DNA from: Ferrovaceae bacterium
GTDB lineage: Bacteria > Pseudomonadota > Gammaproteobacteria > Burkholderiales > Ferrovaceae
Reading direction: 5' to 3'
DNA length: 64,000 bases
Assembly: GCA_027311025.1 (NCBI GenBank)
Contig: DAICZS010000001.1
Location: forward strand, 136,310-200,309
Shown: one piece after another, positions 1 through 64,000 of the stretch
Position numbering within the stretch: position 1 is the first letter of the stretch
Layout of the letters: each line of letters begins with the position of its first letter
Notes under the pieces: model-generated
The model's database searches: none
What the model saw: the letters and a program-made list of their open reading frames with translations, nothing else
What the model was told of the DNA's origin: nothing
Translations under genes and position numbers: made by a program

Positions 1-11
1 TTTTTGTTGGT

Positions 12-44
12 TGGGGACAGACCCCAGAATGGGGTCTGTCCCCA
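12..44. repeat. Palindromic repeat, copy 1 (GGGGACAGACCCC family)
   Basis: This is a 33-bp perfect inverted repeat with 15-bp arms and a 3-nt centre. Its arm core GGGGACAGACCCC is identical to three further copies in the window. It lies 45 bp upstream of metH, so it could act as a terminator for a gene left of the window or as an untranslated hairpin in the metH leader. No T-run follows the stem. Nothing else is recognisable in bases 1-88. Confidence 0.85.
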
Positions 45-88
45 CTTCGTAAGGCTCAGGGCCGCCCTCGTGGTAGCATATTGCCCCT

Positions 89-3000
89 ATGTCTGATACA
101 ACACCATTGCTACGATCTCTCCTGCGGCAGCGCATCCTCATGCTGGATGGCGCCATGGGCACCATGATCCAGAGTTACAGGCTCAGCGAATCCGATTATC
201 GGGGGGAACGCTTTCGTGATTTTCCCCATGATCTCAAGGGCAACAATGATTTGCTGGTGCTGACCCAGCCCCAGATCATTCGGGCCATCCACGCGGCTTA
301 CCTGGACGCGGGGGCCGACATCATTGAAACCAACACGTTCAACGCCACTTCAGTGTCGATGGCCGACTATCACATGGCCGACCTGGTGGGTGAAATCAAC
401 CGGGCTGCAGCCCGACTGGCTCGGGAAGTGGCTGACGAAGCAACGCGTGGAACGCCGGACAAGCCCCGATTCGTGGCAGGCGTGCTGGGTCCTACCACAC
501 GGACTGCATCCATCTCGCCCGACGTCAACGACCCGGGTTTTCGCAACGTGGATTTCGACACCCTGGTCGTTGCCTACCGTGAGGCAATTGGCGGTCTCGT
601 TGAAGGCGGCGTGGACATCCTGCTGGTGGAGACTGTCTTTGACACCCTTAATGCCAAGGCGGCGTTATTCGCCATAGACGAGTATTTTGAGACGCATGGG
701 CTGCGCCTGCCGGTGATGATCTCTGGCACCATTACCGACCAGAGCGGCAGAACGCTGACAGGGCAAACCACCGAGGCCTTCTGGAATTCCCTGCGTCACA
801 TTCGCCCCCTTTCCATCGGCCTCAACTGCGCGCTTGGCGCTGCGTTGATGCGCCCTTACATCGAAGAGCTTGCACGAGTTGCAGACACTTTTGTCAGTGC
901 GCACCCCAATGCCGGACTGCCCAATCCCCTGGCAGAATCAGGATACGACGAAGGCCCTGAAGAAACTGCCGCCCTGCTGAAGGAATTTGCCGAATCCGGT
1001 TTCATCAACATCGTGGGGGGGTGCTGCGGCACCACGCCCGCGCACATCAAGGCCATTGCCGACGCAGTCAGGGACATTCCGCCACGGGCCATTCCTGAAA
1101 TTACGCCCATGACGCGGCTGTCCGGCCTGGAACCGTTCAACATCAGTGAAGAGTCGTTGTTCGTCAACGTGGGCGAACGCACCAACGTGACAGGATCCAA
1201 GGCTTTTGCGCGGCTCATCCTGTCCGGGAATTACAACGAAGCGTTGTCCGTGGCACGCAACCAGGTGGAAAACGGCGCCCAGATCATCGATATCAATATG
1301 GATGAGGCCATGCTGGATTCGAAAGCGGCCATGAAGCGCTTTCTCAATCTGGCGGCATCCGAACCGGACATCTCCCGCGTCCCCATCATGATCGATTCCT
1401 CAGATTGGGCCGTGCTGGAAACGGGATTGAAATGCATCCAGGGCAAGCCCATTGTCAATTCCATCAGCCTCAAAGAGGGAGAGGCTGAGTTTTTGCACCG
1501 TGCCAAACTGGCGCGCCGTTATGGCGCTGCGGTCATCGTCATGGCCTTTGATGAACAGGGGCAGGCGGACACCCTGGCGCGCAAAGTGGAAATCTGCACG
1601 CGTTCCTACCGTTTGTTGACGGAAACGGTGGGGTACCCGGCTGAAGACATCATCTTTGACCCCAACATTTTTGCCATTGCCACCGGGATCGAAGAGCATA
1701 ACCGGTATGCCCTGGATTTTATCGAGGCCGTGCGCACCATCCGGCAAACATTGCCCCATGCAAAGATCAGCGGCGGGGTCTCGAACGTCAGTTTTTCGTT
1801 CCGCGGCAACGACGCGGTGCGCGAAGCCATTCACACGGCGTTTCTCTACCATGCCATCCGGGCCGGGATGACGATGGGCATCGTCAATGCAGGGCAGTTG
1901 GGTGTTTATGCCGAAATTCCCCAGGACCTGCTGGAACATGTGGAAGACATCATCCTCAATCGCCGTCCCGATGCTGCTGAACGGATGGTGGCCTTTGCCA
2001 GTCAGGTCAAGGGAGGGGCGGCGCGTACCCAGTCTGAAGACCTTTCCTGGCGCGATGCTCCGGTGCGTGAGCGCCTGATCCATGCGCTGGTCAAGGGCGT
2101 TGCCACTTATATTGAGGAAGACGCCGAGGCGGCGCGGTTATTGAGCGAACATCCCATCCATGTCATCGAGGGCCCCTTGATGGATGGCATGAACGTGGTG
2201 GGCGACCTGTTTGGCGAAGGCAAGATGTTCCTGCCCCAGGTGGTCAAGTCGGCGCGCGTGATGAAGCAGGCCGTGGCCCATCTGGTTCCATACATCGAAG
2301 CGGAAAAGGAAAAGCTGGGCGTCTCCAACACCAAGGGAAAAATCCTGCTTGCCACCGTCAAGGGGGACGTGCACGACATCGGCAAAAACATCGTGGCGGT
2401 GGTGCTTCAGTGCAATAATTTTGAAGTGGTCAATCTGGGTGTCATGGTGCCCTGTGAAAAAATTCTGCAGGTGGCCCGGGAAGAGAAGGTGGACATCATC
2501 GGGCTGTCCGGGTTGATTACACCCTCGCTTGAAGAAATGGCGCATGTGGCCCGGGAAATGCAACGGGAGGCCTTTGACATCCCGCTCCTGATTGGCGGCG
2601 CCACGACTTCCCGCGTACATACGGCGGTCAAGATCGAGCCGCACTATCATGGCGCCACGGTTTATGTTCCTGATGCCTCGCGCGCCGTCGGCGTGTGTTC
2701 CCAACTGCTCAGTACCGAATTGCGCGACGCTTACATCCGTGACCTCAAGGCCGATCTCCAGAGGGTGAGGACACAGCATGAAGGCAAGAAGGGGGGCGCC
2801 AAACTGCTGGACCTGGCTACGGCGCGCAAGCACGGCATGAAAACCGACTGGCTGGCTTACACGCCACCCCGTCCCTCGTTCCTGGGGGTCAGACCCGTGC
2901 GTGACGTTCCCCTCTCAGAACTGGTGCCCTACATTGACTGGACGCCGTTTTTCCAGACATGGGAACTGAGCGGCCGTTACCCCAACATTCTTCAGGACGA

Positions 3001-3796
3001 TGTGGTGGGAGAGGCTGCGCGCAACCTGTTTGCTGACGCGCAGGCCATGTTGCGGCAGATCGTGGAGGAGCGCTGGCTGACTGCACATGGTGTGGTGGGG
3101 TTCTTCCCGGCGGCGACCCTGGAGAACGGTGATGACATCGCGCTCTATGCGGACGAATCACGCACCTCAGTCCTGAAGGTCTTGCACCATCTGCGCCAGC
3201 AGAATGAAAAACCGGCTGACCGTCACAATGCATGCCTGTCCGACTATGTGGCGCCAAAGGACACGGGTGTTGCAGACTACATCGGCGCGTTTGCCGTGAC
3301 GGCTGGCATAGGCATCGACGCCCGGGTCGCGGCATTCGAAGCGCAGCATGACGACTATAACGCCATTCTGCTCAAGGCCCTGGCGGATCGATTGGCTGAA
3401 GCGTTTGCCGAATGGTTGCATGCCCGGGTGCGGCGTGAGTTCTGGGGATATGCCCCGGAAGAGCGTCTCGATTGCGAAGCCCTGATTGCCGAACGTTATC
3501 GCGGCATCCGGCCGGCTCCGGGATACCCCGCCTGTCCGGATCACACGGAAAAAGGGGCGCTTTTCGAGCTGCTGGAAGTGGAGCGGCATGCAGACATCCA
3601 CCTGACGGAAAGCTATGCCATGTGGCCGACAGCAGCGGTCAGCGGCTTTTATTTTGCCCATCCCCAAAGCGCCTATTTTGCGGTAGGGAAAATCGCCCGC
3701 GACCAGGTGGAAGATTACGCCCGGCGCAAAGGCATGGATTTGCAGGAAACCGAGCGCTGGCTGGCCCCGATTCTTGCGTATACGCCAGGATCCTGA
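89..3796 (+). CDS. metH: Cobalamin-dependent methionine synthase MetH
   Basis: This cytosolic enzyme transfers a methyl group from 5-methyltetrahydrofolate to homocysteine through cobalamin. At 1235 residues it is full length. The order is a homocysteine-methyltransferase barrel (about 1-330) with zinc-ligand cysteines C247 (GLNCALGA) and C312/C313 (GGCCGTTP), a pterin-binding barrel (about 350-620), a cobalamin cap and Rossmann module (about 650-890) with lower-ligand H762 in DVHDIG, and a C-terminal AdoMet reactivation domain. The chosen ATG gives the usual short leader before [12 protein letters not shown]; no clear Shine-Dalgarno precedes it. No cobalamin riboswitch is visible in the 88 bp upstream. 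The stop overlaps the next start (TGATG), so it is probably co-transcribed with mpl. Confidence 0.98.
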
Positions 3797-5220
3797 TGCA
3801 TATTCACATTCTTGGAATCTGCGGTACCTTCATGGGCGGCATCGCGGTCCTGGCCAAGGCGGCGGGGCACCGCGTGACCGGTTGCGATGCCCAGGTCTAC
3901 CCGCCGATGAGCACGCAGCTCGAAAACCAGGGCATCGATCTGATCGAGGGGTTTGACGAAGACCAGCTGCAGCTCGAGCCGGATCTGTTTGTCATCGGGA
4001 ACGTGGTGTCGCGCGGCAACCCCCTGATGGAGGCCATCCTTGATCGTGGGCTACCCTTTACTTCGGGGCCGCAATGGCTGGCAGAGAACATCCTGTGCCA
4101 TTGCCAGGTGCTGGCCGTGGCAGGCACCCATGGCAAGACCACGACGTCTTCGTTGGCAGCCTGGATACTGGAGGATGCAGGACTGCGCCCGGGGTTTCTG
4201 ATCGGCGGGGTGCCGGGAAATTTTGGGGTGTCGGCCCGCCTGCCGGGGGGCTATTCGGGAAATTCTGGGGACAGACCCCAAAACGGGGTCTGTCCCCAGA
4301 ATCCCCCCCAGAATTCCAGCCTGCCCTGGTTTGTCATCGAGGCGGATGAGTACGATACGGCGTTCTTCGACAAGCGTTCCAAGTTCGTGCACTACCGTCC
4401 CAAAGTGGCCCTCCTCAATAATCTGGAGTTTGACCACGCAGATATTTTTCCCGATGTGGCGGCCATCGAAACCCAGTTCCATCATCTGGTGCGCACCGTG
4501 CCCCGTAATGGGTTGCTTGTGGTCAATGGTGGGGACGCGCACTTGAGCGAAACGCTGGCACGCGGCTGCTGGACGCCGGTCGTCCACTTTAGCACCCCCG
4601 ATGGATGGCAGGCCGGCGCGGCAGATGCGCCAGGCGCTTTCTCGATTACGGATAGGGGCCAGCCTGTCGGGGCCACGAACACCTGGCCGCTGCTGGGAGA
4701 GCATAATCGACAGAACGCGCTGGCGGCGTTGCTGGCGGCGCAATTTGCCGGGGTTCCCATGGCGCGAGGTGTAGCGGCGCTTGGCCGCTTCTCTGGCGTC
4801 AGACGGCGCATGGAGGTGCGCGGGCAAGTCAGGGGGGTGACGGTTTATGACGATTTCGCCCATCACCCCACGGCGATCGAGACCACGATTGCGGGCTTGC
4901 GCAACAAGGTGGGTCGGGCCCGTATCCTGGCCGTGATCGAGCCCCGCTCCAACACCATGAAGCTGGGCGTTTGGGTCGATAGCCTGGCAGGAAGCCTTGC
5001 GAATGCCGACCGGATATTTTGTTATGCGGCGCAATTGGGTTGGGATGCTGCCGCGGCCTTGAAACCGCTTGGTGAGCGTGTGCTTGTTGACGAAAATATG
5101 GACAGCCTGGTTGAATCCATCGTGAAGGAAGCACGGGATGGCGACCAGATACTGGTGATGAGCAATGGCGGGTTTGGCGGGATCCATGAAAAAATCCTGA
5201 AGCGGTTGTCTGAGGAATAG
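3796..5220 (+). CDS. mpl: UDP-MurNAc:L-Ala-gamma-D-Glu-meso-Dap ligase Mpl (murein recycling), with in-frame repeat insertion
   Basis: Mpl reattaches the recycled tripeptide to UDP-MurNAc, bypassing MurC, MurD and MurE. The 474-residue protein starts [15 protein letters not shown] and has the Mur ligase P-loop GTHGKTTT (about residues 113-120), the ADEYD and LNNLEFDHADIF motifs, and the Mur C-terminal domain. The ATG overlaps the metH stop by 1 nt. Between SARLPGG and PWFVIEADEYD, where other Mpl proteins have a short loop, there are about 22 extra Gly/Pro/Gln/Asn-rich residues. They are encoded by a perfect 41-bp palindrome (bases 4262-4302) plus its flanks. The frame stays open on both sides, so the gene looks functional and the insertion tolerated. 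Confidence 0.96.
   Translation: MHIHILGICGTFMGGIAVLAKAAGHRVTGCDAQVYPPMSTQLENQGIDLIEGFDEDQLQLEPDLFVIGNVVSRGNPLMEAILDRGLPFTSGPQWLAENILCHCQVLAVAGTHGKTTTSSLAAWILEDAGLRPGFLIGGVPGNFGVSARLPGGYSGNSGDRPQNGVCPQNPPQNSSLPWFVIEADEYDTAFFDKRSKFVHYRPKVALLNNLEFDHADIFPDVAAIETQFHHLVRTVPRNGLLVVNGGDAHLSETLARGCWTPVVHFSTPDGWQAGAADAPGAFSITDRGQPVGATNTWPLLGEHNRQNALAALLAAQFAGVPMARGVAALGRFSGVRRRMEVRGQVRGVTVYDDFAHHPTAIETTIAGLRNKVGRARILAVIEPRSNTMKLGVWVDSLAGSLANADRIFCYAAQLGWDAAAALKPLGERVLVDENMDSLVESIVKEARDGDQILVMSNGGFGGIHEKILKRLSEE
4262..4302. repeat. Palindromic repeat, copy 2, inserted in frame inside mpl
   Basis: The arms ATTCTGGGGACAGACCCC and GGGGTCTGTCCCCAGAAT are perfect 18-bp reverse complements around the loop AAAAC. 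The core matches the intergenic copies at 12, 7842 and 28780. Read in the mpl frame it has no stop codon and encodes roughly NSGDRPQNGVCPQN. The flanking bases GGGAA and CCCCCCCAGAATTCC also look like low-complexity additions to the ancestral loop. Confidence 0.92.
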
Positions 5221-5224
5221 TCCC

Positions 5225-7090
5225 GTGATGAATGTGTTTTATGAGGAGGATGGTGATCTGAAGGTGGCCACCATCCTGGCAGACAATGAGAGCAGCTTGC
5301 AGGTGGAAGCCCCGCACGGCAAACGCAGTAAAATCAAGTCCAGTGCCGTCCTGCTGCGTTTCACGCAGCCCACGGCGGCCGAACTGATGCAGTCGGCACA
5401 GCGTCTTGCGGAGGATATCGATGTGGAGTTTTTGTGGGCGTGCTGTGCGCCCGACACGGAGATCGGCTTTGAAGCGCTGACGCGCGAATATGTGGGGCAT
5501 GCCCCGCTGCCTCCAGAGCTGGCTGCCGTGTTGATGAAGCTGCATGCCTCACCCATCTATTTCTACAAGAAAGGCCGCGGCCGTTACCGTCCGGCGCCGG
5601 AGGCCAATCTGCGCGCCGCGCTGGCGGGGCTTGAAAAGAAACGCCAACAGGAAGCGCAGAAACAGCAGGCCATTCAGGCGTTGCAGGCGGGTCAGATGCC
5701 GGACTGGCTGAAGGGAGATTTGGCCACCCTGCTCTACCGTCCCGACAAAAACACCCTTGCCTATAAAACCCTGGAAGCGGCCAGTGCCGTGATGCACCTG
5801 ACCATTCCACAAGTGCTGGAACATTGCGGCGCATTGCGGGACAGCCGCAGCTGGCACGAGGGGAAATTTCATTTCGAATATTTTGGCCCCCTGCCAGCTG
5901 AGGCCAGCTATCCAATCACTACGGACCATTCGCACTGGCCTTTGTCCGAAGTGCAGGCTTTCAGCATTGACGATGCCTTCACCACTGAAATTGATGATGC
6001 CTTTAGTGTGTCCGAGCAGGACGAGGACCATTGGCGCGTGGGTATTCATATCGCAGCGCCTGGACTGGGTTTTTCCGTGGGTTCTGAACTGGATCAGGTG
6101 GCACGACAGAGGCTCTCCACGGTGTACATGCCAGGCGACAAGATTCCCATGTTGCCCGAGAGCGTGATCCGCGCGCATACCCTGGAGGAAGGGCGTGCCA
6201 ATCCTGCGCTGTCGCTCATGCTGACGGTGCGCAAGGCGGATTTTGTGGTGGTGGCGCGCGAGTCGCGCATTGAACGCATCACGGTGGCGAATAACCTTCG
6301 GATTCATGACCTGGAAGCCCAGTTCGATCCGGAAGCGGTCACTGGCCCCCATCCATTCCATGCATCCTTGCGCATCCTCTGGCAATTGGCGCAGCGTTTG
6401 GCTGTGCTGCGAGGCGTCAAGGATCGCCCCGTCCAGCATTATCTGGATTTCAATTTTGTGGTGGATGGCGACCGGGTGGCCATCAGCCAGCGTCCGCGGG
6501 GAGCTCCCCTGGATACGCTGGTGGCAGAACTGATGATCGAGGTGAATGCCGTCTGGGGAAAGATGCTGGCCGATGCGGCCCTGCCTGGATTATTTCGCAC
6601 GCAGACCAACGGCAAAACCAGCCTTTCGGTGAAACCAGCACCCCATCAGGGGTTGGGCGTGGCCCAGTATGCCTGGTCCAGCTCACCTTTGCGGCGTTAT
6701 GTGGATCTGATCAACCAATGGCAGTTGATCAGCCTGTTGAGCGGGCAGGCACCCCCCTTTTCGGCCCAGGATGACACGTTGCCTGCCATCGCGCGTCAGT
6801 TTGAACTGGCTTATGATGCCTACAATGAATTCCAGCGCAACATGGAACGGTACTGGAGCCTGCGCTGGTTGCAACAGGAAAACATCGAAGAGCGAGAAGC
6901 CTTGATGCTGCGTGAAGGCATGGCGCGACTTGCGGGCCTGCCGTTGGTCGTCAAGGTGCATGGTGCCGCAGAAGTCCTGCCCGGCACCGCCGTGCGCGTG
7001 AGCGTGGAACGCATCAACCTCTGGGACATGACGCTGGCGTGTCACCTCAAGGCGATCCTGGAGCCCATGACGGAGATCGCTGACCCATGA
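5225..7090 (+). CDS. RNB-family exoribonuclease (RNase II-like)
   Basis: This is a probable 3'-to-5' processive exoribonuclease of 621 residues. The N-terminal part (about 1-220) includes a charged coiled-coil-like stretch near 140-160. The RNB catalytic domain spans about 240-560, followed by a short C-terminal tail. The metal-binding cluster reads SIDDAFTTEIDDAF: D249, D257 and D258 match RNase II D201, D209 and D210, while the D207 position is E255. GTG at 5225 is 9 nt after GAGG; ATG at 5228 is the alternative start. The gene begins 4 nt after mpl and overlaps the next gene by 4 nt (ATGA). No convincing C-terminal S1 domain can be seen, so it differs from RNase R; the exact subfamily is uncertain. 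Confidence 0.9.
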   Translation: MMNVFYEEDGDLKVATILADNESSLQVEAPHGKRSKIKSSAVLLRFTQPTAAELMQSAQRLAEDIDVEFLWACCAPDTEIGFEALTREYVGHAPLPPELAAVLMKLHASPIYFYKKGRGRYRPAPEANLRAALAGLEKKRQQEAQKQQAIQALQAGQMPDWLKGDLATLLYRPDKNTLAYKTLEAASAVMHLTIPQVLEHCGALRDSRSWHEGKFHFEYFGPLPAEASYPITTDHSHWPLSEVQAFSIDDAFTTEIDDAFSVSEQDEDHWRVGIHIAAPGLGFSVGSELDQVARQRLSTVYMPGDKIPMLPESVIRAHTLEEGRANPALSLMLTVRKADFVVVARESRIERITVANNLRIHDLEAQFDPEAVTGPHPFHASLRILWQLAQRLAVLRGVKDRPVQHYLDFNFVVDGDRVAISQRPRGAPLDTLVAELMIEVNAVWGKMLADAALPGLFRTQTNGKTSLSVKPAPHQGLGVAQYAWSSSPLRRYVDLINQWQLISLLSGQAPPFSAQDDTLPAIARQFELAYDAYNEFQRNMERYWSLRWLQQENIEEREALMLREGMARLAGLPLVVKVHGAAEVLPGTAVRVSVERINLWDMTLACHLKAILEPMTEIADP

Positions 7091-7824
7091 GCAGGCACCA
7101 ACGGCGACTTGCGCTGGCGCTACTGGTGTCAATGCTGCTGCATGGTGTTGTGCTGTCCGTGATTCATGTGAAGGGGCCCGCTTTGACGAAAGCGCCGCAG
7201 CCGCTGTTTCTTGATTTTGCCCCAATGGCTTCAGAGACGACCGTTTCCGACACGCCCGCCCTGAAGCACGAAGAGGCGGTTCAAGCGGAACGACCCCGCG
7301 TATCGCGCCACCCACGGACGCCAAAACGACCCGCGGCTGGCCCCAGCACAGGCCCAGCCCCAATCGCCCAGCCGCAGCCATCTCAAGGCCCGGCGACCGT
7401 TGAAGATTTGCGGTCAAAAAGCTTGCAGATGGCGCGACGCGAAACGGTGGATCCGTTTGCAGGGCAAAGGTTGAGAGCGCTGTCACCGCAAACCCGTGAT
7501 AGCGTTTTTGGCCCCTATGAGGAAGCCTATCGCCAGAAGGTGGAACAGGTGGGCCGGGTCAATTATCCGCCACCCGTGGAGGGCCGGTCACTTTACGGCA
7601 CGGTCCGGATCACGGCCACGATCCGCCAGGACGGCAGCCTTGCGTTGATAGAAATTCGACAGCCCTCGGGCAGCGCCTATCTGGATGATGCGGCACGCCG
7701 CATCATCCAGATGGCTGCGCCGTTCCAGCCATTTACGGATGACATGCGTGCCCAGGCTGACCTGGTCAGCATCACCCGATCCTTCAATTTTGTCCGCGCA
7801 GGAGAGGGTGTAACGCTCAAATAG
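7087..7824 (+). CDS. TonB-like energy transducer protein
   Basis: The 245-residue protein has one N-terminal transmembrane segment (about 9-27, LALALLVSMLLHGVVLSVI), a long Pro/Ala/Arg-rich periplasmic linker (about 60-110) and a C-terminal TonB-type domain (about 155-240) with the pattern YGTVRITATIRQDGSL and AARRIIQMAAPFQPF. Such proteins couple the proton-motive force to outer-membrane receptors, but neither exbB/exbD nor a receptor gene is nearby, so the partner is unknown. The ATG overlaps the exoribonuclease stop by 4 nt, making this the last gene of the metH-side operon. A palindromic repeat follows 17 bp after the stop. Confidence 0.88.
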   Translation: MSRHQRRLALALLVSMLLHGVVLSVIHVKGPALTKAPQPLFLDFAPMASETTVSDTPALKHEEAVQAERPRVSRHPRTPKRPAAGPSTGPAPIAQPQPSQGPATVEDLRSKSLQMARRETVDPFAGQRLRALSPQTRDSVFGPYEEAYRQKVEQVGRVNYPPPVEGRSLYGTVRITATIRQDGSLALIEIRQPSGSAYLDDAARRIIQMAAPFQPFTDDMRAQADLVSITRSFNFVRAGEGVTLK

Positions 7825-7841
7825 CCACTGGGGAAATTGGC

Positions 7842-7882
7842 AAATTGGGGACAGACCCCAATTTGGGGTCTGTCCCCAATTT
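7842..7882. repeat. Palindromic repeat, copy 3, between convergent genes
   Basis: This is a perfect 41-bp palindrome: arms AAATTGGGGACAGACCCC (7842-7859) and its exact complement (7865-7882), with a self-complementary centre AATTT. It sits between the tonB-like stop (7824) and the prlC stop (7890), where it could end transcription from both sides. The invariant core is the same as in copies 1, 2 and 4. Confidence 0.92.
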
Positions 7883-7889
7883 ACCCAGT

Positions 7890-9914
7890 TTATGTTCCCA
7901 TGCCGCTATGCCGCAGCAGCGCGTCGATGTTGGGTTTGCGACCGCGAAAGGCAACGAATGAGTCCAGCGCGGGACGACTGCCGCCCACGGCCAGGATTTC
8001 GTCACGGAAGCGGGCGCCAGTCCGGGCGTCGAGCACACCCTTTTCCTCGAACAGGCTGTAAGCGTCAGAGGACAGGACTTCGGCCCACTTGTAGCTGTAG
8101 TAACCCGCAGCATAGCCTCCCGCGAAGATATGGGAGAAGCTGTTGGGGAAACGATGCCATGCGGGAGGGCGCAGCACCGCCACTTCGTCGCGGATGCGTT
8201 CCAGCAGTTGCAGGGGGTTGTCCTCCTGGGGAAAGCCCGTGTGCAGCTGCATGTCGAACAGGGAAAATTCAATTTGACGCACGGTTTGCATGCCGCTCTG
8301 GAAGTGGCGCGCGGCCAGCATGCGGTCAAACAGGGCGCGCGGAAGCGGTTTGCCCGTGTCCACATGTCGTGTCATGCCTTCCAGTACTTCCCATTCCCAA
8401 CAGAAGTTTTCCATGAACTGGCTGGGCAATTCCACGGCGTCCCATTCCACGCCGTTGATGCCAGAGACTGGCAGGTCTTCAATCCGGGTCAGCAGATGGT
8501 GCAGGCCATGGCCAAACTCGTGAAAGAGAGTGATGACTTCGTCATGCGTGAAAGTGGCCGGCTTTCCGCCCACCGGCGCGGAAAAGTTGCAGGTGAGATA
8601 AGCCACGGGAGTCTGAATGGCATGGCCGCGCCGTCGCCTGGTGATGGCATCGTCCATCCATGCGCCCCCCCGTTTGCCGTTGCGTGCATACAGGTCCAGA
8701 TAAAACTGGCCCACGAGCGCGCCAGAAGGGTCACGCAGGTCGTAAAAATGAGCATTCTCGTGCCAGGTGGGTGCGTCCGCAAGAGACACTGTCAGACCGT
8801 ACAATTGCCGGATCACCCAGAACAGTCCCCGTAATACCTGGTCTTCGGGGAAGTACTGTTTGACTTCCAGGTCCGAGAACGCGTAACGCTGGTTGCGCAG
8901 CTTTTCGGAAACAAAGGCGACATCCCAGGGTTCGAGCCGGTCCAGTCCCAGTGTTTCCCGGGCAAATGTTTCGAGTTCGATCCAATCCTTTTCCGCAAAT
9001 GGTTTGGCGCGCGAGGCAAGGTCTTTGAGAAAGGCCAGCACGGCTTGCGGCGACTCGGCCATTTTGGGTTCCAGGGACAGGTCGGCAAAACTCTCAAAGC
9101 CCAGCATCCGGGCTTCTTCACTGCGCAATTGCAGAAGCTTGCGGATCAGCGGGGTGTTGTCCCACTCCGGCTTTCCGAATTCCGAGGCGCGGGTGGCATA
9201 GCTGTAATACAGCTCCTGACGCAACTTGCGCGATTCGGCGTATTGCATGACAGGCCCATAACTGGGTGCGTGCAGGGTGAACTTCCAGCCACCATGCTGA
9301 TCCTTCAGCGCTGCCTCGCGGGCTGTCTGGATGACCTCATCCGGCAATCCGTGCAGGGCCGCTTCATCCGCCACGAGATAGCCAAAGGCGTTGGTGGTGT
9401 CCATGAGGTTCTGTTCGAACTGCGCACCCGTGGCAGCCAGCGCTTCCTGAATTTCCAGAAAGCGGGCCTTATCCTTTGGGGAAAGCTCGGCGCCACCCAG
9501 GCGGAAGTCACGCAGCTCATTGTCGATGATTTTTCGGCGGGCAGGATTCAGTGCCTGGAATTCCGGCGAAGCACGCAAGGCCTTGTACCCTGTAAAAAGC
9601 GCTTCGTTTTGCGCCAGTGTGGCCCAGTATTGGGTGATTTTCGGCAGGTTGGCGTTATAGGCGTCGCGCAATGCCGGCGTGTTGACGACGGCATTGAGGT
9701 GCGACACCTGACCCCAGGCGCGCGACAGGCGTTCGTTGGCGTCTTCCAGCGGAGCGACGAAACGCTCCCAGGAAGGGCTTGAGGCCTGGGTCAGCACCTG
9801 AGCCAAAACGGCGGTGTTTTCCGCAATCAGCGTATCCACAGCAGGGCCCACATGGGACGGTTGAATGTCGGCAAAGCGGGGCAATCCCGAAAAATCGAGT
9901 AACGGATTATTCAT
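7890..9914 (-). CDS. prlC: Oligopeptidase A, M3 family zinc metallopeptidase
   Basis: This cytosolic thimet-like oligopeptidase degrades short peptides, including cleaved signal peptides. The 674-residue protein carries the zinc site HEFGH at about residue 465 with downstream NGVEWDAVELPSQFMENF, as in M3A peptidases. The ATG at 9914 is preceded by GAGG that overlaps the pyrC stop codon (9926-9928), which supports this start over longer in-frame options. It is the last gene of the minus-strand yqgE-ruvX-pyrB-pyrC-prlC unit. Length and motifs fit E. coli PrlC/OpdA. Confidence 0.96.
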   Translation of the reverse strand: MNNPLLDFSGLPRFADIQPSHVGPAVDTLIAENTAVLAQVLTQASSPSWERFVAPLEDANERLSRAWGQVSHLNAVVNTPALRDAYNANLPKITQYWATLAQNEALFTGYKALRASPEFQALNPARRKIIDNELRDFRLGGAELSPKDKARFLEIQEALAATGAQFEQNLMDTTNAFGYLVADEAALHGLPDEVIQTAREAALKDQHGGWKFTLHAPSYGPVMQYAESRKLRQELYYSYATRASEFGKPEWDNTPLIRKLLQLRSEEARMLGFESFADLSLEPKMAESPQAVLAFLKDLASRAKPFAEKDWIELETFARETLGLDRLEPWDVAFVSEKLRNQRYAFSDLEVKQYFPEDQVLRGLFWVIRQLYGLTVSLADAPTWHENAHFYDLRDPSGALVGQFYLDLYARNGKRGGAWMDDAITRRRRGHAIQTPVAYLTCNFSAPVGGKPATFTHDEVITLFHEFGHGLHHLLTRIEDLPVSGINGVEWDAVELPSQFMENFCWEWEVLEGMTRHVDTGKPLPRALFDRMLAARHFQSGMQTVRQIEFSLFDMQLHTGFPQEDNPLQLLERIRDEVAVLRPPAWHRFPNSFSHIFAGGYAAGYYSYKWAEVLSSDAYSLFEEKGVLDARTGARFRDEILAVGGSRPALDSFVAFRGRKPNIDALLRHSGMGT

Positions 9915-9925
9915 GGCGGTCAACC

Positions 9926-11209
9926 TCAGGCGCGGGCGTCTTCGTAAATCAGGAAGCCGCCCACAATGGTGTGCGAGACCTTGCCCGACAGGGGCAAGTT
10001 GAGAAAGGGGGTGTTCTTGCCCTGGCTTTTCAGGCTTTGCGGCGTGACGACCCATTCGCGTTCAGGATTGAACAGGCACAGGTCGGCATTGCTGCCCACG
10101 CCAATCTGTCCGGCAGAGACACCCAGAATACGGGCTGGGTCGGCGGTAACGCGCGACAGTGCCAGGGGCAGGGGTATGTTGTCCTGTTGCGCCCACTTGA
10201 GCGTCAGGGGCAACAGCAACTCCAGTCCGGTCGCTCCTGCTTCGGAGGTCTCAAAAGGAAGTTGCTTGACGTCGTCATCCACGGGCGAGTGATCCGACAC
10301 CAGCGCATCCACCGTACCGTCCGCGAGACCGGCACGCAGCGCGTCCCGGTCACGCAGGCTGCGCAGGGGCGGAATCAGGTGGCAATGGGAGTTGAAAAAG
10401 CCGATGTCATGTTCGGACAGGTGCAGGTGGTTGATGGAGACGTCGCAAGTGATGGGCAGCCCTTCGGCCTTGGCGGCCCGCACCAAAGCCACCCCATCTG
10501 CGCTGGACAGGCGACACAGGTGCACGCGGGCAGCCGTGCGGCGCACCAGGTGCAGAATCGTGGAAATGGCAATGCTCTCGGAGCAGGCGGGAATGGTGGG
10601 CAAACCAAGGCGCGAGGCAACCTCGCCCTCGTGTGCCACGCCGCCCTTGCCCAGGTGTGGGTCCTGGGGCTGCAGCCATACGGCGAATCCGAAGCTGCTG
10701 GCATAATCCAGCGCTCGCGCCAGCACCCGGGTGTCCACCAGGGGGGCGTTGGCCTGGGAAAAGGCAACGCAGCCGGCATCATGCAGTTCGCCCATTTCCG
10801 TCAGGCGCTCGCCTTGCAATTGTTGCGTCAGCGCACCCAGCGGGTACACATTGGTCTGGTTGCGTCCCTTGGCGCGGTGTTTGAGCATCTCCACCAGGCC
10901 AGGTTCGTCCAGCGGGGGATCCGTGTCCGGCGGGCATGACAGGCTCGTGACGCCACCCACGGTGGCTGCAAACATCTCGCTTTCCAGTTTGGCCAGATAC
11001 TCAAACCCGGGTTCGCGCAGGCGTGCCGCCATATCCACCAAACCGGGAATGACGATCTTGCCGCGGGCATCGATGACGCGGTTGGGCCCGAAATTTGCGG
11101 GCCCTTGCCCCAGGCCGACGATTTTTCCTGCGGCGATGAAAACATCCTGCACTGCATCGGCGCCGGTGGCAGGGTTGATGACGCGTCCGTTGCTGATCTG
11201 GATTTTCAT
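9926..11209 (-). CDS. pyrC: Dihydroorotase-like protein (probably non-catalytic PyrC'/PyrX)
   Basis: This 427-residue protein belongs to the dihydroorotase/amidohydrolase family and is encoded directly after pyrB. The N-terminal metal motif of active enzymes (D-x-H-x-H-x-R-E-P-G) here reads DMAARLREPG: positions 61 and 63 are Ala and Arg, so both zinc-ligand histidines are missing. The late TDHAPH motif is also altered (SDHSPV). In pseudomonads, inactive PyrC' proteins of this type assemble with PyrB to form aspartate carbamoyltransferase, and a separate active dihydroorotase lies elsewhere. The same role is inferred here from the motif loss and the pyrB adjacency. The start is the ATG at 11209, 13 nt after pyrB. 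Confidence 0.92.
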   Translation of the reverse strand: MKIQISNGRVINPATGADAVQDVFIAAGKIVGLGQGPANFGPNRVIDARGKIVIPGLVDMAARLREPGFEYLAKLESEMFAATVGGVTSLSCPPDTDPPLDEPGLVEMLKHRAKGRNQTNVYPLGALTQQLQGERLTEMGELHDAGCVAFSQANAPLVDTRVLARALDYASSFGFAVWLQPQDPHLGKGGVAHEGEVASRLGLPTIPACSESIAISTILHLVRRTAARVHLCRLSSADGVALVRAAKAEGLPITCDVSINHLHLSEHDIGFFNSHCHLIPPLRSLRDRDALRAGLADGTVDALVSDHSPVDDDVKQLPFETSEAGATGLELLLPLTLKWAQQDNIPLPLALSRVTADPARILGVSAGQIGVGSNADLCLFNPEREWVVTPQSLKSQGKNTPFLNLPLSGKVSHTIVGGFLIYEDARA

Positions 11210-11222
11210 GAAAGTTCCCGCT

Positions 11223-12173
11223 TCAGTTGCTGGCCAGAATGGACATGACGGCCATGCGCACTGCAATACCGAAAGTGACCTGCTTCAAAATGACGGACTG
11301 GACGCCATCGGCGACCTCGGAGTCAATTTCAACCCCCCGGTTCATGGGGCCCGGATGCATGACGATGGCGTCCGCCTTGGCGCGGGCCAGCTTGCCCGGC
11401 GTCAAGCCGTAGTACTTGAAGTATTCGTCCCGGCTGGGCAACAGGGCACCGTTCATGCGCTCGTTTTGCAATCTCAGCATGATGACCACATCCACGTCCT
11501 TGAGGCCCTGGGCCATGTCGTGAAACACGCGCACGCCCAGGCGCTCCACGTCGCGAGGCATCAGGGTTTTGGGACCGATGACGCGAATCTCGGGCACGCG
11601 CAGCGTAGTCAGCGCGTGAATTTGCGAACGGGCCACGCGTGAGTGCAGCACGTCGCCCACGATGGCGACCTTGAGGTTTTCAAAGCGGCGTTTGAAGTGC
11701 CGGATGGTATACATGTCCAGCAAGGCCTGGGTTGGGTGCGCGTGGCAGCCATCTCCCGCATTGATGACATGGATTCCCGGGGCCACGTGATTGGCAATCA
11801 AATGGGCAGCGCCGCTTTCTGCATGGCGCACCACAAACATGTCGGCCTGCATGGCCGAGAGGTTGTCCACCGTGTCCAGCAGCGTTTCGCCCTTGCTTTG
11901 GCTCGAGGCACTGACGTTGAGGTTGATGACGTCGGCAGACAGGCGCTTGGCCGCGATCTCAAAGGTGGTCCGGGTTCGCGTGGAGGCTTCGAAAAACAGG
12001 TTGAATACCGATTTGCCCTGCAAGTGAGGCACTTTCTTGATTTCCTGCTGCGCCACGTGCTCAAAAGTCGTGGCGGTATCAAGGATGTGAAACAACACCG
12101 AAGCAGGCAGGCCTTCGATGGTAAGCAGGTGTCGGAGGGTGCCCTCGGGGCTCAATTGCGGATTGCCGATCAT
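11223..12173 (-). CDS. pyrB: Aspartate carbamoyltransferase catalytic subunit
   Basis: PyrB condenses carbamoyl phosphate with aspartate in de novo pyrimidine synthesis. The 316-residue protein shows the carbamoyl-phosphate motif STRTRTTFE (64-72), the [11 protein letters not shown] motif and the C-terminal [12 protein letters not shown]. No pyrI regulatory gene is present; instead a pseudo-dihydroorotase follows, which matches the PyrB-PyrC' dodecamer class. The ATG overlaps the ruvX stop by 4 nt (ATGA), indicating translational coupling. I saw no attenuator in front of the gene, since it lies inside an operon. Confidence 0.97.
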
Positions 12174-12610
12174 GTGCGTTGGGACTCCAGATAACTCCGC
12201 AGTATGAGCGCCGCTGCTTCAGCATGTTCGGCAACGGCGCGCTGTTGATGGGAATAGCCCCGCTCTCTCAGGGACTGGTCGGCTTCCAGGGAGGTGAAGC
12301 GCTCGTCCACCAGCGCTGTGGGCAACCCCGTTCTGGACTCCAGTTCATGGGCAAAGTTCCGACATTGGCGTGTTGCCTTCTGTTCGGCGCCCGCCGCATC
12401 CAGCGGCAGGCCAACGACCAGGCCAACCGGCGCCCATTCCCGAAGCAGTTTCTCCACCGCCTGCCAACGGGTTGCTGAAGACGAGGCTTCGATCGTGGTG
12501 AGGGGATGGCATATGCGGCTGCTCAATTCACCGATGGCGACACCAGTACGCTTTTGTCCATAGTCAAAGGCGAGAATGTGACCCTCAACCTCAGGCATGT
12601 CCCGCTTCAT
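12170..12610 (-). CDS. ruvX: Holliday-junction resolvase-like pre-16S rRNA nuclease YqgF/RuvX
   Basis: This RNase H-fold nuclease is implicated in maturation of the 16S rRNA 5' end. The 146-residue reading carries [13 protein letters not shown] near the N-terminus (catalytic Asp), GLPLDAAG and [11 protein letters not shown], in the normal order. Two ATG codons are possible: 12610 ([10 protein letters not shown]) and 12598 (MPEVEG). Both overlap the end of yqgE, and neither has a strong Shine-Dalgarno. The overlaps on both sides place it firmly in the yqgE-ruvX-pyrB operon, a conserved order in proteobacteria. Confidence 0.95.
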
Positions 12611-13151
12611 CAGACAAGTAAGCGCGGTCGACCCCCAGGATGCCCAGGGCTGCTGAAAAGCGCGCCTCGGCAGGGAGATCGAAAATCACGTCGCGGCGGG
12701 CTTCGACCGTTAACCAGCTGTTGAGCTTGATTTCATTTTCCAGCTGTCCCGCTTCCCATCCGGCATAACCGAGCGAGATCAGGACGCCCTCAGGTGTTTG
12801 GCCCCGGGACATCTCTTCCAGAATATCCCGCGAAGTGGTCAGGCCGATTTCGTCGCTGATGCTGAGCGTGGAACGCCAGTGCCCCACCGGGGAATGCAGT
12901 ACGAAACCACGATCCGTCTGAACCGGTCCACCAAAGTAAACGGGCAGGGTCACCAGATGTTCCTGGGAAAGCGGAATGTCGATCTGGTTGAACAGGCTTT
13001 CCAGGGTCAGGTTGGTTGGGCGGTTGACCACCAGCCCCATGGCACCGTTTTCGTCATGGCGGCAAATATAGGTCAAAGTTCCGGAAAAATTGGAGTCCTG
13101 CAGCGCCGGCATGGCGATGAGGAAATGGTTCGTGAGATTGACTGGAGCCAT
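12591..13151 (-). CDS. yqgE: YqgE/AlgH family protein (DUF179)
   Basis: The 186-residue protein begins MAPVNLTNHFLIAMP and has the family signatures GAMGLVVNRPT and VYFGGPVQTDRGFVLH, followed by VLISLGYAGWEAGQLE. The molecular function of this family is not established. It leads the minus-strand operon with ruvX and pyrB and is divergent from phrB, with 64 bp between the two starts holding both promoters. I chose the ATG at 13151 because it gives the usual family N-terminus. Confidence 0.94.
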   Translation of the reverse strand: MAPVNLTNHFLIAMPALQDSNFSGTLTYICRHDENGAMGLVVNRPTNLTLESLFNQIDIPLSQEHLVTLPVYFGGPVQTDRGFVLHSPVGHWRSTLSISDEIGLTTSRDILEEMSRGQTPEGVLISLGYAGWEAGQLENEIKLNSWLTVEARRDVIFDLPAEARFSAALGILGVDRAYLSDEAGHA

Positions 13152-13215
13152 GATGGCAATTATCGCATATTCTGGAGCATTTCCAGATCACGGGTTGGGA
13201 GGGGGCATGTGTGCC

Positions 13216-14634
13216 ATGACGAACAAAAGTGCCGATACGGCATTGTTCTGGTTTCGGCGCGATCTCAGGGATGACGATAATGTGGGCCTTTCCCTGGCGC
13301 TGGCCCAGTATGCGCGGGTATTTTGCGTGTTCGTCTTCGACACGGACATCCTGGAAGCCCTGCCCCATCGTGCGGACAGGCGGGTGGAATTCATCTGGGA
13401 GAGTGTGGCGCAGCTGAAGCTGGCCCTGGAGGGGCACGGAGGCGGACTGATCGTATTGCATGGTTCAGCGCGCCAATGCCTCCCCGAACTGGCAGCGGAG
13501 CTGGGCGTGGCTGCCGTCTTTGCCAACCGGGATTATGAACCGGCAGCGTTGCAGCGTGATGCTGCGGTTGCCGCCGCGCTGTCGGACAGGGGCATCGCCT
13601 TGCATACCAGCCGGGACCAGGTGATCTTCGAGGGCAGGGAACTGCTGACGCAGGCCGGCCGACCCTATGCCGTGTTTACCCCCTATCGCAACGCCTGGTT
13701 GCGCGCCTTGACGGCCGAGCGGGTCAGGCACTGGCCGGCCCGTTTCAGCCATCTGGTGCCGGATCCGGACGCGCCCCCCATGCCATCCTTGAGTGCACTG
13801 GGGTTTGAGCCCACCGGTCTGGCAGCGCTGGGAGTGGTACCAGGCATGCGTGGCGCACAGCGCATGCTGGCCGATTTCCTGCCACGCATGGCGCACTACC
13901 ACGAGTTGCGCGACTACCCTGATCGCCCAGGGGGTTCCGGCCTGTCGGTTCATCTGCGCTTTGGCACCCTCTCCATCCGTCATTTGGTGCGGCTTGCCCA
14001 GGCTGAGCCTCATCAGGGCGCCCAGGTGTGGTTGAGCGAGCTGATATGGCGCGAGTTTTATTTTGCCATCCTGGCCAATTTTCCCCATGTGGTGGGGCAT
14101 GCCTTCAAGCCGGAATACGACGGCCTGGCCTATGACAACGATCCGGCGCTTTTTGACGCCTGGCAGAAGGGGCTGACGGGATACCCCATTGTCGATGCCG
14201 GCATGCGACAGCTCAATCAAACCGGATATATGCATAACCGGCTGCGCATGATTACAGCCTCCTTCCTGGTCAAGGATCTGGGGGTGGATTGGCGTTGGGG
14301 CGAACGTTATTTTTCCGAACGGCTCAACGACTTTGATCTGGCTGCCAACAATGGTGGATGGCAGTGGGTGGCTTCCACGGGGTGCGATGCCCAACCCTGG
14401 TTCAGGATTTTCAATCCCGTCACGCAATCCCAGCGGTTTGATGCGGCAGGCCACTTCATACGCAGCCTCCTTCCCCAGCTGGCAGGGGTGCCGGACCAGC
14501 GCATCCATGCCCCATGGCAGATGACCCTGCTGGAACAGCAGGCGGCAGGCTGTATCATTGGCAAGGACTACCCGGCGCCTATTGTGGATCATGCGCTGGC
14601 CCGGGAAAAAACACTCAAACGATATCGACGGTAA
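13216..14634 (+). CDS. phrB: Deoxyribodipyrimidine photolyase (class I CPD photolyase)
   Basis: This light-driven repair enzyme splits cyclobutane pyrimidine dimers. The 472-residue protein has an N-terminal antenna-binding Rossmann domain (about 6-135, starting LFWFRRDLRDDDN) and a C-terminal FAD domain with GERYFSERLNDFDLAANNGG and the downstream DAQPWFRIFNP. The ATG at 13216 follows the purine-rich GGGAGGGGG by 10 nt; the ATG at 13207 lies too close to it. It is followed after 7 nt by xth, so two DNA-repair genes probably share a transcript. An 8-HDF or a methenyltetrahydrofolate antenna cannot be distinguished here. Confidence 0.95.
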   Translation: MTNKSADTALFWFRRDLRDDDNVGLSLALAQYARVFCVFVFDTDILEALPHRADRRVEFIWESVAQLKLALEGHGGGLIVLHGSARQCLPELAAELGVAAVFANRDYEPAALQRDAAVAAALSDRGIALHTSRDQVIFEGRELLTQAGRPYAVFTPYRNAWLRALTAERVRHWPARFSHLVPDPDAPPMPSLSALGFEPTGLAALGVVPGMRGAQRMLADFLPRMAHYHELRDYPDRPGGSGLSVHLRFGTLSIRHLVRLAQAEPHQGAQVWLSELIWREFYFAILANFPHVVGHAFKPEYDGLAYDNDPALFDAWQKGLTGYPIVDAGMRQLNQTGYMHNRLRMITASFLVKDLGVDWRWGERYFSERLNDFDLAANNGGWQWVASTGCDAQPWFRIFNPVTQSQRFDAAGHFIRSLLPQLAGVPDQRIHAPWQMTLLEQQAAGCIIGKDYPAPIVDHALAREKTLKRYRR

Positions 14635-14641
14635 AACCCTG

Positions 14642-15433
14642 ATGACCATGAAGATTGCCACCTGGAACGTCAATTCCATCAAAGTGCGTTTACCTCATGT
14701 GCTGGACTGGCTGGACGGACATCGGCCTGCCGTGCTTTGCCTGCAGGAGTTGAAATGTGAGGCGGGCAATTTCCCGCTCGAAGCCGTGACGGCCGCCGGT
14801 TACCATGCCTTGATTGCGGGACAGAAGGCTTACAACGGCGTGGCATTGCTCAGCCTGCAACCAGGCAGCGATCCGGTGATTGGCATTCCTGGCTTCGAAG
14901 ACCCCCAGCAGCGTGTGATTGCAGCCACCTACGGCGAGGTGCGGGTCATTTCGGTGTATTGCCCGAATGGCGAATCGCTCACTTCCGAGAAATACGGTTA
15001 CAAGTTGCGCTGGTTTGCGGCATTCCGCGATTATCTCGAAGCCACACTGATGCGCTATCCCCTGCTGGTCGTGGCGGGGGACTACAACGTTGCACCTGAG
15101 GATCGGGATGTTTACGACCCCGTGGCCTGGAAGGGAGAGGTGTTATGCAGCGACGCCGAGCGTGCGGCGTTTGCCGCATTGCTGAAACTGGGCCTGAAGG
15201 ACAGTTTTCGCCTGTTTGAGCAGGCCGACAAGTCCTACAGCTGGTGGCATTACCGGGTCAATGCGTTCAAGCGGAATATGGGACTGCGCATCGACCACAT
15301 CCTGGCAAGCGACCCATTGGCCCTGACCTGCAGTTCCTGCGCCATCGACAAGGGACCGCGCGCGTTGGAACGCCCATCGGATCACGCGCCCGTATTTGCC
15401 GAGTTTTCGGATTCCTCCAGTCCCAACTCCTGA
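14642..15433 (+). CDS. xth: Exodeoxyribonuclease III (AP endonuclease)
   Basis: This Mg-dependent AP endonuclease and 3'-to-5' exonuclease of base-excision repair is about 263 residues long. Visible motifs are KIATWNVNS, LCLQELK, YCPNGES, GDYNVAPEDRDVYDP, LRIDHILAS and the C-terminal SDHAPVFAEF with the catalytic His. The start is ATG 14642 or 14648; related proteins usually start MKIATWNVNS, favouring the second. The last 52 bp overlap the 3' end of the convergent ntrC gene. Confidence 0.95.
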   Translation: MTMKIATWNVNSIKVRLPHVLDWLDGHRPAVLCLQELKCEAGNFPLEAVTAAGYHALIAGQKAYNGVALLSLQPGSDPVIGIPGFEDPQQRVIAATYGEVRVISVYCPNGESLTSEKYGYKLRWFAAFRDYLEATLMRYPLLVVAGDYNVAPEDRDVYDPVAWKGEVLCSDAERAAFAALLKLGLKDSFRLFEQADKSYSWWHYRVNAFKRNMGLRIDHILASDPLALTCSSCAIDKGPRALERPSDHAPVFAEFSDSSSPNS

Positions 15434-16794
15434 ATTTTTCGGGTCAGGGTGTTGCGTCCCCAGCCCAGCAGCTGTGCGGCTTCAATGCGGCGACCCCCGG
15501 TATGGGCCAGGGCCTGGGTGATGAGGGCCCGTTCAAAATCCTGGCTCAGGCGGTCCAGAATGCCGCGCTCGCCTCGCGCCAGGGCCTGGGAAACTTCCAG
15601 TTCGAGGGCGGTTTTCCAATGCATGGGCACGGGGGCGTCTGCCGTTCCTTTCAGCTCGGCCGGCAAATCACCGATGTCCACGTTGACTCCGGGCGCCATG
15701 ACCGTGAGCCAATGACAGATATTCTCCAGCTGGCGGACATTGCCGCGCCATTCCAGATTTTCCAGAAAACGCACCGCCGCGTCGGACAGGCGCTTGGTTT
15801 CAACCTGTAGTTCCCGGGCGCTTTTCTGCAAGAAATGGCGCGCCAGCATGGCGATGTCCTGACGGCGTTCGCGCAACGACGGAAGCCTGATGCGGATCAC
15901 GTTCAGGCGGTGAAAGAGATCCTCGCGAAACAGTCCTTCTCGCACCCGGGCTTCCAGATCCTGGTGGGTGGCTGCAATGATGCGCACCCTGGACGCAACC
16001 GGCGAATGCCCGCCCACACGATAGAACTGGCCATCGGAGAGCACACGCAGCAAACGGGTTTGCAGGTCGGCGGGCATGTCGCCGATTTCGTCCAGAAACA
16101 GGGTGCCGCCTTCGGCCTGTTCAAATCGACCGCGACGCAAGGTGTTGGCGCCGGTAAAGGCGCCGCGTTCATGGCCGAATAATTCAGATTCCAGCAACTC
16201 CTTGGGGATGGCGGCGGTGTTGATGGCAATAAAGGGTTTGTTGGCCCTGTTGCTATGGCGGTGCAGGGCACGCGCCACCAGTTCCTTGCCAGTGCCCGAT
16301 TCTCCATTGATCAACACGGTGGCATTGGATTGCGACAGCCGCCCGATGGCGCGAAAGACTTCCTGCATGGCAGGAGCCTGGCCCAAAATCTCAGGGGTTT
16401 CCTGACCTTCTTCCAGAGCGTCCTGGGTGCGCATGCACTCTTCCAGGGCGCGACGCACCAATTCGATGGCATGATCCACATCGAAGGGTTTGGGCAGGTA
16501 TTCGTAGGCCCCTCCCTGGAATGCGGCGACTGCACTTTCCAGGTCTGAATACGCGGTCATGATGATGACAGGCAGATCGGGGAAGCGCGCCTTGAGCTTT
16601 TCCAGAAAGTCGAAGCCAGAGCCTCCTGGCATCCGGATGTCGCTCACCACCACCTGGGGCTGCTCGCTCTCCAGCAGCGTCAACGCCTCCTGCGCCGAAG
16701 AAAACACCTGGAAGGGGATGTTTTCGCGCGTGAGGGCCTTTTCAAACACCCAACGAATGGAACGGTCATCATCAACAATCCAGACTGGCTTCAT
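15382..16794 (-). CDS. ntrC: Nitrogen regulation response regulator NtrC (sigma-54 activator)
   Basis: NtrC is phosphorylated by NtrB and activates sigma-54 promoters under nitrogen limitation. The 470-residue protein has a receiver domain with D52 (VVSDIRMPGG), an AAA+ domain with Walker A GESGTGKE and the sigma-54 contact loop GAFTGA, and a C-terminal Fis-type HTH (LLGWGRNTLTRKIQELGLEE). It runs about 10 residues beyond the usual end, and this tail overlaps xth. The ATG at 16794 gives MKPVWIVDDD; a TTG further up also lies in frame. It sits 14 bp downstream of ntrB, with glnA further upstream on the same strand. Confidence 0.97.
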   Translation of the reverse strand: MKPVWIVDDDRSIRWVFEKALTRENIPFQVFSSAQEALTLLESEQPQVVVSDIRMPGGSGFDFLEKLKARFPDLPVIIMTAYSDLESAVAAFQGGAYEYLPKPFDVDHAIELVRRALEECMRTQDALEEGQETPEILGQAPAMQEVFRAIGRLSQSNATVLINGESGTGKELVARALHRHSNRANKPFIAINTAAIPKELLESELFGHERGAFTGANTLRRGRFEQAEGGTLFLDEIGDMPADLQTRLLRVLSDGQFYRVGGHSPVASRVRIIAATHQDLEARVREGLFREDLFHRLNVIRIRLPSLRERRQDIAMLARHFLQKSARELQVETKRLSDAAVRFLENLEWRGNVRQLENICHWLTVMAPGVNVDIGDLPAELKGTADAPVPMHWKTALELEVSQALARGERGILDRLSQDFERALITQALAHTGGRRIEAAQLLGWGRNTLTRKIQELGLEESENSANTGA

Positions 16795-16808
16795 GACATT
16801 CAGTGCCC

Positions 16809-17882
16809 TCAAGTGTATTCAGTATCGGGCATGGGAAGGATCAGGCTGAAACAAGTGTGACCCGGGACGCTTTCAAATTCAACCATGCCATGATGCTGAC
16901 TAATCAAGTTCTGTGCCAACATCAATCCCAACCCGCTGCCGCCTTCCCGACCTGAAACCAGCGGCTGGAAAATCCGGTGTTGCAACGACTCAGGGATACC
17001 CGGACCGTTATCCACGATCCTGATCAGCAACCCCAGGCGAAAACGCCGCCGGGCCAGGGTGATCTGGCGCAGCGCCCTGCTCTGGAGCAGGATTTCACCC
17101 TTTCCATTAAGGGCCTGGGCTGCGTTGCGGGCGATGTTGAGCACGGCCTGGATCAGCTGTTCGCGGTCCGCAGTGATTTCGGGCAGGCTGGTATCGTAGT
17201 CTCGCTGGATGTTAATGCCTTCAGGAAATTCGGCCAGAATGACGGTACGAACCCGTTCCAGAACTTCATGAATGTTGAGGGGCGTCACTTGCTGTAACCG
17301 GTTGGGGCTCAACATCCGGTCCATGAGCACTTGCAGGCGGTCCGCTTCTGCCCGGATCACCTGGGTGTACTCCTTCAGCTCGGGGCGGTCCAGCTCGCGT
17401 TCCAGCAGTTGGGCGGCCCCCCGAATGCCACCCAGGGGGTTGCGGATTTCGTGAGCCAGGTTGCGAATCAGCTCACGATTGATTTTCTGGTCTTCGAGAA
17501 TTTTTTCTTCACGGGCAATGCGCATGCGCTGGTTGATGGGACGAAACTCCAGAAGGATGCCGTCGTCGGGGTTCTGGAGAGGGGTGCCGGTGCAACTGAC
17601 GATCAGTGCGGCGTGACCGCGGCGGGTCAGATGCCACTCATGTTCGATGAACCCCATGTTTTGGGCCAGGGCAGCCCGGGAGTCCTGAATCAGCGCTTCT
17701 GCGCCGGGCAGCAGGTTTTTCATCGGTTGGGATATGACGCCCTTGCTGCTGGTTTCCAGAAGGGTCTCTGCTGCCGTGTTGATGAAGCGGATGCGCATGT
17801 CGGCATCGAGCACGATCACTGCGGTGGCCAACAGGTCCAGGCCGGCGAAGTCAGCGGAAGTGTGGGCTCTAAAGTGATTCAA
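16809..17882 (-). CDS. ntrB: Nitrogen regulation sensor kinase/phosphatase NtrB
   Basis: NtrB is a cytoplasmic histidine kinase that phosphorylates NtrC; in the known system PII stimulates its phosphatase activity. The 357-residue protein has an N-terminal PAS domain (about 12-115), the phosphoacceptor H144 in NLAHEIRNPLGG, and an HATPase with VDNGPGIPE and GGSGLGLMLAQNLI. The start must be TTG at 17882: an in-frame stop lies 21 bp above and no ATG or GTG comes before the PAS domain. It follows glnA by about 110 bp, across a terminator, so read-through or its own promoter is expected. Confidence 0.94.
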   Translation of the reverse strand: MNHFRAHTSADFAGLDLLATAVIVLDADMRIRFINTAAETLLETSSKGVISQPMKNLLPGAEALIQDSRAALAQNMGFIEHEWHLTRRGHAALIVSCTGTPLQNPDDGILLEFRPINQRMRIAREEKILEDQKINRELIRNLAHEIRNPLGGIRGAAQLLERELDRPELKEYTQVIRAEADRLQVLMDRMLSPNRLQQVTPLNIHEVLERVRTVILAEFPEGINIQRDYDTSLPEITADREQLIQAVLNIARNAAQALNGKGEILLQSRALRQITLARRRFRLGLLIRIVDNGPGIPESLQHRIFQPLVSGREGGSGLGLMLAQNLISQHHGMVEFESVPGHTCFSLILPMPDTEYT

Positions 17883-17911
17883 GGTTTGGCCTGATTTGCG
17901 TTAAGTTGGAT

Positions 17912-17949
17912 AAAAAAGCCCGCGATCCATGCGCTGGAAAGCGGGCTTT
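17912..17949 (-). terminator. Intrinsic terminator after glnA
   Basis: On the minus strand a 9-bp stem AAAGCCCGC / GCGGGCTTT with a 17-nt loop is followed by a run of Ts (six As on the plus strand at 17912-17917). It lies 42 bp after the glnA stop and 30 bp before the ntrB start. It would dampen glnA read-through into ntrBC, as seen in enteric glnALG. Confidence 0.82.
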
Positions 17950-17991
17950 GTCCTGTTGCACCAGAAGCTGGGGCGCTTCCGGCAATGTCGA

Positions 17992-19401
17992 TTACAGGCT
18001 GTAGTACATCTGGAATTCCACCGGGTGGGTGGTCATCCGGAAGGTGGTGACTTCTTCCATCTTCAGGGCGATGTACGCATCGATCATCTCGTTGGAGAAA
18101 ACGCCGCCGCGGGTCAGGAACTCGCGATCCTTATCCAGGGCCGCCAGGGCTTCGTCCAGCGAAGCGGCTGGAGCCGGGATCTTGGCATCTTCTTCCGGGG
18201 CCAGATGGTACAGGTCCTTGTCGGCAGCTTCGCCAGGATGGATCTTGTTCTGCACGCCATCAAGGCCAGCCATCAGCATGGCCGCAAAGGCCAGGTAGGG
18301 GTTGGCCAGGGGATCCGGGAAGCGCACTTCGACACGGCGGGCCTTGTCGCTTTGCACAAACGGCACGCGAATGGCTGCCGAGCGGTTGCGGGCCGAGTAG
18401 GCAAGCTTGACCGGGGCCTCGAAACCAGGAACCAGCCGCTTGTAGGAGTTGGTACCAGGGTTGGTGATGGCGTTCAGTGCCTTGGCGTGCTTGATGATGC
18501 CGCCGATGTAGTACAGGGCAAAATCGGACAGCCCGGCATAACCGTTGCCGGCAAACAGGTTTTTGCCATCCTTCCAGACCGACTGGTGGACGTGCATGCC
18601 CGAACCGTTGTCACCGACCACGGGTTTGGGCATGAAGGTGGCCGTTTTGCCGTAGGAATGGGCGACGTTGTGTACCACGTATTTGAGGATCTGGATCCAG
18701 TCAGCACGTTGTACCAGCGGTGCAAATTTGGTGCCGATTTCGCACTGGCCCGGAGCAGCCACTTCGTGGTGATGCACTTCGACGGGAACGCCCATGTCTT
18801 CCAGGGCGAGGCACATGGCCGAGCGGATGTCCTGCAGGGAATCGACTGGCGGCACGGGGAAATAGCCTCCCTTCACTGCAGGGCGGTGGGCCATGTTGCC
18901 ACCTTCGAATTCCTTGTTGCTGGACCAGGGGGCCTCTTCGGAGTTGATTTTCACCCCACAACCGGACATGTCCACATTCCAGGTGACGGAATCAAAAATG
19001 AAAAACTCGGGTTCGGGACCAAAATAGGCAGCATCGCCAATGCCGCTGGACTTGAGGTAGGCTTCAGCGCGGCGGGCGATGGAACGGGGGTCGCGGTCAT
19101 AGCCCTTGCCGTCGGAGGGTTCGATGACGTCACAGGTCAGCAACAGCGTGGTTTCATCCATGAAGGGATCGAGGTTTGCGGTGCCAGGATCCGGCAACAG
19201 CAACATGTCCGAAGCCTGGATGCCTTTCCAGCCGGCAATGGACGAGCCATCAAAGGCATGGCCTTCGGTAAATTTTTCAGGACCAAATGCACTGACGGGC
19301 ACAGAGACATGCTGCTCCTTGCCTCGGGTATCGGTGAAACGCAGGTCCACGAACTTGACCTCGTTGTCCTTGATCATTTGCATGACATCAGCTGCAGCCA
19401 T
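17992..19401 (-). CDS. glnA: Glutamine synthetase type I
   Basis: GlnA makes glutamine from glutamate, ammonia and ATP and is the main ammonium-assimilation enzyme. The 469-residue GSI-beta type protein shows the DGSSI, PEFFIFD and NRSAAIRVP motifs and the adenylylation tyrosine Y398 in DLYHLAPEE, so covalent control by GlnE is expected. AGGAG lies just upstream of the ATG. The upstream region carries a sigma-54 promoter and two NtrC-type dyads, and ntrB/ntrC follow, giving a closed regulatory loop. Confidence 0.98.
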
Positions 19402-19503
19402 TTCTCAATCTCCTGTTGTTTCGCTCACGAAGTCTTCGTCGAGTACGGTGTGCTTCCGGGGCTCACCCGGTTGCGGTCAATATTAAGGTGCAGCCCACAC
19501 TGT

Positions 19504-19520
19504 AAGCAGGTTGCATGCCA
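19504..19520 (-). promoter_or_regulatory. Sigma-54 promoter of glnA
   Basis: On the minus strand TGGCATGCAACCTGCTT matches the -24/-12 consensus TGGCAC-N5-TTGCA, with GG and GC exactly 12 nt apart. It lies about 100 bp before the glnA ATG. The gene for sigma-54 (rpoN) is also in this window. No other promoter for glnA stood out. Confidence 0.85.
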
Positions 19521-19584
19521 GTCCACTTCCCTACAATATGTCATTGTGCCACAAGGCTGGACGGGATGAGGCGCTTCCTGTCCG

Positions 19585-19601
19585 CGCACTGCAAATGTGC
19601 G
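19585..19601. promoter_or_regulatory. NtrC-binding dyad, promoter-proximal
   Basis: CGCAC-N7-GTGCG is a perfect dyad with the spacing of the NtrC consensus TGCACY-N5-GGTGCA (GCAC to GTGC offset 11). Its centre lies about 100 bp upstream of the expected glnA transcription start, a normal enhancer position. Confidence 0.7.
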
Positions 19602-19615
19602 GCAAACCGGGATAA

Positions 19616-19632
19616 TGCACCATTTTTGTGCT
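19616..19632. promoter_or_regulatory. NtrC-binding dyad, promoter-distal
   Basis: TGCACC-N5-TGTGCT matches the NtrC half-sites with the same 11-nt offset. It is centred 31 bp from the proximal dyad, about three helical turns, so two NtrC dimers would sit on the same DNA face. It lies between glnA and the divergent rhodanese gene. The remaining sequence of the 312-bp gap 19402-19713 holds only this promoter region and that of the rhodanese gene. Confidence 0.72.
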
Positions 19633-19656
19633 TGTGAGGCGTGACCCGCCTGAAGC

Positions 19657-19684
19657 TTGCCCCGATGGCTTCGCAGCGTACAAT
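19657..19684 (+). promoter_or_regulatory. Probable sigma-70 promoter for rhodanese-aroE-mtgA
   Basis: TTGCCC and TACAAT are separated by 16 bp and end 29 bp before the rhodanese ATG. The -10 is a good match and the -35 moderate. It lies on the far side of the NtrC dyads from glnA. Confidence 0.5.
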
Positions 19685-19713
19685 GGGGCATCCTGACTGA
19701 ACGATTCGTCATC

Positions 19714-20166
19714 ATGGCCAAAATTCCAGAAATACTCAAAATCGCCCAAAACAGGGGAAGTGAAGCCAACCTGCCTTACGATGGCGCGCTCATGCCCACG
19801 GAGGCTTTTGAGATCCTCAACGAAGCCTCCGTTGCCGTCCTGGTAGACGTACGCACGCGTGCCGAGATGGATTGGGTTGGTTTTGTGCCGAGCGCCATCC
19901 ATATCGAGTGGCAGGATTACCCTGCCTGCCAGCGCAACCCGGATTTCATCGACATGCTTCGCCAGTCTGTACCTGAAGACAGCTTGCTGCTGTTTCTGTG
20001 CCGTTCCGGGGCGCGCTCGCATGCTGCGGCAGCGGCAGCGGCTGCCGCGGGTTTTACGGGGTGCTATAACATCCTGCAAGGGTTTGAAGGAGAGCGGGAT
20101 GCCCAGGGCCATCGCAATTGCGTCGGGGGCTGGCGTGCTGCCGGCTTGCCCTGGAAGCAGAACTGA
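19714..20166 (+). CDS. Rhodanese-like domain protein
   Basis: This is a 150-residue single-domain rhodanese homologue. The active-site loop is CRSGARS with C96, which fits sulfurtransferase activity. The N-terminal DVRTRAEMDWVGFVPSA and the C-terminal GWRAAGLP are also typical. It lacks a signal peptide, so it is cytosolic. The ATG at 19714 was chosen because it gives a compact protein (MAKIPEILKIAQ). It is followed 9 bp later by aroE. The physiological sulfur acceptor cannot be told from the sequence. Confidence 0.88.
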   Translation: MAKIPEILKIAQNRGSEANLPYDGALMPTEAFEILNEASVAVLVDVRTRAEMDWVGFVPSAIHIEWQDYPACQRNPDFIDMLRQSVPEDSLLLFLCRSGARSHAAAAAAAAAGFTGCYNILQGFEGERDAQGHRNCVGGWRAAGLPWKQN

Positions 20167-20175
20167 TTGCTGACA

Positions 20176-21018
20176 ATGGATCGGTACGCCGTCATGGGGC
20201 ATCCCGTGTCCCATAGTCGATCACCCCAAATCCATGCCCTGTTTGCGAAGGCGACCGGGCAGCTCATGACCTACGAGCGGATTGATCCGGAACCTGACCG
20301 GTTTGAAGCGGCTGTCGCCAGATTCAGAAGCGAGGGTGGCAAAGGGCTGAATATCACCCTGCCCTTCAAGGAGCGTGCCTTTGCCCTGGCCGACGGCCAG
20401 ACTGCGCGCGCCAGAGCTGCAGGAGCCGCCAATACCCTGGATTTTCGGGAGGGACAGGTTTTTGCCGATAATACGGATGGGGTGGGCCTGGTCAGGGATA
20501 TTGTCCAGAACCAGCGCTTCATGCTGCAACAGAAACATATCCTGTTGTTGGGCGCTGGCGGTGCAGCACGCGGCGTGGTGCTGCCCCTGCTGGCCGAGCA
20601 ACCGGCGCGGCTGGTGGTTGCCAATCGAACGGCAGCACGCGCGTTTGCAATCCTGTCTGAACTGAAAGCTTCTGGCACCATCACAGACGACCTGATGCGT
20701 CGTGCCGAGGCCTGTGGACTGGAGGATATCCCGGCGGAACCATTCGACGTCGTCATCAACGCCACTTCCAGCAGCCTCACGGGCGCTGTGCCTGAAGTGC
20801 CCCAGGGCGTGTTTGGCCCACACACCCTGGCCTACGACATGATGTATGGCCGGGGACAGACCCCCTTCCTCAGGCTGGCGCAGGCGAACGGAGCGCCCCA
20901 TCTTGCCGATGGACTGGGCATGCTGGTGGAACAGGCCGCAGAATCGTTTTACCTCTGGCGTCATGTCCTTCCCGCCACCGCCGCAGTACTGCAGCAGTTG
21001 CGGGCCGAACTGGGGTGA
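20176..21018 (+). CDS. aroE: Shikimate dehydrogenase (NADP)
   Basis: AroE reduces 3-dehydroshikimate to shikimate in aromatic amino-acid synthesis. The 280-residue protein has the substrate-binding start YAVMGHPVSHSRSP, NITLPFKE with the catalytic Lys, NTDGVG, the nucleotide-binding LLGAGGAARGV, the NADP-specifying NRTAAR, and the late YGRGQTPFL motif. The ATG at 20176 is preferred over a TTG 9 bp upstream. The stop overlaps mtgA (GTGA). Confidence 0.96.
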   Translation: MDRYAVMGHPVSHSRSPQIHALFAKATGQLMTYERIDPEPDRFEAAVARFRSEGGKGLNITLPFKERAFALADGQTARARAAGAANTLDFREGQVFADNTDGVGLVRDIVQNQRFMLQQKHILLLGAGGAARGVVLPLLAEQPARLVVANRTAARAFAILSELKASGTITDDLMRRAEACGLEDIPAEPFDVVINATSSSLTGAVPEVPQGVFGPHTLAYDMMYGRGQTPFLRLAQANGAPHLADGLGMLVEQAAESFYLWRHVLPATAAVLQQLRAELG

Positions 21019-21722
21019 GCCGTTTGCACCGTCTGATCCATTGGGGATTGCGGCTGCTGGTTTGGGCGTTGTTGCTGTTGGTGCTTTGGGAGGGTTGGAT
21101 CTTTGCCCAGGTGCTTTGGTGGAAAGGCCACAATCCCGAAAAAACTTCCTTCATGAAAATTCGCGCTGAATCCCGACTGGCCGCAGGAAAGGGCGACCTC
21201 CTGCCCCATCCCTGGGTGGCCTACGAGCGCATTCCGGATAGCCTGAAACGCGCCGTCGTTGCTGCTGAAGATTCGGGGTTTGTGGCCCATCATGGCTTTG
21301 ACTGGGAGGGCATGCGCCGCGCCCTCGAGAAGGATATTCACCGCGGCAAACCGGTTGCCGGGGGCTCAACGATTACGCAGCAACTGGCCAAAAACCTGTT
21401 TTTATCAGGGCAGCGCAGCCTCTGGCGCAAGGCTCAGGAAGCGATCATTACCGTCATGCTCGAAGCAACCTGGAGTAAAAGACGCATTCTGGAGGTGTAT
21501 CTGAATGTGATCGAATGGGGGGATGGATTGTTTGGCTGCGCAGCAGCCACGCGGCATTACTATCAGGAGCCCGTGGGCGACCTGACGACGTCACAGGCAG
21601 CGCGCCTGGCTTCCATGATTCCCAGCCCCAGGTATTTCGATCGTCACGGCGAAACCGAACGATTGCTGGAGAAGACGGACACCATCGAAGTACGCATGAC
21701 ACAGGTCGCCATACCACACTGA
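21015..21722 (+). CDS. mtgA: Monofunctional peptidoglycan glycosyltransferase
   Basis: This GT51 enzyme polymerises lipid II into glycan chains at the inner membrane. The 235-residue protein has one N-terminal membrane anchor (about 10-33, Leu/Trp-rich) and the GT51 motifs AAEDSGFVAHHGFD (catalytic Glu), GGSTITQQLAKNLFL, RKAQEAIITVMLE and KRRILEVYLNVIEWG. It has no transpeptidase domain. Translation starts at a GTG that overlaps the aroE stop. An aroE-mtgA pairing is common in betaproteobacteria. Confidence 0.95.
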   Translation: MSRLHRLIHWGLRLLVWALLLLVLWEGWIFAQVLWWKGHNPEKTSFMKIRAESRLAAGKGDLLPHPWVAYERIPDSLKRAVVAAEDSGFVAHHGFDWEGMRRALEKDIHRGKPVAGGSTITQQLAKNLFLSGQRSLWRKAQEAIITVMLEATWSKRRILEVYLNVIEWGDGLFGCAAATRHYYQEPVGDLTTSQAARLASMIPSPRYFDRHGETERLLEKTDTIEVRMTQVAIPH

Positions 21723-21759
21723 CGCAGACCCATGCTGCCGGAACAGCGCTTTCAAAACC

Positions 21760-21795
21760 ACCGGACGTCGTACCCCGATGGGTACGGTGTCCGGT
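21760..21795 (-). terminator. Hairpin terminator between convergent mtgA and the histone-like gene
   Basis: A long interrupted stem (ACCGGAC, 2-bp mismatch, CGTACCC, loop CGAT, then complements) lies in the 88-bp gap between the two stops. A TTTT run follows on the minus strand, so it most likely ends the histone-like transcript; it may also act on mtgA. Confidence 0.6.
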
Positions 21796-21810
21796 GAAAT
21801 CTGACCTTGC

Positions 21811-22284
21811 TTAGAACATCGGCTTGATCAGAGGGGTGGAGATGATCGGCGCCACCGACGGAGCCACGACGGGCTTCGGTGCTGCTGGTTTGGCCATTGC
21901 AGGCTTGGCAGCCGGCTTTTTGGCGGCGACCTTCTTCACTGCAGGTTTGGCAGCCGGCTTCTTGGCAGCAGGCTTCTTGGCAGCGGCCTTTTTGGCAGCT
22001 GGCTTCTTGGCTGCGGCTTTCTTGGGAGCGGCCTTCTTGGCAGCCGGTTTCTTGGCTGCAGCCTTCTTGGCGGCCGGTTTCTTGGCTGCGGCTTTCTTGG
22101 GGGCAGCCTTCTTGGCGGCCGGTTTCTTCTTCGCTACGGCCTTCTTGGCGGCTGGTTTCTTTGCTGCGGCCTTCTTGGGGGCAGCCTTTTTGGCTACGAC
22201 CTTCTTGGGGGCTGCGGCTTTCTTGGCGACTGTTTTCTTGGCCGCAGGTTTCTTCGCTGCGGGTTTCTTCTTGGCTGCTACCAT
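21811..22284 (-). CDS. Histone H1-like Lys/Ala/Pro-rich DNA-binding protein
   Basis: The 157-residue protein is built almost entirely of KKPAAKKA-type repeats, with a short hydrophobic C-terminal tail ([14 protein letters not shown]). Composition and repeats resemble bacterial histone H1-like proteins and the AlgP/HctB class, which bind DNA through the basic repeats; its exact role here is inferred. The ATG at 22284 has AAGGAG 8 nt upstream. The frame stays open another 186 bp upstream, but a promoter placed inside that stretch argues against the longer form. An operator-like dyad matching sites at the MarR gene lies about 215 bp above the start. Repeat number is likely to vary between strains. 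Confidence 0.9.
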
Positions 22285-22460
22285 CGTTGACTCCTTGTCA
22301 GTATTGATCGGTTGTTCCAGATCGTTCGTGCATTGCACTACCAAGTGGGACCAATCGATCTTTCCGATGAACCCACACAAAGGGCACTGGTGAACTTCAC
22401 TGCATGCCTCTTGGTGATTGGATTCTATTTCAGAAAATTGCTGATAGGAGCATTCAGCGA

Positions 22461-22489
22461 TGTATAACAAAGATTATTTTGACTGTTCA
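22461..22489 (-). promoter_or_regulatory. Probable promoter of the histone H1-like gene
   Basis: On the minus strand TGAACA and TATACA are spaced by 17 bp, each matching the sigma-70 consensus at four or more positions. The predicted start near 22454 gives a leader of about 170 nt. The leader (22285-22454) is less G+C-rich than the genes around it and holds no other feature I could recognise. Confidence 0.5.
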
Positions 22490-22497
22490 TGCGAAAT

Positions 22498-22518
22498 TTA
22501 GTATCGACACGATACCAA
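22498..22518. promoter_or_regulatory. MarR-type operator dyad upstream of the histone-like gene
   Basis: GTATCG-ACA-CGATAC is a perfect 6+6 dyad, extended to TTAGTATCG and CGATACCAA. Its reverse strand, TTGGTATCG-N3-CGATACTAA, matches the dyad at 24223 at almost every position. It lies about 10 bp upstream of the proposed -35 of the histone-like gene and 38 bp after the lysA stop. Confidence 0.65.
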
Positions 22519-22555
22519 TATTTGGATATTGCCGGTTTTAAAGTAAGACGAAAGC

Positions 22556-23827
22556 TTACAGGTCATCCCGGAGGGGCCATTCGTCCCGGTAGAGATCCGT
22601 GACGGACTCGCGTCGGCGAATCAGATGGGCGCGATCCCCGTCCACCAGGATTTCCGGCGGACGTGGGCGGGCGTTGTAATTCGAACCCATGGATGCGCCG
22701 TAGGCGCCGGCCGAGAGGATGGCCAGCAGGTCTCCCTGGTCCACGGCAAGCTTGCGGGCGCGGCCCAGAATGTCGCCGGTTTCGCATACGGGCCCCACGA
22801 CATCCATAACGGCAGCTGGGCCCGTGCTTTCAGTGACGGGGAGGATTTCGTGCCAGGCCTCATAGAGCGAAGGGCGGATCAGATCGTTCATGGCCGCATC
22901 GACGATGGCAAAACGGTGGGTGGCAGAGGTTTTGAGGTACTCCACGCGCGTCAGTAACAGGCCGCCATTGCCGATGATCCTGCGCCCGGGCTCGAGCAGC
23001 AGGCGGCCTCCAAACCCCTTTAAACGGGTGGCCACCGCGCGGGCATAGTCCTTGAGGTCAATGGGGGTTTCGTCTCGATAGCGGATGCCAACGCCGCCAC
23101 CCAGATCCAGGTGATGCAGCGGGATGCCTGATTGCGCCAGCTGCTCTACCAGCAGCAGGATTTTTTCAAGGGCGGCGACAAAGGGAGAAAGCTCGGTGAT
23201 TTGAGAGCCGATGTGGCAGTCGATACCGCTGACCTGAATGCCTGGAAGGGATGCCGCCCTTTGATACAGTGCCAGGGCGTCGGCATACGCCACGCCAAAC
23301 TTGCTTTCCTTGAGCCCGGTAGCAATGTAGGGGTGGGTTCCCGGATCGACGTCCGGGTTGACCCTCAAGGAGATGGGGGCGCTGACCCCCAGGCTCGAGG
23401 CCACCTGTGACAGGCGTTCCAGTTCGGCTGCGGATTCCACGTTAAAGCACAGCACACCGGCGCGCAGGGCTTGTGCCATCTCGTCCGCAGTTTTACCCAC
23501 CCCGGAAAAAACCACTTTCCCCGGGTCTCCGCCCGTTGCCAGTACGCGGCTGAGCTCGCCCCCCGAAACGATGTCGAAGCCGGCGCCCAGCCTTGCAAGC
23601 AGGCTCAGGATGCCCAGGTTGCCGTTGGCCTTGACGGCATAGCAGATGAGCGGTCGAAGTGACGCAAAAGCCTGTTCAAATTCACCAAATGAGGCCGTGA
23701 TGGCGGCTTTCGAGTAGACGTAGCAAGGGGTGCCAAATCGTTCTGCCAGATCGGTCAGGGGCAGGGCTTCGACGTGCAGCACCCCGTGTGAGCGGGTGAT
23801 GCCAGGGGGCAGGAAGGAATCGGTCAT
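22556..23827 (-). CDS. lysA: Diaminopimelate decarboxylase
   Basis: LysA makes lysine from meso-diaminopimelate using PLP. The 423-residue protein has the PLP lysine K66 in YAVKAN, SGGEL, HIGSQI, GGGVGIRY, EPGRRIIGNGG and the C-terminal CETGDILG and GAYGASMGSNYN motifs. The ATG overlaps the lptM stop by 1 nt (TAATG), so the two genes are translated together. The order lptM-lysA is widely conserved. Confidence 0.97.
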   Translation of the reverse strand: MTDSFLPPGITRSHGVLHVEALPLTDLAERFGTPCYVYSKAAITASFGEFEQAFASLRPLICYAVKANGNLGILSLLARLGAGFDIVSGGELSRVLATGGDPGKVVFSGVGKTADEMAQALRAGVLCFNVESAAELERLSQVASSLGVSAPISLRVNPDVDPGTHPYIATGLKESKFGVAYADALALYQRAASLPGIQVSGIDCHIGSQITELSPFVAALEKILLLVEQLAQSGIPLHHLDLGGGVGIRYRDETPIDLKDYARAVATRLKGFGGRLLLEPGRRIIGNGGLLLTRVEYLKTSATHRFAIVDAAMNDLIRPSLYEAWHEILPVTESTGPAAVMDVVGPVCETGDILGRARKLAVDQGDLLAILSAGAYGASMGSNYNARPRPPEILVDGDRAHLIRRRESVTDLYRDEWPLRDDL

Positions 23828-24003
23828 TATGGTGTTGAACCGTCAGGGGTCTTGGGTTTGGCTGCGTCAGGCTGGGGAGCAGGAGGGCGCGCCGGCGCTT
23901 GTGGAGGGAGCGTCAAGGCGCTCTTGAGTCCACAACCCGACAGGAGCAGTGCAGATGCGAACGCCAACGCACGGCGTCGGGGTGGAAATATCTGGTCTTT
24001 CAT
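23827..24003 (-). CDS. lptM: Small outer-membrane lipoprotein LptM (YifL-like)
   Basis: This is a 58-residue lipoprotein with an arginine-containing n-region, a hydrophobic core and the lipobox LLSGC. After the lipidated Cys comes GLKSALTLPP, close to the GLKGPLYLP signature of LptM, which in E. coli assists LptD maturation. The remainder is Pro/Ala-rich. The ATG at 24003 gives the shortest complete signal peptide; the frame extends further but without sense. It directly precedes lysA. Bases 24004-24222 upstream hold no gene; an inverted repeat GTTGTT-N5-AACAAC lies at 24122-24138. Confidence 0.9.
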   Translation of the reverse strand: MKDQIFPPRRRALAFASALLLSGCGLKSALTLPPQAPARPPAPQPDAAKPKTPDGSTP

Positions 24004-24222
24004 GCGCAAAAGTCTATCACATGGGCCGCAAACGACGATTATTCTGCATTTTGGCTTGTCCGGATTCACAAAAAAATCATGGGCTCCTCTGAAACCCGCG
24101 CCAGTCATTGCTTTCAAGACAGTTGTTGAATTAACAACAGATTTGAAAAATGAGGTTGACTCGGGGCAAAAAAGGGCTATTTAAACAAAAAAACCTCGAT
24201 TTTCAGGGGGATAGGTGGGGTA

Positions 24223-24242
24223 TGGTATCGGTTCGATACTAA
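24223..24242. promoter_or_regulatory. MarR-type operator dyad, distal, at the regulator gene
   Basis: TGGTATCG-GTT-CGATACTA is a 6+6 dyad with a 3-nt spacer, almost identical to the one above the histone-like gene at 22498-22518. It lies 21 bp upstream of the proposed -35 hexamer of the regulator gene. Confidence 0.65.
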
Positions 24243-24262
24243 AAAAATCAATATTTGAATTT

Positions 24263-24291
24263 TTGACAAAATGGTATTGACTCGATAGTAT
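24263..24291 (+). promoter_or_regulatory. Promoter of the MarR-type gene, overlapped by a second operator
   Basis: A consensus -35 (TTGACA, 24263-24268) is followed after 17 bp by TAGTAT (24286-24291). A third, weaker dyad, GTATTG-ACT-CGATAG (24274-24288), fills the spacer and part of the -10. This layout is typical of autorepression. The predicted transcription start coincides with the ATG at 24298, suggesting a leaderless mRNA. Confidence 0.65.
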
Positions 24292-24297
24292 TATTCC

Positions 24298-24891
24298 ATG
24301 CTCAAGAACCCGGTTGTTCTCCTTGATCTCGTGGATCGCCTCGCAAACCTGATGCGTTCAGAGTTTCGGCGCATTGGTAGCGAGGAGGGCCTGCAGCCAG
24401 TACATATCCAGGCCCTGATGTTTCTGGAACAGGCCAACCGCTTCAGCAATACGCCCCAAGCCCTGGCTGAATATCTGGGCCTGACCAAGGGCACGGTATC
24501 ACAAAGCCTGCTGCTGCTGGATCGTCGCGGTTTGATCGAACGCTATCAGGACGAATTCGATAAACGCGTGGTGCGGTTGCGGCTCAGCCAGTTGGGTGAA
24601 GCGTTTTTAAGTGAGTCGACGCCTGCAGCACTATGGCAAACGGCAACCCGTGACATCAGTGCCAACCGCGTCCGGTTTAGCGTCTCGGTGCTGAGAAGCA
24701 TCGTTTACGAGCTGCAAAACTACAATGGTGGCCCCCCCTTTGGCGTGTGCAGCACCTGCATCTACTGCCAAAGAAAAAGCCAGCGCATCCACCACTGCAC
24801 CTGGTTTGGCGAACGCCTGTCGGGTCCTGAAACCCGCAAAATATGCCGGGAGCAGGTGCCCAAGACGGGGTACCTTAGCGTAGCTGAGTAG
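24298..24891 (+). CDS. MarR-type transcriptional regulator with C-terminal cysteine cluster
   Basis: The 197-residue protein has a winged-helix region (about 30-105: [29 protein letters not shown]) of MarR type. After a helical linker comes an unusual tail with five cysteines, C151-x2-C154-x2-C157-x9-C167-x15-C183, which could bind zinc or an iron-sulfur cluster. Two operator-like dyads cover its promoter and a third lies above the histone-like gene. There is no Shine-Dalgarno before the ATG. The last 17 bp overlap the convergent argH gene. The effector is unknown; a metal or redox signal is inferred only from the cysteines. Confidence 0.85.
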
Positions 24892-26284
24892 CCCGGGCAG
24901 CCCTTACGGCCGCCAGAACCTGTTCTGGAGCCGTCCCTCCTGGCACGTTGCGGCTGGCCAGGGATCCTTCGATGGTCAGTACTTCAAATACATCCGGTTC
25001 AATCGTGCCAGAAAACCCCTTGAGGGTTTCCAAAGACAGGTCTGACAGGTCGCAATGCTGGTCTTCTGCCAGTCGAACGGCCTTCGCCACCACTTCGTGG
25101 GCGTCCCTGAAGGGCATGCCCTTCTTGACCAGATAGTCGGCCAGATCCGTGGCGGTGGAAAACCCCTCCAGGGCGGCGCGACGCATGGCTTCCTCGTTGA
25201 CGGTAATGTCCCGCAGCATTTCGGCAAAGATGGACAGGGTGCTGGACAGGGTGTCGGCCGTATCAAACAGGGGCTCCTTGTCTTCCTGATTATCCTTGTT
25301 ATAAGCCAGGGGCTGGCCCTTCATCAGGGTCAGCAGCGCCATCAAATGGCCTGTCACGCGCCCGCTTTTGCCCCGGGCCAGTTCAGGAACGTCCGGATTG
25401 CGCTTTTGCGGCATGATCGACGAGCCCGTGCAAAAGGCGTCTCCGATCCGGATAAACCCGAATCGGGGGCTCATCCAGAGGACAAACTCTTCCGAGAGGC
25501 GGGAGATGTGGGTCATGATGAGCGCGCCGGCGGCACAGAATTCAATGGCAAAGTCTCGGTCAGAGACGGCATCAAGGGAATTGAGGCAAATGGACTCAAA
25601 ACCCAGCAGCTCGGCAACACGCTCCCGTCGGATGGGGTAACTGGTGCCGGCCAGCGCAGCAGACCCCAGGGGCAGCCGGTTAACCCGATGGCGGCAATCG
25701 GACAGTCGCTCGCGATCGCGCCCAAACATTTCGACATAGGCCATCATGTGGTGGCCAAATGTGACAGGTTGCGCGACCTGCAGGTGGGTAAACCCGGGCA
25801 TCGGGGTTGCTGCATGACGCTCGGCCAGATCCAGCAAGGCAGCCTGAACGGCGCGCAGCAAGCCGTTGAGGTGATCAATCTCATGGCGCAGGTAGAGCCG
25901 GATGTCGGTGGCCACCTGGTCGTTGCGGGAGCGGGCGGTATGCAGGCGCTTTCCCGCATCACCAATGAGTTGCGTCAGGCGACGCTCGATGTTGAGATGA
26001 ACGTCTTCATCGTCCAGATTCCAGGGAAACCGCCCCCCTCGCACTTCCTCGAGGAGGGTTGCCATGCCAGACTGGATGGCCTGGAGGTCGGCGGGGGTAA
26101 TCAGCCCTGCCTCGCTCAGCATCTGGGCGTGCGCCAATGAACCCTGAATGTCGAATTCAGCGAGGCGCCGGTCAAACTGCACCGATGCCGTATAGGCCTT
26201 GACGGATTCAGCGATGGGAACGGAAAACCGTCCGGACCATACTTTTGATGGAGAACCCGTATCGGGCTTGCCGTTTTGAGTCAT
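24875..26284 (-). CDS. argH: Argininosuccinate lyase
   Basis: ArgH splits argininosuccinate into arginine and fumarate, the last step of arginine synthesis. The 469-residue protein contains the superfamily signature [12 protein letters not shown], plus [13 protein letters not shown] and [11 protein letters not shown]-like segments ([16 protein letters not shown]). The ATG at 26284 has AGGA 8 nt upstream and is preferred to the ATG at 26293. It is divergent from the cNMP/CBS gene, with 62 bp between starts, and its 3' end overlaps the MarR-type gene. Confidence 0.97.
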
Positions 26285-26346
26285 GAGAAGCATCCTGGTT
26301 ACTATTCAACGCCCGTAAAGTATAGTGCATCCAAGGCCAACGTCCC

Positions 26347-28155
26347 ATGCCAAAATCCTTTAATTTCAACGCGGTCCCCTTTGACGGTCTCACCGGCGAA
26401 CAGCAGCGGTGGGTGCGCGATAGCGTGGATATCGGCTACTACCCGGCGGGTCAGACCATTCTTTCCGAGGGAGATGAGCCCACGCATCTGTTCGTGATCA
26501 TCAAGGGCCATGTGCAGCAGACCGAGCACGGAGAAGTGCTCTGCGTTTACAGCAAGGATGAATGTTTTGACGGGCGGGGGCTGATCTCGGGAAGCGTGAC
26601 CGGCGTATTTACTGCGGCTGAGGAACTGATCGTCTATCTGGTGCCCAAATCAACCGTCAAACGGCTGATTGCAGCCAATGCCAACTTCGGCGCCCTGCTG
26701 TTCTCGGACATTTCACAAAAGCTGCGGGCGCTGACCGAGCGCCGATCGCAGCGGGAGCTTCATTCGCTCATGTTGTCCCGCATCGATCAGGCGTTTGTGC
26801 GCCCAGCCCACATCGTACCCGAGGACACGGACGTATTCAGTGTGGCGCAATTGTTCGAAACCGAACAACTGTCCAGTGTCCTGGTCCAGAGAGGCGAGCA
26901 CTACGGCATTTTTACTTCCACCGACGTGCGCAAGGCCATTCTCTCGGATCAAGACCCGCATACCCTGCCCGTGGGGCAACTGGCCACCTGGGCACTGATC
27001 GAGGTATCCCAGGATGACGCGGTGTTTGATGCCCTGATTCTGATGATCCGGCATGGCGTGCACCGTGTCGTCGTCAAACGGCAGGGGGAGATTGTCGGTG
27101 TGATGGAGCAGCTGGATCTGCTGAGTTTCATTTCCAACCACTCCCACCTGATCTGGCACCAGGTCCAGAAGGCGCGAACCCAGGAGGAGCTCAAACGCGC
27201 CTGCACCAGCATTCAACGCTTGATCCAGCTGCTCAGTGAAAGCGAAGTCAAGGTCAGCATGATTGCGCGTCTCGTGCAGGAGCTCAACACCAAGATTTTT
27301 GCCCGGCTCTGGCAGTTTGTAGCCCCCCCAGACCTGATAGAAAACAGTTGCGTGATTGTCATGGGAAGCGAAGGCCGGGGGGAACAGATCCTCAAAACCG
27401 ACCAGGACAATGGTCTCATCCTGCGCAATGGTTTCAACTTCCCCGACCTGGCGGGGGTGACCAGCGCCTTCAACGATGCCCTGTGCGATTTTGGTTACCC
27501 CCCCTGCCTGGGCGGCGTCATGATGCGCAATCCGCTCTGGTGCCAGAACCTGGATGACTTCAAGGAAACCATCCGGAAGTGGGTTTTCCATCCCAGTGCG
27601 GAAACCCACATGCGCCTGGCCATATTCTCCGATGCGGTGGCGGTTTGTGGCGACCCCCAACTGCTGCAGGCACTCAAGGACTTCTTTTTTCGACCCTTGC
27701 AGGACATGCCAAGCTTTTTTGCCCACTGTGCAAGGGCTGCGGACAGTTTTTCCGAGCAAAGCAGCTGGTGGTCCCGTTTGTTGCTGGGAGATGGCGAAGG
27801 AAACGAGCTGGACATCAAAAAACTGGGCATATTTCCGATTGTGCACGGTGTACGCAGCCTGGCTCTGGAATCCGGACTTGCACCCACCGGCACTGTGGAG
27901 CGCATTGAAGCGCTCGTCCGGCTTGAAAAAATTCCGGAAGACCTGGCCATCGATCTCAAGGAGTCCCTGCACTACCTGATGGATATTCGCCTCAAACAGG
28001 GGCTTCAACAGCTGTCTCTGGGGCAGCGCCCTGGCAATATGGTACGCATGGGCTCGCTGAGTACGCTGGAACGCGATCTGATGCGCGACAGCCTGCAAGT
28101 GGTGAAGCGCTTCCGTGGGGTGTTGCACTACCACTTCAAACTGGATGCCCTGTAA
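26347..28155 (+). CDS. cNMP-binding/CBS/DUF294 nucleotidyltransferase-like signalling protein
   Basis: The 602-residue cytosolic protein has, in order, a cyclic-nucleotide-binding-like domain (about 15-130), two CBS repeats (about 155-265), a nucleotidyltransferase-like DUF294 domain with GSEGRGEQILKTDQDNGL (about 340-358, resembling the GlnD-type motif) and a DUF294 C-terminal domain. The same protein is found next to a DnaQ-like exonuclease and actP/acs in many proteobacteria, where a role in controlling acetate metabolism has been proposed. Its substrate is not known. The ATG at 26347 has AAGG about 10 nt upstream, and the next gene starts 3 nt after its stop. Confidence 0.9.
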   Translation: MPKSFNFNAVPFDGLTGEQQRWVRDSVDIGYYPAGQTILSEGDEPTHLFVIIKGHVQQTEHGEVLCVYSKDECFDGRGLISGSVTGVFTAAEELIVYLVPKSTVKRLIAANANFGALLFSDISQKLRALTERRSQRELHSLMLSRIDQAFVRPAHIVPEDTDVFSVAQLFETEQLSSVLVQRGEHYGIFTSTDVRKAILSDQDPHTLPVGQLATWALIEVSQDDAVFDALILMIRHGVHRVVVKRQGEIVGVMEQLDLLSFISNHSHLIWHQVQKARTQEELKRACTSIQRLIQLLSESEVKVSMIARLVQELNTKIFARLWQFVAPPDLIENSCVIVMGSEGRGEQILKTDQDNGLILRNGFNFPDLAGVTSAFNDALCDFGYPPCLGGVMMRNPLWCQNLDDFKETIRKWVFHPSAETHMRLAIFSDAVAVCGDPQLLQALKDFFFRPLQDMPSFFAHCARAADSFSEQSSWWSRLLLGDGEGNELDIKKLGIFPIVHGVRSLALESGLAPTGTVERIEALVRLEKIPEDLAIDLKESLHYLMDIRLKQGLQQLSLGQRPGNMVRMGSLSTLERDLMRDSLQVVKRFRGVLHYHFKLDAL

Positions 28156-28158
28156 GTC

Positions 28159-28767
28159 ATGTGGGACGGGTTGAAGCGTGCCTGGTACCGCCACCGGCTA
28201 TTGCGACCGGAATACGCCAGGCTTTTTGAACCAGCGCCACCTGACGAATGGGTGAGCGTGGATTGTGAAACCACGGGGCTGGATCGCCGCCGTGACGAAA
28301 TTCTCTCCATTGGTGCCGTCCTGATCAAGGGAACGCGCATCATCACCAGCGAGCGGCTTGAGCTGTTCATCCGTCCCGCCGGGCAGGTCAAGGCAGAAAG
28401 CATCCGCATCCATCACCTGCGCAGCATGGATGTGGCCCATGGGCTGGAACCCAGGCAAGCCATTCAGAAGTTTCTGGATTTTGTGGGGAGCCGCCCGCTG
28501 GTGGGCTACTACCTGGAATTTGATGTGGCCATGCTGGACCGACTGGTACGACCCTTTCTGGGCATTCCCCTTCCCCAGCGCAAAATCGAGGTATCAGGGC
28601 TCTACTACGACTACAAGTTTTCCCAAAATGCAGGCAGTAACGTGGACTTGAGCTTTCATAGCATCATGCAGGACCTGCGCCTGCCCGAACGCACCGAGCA
28701 TGACGCCTTCAACGATGCCCTGATGGCTGCCATGATGTTTATCAAACTCAGGCACCTGAAAAAATAG
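28159..28767 (+). CDS. DnaQ-like DEDDh 3'-5' exonuclease
   Basis: The 202-residue protein has all three exonuclease motifs: SVDCETTGL (ExoI), YYLEFDVAML (ExoII) and EHDAFNDALM (ExoIII with the DEDDh His). It lacks the extra features of the replicative epsilon subunit and, being coupled to the DUF294 gene 3 nt upstream, more likely works with it. Proteins of this type lie beside acetate-permease genes in other proteobacteria. The nucleic-acid or nucleotide substrate cannot be told from the sequence. A palindromic repeat follows 12 bp after the stop. Confidence 0.9.
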   Translation: MWDGLKRAWYRHRLLRPEYARLFEPAPPDEWVSVDCETTGLDRRRDEILSIGAVLIKGTRIITSERLELFIRPAGQVKAESIRIHHLRSMDVAHGLEPRQAIQKFLDFVGSRPLVGYYLEFDVAMLDRLVRPFLGIPLPQRKIEVSGLYYDYKFSQNAGSNVDLSFHSIMQDLRLPERTEHDAFNDALMAAMMFIKLRHLKK

Positions 28768-28779
28768 GGCCCAAAAAAA

Positions 28780-28814
28780 TTGGGGACAGACCCCAAAAAG
28801 GGGTCTGTCCCCAA
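28780..28814. repeat. Palindromic repeat, copy 4, between convergent genes
   Basis: The 15-bp arms TTGGGGACAGACCCC and its complement flank the loop AAAAA. It lies between the exonuclease stop (28767) and the actP stop (28835), the same kind of position as copy 3. The core matches the other three copies exactly. Confidence 0.9.
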
Positions 28815-28834
28815 AATGTCATTTCGGGCTTGAT

Positions 28835-30538
28835 TTAGTGCGATGCCCCGATTTCTGCCCCCAGCCCGGTTTCGGAGCGGACTTTCTGGGCATTGAATGC
28901 ATCCCGCTCCTTCTGGGCGCTTTCGCTGTGATCCGTTACGGAGAAAACATAGGCCACGATCAGGACGGCCGGGAGTACGACGAACGTCGGGAAGTCGTAT
29001 GGGAAAATGGCAGGACCATTTCCCAGAACCTTGGTCCAGACGGTCGGGCCGATGATCAGCAGGCCAATGGAGCCAAAGATGCCCGTGTAGCCCCCCAGTA
29101 CTGCCCCACGCGTGGTCAGTCCGCGCCAGAACACGGACAGAACCAGAATGGGGAAGTTGGCGCAGGCGGCGATCGAGAAGGTCAGGGCCACGATGTAGGC
29201 TACGTTCTGTTTCTCGAAGGCGATGCCCAGCAACACGGCCAGAATGCCCAGGCCGATGACGCACAGCTTCGACACCCACACTTCCTGCGCTTCAGTGGAC
29301 TTGCCCTTCATGATCACGTTGGCGTAGATGTCGTGCGACAGGGCAGAAGCGCCGGCCAGGGTCAGCCCCGACACCACCGCCAGAATGGTGGCAAACGCGA
29401 CCGCTGCAATAAACCCGAGGAACAGGTCGCCACCAATCGCATGCGACAGGTAGACCGCGGGCATGCTGCCACCGCCCTTGAGCGCCAGGATGTTCTTGGT
29501 GACGTCAGTGACATATTCCGGGTTATTGGCAACAAGCACGATGGCGCCAAAGCCGATGATGAAAGTCAGGATATAGAAGTAACCAATGAAGCATGTGCCG
29601 TACAGCACGGACTTGCGCGCTGCCTTGGCATTGGTGACGGTGAAGAAGCGCATCAGGATGTGCGGCAGACCCGCGGTACCAAACATCAGGGTCAGCCCCA
29701 GCGAGATGGACTCGATCGGGTTGGCTTTGGCGCCAATGGGTACGACCGATTTCATGATCTCCATGTGTTTGGGATGGATGGCCACGGCATCGGTAAATAG
29801 CTTTTCGAAGCTGAACCCCTCATGGGCCATGACGCCAATGGCAATCAGGGTGGCGCCACCAAGAAGCAAGCCTGCCTTGATGATCTGGACCCAGGTGGTG
29901 GCTTTCATGCCGCCGAAGGTGACGTAGACGATGATGAGCGTGCCGACGATGACGATGGATTGCCTGTAGGAAATCTGGGGGACGAGGGTGTGCAACAATT
30001 GCCCGGCGCCCACTGCCTGTCCAATCAGATACCAGATCACCACAATCAGCGAGCCGATGGCGGCCATGGTGCGGACCGGACCCTGTTGCAGCCTGAAGGA
30101 GGCCACGTCGGCATAGGTGTACTTGCCCAGATTGCGTAACCGCTCGGCAATCAGGAACAGGATGATCGGCCAGCCGACCAGCCAGCCCACCGAGAAAATC
30201 AGGCCGTAAAAGCCATTCATGTAAACCAGTGCGGCAATACCCAGAAAGGAGGCTGCCGACATGTAATCACCCGCAATGGCCAAACCGTTCTGCAGGCCGG
30301 TGATGCCGCGACCGGCAGCATAGAAGTCGGTCGCAGTCTTTGTGCGCTTGGCCGCCCAGTAGGTAATGCCGAGAGTAATGGCGACGAAGATGACAAACAT
30401 CACAATGGCGTGCCAGTTGATGGGCGGTTCTGCGGGGGCTACGGGGGGTACTGCACCATCAGCAGCCAGGGCAATCGATGTGAACAACGACATGGCCGTG
30501 GCCAGGGTTGTGAGGCAGGCAGTTTTCCAAGTTCTCAT
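28835..30538 (-). CDS. actP: Cation/acetate symporter ActP
   Basis: ActP is a sodium:solute symporter (SSS) family permease for acetate and other short monocarboxylates. The 567-residue protein starts with a signal-like hydrophobic segment (to about residue 26, ALA), then a periplasmic linker and about 13 transmembrane helices. Conserved stretches are [29 protein letters not shown] and [12 protein letters not shown] (each split here only by reading). The ATG overlaps the upstream DUF485 gene by 4 nt. acs itself is not in the window. Confidence 0.95.
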
Positions 30539-30846
30539 TTGAGCGATTCCTGAATGATTTCGTCAGTGAGGGGATCAAAGGTGTGGTTGGCCCGACGCAC
30601 ATAGATGGCAGTCAGGATGCACGACACCAGGATGACGCCGACGCCGACAGGCATTCCCACGGGGATGACACTGTCTGCGGACAGGGGTTGCGTCAGGAAA
30701 TCAGGGGCAAATGCAATCAAGAGAATGAAACCGAAATACATGACGCAGACGATTGCGGACAAGGTCCAGGCCAGGGAATCGCGCTGCATGACCAGTTGGT
30801 GATACTTGGGGTTGTTTTGGATCCTGCTTGCTGAGAGTTCAGACAC
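30535..30846 (-). CDS. DUF485 membrane protein (YjcH-like, ActP partner)
   Basis: The 103-residue protein has two transmembrane helices (about 28-50 and 63-85) and the DUF485 pattern near the N-terminus ([16 protein letters not shown]). It is the usual upstream partner of actP, and the 4-nt overlap shows coupling. The function is unproven; it may help assembly or control of the permease. The 170 bp between its start and the groEL terminator must carry its promoter, but I could not pick a convincing one. Confidence 0.92.
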
Positions 30847-31019
30847 GATGGGCTTCCTCCGTTTTTTTTGGTGGGTTTGTCAGCAGCTGGGGCCGACGCC
30901 ACACGCGTTATTAGGGGGCAACAGGGTACGAGTGCCGTGATAATAGTAATCAGGTTTTCAAGGAGTTCAAAGGTTTTTTTGACTCATATATAAAATCGTG
31001 CCGAGTTCTGTAGGTGTAA

Positions 31020-31051
31020 AAAAAGCCCGATGGTTTCCCATCGGGCTTTTT
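31020..31051. terminator. Bidirectional intrinsic terminator (groEL end)
   Basis: The stem AAAAAGCCCGATGG / CCATCGGGCTTTTT (14 bp, loop TTTC) has T-runs on both strands. It lies 51 bp after the groEL stop on the minus strand. The rest of the gap 30847-31101 shows only A/T-rich sequence that should contain the DUF485-actP promoter. Confidence 0.88.
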
Positions 31052-31101
31052 GTTGCGACGCGACATTTGCCCCGGAGGGCTTGTTGCCGGAGGCAGCGAG
31101 A

Positions 31102-32748
<1,647 letters not shown>

Positions 32749-32814
32749 TTAACTCCTGAACTTTGGATTCCCGGCACAATGGGCGAGGGATCCGTAAATA
32801 ATGAGAGGGGGCAA

Positions 32815-33105
32815 TTAACCTTCGACGACGCCCATGATGTCTTCTTCACGCATCACCAGCAGTTCGTCGCCCTGTACCTTGACGGCCTGACCGGAATATT
32901 TGCCGAAGAGCACCTTGTCGCCTACCTTGACGTCCAGGGCGCGCACCGTACCGTCTTCCAGTACTTTGCCCTTGCCCACGGCCAGAACTTCACCCTGGTC
33001 AGGTTTTTCGGTGGCGGTATCAGGGATCACGATGCCCGAGGCCGTCTTGCGCTCTTCTTCGAGGCGTTTGACAATCACGCGATCATGTAATGGACGAATT
33101 TTCAT
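32815..33105 (-). CDS. groS: Co-chaperonin GroES
   Basis: The 96-residue heptameric lid of GroEL starts [10 protein letters not shown], has the mobile loop around [10 protein letters not shown], and ends EDIMGVVE followed by Gly. The ATG at 33105 has AGGAG about 10 nt upstream; a short in-frame extension to 33123 has no support. It is the first gene of groESL, 38 bp downstream of CIRCE. Confidence 0.98.
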
Positions 33106-33142
33106 TCGAAATTTCTCCTGCAAGAGGGTTGATTGGAAAATA

Positions 33143-33169
33143 TTAGCACTCGATATGAGCGAGTGCTAA
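33143..33169. promoter_or_regulatory. CIRCE operator (HrcA-binding)
   Basis: TTAGCACTC-N9-GAGTGCTAA is a perfect match to the CIRCE consensus. It lies between groES (minus) and dacB (plus), 17 bp from the dacB start. It predicts heat-inducible groESL control by the repressor HrcA, whose gene is not in the window. Confidence 0.96.
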
Positions 33170-33186
33170 CAGTGTAAGGGTTGTCC

Positions 33187-34644
33187 ATGCAGATATCAAG
33201 AGCAGTCTGTCACCGTGGGGTTCTGTTGCGTCTGTGGTGCGGCCTGTTTTGGGCTGCCAGTGCAGGGGCCCAACCCCTCGTCGTGGACCGTTTGCCGCCC
33301 GCCGTAGCGCAGGCGCTTCAAGCGGCGCATGTTCCTCCTGAGGCCGTTTCCATTGTCGTGCAGGACGTGCAGACGCAGGACCGCTGGCTTGGCTGGAATG
33401 CGGACATTCCCAGAAACCCCGCATCGTTGATGAAGTTAGTGACCACTTACTCTGCGTTATTGGCCCTGGGACCGGCGAAAACCTGGGAGACCCCAATCCG
33501 TGGCCGCGAGCCCGTGGATGGCATTCTGGAGGGCAACCTCTATGTCGCGGGTGCAGGTGATCCCGGATTGACCCTGGAACAATGGCAAGCTTTGCTGCGG
33601 GCATTGCGCATCCGCGGGGTTCGCGAGATTCGCGGCAATCTGGTGCTGGATACCAGCGGCTTCGCGCAGGCGGGGCAGGATGCCAACGGCTTCGACCACC
33701 AGGGGTACAGGGCCTACAACACCGTGCCAGAAGCGCTTCAGGTGGGTTTCAAGGCCATCACGCTGACGCTGGAGGGTGTGGGGGATCGGGTCCTGGCAAG
33801 CCCCAATTTTGAACTGCCGGGGGTTGTCATTGAAAACGGGCTGTCACTGGGTACCGGGCCCTGCCCCGAAGACTGGAAATCCACCGTCGAACGCAGGGTC
33901 CGCGATGATGGGCGTGTTGCGCATATCGAACTGCGTGGAAGCTACGTTGCCAGTTGTGGCAAAAAATCGCTTTCTTATAATGTTTTATCGAACGATGACT
34001 ACATTTTAGCTGCATTTACCCGGATTTGGAGTGAACTGGGAGGGCACTTCAACGGCAAGGTCATGGCGGGCGTGGCCCCGGCAGGGCTTCCGGTTCTGGT
34101 GTCGCATACTTCCCCTGCCCTTGCGGAACAGATTCGGGAGATCAACAAATTCAGCAACAACCTGATGGCAAGGACCCTGTTTCTGGATTTGGGTTGGACC
34201 GAGGGCATGGCGCACGCCAGTGCCGAGGCAAGTGTGCGCAAGGTTCGCGAGGTTCTGGCGCGTGAAGGGCTGCAGTTTTCTGAAATGGTCATGGAGAACG
34301 GTTCGGGGTTGTCACGCCATGCACGGATTACGGCCGGGCACCTCAGCCAGTTGCTGGTCAGGGCCGCACAAGGCCCTTACCAGGCCGAATTCATCGCTTC
34401 CCTGGGGTTGCTTGGCATGGACGGGACGGTGGAAAAAAGATTGCCCGGCGAGGGGCTGGAGGGTCGTTTTCACCTCAAAACCGGCAGCCTGGAGGGAGTC
34501 AGTGGATTGGCGGGCTATGGATTGACCCGCTCAGGACGCCTGATGGCATTCGTGATCCTGATCAACCATGCCCAGGCTGCAGAAGCCAGGTCTGCCCAGG
34601 ATGCATTGCTGCGCTGGATTGGCAAGGAATGGCCAGCGGAATAA
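33187..34644 (+). CDS. dacB: D-Ala-D-Ala carboxypeptidase/endopeptidase (PBP4 family, S13)
   Basis: This periplasmic low-molecular-weight penicillin-binding protein trims or opens murein cross-links. The 485-residue protein has a signal peptide ending near SAGA-Q, the SxxK motif SLMK (S80, K83), the SxN motif SNN, and KTG in HLKTGSLEG, with the large inserted domain of the S13 family between the first two. The ATG at 33187 is preferred over the TTG two codons upstream. It starts only 17 bp from CIRCE, so its promoter overlaps or faces the groESL control region. Confidence 0.94.
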   Translation: MQISRAVCHRGVLLRLWCGLFWAASAGAQPLVVDRLPPAVAQALQAAHVPPEAVSIVVQDVQTQDRWLGWNADIPRNPASLMKLVTTYSALLALGPAKTWETPIRGREPVDGILEGNLYVAGAGDPGLTLEQWQALLRALRIRGVREIRGNLVLDTSGFAQAGQDANGFDHQGYRAYNTVPEALQVGFKAITLTLEGVGDRVLASPNFELPGVVIENGLSLGTGPCPEDWKSTVERRVRDDGRVAHIELRGSYVASCGKKSLSYNVLSNDDYILAAFTRIWSELGGHFNGKVMAGVAPAGLPVLVSHTSPALAEQIREINKFSNNLMARTLFLDLGWTEGMAHASAEASVRKVREVLAREGLQFSEMVMENGSGLSRHARITAGHLSQLLVRAAQGPYQAEFIASLGLLGMDGTVEKRLPGEGLEGRFHLKTGSLEGVSGLAGYGLTRSGRLMAFVILINHAQAAEARSAQDALLRWIGKEWPAE

Positions 34645-34724
34645 AAGTAGACTGAAAGACGATTGTAAAGGTAATATATTAGTCGTGAGAATCCCGGTTT
34701 TGATGGGGTGCGAGGCTGAACCAG

Positions 34725-35255
34725 TTGAAGAATCTTTCATTAAAACAGACCGCTGCAATTGCACTGACCATGCTGGTCACGGCGTGGCCCGTCGCGGCTC
34801 GTGCCGAGTCCGGAGGCTGGTTTTCAGGAATCAGTGCGTTGCCGCTGACCATGCGCATGGACTCCGGTGCGGGTTTTGATGGCAGCGCCCTGTCCAGCAG
34901 AAACCGCAGTGACAGCGATGGGGATGGCATGCCGTCGCGCTCGACCAACGCTTTTTCAGCAGCGCCTCGCAGTTGGGTGCTTGGCGGGTCTGGCACCCTG
35001 TCCCTCAACGAACGTTTCGGTCTGACCGGAAAACTCAGTAGTGTCCGCACCGATGGGGATACCACCAGCAACAGCGTCACCCACGGTCTGGCGGACGCCC
35101 TGCCCTACAACATGATGGGTTTGGGCATGAAGTACGACATTACGCGCAGCCTGCGTTTTCAGGGGGGCTGGGACCGCTACCAGCTCAAGTACAACCGCAT
35201 CAATGGAGATGCCGGGGTAGACCTGCTCTCCATCGGCCTGAAATACGGCTTCTGA
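34725..35255 (+). CDS. Small secreted/outer-membrane protein, probable beta-barrel
   Basis: The 176-residue protein has a signal peptide (about 1-28, cleavage after ARA), a Ser/Asp-rich segment including DSDGDG (63-68, like a calcium-binding loop), and a C-terminal half of alternating strands such as GLTGKLSSVRTDG and LRFQGGWDRYQLKYNR. It ends in YGF, the terminal aromatic typical of outer-membrane barrels. TTG at 34725 is the only plausible start (in-frame stop at 34701), with GAGG 12 nt before it. It follows dacB by 80 bp. I do not recognise a specific family. Confidence 0.75.
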   Translation: MKNLSLKQTAAIALTMLVTAWPVAARAESGGWFSGISALPLTMRMDSGAGFDGSALSSRNRSDSDGDGMPSRSTNAFSAAPRSWVLGGSGTLSLNERFGLTGKLSSVRTDGDTTSNSVTHGLADALPYNMMGLGMKYDITRSLRFQGGWDRYQLKYNRINGDAGVDLLSIGLKYGF

Positions 35256-35257
35256 CC

Positions 35258-36124
35258 CTATCCTCCGTTCGACTGCCGCAGCAGATCGGCTGCCAGTCCC
35301 GCAAACACCGCACCACCCAACCAGTTATTGTTCAGGAACGCTTCAAAACACAGCGTGCGGTCGCGCGTTCTGATCAGGACATAGTGATACAGGGCAAGGG
35401 CGCTAGCGACCACCAGCCCGGCCGCATAGAAAAGCCCCAGGTGGGCTGAAGCCCCGATCCAGGCAAGCAATGCCAGGGCTGCCGTATAGCAGAGCATGAT
35501 CACGGTGACTTCCCATCGTCCAAATAACAACGCCGAGGAGTGGATACCCAGGCGTATGTCGTCATTCCGGTCCACCATGGCGTACTCGGTATCGTAGGCA
35601 ATGGTCCAGAAGACGTTCGCCAGCATCAGTTGGTACGCCAGAAGCGGCACGGACCCCGTCACCGCTGCAAATGCCATGGGAATGCCAAAACCGAAGGCGA
35701 TGCCGAGGTAGGCTTGTGGCAAGGGGAAGAAGCGTTTCGTCAACGGGTAGCTGGCAGCCAGGAACAACGCGGGCAGGGACAGCGCCAGGGTGAGGTGGTT
35801 GCGAGTCAGTACCAGACCGAAGGCGACGAGGCTGAGCAGGGCTGCCAGCACCAGGGCTTCACGCGGGGTCACTTCACCGCGGGCGAGGGGGCGCTGGCTG
35901 GTGCGGGCCACATGGGGGTCGATCTTGCGATCAGCCAGGTCGTTCATGACGCATCCGGCTGAGCGCATGAGCAGGGTTCCCAGGACGAACACCGTCATGT
36001 TTGCGAGCGAGGGGTGGCCGTGGCTGGCAAGCCACAAGGCCCACAAGGTCGGCCACAGCAACAGCAGCGTGCCGATGGGTTTGTCGAGGCGCATCAGGCG
36101 CCAGTAGGCATTGAGTCGGTTCAT
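35258..36124 (-). CDS. ubiA: 4-hydroxybenzoate polyprenyltransferase
   Basis: UbiA attaches the polyprenyl tail to 4-hydroxybenzoate in ubiquinone synthesis, at the inner membrane. The 288-residue protein has eight or nine predicted helices and both Asp-rich motifs: NDLADRKID (61-69) and DTEYAMVDRNDD. It is the last gene of a seven-gene minus-strand run, with its ATG overlapping recG by 4 nt. Its stop lies 2 bp from the stop of the convergent barrel-like gene. Confidence 0.96.
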   Translation of the reverse strand: MNRLNAYWRLMRLDKPIGTLLLLWPTLWALWLASHGHPSLANMTVFVLGTLLMRSAGCVMNDLADRKIDPHVARTSQRPLARGEVTPREALVLAALLSLVAFGLVLTRNHLTLALSLPALFLAASYPLTKRFFPLPQAYLGIAFGFGIPMAFAAVTGSVPLLAYQLMLANVFWTIAYDTEYAMVDRNDDIRLGIHSSALLFGRWEVTVIMLCYTAALALLAWIGASAHLGLFYAAGLVVASALALYHYVLIRTRDRTLCFEAFLNNNWLGGAVFAGLAADLLRQSNGG

Positions 36125-38169
36125 GCGGTCAGAAATTCCTGCCTCGAGGAAAGCCAGCGATCCAGATGTTGCCGCGCAGCATCGATGTCTTCCGTAATCC
36201 AGAGATCGGCCCAGTGCCGTGCGTGCTGCAACAGGTCTTCATCCTGTTCCAGGTCGGCAAAACGCAGCAATGGCGTGCCGCTCTGGCGTGCGCCAAAATA
36301 TTCGCCAGGCCCACGAATCATGAGATCCTGGCGCGCAATTTCAAAGCCATCCGTATGTTCGAATATGACTTTAAGCCGTGTGCGCGCGAGTGCTGACAGC
36401 GGGGAATGATACAGCAGCACGCAAAAACCCTGCGTGGCGCCGCGCCCTACCCGTCCGCGGAGCTGATGCAGCTGGGCCAGTCCCATGCGTTCGGCATGTT
36501 CGATGACCATGATGGCGGCGTTGGGGACGTCTACGCCCACTTCGATGACGGTGGTGGCCACCAGCAAGTGCAGGGTGCCATCAGAAAACTGCTGCATGAT
36601 CGCTGATTTTTCGGCAGACGACAGGCGGCCGTGAATCAGCGCCGTACGCAGTTCAGGAAAAATACGGGAGATGCGTTCAAAGGTTTCCACGGCCGTCTGC
36701 AGTTGCAGGACCTCGGATTCCTCGATCAGGGGGCAGACCCAGTAAGCCTGTCCACCCTGCAGGCAGGTTTCACGAATCCGCGCAATGACATCATCCCGGC
36801 GAGAATCGTCGACCAGTTTGGTGATGATCGGTTTGCGCCCGGCAGGCAGCTCGTCAATGACGGAAACGTCAAGGTCGGCAAAATAGCTCATGCTGAGCGT
36901 GCGCGGAATGGGTGTGGCACTCATCATCAGTTGATGGGGTTGCCCATGACCGGACTGGTCTGCCTTTTTGCGCAGGGTCAGGCGTTGTTCCACTCCAAAA
37001 CGGTGCTGCTCGTCAATCACCACCAGCCCCAGCGCCTTGAATGTCACAGGACCCTGAATCAGGGCGTGGGTGCCAATGATGAGCTGTGCCGTCCCATCCG
37101 CAATGTGTTGTAACGCCAGCGCCTTTTCCTTCTTGCGCAAACTGCTGGTGATCCAGGTGGTGGAAATCCCCAGGGGCTGTAACAGCTGTTCAATTTTACG
37201 AAAATGCTGTTCGGTCAGAATCTCGGTGGGTGCCATCAACGCTGCCTGAAATCCTGCGGCAATGGCACGCAGGCAAGCCAGGGCCGCCACAACGGTTTTA
37301 CCGCTGCCCACGTCGCCCTGCAGCAGGCGATGCATGGGGTAGGGTCGCGCAAGATCGCCGTCGATTTCCTGCAAGACCCGGCATTGGGCCCGGGTCAGGC
37401 TGAAGGGCAGGCTTTTCAGAAACCGCTCACGCTGGGTTTCAAAACCGGCGAGCACAGGGGCATGCAGCAGGCGACGTTCGCGGTGATGCAGGCGCATGGA
37501 GATTTGTTGTGCCAGCAACTCGTCGAACTTGAGCCTGCGCCAGGCTGGATGGCTGCGTTGATCCAGTTGCTGTTGAGACACTTCGGGGTGGGGGTGATGC
37601 AGCAGTGTCACGCAGTCCGCGAAGGGCGCAAGTTGCAATGCTTCGCGCATCGCAGCCGGCAGCGTGTCGGTGAGGTCGGTCTGTTCCAAGGCCAGATTGA
37701 TGCAGCGACGCAGCGTGGCCTGGGACAGGCCGGCCGTGGTGGGGTATACCGGCGTCAGGCTTTGCGGCAGGGCGGCGTCAGTTCCGATGACCTGGTATTT
37801 GGGGTGGACCATCTCGGGTCCAAAATGGCCCTGGCGCAGCTCACCCAAAACGCGTAACCGTGTTCCAGCAGCCAGCTGCTTGACCTGGCTGCCATAAAAA
37901 TTCAGAAAGCGTAGGGAGAGCTCGCCACTTGCGTCGCGCACCCGGACCCTCAGGGTCCGTTTGGGTCGGTACTGAATCTCGGCATCCAGTACTTCCACTG
38001 AGAGGCAACCCGTTTGACCAGGGAGCAGGTCGCGCAACGGCACGATGTGCGTTTCGTCGTCATAGCGCAAGGGAAGGTGGAGGACGAGGTCAAATGGTGT
38101 TCGAATGCCCAGCTTGTGGAGACGGGTCAGGGTGGCTGGCGCAATCCCCAAGCCCTGCAGGGAAGACAT
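36121..38169 (-). CDS. recG: ATP-dependent DNA helicase RecG
   Basis: RecG is a branch-migrating helicase that rescues stalled replication forks. The 682-residue protein has an N-terminal wedge/OB domain (about 1-170), Walker A GDVGSGKT (about 284-291), the DEQH box followed by RFG (about 385) and helicase C motifs including GRVGRGATQG. Length is close to E. coli RecG (693). It follows ridA by 8 bp. Confidence 0.97.
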   Translation of the reverse strand: MSSLQGLGIAPATLTRLHKLGIRTPFDLVLHLPLRYDDETHIVPLRDLLPGQTGCLSVEVLDAEIQYRPKRTLRVRVRDASGELSLRFLNFYGSQVKQLAAGTRLRVLGELRQGHFGPEMVHPKYQVIGTDAALPQSLTPVYPTTAGLSQATLRRCINLALEQTDLTDTLPAAMREALQLAPFADCVTLLHHPHPEVSQQQLDQRSHPAWRRLKFDELLAQQISMRLHHRERRLLHAPVLAGFETQRERFLKSLPFSLTRAQCRVLQEIDGDLARPYPMHRLLQGDVGSGKTVVAALACLRAIAAGFQAALMAPTEILTEQHFRKIEQLLQPLGISTTWITSSLRKKEKALALQHIADGTAQLIIGTHALIQGPVTFKALGLVVIDEQHRFGVEQRLTLRKKADQSGHGQPHQLMMSATPIPRTLSMSYFADLDVSVIDELPAGRKPIITKLVDDSRRDDVIARIRETCLQGGQAYWVCPLIEESEVLQLQTAVETFERISRIFPELRTALIHGRLSSAEKSAIMQQFSDGTLHLLVATTVIEVGVDVPNAAIMVIEHAERMGLAQLHQLRGRVGRGATQGFCVLLYHSPLSALARTRLKVIFEHTDGFEIARQDLMIRGPGEYFGARQSGTPLLRFADLEQDEDLLQHARHWADLWITEDIDAARQHLDRWLSSRQEFLTA

Positions 38170-38177
38170 GAATCCAC

Positions 38178-38561
38178 TCAGTGGCCGAGGACCATGACCC
38201 CGTCGATTTCCACCAGGGCACCGCGTGGCAGTGAGGCTACGCCCACTGCGGCACGCGCCGGAAAGGGCGCCGAGAAATACCGGGCCATCGCCTCGTTCAC
38301 CTTGGCAAAATGCGCAAGGTCTGTCAAATACACCGTGACGCGCACCAGGTCGCCCAGGTCGCCGCCAGCAGCACGGGCGACTGCCTGCAGGTTGTCCAGC
38401 ACGCGAATGATCTGCGCATCAATGCCTTCAACCAGCGTCATGGCGACTGGGTCCAGCCCAATCTGGCCTGACAGGTAAACGGTGTCTCCTGCACGAACGG
38501 CCTGGGAGTAAGTACCGATGGCGCTGGGTGCGTCGGCGGTGGAAATGATGGATTTGCTCAT
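38178..38561 (-). CDS. ridA: RidA-family enamine/imine deaminase
   Basis: RidA hydrolyses reactive 2-aminoacrylate-type intermediates formed by PLP enzymes. The 127-residue protein has the YjgF/RidA pattern: [33 protein letters not shown] and the catalytic-site arginine in the [20 protein letters not shown] segment. The ATG at 38561 has AGAGGG upstream. It sits between spoT and recG, a position seen in other betaproteobacteria; its start is 16 bp after the spoT stop. Confidence 0.94.
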
Positions 38562-38577
38562 GATGCCCTCTTGAAGA

Positions 38578-40716
38578 TTAACTCTGAACCCGGGTGATGC
38601 GGACCACCTCTGGGATTTCACGCAGGTGATGCAGCAGGGTCGCCAGATGGGTGCGATCCTTCACCTGAACCGTGAAGTTGATTTCGGTGTAAGTGCCGTC
38701 GGGTTTGGTAATGGAAACGCTGTCAATGTTGGACTGGGCGTCGGCAATGGCAGAGGCTACCGTGGCCAGAACGCCCCGGCGGTTCACCACCATCAGCTTG
38801 ATGGCCACGTCAAAGAGCTTGCCGCTGTTGTTCTCCCACTCCACATCCACCCACTTGTCCGGGTCTGCGCGGAATTGGCGGATGGCCCGGCAGTCCTGGG
38901 TGTGGATCAACAGCCCTTGCCCCTTCTTGATGATGCCGATGATGGGGTCGCCGGGAATGGGTCGGCAGCAATGGGCAAACTGGACGGCAATGCCTTCGCT
39001 GCCACGGATTGTGATCGAGCCCTGCCCCTCCAGGGATTGCATGTCCCCACGGGACAGCAGGGCACGGGCCACCACGATGTTGAGTCGTCGACCCAGTCCA
39101 ATTTCAGCCAGCACCTCATTGCGTGATTTGCAGCGATCTCCCTTCAGCAGCTGGTCCCACTGCGTGGTCTTGATGTCGGCAGGGTTGACCTTGAGCGCGC
39201 GCAGCGCCTGATTGAGCAGGCGTTCGCCCAGTTCCACCGATTCATCAAGCAGCATGGTGCGCAGATAATGCCGGATTTTTGAACGGGCCTTGGCGGTGAC
39301 GACGTAGTTCAGCCAGGCCGGATTGGGTGCCGCATTTTCGGCAGTGATGATCTCAATCCGATCCCCATTGGATAGCGGCGTGCGCAACGGTGCCAGCTCA
39401 TTGTTGATTTTTGCTGCCACGCAGCGATTGCCCACGTCGGTATGGACGTCGTAGGCAAAGTCGACCGGCGTGGATCCTTTGGGCAGCGACTTGATCATGC
39501 CCTTGGGTGTGAATACGTAGACCTCATCGGGAAACAGGTCAACCTTCAGATGCTCCAGAAACTCTACGGCATCGCCGCTTTCGGTCTGGATTTCGAGGAG
39601 GGATTGCAGCCACTGGTGGGTTTTTTTCTGCACGTCGCTCAATGGAGTATCGGACGATTTGTACAGCCAGTGTGATGCCACCCCCGCTTCGGCAATCTTG
39701 TGCATCTCATGGGTGCGAATCTGGATTTCAATGGGCGTGCCGAAAGGACCAAACAACGTCGTGTGCAGCGACTGGTAGCCGTTGGCCTTGGGGATGGCTA
39801 TGTAATCCTTGAATTTCCCGGGAATGGGCTTGTACAGGGTATGCAGGGCCCCGAGCGCGAGATAGCAGGCGGCCACGTCCTTGACCAGGATCCTGAAGCC
39901 GTAAATGTCCAGAACCTCAGAAAAGGAGAGCGACTTGCCCAGCATCTTGTTGTAGATGCTCGACAGGTGCTTTTCGCGCCCGGTAACCTGGGCTTCCACC
40001 CCAAAGGCTGACAGGCGCTGGTTGATGGCGCTCAGGATTTTTCCGACCACTTCACGACGGTTGCCTCGCGCGGAGCGGATGGCCTTGGTCAGAACCTGAT
40101 AGCGATTTGGAAACAGATAGCGAAAGCCCAGGTCCTGCAGTTCCTGAAACACGGCGTGCAATCCCAGTCGATTGGCGATGGGGCCGTAGATATCCAGGGT
40201 TTCCCTGGCGATGCGGCGCTGTCTGCCGACATCCATGGCCTCGAGCGTACGCATGTTGTGAAGGCGGTCGGCGAGCTTGATCAGGATGACGCGGACGTCA
40301 CGGGCCATGGCCAGCAGCATCTTGCGGAAATTTTCGGCCTGGGCCTGTTGCTCGGTCTGAAATTCCAGACGGTCAAGCTTGCTGACCCCATCGACCAGTT
40401 CACTCACCGACTTGCCAAACTGCTGCGCAATCTCGCTTGAAGTGGTGCTGGTGTCTTCCACCGTATCGTGCAACAGGGCGGCCATCAAGGCCTGCGGGTC
40501 CAGATGCCATTCCGCCAGGATGGTGGCGACGGACAGGGGGTGGGTGATGTACGGATCGCCGCTTTTGCGGAACTGCCCCTCGTGAGCCCGTGCGGCGACC
40601 TGGAAAGCTTCTTCGATCTGGGTAACGTCTGCAGGCCGCAGGTATGTGGCCGCGACTTCGGTCAGCGCTGCCGGAGAGATGGGTTGGGAGGCCAGGACCG
40701 GGGCGGAGGGGGACAC
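38578..40716 (-). CDS. spoT: Bifunctional (p)ppGpp synthetase/hydrolase SpoT
   Basis: SpoT makes and degrades the alarmone (p)ppGpp. The 712-residue protein has an HD hydrolase domain with LLHDTVEDT (H83-D84), so the hydrolase is expected to be active, then a synthetase domain with [13 protein letters not shown] and DIYGFRILV, a TGS domain ([21 protein letters not shown]) and a C-terminal ACT domain. GTG at 40716 is the start: it lies 10 bp after the rpoZ stop and gives an N-terminus of normal length. No Shine-Dalgarno is obvious. Coupling to rpoZ (omega, a ppGpp-site component in E. coli RNA polymerase) is functionally apt. Confidence 0.95.
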
Positions 40717-40726
40717 GGGTCTGTTT

Positions 40727-40933
40727 TTAGGCAGGCACCTTGTTGAGGATTTCCATACCCACCTTGCCTGCAGCAATTTCCCGCAAGGCGATGACGGTGG
40801 GCTTGTCCTTGTTGGGTTCCACCAGGGGAGTGGCCCCTGAAGCAATCTGCCGCGCCCGATAGGTGGCCGCCAGCGTGAGCTCAAAGCGGTTGTGGATGGA
40901 ATGCAGTGCGTCGTCAACAGTGATGCGGGCCAT
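40727..40933 (-). CDS. rpoZ: RNA polymerase omega subunit
   Basis: The 68-residue omega subunit starts [21 protein letters not shown] and contains the [16 protein letters not shown] stretch typical of the family. It helps RNA polymerase assembly and contributes to ppGpp response. It lies 23 bp downstream of gmk and directly upstream of spoT, the standard gmk-rpoZ-spoT order. Confidence 0.97.
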
Positions 40934-40956
40934 GGGGAACCTTCAATTCGATGTGA

Positions 40957-41556
40957 TTAACGGAACAGGTCGGCGTAGCGGGGATATTGCCGACTGCGTC
41001 GGCACCGTGCAGCGCGCACGATGGCAGTCAGATCCTTCGCCGCTTCGGCGAATTCGTTGTTAATAATAGCATAATCGAACTCATTCTCATGGCTGAGATC
41101 TTCCCGGGCCACGGCCAGGCGCTTTTCGATGACTTCCAGAGGGTCTTTGCCGCGCGCCAGCAGCCTTTCGCGCAAGGCTTCCAGGGAAGGGGGCAGGATG
41201 AAAATGCTGAGGGCATCCATGAACAACGCGCGCACCTGGCGTGCACCCTGCCAGTCGATTTCCAGAACTACGTCCCGGCCCTGTTCCAGGCTGTGGCGGA
41301 TATCGGCTGACGAGGTTCCGTAAAAGTTGCCATAGACCTCGGCCGATTCAAGAAACTCGCCACGCTCCTGCATGCCGCGAAACACCTCGTGGGACACGAA
41401 ATGGTACTCGCGGCCATTCATCTCTCCGGGACGCGGGGTTCGGGTGGTATGCGAAATGGATAGCCTGATTCCCGGGTCGGCTGCAATCAGTGCAGCCACC
41501 AGGCTGGATTTCCCGGCCCCCGAGGGCGCGGCAATGATGAAAATTTGACCCTTCAT
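40957..41556 (-). CDS. gmk: Guanylate kinase
   Basis: Gmk phosphorylates GMP to GDP. The 199-residue protein has the P-loop APSGAGKSS (10-18), the GMP-binding SHTTRTPRPGE and YHFVS, and the lid region. The ATG overlaps the yicC stop by 4 nt. Together with rpoZ and spoT this forms a guanine-nucleotide and alarmone cluster. Confidence 0.97.
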   Translation of the reverse strand: MKGQIFIIAAPSGAGKSSLVAALIAADPGIRLSISHTTRTPRPGEMNGREYHFVSHEVFRGMQERGEFLESAEVYGNFYGTSSADIRHSLEQGRDVVLEIDWQGARQVRALFMDALSIFILPPSLEALRERLLARGKDPLEVIEKRLAVAREDLSHENEFDYAIINNEFAEAAKDLTAIVRAARCRRSRQYPRYADLFR

Positions 41557-42407
41557 TCGATATTCTGTACTTGTTCGCGCATTTGCTCGATGAGCACTTT
41601 CATGTCCATGGAGGTGCGCGAGACTTCACTGGATACGGACTTCGACCCCAGGGTATTGGCTTCCCGATGCAGTTCCTGCATCAGGAAGTCGAGACGCTTG
41701 CCTACGGCACCTCCGGCTTCAAGGACGCGCAGCACTTCCTGAAGGTGAACCTTGAGACGGGAAAGCTCTTCTTCAATGTCGATGCGGGCCGCAAACAACA
41801 CCACTTCCTGGCGCACACGCTCTTCTTCATGAGTGCCCAAGGCCTCCTTCAGGCGTGTGGTCAGCCGTTCCTGGAATGCCACGACCAGAGCGGGAACATG
41901 GGGGGCCATGGCGTCTGCCAGCAGCACCATGGCGTCCACACGTTCCTGCAGGAACGCCTTGAGCTTGGCGCCTTCCCGGGCTCGCGTTTCAGCCAGGGTC
42001 TGCAGGACACTTTCTGCCAGCGCCTGACAATCGGCTTCGAGAGAGATGCCGGCGTCTGCGTCCTGACGCAAAACGCCGGGCCACTGCAGGATTTCTCCCA
42101 CAGAAAGCGGAGAGGCGTCGGGAAAGACTTCCTGAACAATGGTACTGGCGGCTCGCAGTTGTTCCAGGGCCGTGGTGTCTGGCGACGCGGTTTGGGCTGC
42201 AGTATCGGCGCGGCGCCATTCGATGCGGCAATCCACCTTGCCGCGTTTGACGCTTCCGGCAATGCGGTCGCGCAGTCCGGATTCAAGGATACGCAGGGAT
42301 TCCGGGGTGCGAAACTGGATTTCGAGGTAACGGTGGTTGACGGTTTTGAGTTCCAGCGACAGCGTTCCCCAGGGGAGATCCCGGGTGCCCGCTGAGAATC
42401 CGGTCAT
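41553..42407 (-). CDS. yicC: YicC-family endoribonuclease-like protein
   Basis: The 284-residue protein starts SMTGFSAG-like (MTGFSAGTRD), has LELKTVNHRYLEI and ends with the YicC C-terminal domain (GKRLDFLMQELHREANTLGSKS). E. coli YicC is reported to be an RNase that affects sRNA stability. The frame is open up to 42533, but the family N-terminus fits the ATG at 42407; a GTG five codons earlier is an alternative. It leads the seven-gene operon to ubiA and is divergent from rph, with about 124 bp between them. Confidence 0.93.
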   Translation of the reverse strand: MTGFSAGTRDLPWGTLSLELKTVNHRYLEIQFRTPESLRILESGLRDRIAGSVKRGKVDCRIEWRRADTAAQTASPDTTALEQLRAASTIVQEVFPDASPLSVGEILQWPGVLRQDADAGISLEADCQALAESVLQTLAETRAREGAKLKAFLQERVDAMVLLADAMAPHVPALVVAFQERLTTRLKEALGTHEEERVRQEVVLFAARIDIEEELSRLKVHLQEVLRVLEAGGAVGKRLDFLMQELHREANTLGSKSVSSEVSRTSMDMKVLIEQMREQVQNIE

Positions 42408-42531
42408 GCTGTAAACGGTGGCCACTGTGGCAGGCTCATCGACGGTTTTAGACGCGTCATCATACTCCAGTTGCATCCCCAAAGGCGGTAAACTAGCAGT
42501 TTGGAACGTTTCAAAGTCATTGAGGAAGCTC

Positions 42532-43263
42532 ATGCGCCCCAGTCAACGCCGCCCCGATCAATTGCGCGCCATCCGTTTCACCCGGGAATACACCCGGCAT
42601 GCCGAAGGTTCCGTCCTGGTGGAGTTTGGCGACACGAAAGTGCTGTGCACGGCCAGCGTGGAAGACAGGGTGCCGGGATTTTTGAAAGGGCAGGGCAGGG
42701 GTTGGTTGACCGCCGAATACGGCATGTTGCCGCGCGCGACGGATACCCGCAACAAACGGGAGGCGGTGGCCGGAAAGCAGTCCGGACGCACCCAGGAAAT
42801 TCAGCGACTCATCGGGCGTTCCCTGCGCGCCGTGGTCGATCTCGACCTGTTGGGCGAGCGGACGCTGCAGCTGGATTGCGACGTGCTGCAGGCCGATGGC
42901 GGAACGCGCACGGCCAGCATCACGGGAGCCTATATTGCCCTGGAAGACGCCGTGGCGCAGCTGATGAGGGACGGTTTGCTGGAGCAGTCCCCCATCCTGC
43001 AAGCCGTGTCGGCAGTATCCGTGGGGATTTTCGAGGGGTTTCCGGTACTGGATCTGGATTATGACGAGGATTCCTGCTGCGATACGGACATGAATGTGGT
43101 GATGACGGCTGATGGACACTTTGTCGAGATTCAGGGCACCGCTGAAGGCGCCCCATTCCGTCGTACCGAGGTGGACATGTTGCTGGATCTGGCGACAGCA
43201 GGATGCAGGGAGCTTTTTGTCCTGCAACGACGGGCCCTGGAATCGACTGTTAAATTAGCATGA
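42532..43263 (+). CDS. rph: Ribonuclease PH
   Basis: RNase PH is a phosphate-dependent 3' exoribonuclease that trims tRNA ends. The 243-residue protein has the N-terminal [43 protein letters not shown] and the hexamer-contact region near [19 protein letters not shown]. The ATG at 42532 is supported by that conserved start. It overlaps rdgB by 4 nt; rph-rdgB-hemW is a common order. Confidence 0.97.
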
Positions 43264-43859
43264 TGAAACGCCTGGTCCTGGCCAGCCGGAATGCAGGCAA
43301 GCTTCGAGAGTTGCAGGCGCTCTTGCAGCCCTTGGGCTGGGAGGTGATCCCCCAGGACGACCTCAACATTGCAGAAGCCCCCGAACCGCATCCCACCTTT
43401 GTCGAAAACGCACTCGCCAAGGCCAGGAATGCTGCGTTTCATAGCGGGTTGCCCGCCCTGTCGGACGATTCCGGCCTTTGTGTGAATGCGTTGGGAGGGG
43501 CGCCAGGAGTCATTTCAGCGCATTACGCTGGCGAACCCCGATCCGACCTGCGCAATAACGAAAAGCTGGTGCATGACCTGCAGGGCGTCAAGGACCGGCG
43601 CGCCCATTACTACTGCGTGCTGGTGCTGGTGCGTTCTGCACAGGATCCCGAGCCCCTGATTGCCGAGGGGCGCTGGGAGGGAGAGGTCGTCCTGTCACCC
43701 CGGGGGCAGGAAGGGTTCGGTTACGATCCCTACTTCTACCTGCCGCAACAAGGCTGTACGGCCGCGGAACTGACGGTGACGGACAAAAACCGGATCAGCC
43801 ACAGGGCCCAGGCCCTGGCCCGGCTTCTGCACCGTTTGCGTGACATCACCCCGAGTTGA
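43260..43859 (+). CDS. rdgB: RdgB/HAM1 non-canonical purine NTP pyrophosphatase
   Basis: The enzyme hydrolyses ITP, dITP and XTP to keep deaminated purines out of DNA and RNA. The 199-residue protein starts [15 protein letters not shown], has the [15 protein letters not shown] and [17 protein letters not shown]-type motif, and ends with GYDPYFYLP and the late [11 protein letters not shown]. The ATG overlaps the rph stop. A second ATG 3 bp later is equally possible. Confidence 0.96.
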
Positions 43860-43871
43860 CGCAACGCCATC

Positions 43872-45050
43872 ATGCAGATCATGAATGGTGCGTCCATGCA
43901 CATTGCAACGCCTCCCCCGTTATCGCTTTATGTGCACCTGCCCTGGTGCATAAAAAAATGTCCGTACTGCGATTTCAATTCGCACGAACTGCGTGGCGAG
44001 TTGCCGGAATCCCGTTATATCCAGGCGTTGAGGGCCGATCTCGAATCGGCGCTGCCCTGGGTATGGGGTCGCCGGATTCGCTCCGTCTTTTTTGGTGGTG
44101 GCACCCCCAGCCTGCTCTCTGAACGCGGCATGGAAGAATGCCTGAACACCATCCGGACGTTGCTGCCGCTTTCCCCGGACGCCGAGATCACGCTCGAAGC
44201 CAACCCGGGTACCTTCGAGGGCGCGCGATTCGGGGCGTATCGGCGCGCCGGGATCAATCGCCTGTCGATTGGCATCCAGAGCTTTCACGATCCCCATCTC
44301 AAGGCCCTGGGACGCATCCATGATGACGATGCTGCGCGTCGCGCCGCAGAGATTGCCGCGCACCATTTTGACAACTTCAATCTTGACCTGATGTACGGAT
44401 TGCCGGACCAGACGCTGGACCAGGCATTGGCAGACATGGAGGTGGCACTGGCCTGCCAGCCCACCCATCTGTCCTGTTACCAGCTGACACTCGAGCCCAA
44501 CACCCCCTTTCATCACCAGCCCCCCCCATTGCCCGGCCATGATCTGGTGGCCCAGATGGGGGAGGTCATCGGCAGGCGCCTGAGCGAGGCGGGGTTTGAC
44601 CACTATGAAACCTCCGCTTTTGCCAAACCGGGGTTTCGTTGCGCCCATAACCTCAACTACTGGACTTTTGGCGACTATCTCGGAATCGGGGCAGGCGCCC
44701 ACAGCAAGCTGTCCTTTCAGGACAAGATCGTGCGCCAGATGCGACATAAGCATCCCGAGGCCTACATGAAGGCCGTGGCTCAGGGTAATGCCGTCCAGGA
44801 GACCCAGGAAGTGGCCATTGAAGCGGTGCCCTTCGAGTTCATGATGAATGCCCTGCGCCTGTGCGAAGGGGTGCCCACCGACCTGTACACGGCACGCACC
44901 GGATTGCCGCTGTTACCCATCATTCCCACCCTGGATCAGGTGGAGTCCCTGGGACTGATCACCCGGGACTGGCAGCGTATTCGTCCTACCCTGCGCGGGC
45001 AGCTGTTCCTGAACGAATTGCTGCAATATTTTTTACCGGAGGCGCCATGA
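43872..45050 (+). CDS. hemW: Radical SAM heme chaperone HemW
   Basis: HemW is a heme-binding radical-SAM protein related to HemN that inserts heme into respiratory proteins. The 392-residue protein has the cluster motif CIKKCPYC (C26, C30, C33), GGGTPSLL and the HemW C-terminal region. HemW differs from true HemN in using the short CxxxCxxC motif, as here. Possible starts are ATG 43872, 43881 or 43896; the last gives the usual MHI/PPLSLYVH beginning. The stop overlaps ogt by 4 nt. Confidence 0.94.
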   Translation: MQIMNGASMHIATPPPLSLYVHLPWCIKKCPYCDFNSHELRGELPESRYIQALRADLESALPWVWGRRIRSVFFGGGTPSLLSERGMEECLNTIRTLLPLSPDAEITLEANPGTFEGARFGAYRRAGINRLSIGIQSFHDPHLKALGRIHDDDAARRAAEIAAHHFDNFNLDLMYGLPDQTLDQALADMEVALACQPTHLSCYQLTLEPNTPFHHQPPPLPGHDLVAQMGEVIGRRLSEAGFDHYETSAFAKPGFRCAHNLNYWTFGDYLGIGAGAHSKLSFQDKIVRQMRHKHPEAYMKAVAQGNAVQETQEVAIEAVPFEFMMNALRLCEGVPTDLYTARTGLPLLPIIPTLDQVESLGLITRDWQRIRPTLRGQLFLNELLQYFLPEAP

Positions 45051-45568
45051 ACGACCTGGAGTTCCACCTCAAGAAGACATCCCTGGGCTGGGTGCCCGTG
45101 GTGACGAGTGACCAGGGTTTGTGCTGGGCCTCCCTCGCGCCAGACCGGGAGCAGGCCCTGTTTCTGGCAAACGGCCAGTATCCCGAACTGTCATTGCATG
45201 TTGCCAGAAAGGTTTCGGGGCGGGTGTCGGCGCGCGAGGCCTGGGTCCAGGCGCTGGCGGGTGCCGTCGAACAGCCCGGCAAGCGCTGGCAGGCGCCGCT
45301 GGATTTGCAGGGGACCCCTTTTCAGCAGGCGGTCTGGAGGGCGCTGCAGGCTATCCCGGCAGGTTCGGTGTGGACCTACGGACAGCTGGCGCAGCATCTG
45401 GGTCGACCGCGGGCTGCCCGCGCGGTGGGAAGCGCCTGTGGCGCCAATCCGATTCCCTTTCTCGTGCCTTGTCACCGCGTGGTTGCCAGTAACGGTGGAT
45501 TGGGGGGCTTTGGGCTGGGGCTTGCCGTCAAGCGCGTTTTACTGGAACGCGAGGGGGTGAGGTATTAA
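45047..45568 (+). CDS. ogt: Methylated-DNA--protein-cysteine methyltransferase (Ogt-like)
   Basis: This suicide enzyme removes O6-alkyl groups from guanine. The 173-residue protein has the DNA-binding and active-site region [37 protein letters not shown] with acceptor C142, and [20 protein letters not shown] lies 6 nt before the ATG, supporting this start over a longer frame inside hemW. Its last 4 bp overlap the convergent trmB gene. Confidence 0.93.
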
Positions 45569-46248
45569 ACCCTGCTGAAGATGACATCCCATACGCCGTG
45601 CCCCAGCCGCAGGCCCCGTTGTTCAAACTTGGTCAGGGGCCGGTATGATGGACGCTCGGCATAGTCGATGGCCGTATTCTTCAGTTGGGGTTCTGCGCTG
45701 AGTACCGCCAGCATCTGCTGTGCATAATCTTCCCAGTCCGTGGCCAGATGCAGCACACCGCCTCGTTTGAGGCGACTGGCCAGCAACTGGACGAACGCCG
45801 GCTGGATCAGGCGACGCTTGTGGTGCCTGGCCTTGGGCCAGGGATCGGGAAAAAAGATGTGAATGCCATCCAGTGACTCGGGCAGCAGCATGTCGCGTAC
45901 CACTTCCACGGCGTCATGACGCATGACCCGGATGTTGGTGACGCCGCTTTCTCCGATGCGTTTGAGCAGGCTGCCGATGCCGGGTGTATGCACGTCGATG
46001 GCCAGAAAATCCTTTTCCGGCATGTGCTGGGCGATGGCCACGGTGGTTTCCCCCATGCCAAAACCAATTTCCAGAATCAGGGGTGCTTTTCGCCCAAACA
46101 GCGGCACCGCATCCTGGATGCCGGGAGGGGCGGGCACGAAGGGCACGCCCCAGCGCGGCCAGAGTTGATCCACGGCGCGCTGCTGCGCCGCCGACACCCG
46201 GCCTTGTCGCAGGACAAAACTGCGAATGGGTCTTTGGTCGGGATTCAA
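45565..46248 (-). CDS. trmB: tRNA (guanine-N7-)-methyltransferase
   Basis: TrmB methylates G46 in the variable loop of tRNAs. The 227-residue protein starts with the conserved [10 protein letters not shown], then the SAM-binding [10 protein letters not shown], and the [15 protein letters not shown] motif. No ATG fits this N-terminus; TTG at 46248 overlaps the thiG stop as TTGA, the same arrangement as an ATGA coupling, so it is the likely start. It ends the thiS-thiG-trmB unit. Confidence 0.92.
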
Positions 46249-47030
46249 CGAATCATTCCACTCGTGGGGGAACTGGGGGAGGCCTGATAGGTTTTTTTGG
46301 GCATGCGGCCAGCAAGAAATGCCTCGCGTCCTGCCTCGACGCCCTTTTTCATGGCAGAGGCCATCAATATGGGGTCTTTGGCCAGGGCGATGGCGGTGTT
46401 CATCAGGACGCCGGCACAGCCCAGCTCCATGGCGATGGCCGCATCCGAGGCGGTGCCCACACCAGCATCCACAATGACTGGAACCCTGGCGTTGTCGATG
46501 ATGATGCCCAGGTTCCATGGGTTGAGGATGCCCATGCCCGAGCCAATCAGGGAGGCAAGCGGCATGATCGCCACGCATCCCAGTTCTTCCAGGCGCTTGG
46601 CCATGATGGGGTCGTCGCTGCAATACACCATCACCTGAAACCCGTCACGAATCAGGGTTTCTGCTGCGGCAAGGGTTTCCACCATGTTGGGAAAGAGGGT
46701 GTGCGGATCTCCCAGGACTTCCAGTTTGACGAGGCTGTGACCGTCCAGCAGTTCGCGCGCAAGGCGCAGGGTGCGTACCGCATCCTGCGCGGTGTAGCAC
46801 CCGGCCGTGTTGGGAAGCAGGGTGTAGCGGGAAGGCGGGATGACATCCAGCAAATTCGGTTCGTTCGGGTTTTGCCCGATGTTGGTGCGGCGAATCGCGA
46901 CCGTGACGATTTCAGCGCCACTGGCCTCGATGGCTTTCCGGGTTTGCTCGAAGTCAGCATACTTTCCCGTCCCGACCAGCAGGCGTGAACGGACCGGCTT
47001 GCCGGCAATGAGGAAAGGATCAGGGTTCAT
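46245..47030 (-). CDS. thiG: Thiazole synthase
   Basis: ThiG forms the thiazole phosphate of thiamine from DXP, dehydroglycine or glycine imine and ThiS-thiocarboxylate. The 261-residue barrel protein has the Schiff-base lysine K102 in LVKLEVLGD and the phosphate-binding [11 protein letters not shown] and [12 protein letters not shown]. It follows thiS by 19 bp. The thiamine source of the imine (ThiO or ThiH) is not in the window, and no TPP riboswitch was seen upstream of thiS. Confidence 0.97.
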
Positions 47031-47049
47031 GGTGAACAGTCTTCAATAA

Positions 47050-47253
47050 TCAGCCGCCGCCGACGGCGACCACGATTTCGAGGTGATCACCCGCATTCAG
47101 AAGGGTTTCATCAAAGCGGCTTCTGGGAACGATCTCACCATTTCTTTCCACGGCAATGCGACGCTGCGTCAGCGCTAATTGAGAAATCAGCTGGGTCACC
47201 GTGGGGGCAGTTTCAAAGCTGCGATCCTGACCGTTAATGGTAAGCTGTATCAC
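47050..47253 (-). CDS. thiS: Sulfur carrier protein ThiS
   Basis: The 67-residue ubiquitin-like carrier ends in VAVGGG; the terminal Gly-Gly is the site of adenylation and thiocarboxylation that feeds sulfur to ThiG. The start MIQLTINGQ is typical. It heads thiS-thiG-trmB and is divergent from the tRNA-Gly gene. Bases 47254-47307 carry no recognisable motif except its presumed promoter. Confidence 0.95.
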   Translation of the reverse strand: MIQLTINGQDRSFETAPTVTQLISQLALTQRRIAVERNGEIVPRSRFDETLLNAGDHLEIVVAVGGG

Positions 47254-47307
47254 GGGTGTCGGGTATCCTTCAATGCGCCCATTCTACCATGAGCGCAGGG
47301 CCTCTCA

Positions 47308-47337
47308 TTGAGACCCCTTTCAAAAATGGCGTAGAAT
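47308..47337 (+). promoter_or_regulatory. Promoter of tRNA-Gly
   Basis: TTGAGA and TAGAAT (five of six consensus bases each) are 18 bp apart. The predicted start lies about 5 bp before the mature tRNA. A transcript could continue into mutY, 20 bp beyond the tRNA. Confidence 0.7.
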
Positions 47338-47348
47338 AGCCGCTTTCC

Positions 47349-47422
47349 GCGGGTGTAGCTCAATGGCAGAGCAGAAGCTTCCCAAGCTTAAGACGAGGGT
47401 TCGATTCCCTTCACCCGCTCCA
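47349..47422 (+). tRNA. tRNA-Gly (anticodon CCC)
   Basis: The 74-nt cloverleaf has a 7-bp acceptor stem GCGGGTG/CACCCGC, D arm GCTC/GAGC, anticodon loop TTCCCAA (CCC), T arm GAGGG/CCCTT-type with TTCGATT, and an encoded CCA. The top pair of the anticodon stem (G27-A43) is a mismatch. It decodes GGG. Confidence 0.96.
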
Positions 47423-47441
47423 GTACGCTTCAGGTGCGGCG

Positions 47442-48518
47442 TTGCCTGAATTCTCGGCGCTGGTGGTTGCATGGCAACGGCGACAGGGTCGCCATGACCT
47501 GCCCTGGCAGCAAACCCGCGACCCCTACCGGATCTGGCTGTCGGAGATCATGCTCCAGCAAACCCAGGTGGCCACGGTGATCCCCTATTACCAGCGCTTC
47601 ATGGCGCGTTTTCCCGATGTGTTGACCCTGGCCTCCGCCGAGGAGGACGAGGTGCTGACTCATTGGTCCGGGCTGGGGTACTACGCCAGGGCGCGCAACC
47701 TGCACCATGCCGCACGGCTGGTGGCAGGCCATTCTGATGCCTGCTTTCCCCGGGACCTCGCAGGGTTGATGGCGCTGCCGGGGGTGGGGCGATCTACGGC
47801 CGCAGCCATTGCCGCGTTTGCCTATGGGCATGGCGAGGCCATTCTGGATGGCAATGTGCGGCGCGTACTGATGCGTGTTTTTGCCGTACCGGGTTATCCG
47901 GGCAACGCATTGGTGCAGAAGGCGTTGTGGTCGCTTGCGGAAAGCCTCGTCCCCACGCGTGACATCGAAGCGTATACCCAGGGGCTGATGGATATCGGGG
48001 CCACCCTCTGCACGCAGCGCCGTCCCCGCTGCGGCGATTGCCCCCTGGGCTCGCGTTGTGAGGCCCACCAGACGGGAACCGTGGCACGCTACCCCGCTCC
48101 AAAACCCGCGCGTCTCGTTCCAGAGCGTGCCACCCGCATGCTGCTGATCCAACGGGGCGAACACCTGCTTCTGGAGAAGCGGCCGCGTGGCGGCATCTGG
48201 GGTGGATTATGGAGCTTTCCCGAAGCCTCCCTGGAAGACGATCCCGTGGCGAGCCTGAAAACGCGCTGGGGGCTGGAAGTGCTTTCACGGTTCACGCTAC
48301 CGCCGTTGCGACATGCCTTCACCCATTATCGGCTGCACATCCACCCGCTGCTGCTCGCCGTGGGTCGAGATCAGGGCCCTGCCGACGGTGCCGGGTTGTT
48401 GTGGCTTGATCGCGCGGATGTGGTGCATGCTGCGGTGCCAACGCCGGTACGAAAAGTGCTGAACCTACTCGACCAGCTCGCGGTGGATGACGCGCACGGC
48501 GTGGGTGGATTGAAGTGA
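47442..48518 (+). CDS. mutY: Adenine DNA glycosylase MutY
   Basis: MutY removes adenine mispaired with 8-oxoguanine. The 358-residue protein has LSEIMLQQTQV, the helix-hairpin-helix LPGVGRSTAAAI, catalytic Asp in ILDGNVRRVL, the 4Fe-4S cysteines C190-x6-C197-x2-C200-x5-C206 and a C-terminal NUDIX-like 8-oxoG-recognition domain. TTG at 47442 is the only start that gives the conserved N-terminus; it lies 19 bp after the tRNA. The last 54 bp overlap the convergent rapZ gene. Confidence 0.94.
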   Translation: MPEFSALVVAWQRRQGRHDLPWQQTRDPYRIWLSEIMLQQTQVATVIPYYQRFMARFPDVLTLASAEEDEVLTHWSGLGYYARARNLHHAARLVAGHSDACFPRDLAGLMALPGVGRSTAAAIAAFAYGHGEAILDGNVRRVLMRVFAVPGYPGNALVQKALWSLAESLVPTRDIEAYTQGLMDIGATLCTQRRPRCGDCPLGSRCEAHQTGTVARYPAPKPARLVPERATRMLLIQRGEHLLLEKRPRGGIWGGLWSFPEASLEDDPVASLKTRWGLEVLSRFTLPPLRHAFTHYRLHIHPLLLAVGRDQGPADGAGLLWLDRADVVHAAVPTPVRKVLNLLDQLAVDDAHGVGGLK

Positions 48519-49319
48519 GCGGGCCAGGGATTCTGCCAGGTAGACCGAGCGATGCTGGCCTCCGGTGCAGCCAATGGCGACCGTGAGCGCGGTGCGGTTG
48601 TCACGGATGAATTCTGGCGTCCAGCGGCTGATGAATTGACGGATGTCATCAAACATCCGCTGGGTCATGGGGATGCTTTCAAGAAACTGGATGATTTCGG
48701 GGTCCTTTCCCGACAGGGGGCGAAGCCTGGGATCATAGTAAGGGTTGGGAATGCACCGCACGTCAAAGACGAAATCGGCATCCAGCGGAATGCCGTGCTT
48801 GAAACCAAAAGATTCGAAAAACAGGGTCAGGCGCGACGGGTCGAGCTGAACGAAGTCGCGGACCCAGGCGCGCAGGGTATTGGGCGAGACATTGGTGGTG
48901 TCGATGCGGCGCGCAATGCCCGCCACCGTCTCCAGGAGCGCGCGTTCGGCGCTGATGCATTCGGCAATGGACAGGCGGCCATTGGCCAGGGGGTGGGGTC
49001 GCCGGGTTTCAGAAAAACGACGAACCAGTTCCTGCGCGCTGGCATCGAGAAACAACAGGCGGACATCCAGGCCCCGCTTGTGCAGGAATGAGAGCGTGTC
49101 GGGCAAGCGCTTGACAGCTTCGCCGCCCCTGGCGTCGAGGGTCATGGCAATGCGGTGTTCGCCGCGTTCCACCAGGCCCTCGATGATGTCGGTCACGAAA
49201 GCGAGAGGCAGGTTGTCCATGGCAAAATAACCGGCGTCTTCGAGAACGCGCAGGGCCACGGATTTACCCGAGCCAGACAGACCGCTGATCAACACGATCT
49301 GGGGCGCGCTGTCAGTCAT
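48465..49319 (-). CDS. rapZ: RapZ-family nucleotide-binding protein
   Basis: The 284-residue protein has the P-loop GLSGSGKS (13-20), LDARGGEAVKRL and the C-terminal RNA-binding-type region with IGCTGGQHRSVYL. In enteric bacteria RapZ is an adaptor that targets a small RNA of glmS control to RNase E and senses glucosamine-6-phosphate; whether this holds here is unknown. The ATG at 49319 overlaps the hprK stop by 8 bp. It ends the ten-gene run and overlaps mutY by 54 bp tail to tail. Confidence 0.94.
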   Translation of the reverse strand: MTDSAPQIVLISGLSGSGKSVALRVLEDAGYFAMDNLPLAFVTDIIEGLVERGEHRIAMTLDARGGEAVKRLPDTLSFLHKRGLDVRLLFLDASAQELVRRFSETRRPHPLANGRLSIAECISAERALLETVAGIARRIDTTNVSPNTLRAWVRDFVQLDPSRLTLFFESFGFKHGIPLDADFVFDVRCIPNPYYDPRLRPLSGKDPEIIQFLESIPMTQRMFDDIRQFISRWTPEFIRDNRTALTVAIGCTGGQHRSVYLAESLARSLQSTHAVRVIHRELVE

Positions 49320-50280
49320 GGGATTCCGAATCGGGCAGCAGCTGTTCTTCGGCCATGAATTCTGCCTGGCGCCGGACGAACTGTTCAGTGCTGTCGATGC
49401 CGCGTTGCGAAAGAATGAAGTTTCGCGTGGCGGCTTCAACCAGCACTGCCAGGTTGCGGCCGATGGCCACGGGCAGCACCACCCGGGGCACCTGCAGGCC
49501 CAGGATATTCTGGGTCTTGTTATTGCCGGGCAGGCGATCCAGTGCCGACAGGTCCCCTCCGGGGGGACGTTCCAGGTGCACGATCAGTTTCAGGTTCTTG
49601 CGAGGGCGTACAGCCGTTTCGCCAAAAATGGAACGGATGTTGATGAGCCCCAGCCCACGCACTTCCAGAAAATCACGCAGCAGCGGTGGGCACCGGCCTT
49701 GGAGGGTTTCAGGACCGATTCTGTAGAGCTCCACGACATCGTCGGCCACGAGTCCGTGACCCCGGGTAATCAGCTCCAGCGCCAGTTCGCTTTTGCCGAC
49801 GGCAGAATCGCCAGTGATCAGCACCCCCACTTCCAGAATGACCATGAACACGCCATGGAGCGTGATTTCTTCGGCCAGCTCCTGGCTGAGATAATGCCGC
49901 AACAGGTTGATGACGGTCGCACTGGGGACGGGAGAGCCAATGACCGGAACGCCATGGTTTTCGGCAGCGGCGCCCAGTGCTTCGGGCAGCAGGCCCCCGT
50001 CCGCGATGATGATGGTGGCCAGGTCTTCTGAAAAAATATTTTCGAAGGCACGCTGCAGGGCAGCGCCATCCAGTCCCAGCAGGTAAGTGATTTCCATCTG
50101 CCCCAATACCTGAAACCGGTGTGGGTGGGTCAGGTTGAGGTGGGCAATGAGACCTGCGCGAGGGTCCGTGAGGCTGCCCACGGGCGCAGCACGCTGGCAG
50201 CCTTGGCGCCCCGCCAGCCAGACGAGATCAAGCTTCTCGCGGTTTTCGTTAAACAGCCGCTGAACGCTGACGTCGGGCAT
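49312..50280 (-). CDS. hprK: HPr kinase/phosphorylase
   Basis: HprK phosphorylates and dephosphorylates a regulatory serine of HPr-type proteins. The 322-residue protein has the P-loop GDSAVGKS (157-164), DDVVELYRI and the family signature VRGLGLINIRSIFGETAV. Lying between ptsN and rapZ it belongs to a nitrogen-type PTS, known from betaproteobacteria; the HPr and EI genes are outside the window. Its ATG lies inside the end of ptsN (32-bp overlap). Confidence 0.95.
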   Translation of the reverse strand: MPDVSVQRLFNENREKLDLVWLAGRQGCQRAAPVGSLTDPRAGLIAHLNLTHPHRFQVLGQMEITYLLGLDGAALQRAFENIFSEDLATIIIADGGLLPEALGAAAENHGVPVIGSPVPSATVINLLRHYLSQELAEEITLHGVFMVILEVGVLITGDSAVGKSELALELITRGHGLVADDVVELYRIGPETLQGRCPPLLRDFLEVRGLGLINIRSIFGETAVRPRKNLKLIVHLERPPGGDLSALDRLPGNNKTQNILGLQVPRVVLPVAIGRNLAVLVEAATRNFILSQRGIDSTEQFVRRQAEFMAEEQLLPDSESHD

Positions 50281-50734
50281 TCGGGGTCCATTCCTTCAGG
50301 ATGCGCCAGGCTTGCGATGCGTCAACCGCCGCGAGCAGGGCCTGGCGTAGTTCGGAATCATTGAACATTTCGGCGATTTCGCTCAGAAGCTTCAGGTGTT
50401 GCTCGTTGGCATGTTCGGGTACCAGAAGGGCAAAGGCCATTTTCACGTTCTGACCGTCCGGCGATTCGAAGGGGATGTCGCCAGAAATCCTGATGAAGGC
50501 ACATAGCGTATCCCGCAAGCCTTTCAGACGCCCGTGGGGCAGGGCAAAACCGTGGCCCAGGCCCGTGGAACCCAGTTTTTCGCGGTTGAACAAGGCATCA
50601 AAGACCTGGCTGCGAGATACCTGATGCTGGTTTTCGAAGAGAATGCCGATCTGCTCAAACAGGCGCTTCTTGCTGGTGACATCCAGGTCCAGGAGCACAT
50701 GGGCGGGATCAAGCAGTTGCTGAACGGAGATCAT
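50249..50734 (-). CDS. ptsN: Nitrogen-PTS EIIA protein PtsN
   Basis: PtsN is the terminal phospho-acceptor of the regulatory nitrogen PTS. The 161-residue EIIA has its probable phosphohistidine H67 in GFALPHGRL and the LLVPEHANEQHLKLLSEIA segment. It lies 14 bp downstream of hpf and overlaps hprK by 32 bp, so the two are tightly coupled. Confidence 0.95.
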   Translation of the reverse strand: MISVQQLLDPAHVLLDLDVTSKKRLFEQIGILFENQHQVSRSQVFDALFNREKLGSTGLGHGFALPHGRLKGLRDTLCAFIRISGDIPFESPDGQNVKMAFALLVPEHANEQHLKLLSEIAEMFNDSELRQALLAAVDASQAWRILKEWTPNARRQRSAAV

Positions 50735-50748
50735 GATCGCTGCCGAAG

Positions 50749-51072
50749 TCAGTCGGATGCCAGATGCTTGATGGGTTGACCGTTGCGTTGATCGTTCTGC
50801 TTTTCCTTGTGACGGATGATTTGCCGGTCCAGCGTATGGACCAATGCATCAATGGCAGCGTACATGTCGGCGTCGGTGGCTTCGACGAACAGGTCGCGTC
50901 CGTTGACATGGACGTTGGCTTCCACGTGCTGGTTGAGCTTCTCCACGGTGAGTATCACGCTGACATCGATGGGCGAGTCAAAATGCCTTTTGACCCGTTC
51001 CAGTTTATCCACGACATAATCCCGGATGGCTGGTGTGACTTCAACATGTTGCCCTGTGACCGTGATGTTCAT
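50749..51072 (-). CDS. hpf: Ribosome hibernation-promoting factor (short form)
   Basis: The 107-residue protein binds the 30S subunit and helps form inactive ribosome dimers in stationary phase. It starts MNITVTGQHVEVTPAIRDYV and has the beta-alpha-beta fold with DLFVEATDADMYAAIDALV; it lacks the long C-terminal dimerisation domain. AAGGAG lies 8 nt before the ATG. It follows rpoN by 19 bp, the usual rpoN-hpf-ptsN order. Confidence 0.96.
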   Translation of the reverse strand: MNITVTGQHVEVTPAIRDYVVDKLERVKRHFDSPIDVSVILTVEKLNQHVEANVHVNGRDLFVEATDADMYAAIDALVHTLDRQIIRHKEKQNDQRNGQPIKHLASD

Positions 51073-51091
51073 TTTAAGCTCCTTCGATAAA

Positions 51092-52507
51092 CTACAGCGT
51101 TTTGCGTTGGTTGGCCGGGTGGATTTGCATGGCTTCACGGTATTTGGCCACAGTACGCCGCGCCACCACGAGGCCCTGATGAGCCAGAATATCTGAAATT
51201 CGGTTGTCGGACAGCGGGGACCTGCAGTCTTCGGCACTGATCAACTGTTTGATGAGGGCCCTGATCGCGGTGGACGAGGCGGCTCCCCCTGCTTCCGTGC
51301 CGACGTGGCTGCTGAAAAAGTATTTCAACTCAAACAGCCCGCGCGGAGTCAGCATGTACTTTTGCGTGGTGACCCTGGAAATCGTGGATTCATGAAGCCC
51401 CAGCGTATCGGCAATTTCCCTGAGAACGAGGGGCCGCATGGCCACTTCGCCGTGCTCGAGAAAGTTTTGCTGTCGTTCGACGATGGCCTGCGATACGCGC
51501 AGGATGGTTTCAAACCGTTGTTGTATGTTTTTGACCAGCCAGCGCGCTTCCTGCAATTGGCTGGACAACTGGCCACCCGGATCGCGCCCCCCCTTCATGA
51601 GGTTGGCATAGAGGGCGTTGATGCGCAATCGGGGCATCACTTCCCGATTCAGGGCGACGGTCCACTTTCCTTTGACTTTTTTGACGATGACGTCCGGAGC
51701 CACATAGCGCGTTTCAACCTGTACGAAGGCGGCGCCTGGTTTTGGATCGAGTTGGGTGATCAGCTTGCGCGCCTGCCGCAGGGTTTCATCGCCGATGCCC
51801 AGAGTCTTCTTGAGGCGGGAAAAGTCGCGGGCCGCCAGCAGGGACAGGTGATTCTTGACGATCGCCAGCGCAGCCGTGCGGCCTTCCATAGCCTCTGGCA
51901 GTGTGCGAAGCTGCAACGCCAGGCATTCCGACAAATCGTGGGCACCTACGCCAGCAGGGTCGAGGGATTGCAGCAGGCTCAGCGCGACCTGGATTTCCTC
52001 GGGCTCGACGGCCAGCGATTCGGGGAACGCATCCTGCAGCTCTTCCAGGGTGAGCGGCAGGTATCCGGATTCATCAAGGTTGGCCAGCAGCAGTGAAATC
52101 AACTGGTGGTCGCGTTCGTTCAGGGTCATGAGCCGCAACTGGGCAGACAAATGGTCGACCAGCGTGAGGTGCGTGCTGGCTTGTTGCGGCGATTCAGCCT
52201 CGTCTTCGTGATCGTGCCAGGTTCCTCCCAACAGCTCGTCCGGGCTCCAGGTTTCTGGAGCCTTCCAGTCGTTGGTGGTATCCGTTTCGCCGCTTTCCAT
52301 GAGGTCTGGAAGGGGCTCTGGCGCAGCCTGAAACGACGGGGCTTCAGTGCCAGGTTCTTCGCGTTCCAGCAGCGGGTTTTGCATCAGGAACTTTTCCAGC
52401 TCCTGATCGAGATCCATTGTGGAAAGCTGCAATAGGCGGATGGACTGCTGCAATTGCGGCGTCAGCGCCAGATGCTGCGAATGTTTGAGCTGTAGGTTGA
52501 CCTTCAT
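51092..52507 (-). CDS. rpoN: RNA polymerase sigma-54 factor
   Basis: RpoN directs RNA polymerase to -24/-12 promoters that need an AAA+ activator such as NtrC. The 471-residue protein has the Gln-rich region I (LTPQLQQSIRLLQLS), an acidic region II (about 55-120), the core-binding domain and the RpoN box ARRTVAKYREAM near the C-terminus. It starts 3 bp after lptB ends. A target promoter (glnA) and its activator (ntrC) are also in this window. Confidence 0.98.
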   Translation of the reverse strand: MKVNLQLKHSQHLALTPQLQQSIRLLQLSTMDLDQELEKFLMQNPLLEREEPGTEAPSFQAAPEPLPDLMESGETDTTNDWKAPETWSPDELLGGTWHDHEDEAESPQQASTHLTLVDHLSAQLRLMTLNERDHQLISLLLANLDESGYLPLTLEELQDAFPESLAVEPEEIQVALSLLQSLDPAGVGAHDLSECLALQLRTLPEAMEGRTAALAIVKNHLSLLAARDFSRLKKTLGIGDETLRQARKLITQLDPKPGAAFVQVETRYVAPDVIVKKVKGKWTVALNREVMPRLRINALYANLMKGGRDPGGQLSSQLQEARWLVKNIQQRFETILRVSQAIVERQQNFLEHGEVAMRPLVLREIADTLGLHESTISRVTTQKYMLTPRGLFELKYFFSSHVGTEAGGAASSTAIRALIKQLISAEDCRSPLSDNRISDILAHQGLVVARRTVAKYREAMQIHPANQRKTL

Positions 52508-52510
52508 GGC

Positions 52511-53233
52511 TCAAAGCTTGAAATGTTCACCCAGATACACCTTTCTCACGCTTTCATTATAGATGATTTCATCCGGGTGGCCAGCGGCCAGCACGGACCC
52601 CTGGTTGATGATGTAGGCGCGATCGCAGATGCCGAGTGTTTCCCGAACGTTGTGGTCGGTAATCAGCACGCCAATGCCGCGCTGCTTGAGAAAACGGATG
52701 ATTTGCTGGATGTCCATGACGGCAATGGGATCGACGCCGGCAAAGGGTTCGTCCAGCAGGATGAAGCGCGGCCTGGTGGCGAGTGCCCGGGCAATTTCCA
52801 CGCGCCTGCGTTCGCCCCCCGACAGGCTGATGGCCTGGTTGTTGCGCAGGTGGGCAATGTGGAGTTCTTCCAGCAGCTCATCGAGTTCCTGAAGACAGTC
52901 TTGTTCGGACAGGCCCCGCAGTTCAAGGATGGAGCGGATGTTCTCGGCAACGGTCATGCGTCTGAAAATGGATGCTTCCTGGGGCAGATAGGACAGACCG
53001 AGCTGGGATCGACGATGGATGGGCAAGAGGCTGATCCGATTCGAGTCCAGAAAAATGTCACCGTCATCCAGCGGGATCAAGCCCACGATCATGTAGAAGC
53101 AGGTGGTTTTTCCGGCGCCGTTGGGACCGAGCAGCCCGACCACCTCGCCATTTTCCACGGACAGAGAAACGTCCTTGACCACGATTCTGGAGCGGTAGCG
53201 TTTGACCAGGTGTTCAGCGCGCAACAGGCTCAT
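52511..53233 (-). CDS. lptB: LPS export ABC transporter ATPase LptB
   Basis: LptB powers extraction of lipopolysaccharide from the inner membrane with LptF and LptG. The 240-residue protein has Walker [10 protein letters not shown], signature LSGGERRR, Walker [11 protein letters not shown] and the switch TDHNVRETL. The ATG overlaps the lptA stop by 4 nt. lptF and lptG lie elsewhere. Confidence 0.97.
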
Positions 53234-53820
53234 GGGGCCACTTCCGGATCGCGTTTGAGTTGTGGAGAGGGCGAGGCGGCCGGTTTCGTCTTGTCGCCCT
53301 TGGGCTGCAAGGTGACGTGAACGCGCCCATTGGGGTTGGCCTGCCCGCCTTCTGCGGCGCCAGCCCCGCGCGCCTGGAGAAATTCCGTCTTGGTGTCGTA
53401 CGACAGGTAATTGCCCCGGATTTCATCCTTGTCGCGGCGCACGAGGGCCTTGTCGAACAATTCAATGCGGTCCAGTTTGCCGTTGTATTCCACATGCTGT
53501 GCCATGCCATCCACCCATTCGTTCAACCCTTCGCGTTTTTGCCTGAAGGTCACCGGGTTGCCATAGGCCGTGGCAAATTTGAAGCCCTCGGGATCTTCGC
53601 GCACGGTCATGTCGTCCGCAGTCAGGCGCAAGGTCCCCTGGGTGAGAATGACGCGCCCTTCAAAATGCGTCGATTTTTTATTGTCGTCAGCGGTCATCTT
53701 GTCGGCTTCTATGTTGACCGGTTTATCCCTGTCGGCACGCTCGGCGTGAACGGGCAGGCAGAAAACCAGCAGCAAGGCAGCCTCAAGGGTGATGCGGCGG
53801 CAGATAGGTGACTTTTGCAC
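53230..53820 (-). CDS. lptA: Periplasmic LPS bridge protein LptA
   Basis: LptA forms the periplasmic bridge that carries LPS to the outer membrane. The 196-residue protein has a signal peptide (about 1-26, ending VHA) and the OstA core: [33 protein letters not shown]. It ends in a long Pro/Lys-rich tail. GTG at 53820 is the only start that gives a full signal peptide, and it overlaps lptC by 38 bp. Confidence 0.93.
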
Positions 53821-54367
53821 GAGTGAATTCAGCTATTCGGGTTTTATTGTTGACGATCATGCTCAGCGCGGTCAGGGTGTCCTTTCCGTAGTTGATGACC
53901 ACGGGTTGATCGGTCTGCCCGATGCCGCGTTGAGGAAATACCTTGAGCGTGGAAGTCCTGACGACGGTCAATGGCTGGTCCTGGGTGGGTTCGCGTGTCA
54001 CCACGACGTTACCCGTGAATACGACTTCATCCTCGCGCCCCGAGCGTACCGCGCGTTCGGAGCGTACCGTAACAGCTGGTGCATCGGGTTCGAGGGACGT
54101 AAAAATGACCTCATCAAAATGAGAAGTGTCATCGTCAGGGTAATGTACCATCTTCCGCGCACTCAACGTGTAGTGAATCTGTCCGTTATCTCCCAGCTGC
54201 CGTGCGGCGAAGCGTTCCATGATCAGGTCTGGATCATGGGTCATGGCCCGACCCTCCGGCAATGCGTTGCTTTCCACCACGCGCCACAACCAGGCACTGA
54301 CCATGGCCAGCAGCAAAACCACGGCCACCGGCGTCCAGGCTTCGAGATTGTGGCTTAACTTTGCCAT
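53783..54367 (-). CDS. lptC: LPS export protein LptC
   Basis: LptC is a bitopic inner-membrane protein linking LptBFG to LptA. The 194-residue protein has one N-terminal helix (about 12-31) and a periplasmic OstA-like fold (LSARKMVHYPDDDTS, FTGNVVVTRE, TLTALSMIVNNKTRIAEF). The ATG at 54367 overlaps the kdsC end by 13 bp; the longer open frame upstream is the kdsC shadow. Sequence divergence is normal for LptC. Confidence 0.92.
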   Translation of the reverse strand: MAKLSHNLEAWTPVAVVLLLAMVSAWLWRVVESNALPEGRAMTHDPDLIMERFAARQLGDNGQIHYTLSARKMVHYPDDDTSHFDEVIFTSLEPDAPAVTVRSERAVRSGREDEVVFTGNVVVTREPTQDQPLTVVRTSTLKVFPQRGIGQTDQPVVINYGKDTLTALSMIVNNKTRIAEFTRAKVTYLPPHHP

Positions 54368-54873
54368 TTTCCTTGTGCATCCAGCATCATTTCGGCAGCA
54401 CAGCGCACGGCGCCCTTTCCGCCGCCCACGGGGGAAATCCAGTGGGCCTGGTTGCGAATCAGCACCGGGGCTTCGGGGACGGTGAGCGCCAGGCCACATT
54501 TTTCGAGGACGGGAAGGTCGGGAAGGTCATCGCCCATGTAGGCGCATTGCGTCCAGTCCAGTCCCAATTGTTCCAGAAGGGTTTGGCAGGAGACGAGCTT
54601 GTCGGCTGAACCCTGGATGACGTGGCGAATGCCCAACTCACGGGCGCGCACGTCCACGATGGATGAGCTGCGCCCGGTCACGATGGCCAGGATGATCCCC
54701 GCATTCTGCAGCAGTTTCAGACCCAGTCCGTCGCGGACATGGAAGGTTTTGAGTTCGCGGCCAGTGCTGTCAAAGGTCAGGCTTCCATCCGTCATGATGC
54801 CGTCCACATCGAAGGCGGCGATCCGGATGGGTCGGGCCCGGGCGGCCAGGGCTTCTGGGCTGAGCAGCGACAT
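54355..54873 (-). CDS. kdsC: 3-deoxy-D-manno-octulosonate 8-phosphate phosphatase
   Basis: KdsC releases phosphate from KDO-8-P to give KDO for LPS. The 172-residue HAD-fold enzyme has FDVDGIMTDG with D22 and D24, VTGRSS, and MGDDLPDLPV. It lacks a cap domain, as is typical of this tetrameric subfamily. It follows kdsD by 5 bp. Confidence 0.95.
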   Translation of the reverse strand: MSLLSPEALAARARPIRIAAFDVDGIMTDGSLTFDSTGRELKTFHVRDGLGLKLLQNAGIILAIVTGRSSSIVDVRARELGIRHVIQGSADKLVSCQTLLEQLGLDWTQCAYMGDDLPDLPVLEKCGLALTVPEAPVLIRNQAHWISPVGGGKGAVRCAAEMMLDAQGKWQS

Positions 54874-54878
54874 GGTTT

Positions 54879-55883
54879 TCAGACGATGCCGGCGCGAAGC
54901 AGGTCGTGCATGTTGAAAGCGCCGACCAGGCGCTGGGCTCCATCAACGACGAACAATCCGAAGATCTTGCGGTCCTGCATGATGGATGCCGCTTCGGCGG
55001 CCAGCTTGTCGGGATGCGTCACGATGGGGTGGGTGGTCATCAGTTGGCTCACGCGTACGTCGTGAATGGCCGTATGGCCCCTTTCCAGGGCCCGGCGCAG
55101 GTCGCCATCGGTAAAGATGCCCTGCAACCGGCCCATGTCGTCCACCACGGCCGTCATTCCCAACGCCTTGCTGGACATTTCCACCAGCGCCTGGGCCACG
55201 GTTGCGTCCATGGGGACGCGCGGAACGCGCTCATCCTGATGCATGACGTCCTGGACCATGAGCAGCAATTTTTTGCCCAGCGCACCGCCAGGATGGGTTC
55301 GGGCAAAGTCAGCGGCAGAAAAACCACGTGCCTTGAGCAGGGTGACTGCCAGGGCGTCGCCCAGGGCCAGTACGGCCGTGGTACTGGCTGTGGGTGCGAG
55401 GTTGAGCGGGCAGGCCTCGCGTGGAACCGAAGCGTCCAGGTGCACGTCAGCCAGACGGGCCAGGCGGGATTGTGGATTGCCCGTAATGGCAATCATGCGG
55501 GTGCCGCGCCGCTTGAGCAGGGGGGCAATCACCAGCAACTCATCGCTTTCTCCAGAATTGGACAGGGCGATGAGAATGTCGTCGGCGGCAATCATGCCCA
55601 GGTCGCCATGGCCGGCTTCGGCCGGATGCATGAAAAAAGCGGGCGTGCCCGTGCTGGCCAGGGTGGAGGCGATCTTGTTGGCGATGTGGCCTGACTTGCC
55701 GATGCCGCTGACGACGACGCGGCCCCTGCATTCCAGCATCAGGTGGTGCGCAGCGACGAAGGTGCCGTCAAGGCGCCCCGAGAGCTGCCCGATGGCCTCC
55801 GCTTCTATCTCCAGAACTTCGCGTGCCAAATCAAGAATGACGGCATCTTTCATGGGGGCTCGATGAGTTGTCTCGGTAATCAT
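54879..55883 (-). CDS. kdsD: D-arabinose 5-phosphate isomerase
   Basis: KdsD turns ribulose-5-P into arabinose-5-P, the first committed precursor of KDO. The protein (about 334 residues) has an SIS sugar-isomerase domain (VVVSGIGKSGHIANK, STGTPAFFMHPAEAGHGDLGM) and two CBS repeats at the C-terminus. Starts at 55883 and 55853 are both possible: a perfect TATAAT (minus strand, 55892-55897) lies so close to 55883 that the later ATG may be the real one. It opens the ten-gene run kdsD to rapZ. Confidence 0.94.
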   Translation of the reverse strand: MITETTHRAPMKDAVILDLAREVLEIEAEAIGQLSGRLDGTFVAAHHLMLECRGRVVVSGIGKSGHIANKIASTLASTGTPAFFMHPAEAGHGDLGMIAADDILIALSNSGESDELLVIAPLLKRRGTRMIAITGNPQSRLARLADVHLDASVPREACPLNLAPTASTTAVLALGDALAVTLLKARGFSAADFARTHPGGALGKKLLLMVQDVMHQDERVPRVPMDATVAQALVEMSSKALGMTAVVDDMGRLQGIFTDGDLRRALERGHTAIHDVRVSQLMTTHPIVTHPDKLAAEAASIMQDRKIFGLFVVDGAQRLVGAFNMHDLLRAGIV

Positions 55884-55906
55884 GGCGAACAATTATACTT
55901 GAGGGC

Positions 55907-57877
55907 ATGAACGATACGCTCGAACTCGTCCTGATTTTGCTGTTGGCCGCCATTTTGGCGGTGTCCCTGTTCAGGCGCATGGGGCTTCCAGCCATGCTGG
56001 GATACCTGCTGGCGGGCATTGTGATCGGGCCCCACGCCACCGGATTGATTCCTCCGGATGAAGCCACGCGTGGCCTGGCAGAGTTTGGCGTGATCTTCCT
56101 CATGTTTACCGTTGGGCTTGAATTCAGCCTGGCCCAGCTGTATGCCATGCGACGTACGGTTTTCGGACTGGGCGGCGCCCAGATGGCCGTCACCTTGACG
56201 GCCTGCTTCGGTCTTGCCTATGCCTCCGGCCTCAACTGGCAGAGCAGTATCGCGCTGGCCGGGGCGCTGTCCCTGTCTTCGACGGCCATCATGTCGCGCC
56301 TGCTGACCGAGCGCCTCGAGCTCAAATCACCCCATGGCCAACGCATCATGGGCGTGTTGCTGTTTCAGGACCTGGCAGTGGTCCCCCTGTTGATCCTGAT
56401 CCCGGCCCTGGCCGAAAACCAAGGGGCGCTGGTCAATACCCTGATGATAGGCGCACTCAAGGCGGCTTTGGTCCTCGCTTTGCTGCTGGGCTTTGGAAAG
56501 AAGTGGATGGACAAGTGGTTTGGCTGGGTGGCGCGCCAAAAATCGTCGGAAGTTTTCGTGCTCAATGTGCTTTTGGTGACCCTGGCCATGGCGTGGCTGA
56601 CGCAGCGGGCCGGCCTGTCATTGGCGTTGGGCGCATTCATTTCCGGGGTGCTGATTTCAGAAACCGATTATCGCTACCAGGTCGAGGATTACATCAAACC
56701 CTTCAGGGACGTACTGATCGGGTTGTTTTTCATTACCATTGGCACGCTGCTGGACCTGTCAGTCGTATGGACGCAGTTGCCCTGGGTACTGGCCATCCTT
56801 GTGGGGTTACTGGCGCTCAAACTCGTCATCGCCTACGGGTTGGGGCGGTTTTTTGGCGACCTGGACTCCGTGGCATTGCGCACGGCACTGGCCATTGCCC
56901 CTGCCGGCGAGTTCGGGTTCGTATTGCTGGCACAGGCCGATGGCCTGCACTTGTTGCCGGGCGAATCCTTGCAGATCGTCCTGGCGGCAATGGTCATCTC
57001 CATGTTGCTGTCCCCGCTCATCATCATGATGAGCGACCGGATTGTGATGTATTGCTGCGAAAGCGAATGGACCCTGCGCTCGCTCGCGCTGCACGAACTT
57101 TCGGCCCGCAGTTACGGGGTACAACGCCATGTCATCGTGTGCGGTTATGGGCGCAGTGGCCAAAACCTGTCCCGGTTTCTGGAACAGGAAGGGCTGCCCG
57201 TGATTGCACTGGACATGGATCCGCAGCGCGTCCGTGCTGCGGCCACGGCCGGCGAATCGGTGGTCTATGGAGATGCGGGTCGACGCGAGGTGTTGATTGC
57301 CGCAGGGCTTCATCGTGCCGCAGCGATCGTCGTGACTTTTGCCGACACCCCCGTTTCCCTGGCCATCATCAATCATGCAAGGGAACTGGAACCGGGTTTG
57401 CCTGTCATCGTGCGGACTTTTGACGATGCCGACCTCGATCGGCTGAAGGATGCAGGCGCAGCCGAGGTCGTGCCGGAAATACTCGAAGGCTCATTGATGC
57501 TGGCGTCCCACGCCATGCTCGAGCTTGGCGTGCCGCTGGCACGCGTACTCAAGCGCATCCGTCAGGTGCGCACAGAGCGATATCACCTGATGCGGGGCTT
57601 TTTTCGGGGCATTACTGACGAGCCAGAGGAGAATGCCGAGCATTCGCAACCCAGGATGCATTCCGTGGTCGTCGGGGATGGCGCCTATGCCAATGGCAAA
57701 TTACTGGAAGAATTGATGCTCGACAGACTGGGGGTCGAGGTCACGGCCATTCGCCGCCATGGCATTCGAGGCCTGCGTCCCAGTGCGGACACCCGGATCA
57801 TTCCGATGGACGTGGTGGTCCTGCTGGGTACACCAGAATCGCTGGCTCAGGCTGAAACGCGATTGCTGCAGGGTTAA
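55907..57877 (+). CDS. Kef-type monovalent cation:proton antiporter (CPA2) with RCK domains
   Basis: The 656-residue inner-membrane protein has about 12 transmembrane helices (1-380) of the sodium/proton exchanger fold (PAMLGYLLAGIVIGP, VGLEFSL, FLFFITIGTLLD-like FFITIGTLLDLS), a TrkA-N/RCK NAD-binding domain from about 407 (HVIVCGYGRSGQN), and a TrkA-C domain at the end. It probably exports potassium or sodium in exchange for protons. It faces kdsD with only 23 bp between the ATGs, so the two promoters must overlap. The ion specificity (KefB, KefC or YbaL-like) is open. Confidence 0.9.
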   Translation: MNDTLELVLILLLAAILAVSLFRRMGLPAMLGYLLAGIVIGPHATGLIPPDEATRGLAEFGVIFLMFTVGLEFSLAQLYAMRRTVFGLGGAQMAVTLTACFGLAYASGLNWQSSIALAGALSLSSTAIMSRLLTERLELKSPHGQRIMGVLLFQDLAVVPLLILIPALAENQGALVNTLMIGALKAALVLALLLGFGKKWMDKWFGWVARQKSSEVFVLNVLLVTLAMAWLTQRAGLSLALGAFISGVLISETDYRYQVEDYIKPFRDVLIGLFFITIGTLLDLSVVWTQLPWVLAILVGLLALKLVIAYGLGRFFGDLDSVALRTALAIAPAGEFGFVLLAQADGLHLLPGESLQIVLAAMVISMLLSPLIIMMSDRIVMYCCESEWTLRSLALHELSARSYGVQRHVIVCGYGRSGQNLSRFLEQEGLPVIALDMDPQRVRAAATAGESVVYGDAGRREVLIAAGLHRAAAIVVTFADTPVSLAIINHARELEPGLPVIVRTFDDADLDRLKDAGAAEVVPEILEGSLMLASHAMLELGVPLARVLKRIRQVRTERYHLMRGFFRGITDEPEENAEHSQPRMHSVVVGDGAYANGKLLEELMLDRLGVEVTAIRRHGIRGLRPSADTRIIPMDVVVLLGTPESLAQAETRLLQG

Positions 57878-57948
57878 CCGGATTCGCCAGCAAGCCGTCC
57901 GTGGTTTAAGATACGCGGTTTGAACCTGGGACACGTTGTGTCATCTTT

Positions 57949-58749
57949 GTGACAAATCTGGTTGAAATCTCCAATCTGAATTTTGGCTACGGCAGCCGCC
58001 TGGTCCTCAAGGGCATCAACCTGACGGTCCCGAAAGGAAGCCTTGTCGCCATCATGGGGTTGAGCGGTTGTGGAAAGACCACGTTGCTGCGACTCATTGG
58101 GGGGCAGTTGCAGGCGCGCGATGGCTCGGTTACGGTGGCAGGGCATCACCTCAACGACATGAATCAGGACGAGTTGTACGCGTTGCGTCGACGCCTGGGC
58201 ATGCTGTTTCAGTTCGGGGCCCTCTTTACGGACCTTTCGGTCTATGACAACGTGGCTTTTCAGATGCGTGAACATACGCGCTTGCCCGAAAGCGTCATCC
58301 GCGACCTCACGCTGATGAAACTCAACGCGGTGGGCCTGCGCGGGGTGCAGTCCCTGATGCCTTCCGAAATGTCGGGAGGGATGGCGCGCAGGGTGGCGTT
58401 GGCACGGGCCACGGCGCTCGATCCCGAGCTGATCCTGTACGACGAACCCTTTGCGGGGCTTGACCCGATTTCCCTGGGGGTCATCGGTCAGCTGATACGA
58501 CGACTCAATGACGCGCTTGGCGCTACTTCGGTGCTGGTCACCCACGATGTCCAGGAGTCCCTGAAAATTGTTGATTATGTTTATTTTGTGTCGGAAGGGG
58601 TCATTGTTGCGCAAGGCACGCCTGATCAGATTCGCGCATCCACCCTGCCGTTCGTCCATCAGTTCATCTGGGGAGAGGCCGATGGCCCTATGCCTTTTCA
58701 CTATCCCTCGCGGACCATGTCCGACGATCTTGGGCTGAAGGAGGTCTGA
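57949..58749 (+). CDS. mlaF: Phospholipid transport ATPase MlaF
   Basis: MlaF is the ATPase of the MlaFEDB complex, which moves phospholipids between the membranes. The 266-residue protein has Walker A GLSGCGKTT, signature EMSGGMARRV and Walker B LILYDEPFAG. GTG at 57949 is the start; no ATG precedes the conserved N-terminus. It opens the mlaFEDCB operon, 71 bp after the antiporter gene. Confidence 0.94.
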   Translation: MTNLVEISNLNFGYGSRLVLKGINLTVPKGSLVAIMGLSGCGKTTLLRLIGGQLQARDGSVTVAGHHLNDMNQDELYALRRRLGMLFQFGALFTDLSVYDNVAFQMREHTRLPESVIRDLTLMKLNAVGLRGVQSLMPSEMSGGMARRVALARATALDPELILYDEPFAGLDPISLGVIGQLIRRLNDALGATSVLVTHDVQESLKIVDYVYFVSEGVIVAQGTPDQIRASTLPFVHQFIWGEADGPMPFHYPSRTMSDDLGLKEV

Positions 58750-58753
58750 CAAC

Positions 58754-59554
58754 ATGGCACTGGAAGCAACCTTGCGGGGCATCAGGCTGGTTGGAGACAA
58801 AACGCTGCGGATCGTCGAGCGGGTTGGGGCCACGGCCGTTTTCCTGGGATTGACGGTGATGCATTCGGCCACCAGTTTCCGGCGCTTTGATCTCGTCATT
58901 CGCGAAATTTTCTATGCTGGCGTCCAGTCCCTCATCATCATCCTGGTTTCCGGATTGTTCGTCGGGATGGTTTTGGGACTGCAGGGCCACGAAACACTGC
59001 AAAACTACGGTTCCGAGCAGAGCGTGGGCGTTCTGGTGGCCTTGTCCCTGGTGCGCGAGCTGGGCCCCGTGGTGGCGGCACTGCTGTTTGCCAGCCGGGC
59101 CGGTTCTGCCATTACGGCAGAAATTGGCCTCATGAAGGCTACGGAGCAGCTGTCAGCAATGGAAATGATGGCCATCAACCCGATTGCCCGGGTCGTTGCC
59201 CCGCGCTTTTGGGGCGGCGTGATCTCCATGCCCCTGTTGGCCATGCTGTTCAGCGCCATGGGGATCATTGGCGGGTATCTGGTTGCGGTGGTGCTGATTG
59301 GCGTGGATGATGGGGCTTTCTGGTCGCAGATGCAGGCCGCGGTGGACTTTCGTCACGACATCGTCAACGGGATCATCAAAAGCCTGGTGTTTGGGATCGC
59401 CGTTTGTGCCATTGCCACATTTGAAGGGTTTGAGGCGCCGCCTACGGCTGAGGGCGTTTCCGGGGCAACAACCCGGACCGTGGTGAGCTCGTCGCTGGCG
59501 ATTCTGGCGTTGGATCTGGTATTGACTGCATTTATGCTGAAAGGGTGGAACTGA
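58754..59554 (+). CDS. mlaE: Phospholipid transport permease MlaE
   Basis: MlaE is the membrane subunit of the Mla ABC transporter. The 266-residue protein has five or six hydrophobic helices with the conserved VVAALLFASRAGSAITAEIG and MKATEQLSAMEMMAINP stretches. It starts 4 bp after mlaF and its stop overlaps mlaD (TGATG). Confidence 0.96.
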   Translation: MALEATLRGIRLVGDKTLRIVERVGATAVFLGLTVMHSATSFRRFDLVIREIFYAGVQSLIIILVSGLFVGMVLGLQGHETLQNYGSEQSVGVLVALSLVRELGPVVAALLFASRAGSAITAEIGLMKATEQLSAMEMMAINPIARVVAPRFWGGVISMPLLAMLFSAMGIIGGYLVAVVLIGVDDGAFWSQMQAAVDFRHDIVNGIIKSLVFGIAVCAIATFEGFEAPPTAEGVSGATTRTVVSSSLAILALDLVLTAFMLKGWN

Positions 59555-60036
59555 TGGCGCGCAGCACATTGAATTTGTGGGTGGGTATTTTCGTCCTGCT
59601 GGGATTTTTTTCTTTCCTGATGCTGGGGTTCAAGGTGGGAAACCTGAGCGCGGGAGGCAGTAGCAGCACGTATACCGTGATTGCCCATTTTGACAACATT
59701 GGGCAGCTCAAGGAACGCGCACCCGTTCGCAGCGCAGGGGTGCTGGTGGGGCGGGTGAAATCCGTCAGCTTTGATCCGGTGCACTACAATGCCGAAGTCC
59801 AGATGGCCATCGATTCGAAGTACCACTTCCCCAAGGACACTTCTGCTTCGGTCCTGACCTCCGGCATTCTGGGTGAGCAGTACATTGGCCTGGATGCCGG
59901 CGGTGATGACAAGATGTTGAAGGACGGCGATGAGATCAAGCTGGTTCAGGGCGCGGTGGTTCTGGAACGACTGATCGGACAGTTTTTGTTCAACAAGGCC
60001 CAGGATGGTGGGGCTGACAAGGGAGTACAGAAGTGA
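59554..60036 (+). CDS. mlaD: Phospholipid-binding MCE protein MlaD
   Basis: MlaD is an inner-membrane-anchored MCE-domain protein that forms a hexameric ring through which lipids pass. The 160-residue protein has one N-terminal helix (about 6-27) and an MCE domain (VIAHFDNIGQLKERAPVRSAG, VLTSGILGEQYIGLD). The ATG at 59554 overlaps the mlaE stop; AGGGTGG lies upstream. It overlaps mlaC as GTGA. Confidence 0.95.
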   Translation: MARSTLNLWVGIFVLLGFFSFLMLGFKVGNLSAGGSSSTYTVIAHFDNIGQLKERAPVRSAGVLVGRVKSVSFDPVHYNAEVQMAIDSKYHFPKDTSASVLTSGILGEQYIGLDAGGDDKMLKDGDEIKLVQGAVVLERLIGQFLFNKAQDGGADKGVQK

Positions 60037-60653
60037 ACGCGATATGGAAAGGCGCTGGCATTACCGGACTGGTACTGCTGCTGACGGGTTTGAACGCATT
60101 GGGTGCCGACGTTGCACCGGACGAGGTCATTCGCAAGACTGCCGATGAGGTCATCGCCGCCATCAAGGCCGACAAGAGCATCCAGTCGGGGGATCGCAGC
60201 AAGGCGTATGCTCTGATCGACCAGAAGGTGTTGCCACACTTTGATTTCACCCGCATGACCCGACTGGCCGTGGGGAGAAACTGGAACCAGGCCTCGGCGG
60301 ACCAACAAAAACAGTTGGTGGATGAATTCAGGGATTTGCTGGTTCGAACCTACGCGACTTCCCTCTCGCAATACAAGGACCAGGTCGTGCAGGTCAAGGG
60401 CACCGATAATCAAAACGGGGGAACGGAGGCCGTGGTGCACACGGCCATTGTGCCCTCTGGAGGGCAGACCGTTCCCATCGATTACAGCATGGAAAAGACG
60501 GGCGATGGCTGGAAGGTTTTCGACATCCGGGTGGATGGCGTGAGCCTCGTCACCAATTATCGCAGCGAATTCTCCGATGTCGTGCGACGCAACGGCATTG
60601 AAGGGCTCATCAAGGCCCTGGACGACAAACGCAAGCTGGCAGACAAGCGATGA
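60033..60653 (+). CDS. mlaC: Periplasmic phospholipid shuttle MlaC
   Basis: MlaC carries phospholipids across the periplasm between MlaA and MlaFEDB. The 206-residue protein has a signal peptide ending near ALGA and the MlaC fold (LPHFDFTRMTRLAVGRNWNQA, DEFRDLLVRTYATSL). Translation starts at a GTG overlapping mlaD. mlaA is not in the window. The stop overlaps mlaB by 4 nt. Confidence 0.94.
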   Translation: MNAIWKGAGITGLVLLLTGLNALGADVAPDEVIRKTADEVIAAIKADKSIQSGDRSKAYALIDQKVLPHFDFTRMTRLAVGRNWNQASADQQKQLVDEFRDLLVRTYATSLSQYKDQVVQVKGTDNQNGGTEAVVHTAIVPSGGQTVPIDYSMEKTGDGWKVFDIRVDGVSLVTNYRSEFSDVVRRNGIEGLIKALDDKRKLADKR

Positions 60654-60943
60654 TCAAGCTGGAGGGGCGCAGGCTTGCGCTGTCAGGGCCGCTCGTCATG
60701 GACTCTGCCACCACCGTGCTCAATGAGGCCAAAGCCGCCGTTGCCAGCGGGGATGTCACCGTGGATTTTTCGGGGGCAACGGATATCGATTCGTCGGCGC
60801 TTGCCCTCATGCTGCAATGGCGGCGCGATGCCGAGGCCGCAGGGCGCACGGTCATTTTTGAGGGGGTCCCTGATAATCTGCGCGTTCTGGCCGAACTCTA
60901 TGGCGTCTCTTTTCTGCTCGATCACCATGCGATTCCCGACTGA
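60650..60943 (+). CDS. mlaB: STAS-domain protein MlaB
   Basis: The 97-residue STAS protein binds and stabilises MlaF. The core VDFSGATDIDSSALALML is the typical STAS strand-helix with the conserved DSS. It is coupled to mlaC by ATGA and completes the Mla set. Confidence 0.92.
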   Translation: MIKLEGRRLALSGPLVMDSATTVLNEAKAAVASGDVTVDFSGATDIDSSALALMLQWRRDAEAAGRTVIFEGVPDNLRVLAELYGVSFLLDHHAIPD

Positions 60944-60963
60944 AACATTCTGATGTCCCTGGT

Positions 60964-61704
60964 ATGACTGCTGCCATCGAAATTCGTGGCGCCGACAAGC
61001 GTTTTGGAACCGTACATGCCCTGAAGTCAGTGGACCTGACCGTGGAGGCGGGCGATTTCTTTGCCTTGCTGGGCCCCAATGGCGCCGGAAAAACCACGCT
61101 CATCAACCTGCTGGCCGGATTGTCGGTGGCAGACGCAGGCACGCTCAAGGTCATGGGCTTTGACGTGGGTCGCGATTACCAGCAGGCCCGCCGAAACCTG
61201 GGCGTCGTGCCCCAGGAGCTGGTGTTTGACCCCTTCTTTACCGTGCGCGAAACCCTGGAAATCCAGTCGGGTTACTTTGGCCTGAAGCACAACGACGACT
61301 GGATCGACGACATCCTGGACAACCTGCAACTCGCCGACAAGGCCCACGCCAACATGCGCACGCTCTCGGGGGGCATGAAACGGCGGGTGCTCATCGCCCA
61401 GGCGCTGGTGCACAGGCCCCCGGTCATCGTGCTGGACGAACCCACGGCCGGGGTGGATGTGGAATTGCGGCAAAGTCTCTGGAAATTCATCCAGCGCCTG
61501 AATCGCGAAGGACATACGATTTTGCTGACGACGCATTATCTGGAAGAGGCCGAGTCGCTTTGTCGGCGCGTGGCCATTCTCAAGCAGGGTCAGGTGGTGG
61601 CGCTGGATACCACCCAGCACCTGTTGCAGTCGCGCGCCCTGGGCAGCCTGGAAGACGTTTTCGTGGCCATCATGCAGGACAGTGAACTCAAGGTCGGGGC
61701 ATAG
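60964..61704 (+). CDS. ABC-2 type exporter ATPase (YadG-like)
   Basis: The 246-residue ATPase has Walker [10 protein letters not shown], signature LSGGMKRRV, Walker B VIVLDEPTAGVD and the switch TTHYLEEAE. It pairs with the ABC-2 permease 3 bp downstream. This pair follows mla genes in many betaproteobacteria; the substrate is unknown. Confidence 0.93.
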   Translation: MTAAIEIRGADKRFGTVHALKSVDLTVEAGDFFALLGPNGAGKTTLINLLAGLSVADAGTLKVMGFDVGRDYQQARRNLGVVPQELVFDPFFTVRETLEIQSGYFGLKHNDDWIDDILDNLQLADKAHANMRTLSGGMKRRVLIAQALVHRPPVIVLDEPTAGVDVELRQSLWKFIQRLNREGHTILLTTHYLEEAESLCRRVAILKQGQVVALDTTQHLLQSRALGSLEDVFVAIMQDSELKVGA

Positions 61705-61707
61705 TCC

Positions 61708-62463
61708 ATGCGCGGATTCCTGACGTTATTTTTCAAGGAGGTATTGCGGTTCTGGAAGGTGTCATTGCAGACCGTTCTGGCCCCCCTCATCTCCACCCTG
61801 CTCTATCTGCTGGTGTTTTCCCATGTGATGGCCGACCATGCGGAGGTCTATCCGGGCGTATCCTATGCAGCCTTCCTCGTTCCGGGGTTGGCCATGATGT
61901 CGATGCTGCAGAATGCCTTTGCCAACAGTTCCTCCAGCCTGGTTCAGTCCAAGGTGACGGGCAACCTCGTGTTTGTGCTGCTCACCCCGCTTTCCCACTG
62001 GGAATTCTACTGGGCCTACGTGCTGGCCGCAGTGGTGCGCGGCGTGCTGGTGGGGTCGGTGGTGGTGCTGACCGTCTGGTTCTTTTTCCCGATTCCGGGA
62101 AGGGAGCCGTTGTGGATTGTCGTGTTTGCGCTCCTGGCCACGATCTTGTCGGGCTCACTGGGCGTGCTGGCGGGCATCTGGGCAGAGAAGTTCGATCAGA
62201 TGGCGGCCTGGCAAAACTTCATCGTCCTGCCGCTCACTTTTCTGTCCGGGGCCTTTTACAGCATCCATTCGCTCCCGCCCTTCTGGCATACCCTGTCGCG
62301 CTTCAATCCCTTCTTTTATGTGATTGACGGGTTTCGTTACGGATTTTTGGGCAACAGTGACGTCACCCCCTGGCAGTCGCTGTTGATTGTCGGAAGTGCC
62401 TGTTTGGCCTTATCATGGACGACCCTGGCTTTGTTGCGCAGCGGTTGGCGCTTGCGAACCTAA
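61708..62463 (+). CDS. ABC-2 type permease (YadH-like)
   Basis: The 251-residue inner-membrane protein has six predicted helices and the conserved C-terminal GAFYSIHSLPP and FYVIDGFRYGFLG motifs of the YadH/DrrB group. It starts 3 bp after its ATPase. The cargo is not evident; the position between lipid transport and murein genes suggests an envelope role. Confidence 0.92.
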   Translation: MRGFLTLFFKEVLRFWKVSLQTVLAPLISTLLYLLVFSHVMADHAEVYPGVSYAAFLVPGLAMMSMLQNAFANSSSSLVQSKVTGNLVFVLLTPLSHWEFYWAYVLAAVVRGVLVGSVVVLTVWFFFPIPGREPLWIVVFALLATILSGSLGVLAGIWAEKFDQMAAWQNFIVLPLTFLSGAFYSIHSLPPFWHTLSRFNPFFYVIDGFRYGFLGNSDVTPWQSLLIVGSACLALSWTTLALLRSGWRLRT

Positions 62464-62490
62464 AGTCGGGCTCGTTGACGGAAACCCAAC

Positions 62491-62733
62491 ATGGTTCAGC
62501 CCCAGGACATCAAAACGTACATCGAAACCAACCTGCCCTGCGAAAGGGTGGAGGTCAGCGGGGACGGGCATCATTTCGAAGCCATCATCGTCAGCCATCA
62601 ATTTTCGGGAAAAAGCCGCGTGGCCCAGCACCAGCTGGTCTATCAGGCTCTGGGTGATCGCATGCGTGCCGAGATTCACGCGCTTTCCATGCGTACCCTG
62701 ACCCCTGAACAATGGGCGGCCCTGGGCCACTGA
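62491..62733 (+). CDS. ibaG: BolA-family protein IbaG
   Basis: The 80-residue BolA-like protein has the fold RVEVSGDGHHFEAIIVS and the C-terminal AEIHALSMRTLTPEQW. BolA proteins act with monothiol glutaredoxins in iron-sulfur trafficking. The gene directly precedes murA, as in many proteobacteria. Confidence 0.93.
   Translation: MVQPQDIKTYIETNLPCERVEVSGDGHHFEAIIVSHQFSGKSRVAQHQLVYQALGDRMRAEIHALSMRTLTPEQWAALGH

Positions 62734-64000
<1,267 letters not shown>

Follow-up and report, generated by a model that had tools for sequence, protein, structure and literature searches.

A cysteine-rich MarR-type regulator and a histone H1-like gene share a predicted, conserved operator in seven families of Burkholderiales

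We describe a MarR-family protein with four conserved cysteines (Cys4) from a Ferrovaceae bacterium that very probably acts as a dedicated local regulator of only two promoters, its own, which it would repress, and that of a histone H1-like gene on the far side of lysA, which it likely activates. Both genes lie in the 64,000-nucleotide stretch of DNA analyzed here (the window), which comes from a 2.23 Mb genome that is 99% complete. The initial annotation had pointed to three dyads, two at the promoter of the regulator and one above the histone-like gene, and all three were found with their starts shifted by 2-3 bp. Exact copies of GTATCG-N3-CGATAC occur at 22501-22515 (GTATCGACACGATAC), the predicted H1 operator, and at 24225-24239 (GTATCGGTTCGATAC), the predicted distal marR operator, while the predicted proximal marR operator at 24274-24288 (GTATTGACTCGATAG) is a degenerate copy with two mismatches. 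The reported near identity over about 20 bp of the histone copy and the distal regulator copy also holds, as the reverse-complemented 22501 copy matches the 24225 copy at 19 of 21 positions (TGGTATCG-N3-CGATACTAAA). Between the two operator regions lie lysA, encoding diaminopimelate decarboxylase (22556-23827, minus strand; TIGR01048, 3.6e-154), and a small lipoprotein gene.

With up to two mismatches allowed, the window contains four matches to the dyad versus 0.86 expected, a number reached in 0 of 100 shuffles. Throughout the genome (2,228,210 bp) there are exactly two perfect dyads, one above marR and one above the H1-like gene, where composition predicts about 0.11, and there is one copy with a single mismatch. 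A genome-wide motif search had been proposed earlier, with many random copies to be taken as evidence against a shared operator; it returned no good copies beyond the marR and H1 promoters. Dyads with two mismatches number 49 genome-wide as compared to 41 for a reversed-pattern control, so the third site at 24274 is not significant alone, and a chance match that is just as good is present at 23067 inside lysA. Support for the third site comes instead from conservation, given that 48-49 bp separate the two marR dyads in both the window's own family (f1) and a second family (f23), with the proximal copy located in the promoter spacer. That the dyads are incidental palindromes, arising from a terminator-like hairpin after lysA, a repeat or chance, is highly improbable. 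The 22501 dyad is located 40 bp past the lysA stop codon and could form a weak hairpin, but it lacks a downstream T-run, marR promoter spacers contain the same dyad, exact copies are limited to two in 2.23 Mb, and the dyad is conserved across families while its flanks diverge.

The circuit is present in seven families of the order (f1, f17, f23, f29, f35, f43 and f50). Of 32 f1 genomes, 19 carry an ortholog of the regulator, with the dyad kept upstream of all 19 in every region examined, and orthologs from f17, f23, f29, f35, f43 and f50 exhibit 48-68% identity. Gene order in the fetched loci is retained as H1-like gene, lysA, (cyaY) and marR, mostly flanked by mtgA and argH (the latter at 24875-26293, minus strand, downstream of marR in the window; TIGR00838, 2.5e-182), and an H1-like reading frame is found at the expected place with the dyad 200-330 bp upstream of it. 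Using a weight matrix trained only on f1 marR-upstream sites, a dyad site was detected in the H1-lysA intergenic region of all 35 marR-bearing loci (p<=0.01, Markov shuffles). In contrast, no dyad was found between lysA and the neighbouring H1-like gene at 41 lysA loci from genomes that lack an ortholog. Nine of these marR-less loci are comparable, in that lysA is adjoined by a gene for a lysine-rich or H1-like protein (L210, L211, L216-L219, L228, L234 and L237), and a contrast of 35/35 versus 0/9 yields a Fisher p of 1.4e-9 with relatedness ignored, a value that, like the other p-values, exaggerates independence because the loci are phylogenetically related. The same contrast is also seen within families, both in f1 (g4, whose lysine-rich genes are only loosely H1-like, versus the rest) and in f43 (g50 and g70 versus g102 and g120). 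Dyads on the marR side are weak or undetected in f50, in f43 with the exception of genome G256, and in part of f23. The counts strongly support the view that dyad and marR were lost together, with the predicted operator missing where the regulator is missing. They likewise lend strong support to a shared operator and to the proposal, made in the initial annotation, that the regulator acts on its own gene and on that of a nucleoid-type protein.

The regulator (24298-24891, plus strand) is a 197 aa protein that is assigned to the MarR family by both profile scores and structural modelling. It matches Pfam MarR_2 (PF12802) at 4.5e-11 with 43.2 bits (cut-off 27) and PF01047 with 29.4 bits (cut-off 24.6). 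An AlphaFold2 model of the monomer has a MarR winged-helix fold to approximately residue 147, and the best Foldseek matches are MarR proteins, with ST1710, HucR, HpaR and MarR as the nearest solved folds. The C-terminal tail, modelled at low confidence (pLDDT <50), contains the motif C151-x2-C154-x12-C167-x15-C183, with all four cysteines invariant in the 19 orthologs aligned (19/19) and also present in most of the sister-clade tails inspected. Three or four invariant cysteines are a hallmark of iron-sulfur winged-helix sensors, and the tail probably serves as a sensor based on a metal or an iron-sulfur centre, zinc being as possible as an Fe-S cluster. A winged helix with conserved C-terminal cysteines is shared with ArnR, SufR and NsrR, and three cysteines of ArnR, a repressor of the NO-detoxifying hmp gene, are needed for its [4Fe-4S] cluster (PMC12343034). 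The protein described here differs from these regulators in its cysteine spacing (C-x2-C-x12-C-x15-C), in its predicted H1-like and P460 gene targets, and in that its cluster is only putative. PADLOC also returned weak wHTH matches to the regulator that were disregarded.

The predicted marR promoter (24263-24291, plus strand) is composed of TTGACA (24263-24268), a 17 bp spacer and TAGTAT (24286-24291), and with 6 nt between the end of this -10 element and the ATG, the mRNA is predicted to be leaderless. Members of f1 outside genus g2 have the same layout, with TTGACA or a near variant, 17 bp, a TATTAT-like -10 element and 6-7 nt to the ATG. In these promoters the proximal dyad occupies the -35/-10 spacer (in the window it also overlaps the -10 element), and the distal dyad lies 48-49 bp upstream where both exist. 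The mean best -35 match among marR promoters is 5.16 of 6. As read from these predicted elements, the placement of the dyads is a repressor arrangement. A dimer of the regulator would bind TnGTATCG-N3-CGATACnA at its own promoter and, across lysA, at the H1-like promoter; at marR, a dimer located between consensus -35 and -10 elements would block RNA polymerase, resulting in autorepression. The g2 relatives have a Shine-Dalgarno sequence at marR in place of the leaderless arrangement.

The H1-like gene (21811-22284, minus strand, with the start codon at 22284, a small correction to the earlier reading) codes for a Lys/Ala-rich protein of 157 aa of the HC2 type. Its score against PF07382 HC2 is 71.5 bits, above the curated cut-off of 40 but partly driven by composition because the profile is of low complexity, and against the Burkholderia histone H1-like family NF038053 it scores 66.9 bits, below the equivalog cut-off of 80. 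This type of Lys/Ala repeat protein is also represented by chlamydial Hc2, by Burkholderia-type H1-like proteins (NF038053) and by AlgP of Pseudomonas aeruginosa, a DNA-binding protein with KPAA repeats (PMC9239181); unlike AlgP, the protein encoded in the window has no N-terminal helical domain. Its gene further differs from known bacterial H1-like genes in that it adjoins lysA and has a dedicated, predicted MarR operator.

In contrast to the repressor-like marR site, the site at the H1-like promoter is positioned like that of an activator, a distinction that goes beyond the initial annotation. The predicted -10 element TAGAAT (22422-22427, minus strand) has no matching -35 element, and the mean best -35 match of H1 promoters is 2.28 of 6, below the random value of 2.76. 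In most families, TAGAAT and the dyad centre are separated by 81-82 bp. The predicted transcription start, which like all starts given here is a prediction from sequence, is the C of CACCAAG, with the dyad centre 92-94 bp upstream (about 93 bp in the window). This distance is 83 or 72-73 bp in parts of f23, one or two helical turns less, while in f43 it is 99-100 bp and thus off the approximately 10-bp steps seen elsewhere. On the H1 side of the dyad, 27-28 bp from its centre, there is additionally a CAAAAT/CAAATA box (22474-22482, minus strand) conserved in f1, f17 and f23. Because the dyad lies some 93 bp upstream of a predicted start that has a good -10 and no -35 element, we modestly favour activation over repression, with the bound regulator most likely aiding activation, perhaps together with a protein that binds the CAAATA box. 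Repression of the H1-like gene, for example by competition with a CAAATA-box activator or by DNA bending or looping, is the less probable reading but one to be taken seriously, as MarR proteins are in most cases repressors, the site of this regulator at marR itself is in a repressor position, and the distance of 27-28 bp between CAAATA box and dyad centre is invariant. It is opposed by the distance of about 80 bp between the -10 element and the dyad, which places the dyad upstream and outside of the core promoter, and by the missing -35 element, which is typical of activator-dependent promoters. Were the H1-like gene repressed, inactivation of the regulator would induce marR and the H1-like gene together. 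In f50 (L181-L184), all four loci have two half-degenerate dyads above the H1-like gene, with a spacing of exactly 74 bp.

The predicted 5' leader of the H1-like gene (22285-22416, minus strand) begins with CACCAAG and contains a complementary conserved motif, CTTGGTAGTGC (22335-22345). Predicted leaders of 130-180 nt, or about 215 nt in genus g67 of f23, lie at the same place in L109, L172-L177, L186-L189 and others and are conserved across families; they contain a CTTGG(T/A)AGTGC sequence that can pair with CACCAAG. Column-shuffled versions of the f1 and f23 leader alignments fold worse (0/60). Covariation is modest, with two-sided changes in 7 of 27 pairs and an unfavourable covariation term, and we therefore do not claim a structured RNA as proven. 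A search of Rfam with the leader gave no match.

The size of the regulon was addressed with a profile built from 25 sites and searched over 16 genomes, 14 of which are marR-bearing and two marR-less (G011 and G013). Best matches in the 14 marR-bearing genomes were the marR and H1 sites, and in f23 and in f1 outside g2 the matches were essentially limited to these sites. The profile had no match in G011 or G013. From these scans we conclude that the regulon comprises two promoters. A wider regulon was considered for g2, whose genomes have 9-20 one-mismatch dyads each, and was rejected as nearly all of those inspected are within open reading frames and give no consistent target set. The marR-less g4 genomes have 2-11 one-mismatch dyads, which are probably compositional because the flank-aware profile finds none in the two genomes tested. 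An extra profile match in the window's own genome (C50:72303, E 0.076) lies within an open reading frame and was likewise dismissed as a target.

A class-wide search of 369 genomes recovered homologs of the regulator, with 33-44% identity, in 20 other genomes, a wider family that also goes beyond the initial annotation. Among 28 homologs outside of the H1-linked group, 17 are encoded close to a gene for cytochrome P460 (PF16694), in 16 cases in divergent orientation. In a tree with a midpoint root and some long branches, the 40 H1-linked proteins form one clade with support of 98/94. At 15 of the 17 P460-linked loci there is a dyad that differs by no more than one mismatch from GTATCG/CGATAC, GCATCG/CGATGC or GTTTCG/CGAAAC. 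The connection of this MarR to the dyad rests on sequence comparison, and a different transcription factor could in principle use the dyad to control both marR and the H1-like gene; this is improbable, however, as dyad and marR are lost together and members of this MarR family from other orders have the same dyad at their promoters in P460-linked loci that involve no H1 gene. G256 (L189) has a divergent P460 gene with two dyads beside marR as well as an H1-like gene with its own dyad across lysA; with one regulator and sites at P460 as well as H1, this genome resembles an intermediate of regulon rewiring. No P460 gene was found in the genome of the window.

The signal may also be approached through the sister clade, located beside genes for cytochrome P460, truncated globin and protoglobin. 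Since NO and hydroxylamine are ligands or substrates of P460 proteins (PMC5872139, PMC11928373), NO, heme or redox stress is a reasonable guess, although these neighbourhoods are an association hinting at such a signal and not proof of it. It is possible, but on balance unlikely, that Cys4 MarR proteins make up an undescribed NO-, heme- or redox-sensing class that ancestrally controlled P460 and was retargeted in Burkholderiales to an H1-like chromosomal protein. If so, nitrosative or redox stress would directly set nucleoid packaging through a two-promoter circuit.

As a local regulon, the proposed circuit is of a known kind. MarR, HucR, HpaR, MepR and SlyA are autoregulated local regulators, and they share with the protein described here a winged-helix fold, palindromes in the own promoter, which are conserved here and would be its operators, and a neighbouring target gene, predicted in the present case. 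The circuit departs from them in that the predicted target is an H1-like gene across lysA with an activator-like site position, and from solved MarR proteins in that the Cys4 tail lies outside their matched regions, which end by about residue 141. MarR-family proteins have been tied to nucleoid proteins before, as SlyA and RovA are counter-silencers of H-NS (PMC5797941, PMC6401476); those proteins counteract a nucleoid protein at the promoters of their targets, whereas the regulator described here would control production of one. Our literature search, with subscription journals mostly outside its coverage, found no account of a link between MarR and H1-like proteins, no MarR regulator of P460 and no regulator given for bacterial H1-like proteins. 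As we read it, control of bacterial H1-like protein expression is largely unknown, and a specific candidate regulator and operator are now available in seven families. The features that appear new are the predicted H1-like target, the four-cysteine tail, a site placed as for an activator, and the tie to regulators associated with P460.

Several additional features were seen in the wider family. P460-linked paralogs L194, L196 and L198 have GCATCG-N3-CGATGC upstream, and because genome G080 carries both L198 and the H1-linked regulator L192, this operator of coexisting paralogs suggests that DNA specificity has diverged. Cys-tailed MarR homologs also occur near genes for the heme proteins truncated globin (PF01152, L199) and protoglobin (PF11563, L200). 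Finally, a DUF2024 gene with a CxFCHS motif is located between the Cys4 marR and P460 genes in L255 and L266 (PF09630 confirmed for L266) and beside marR in L264.
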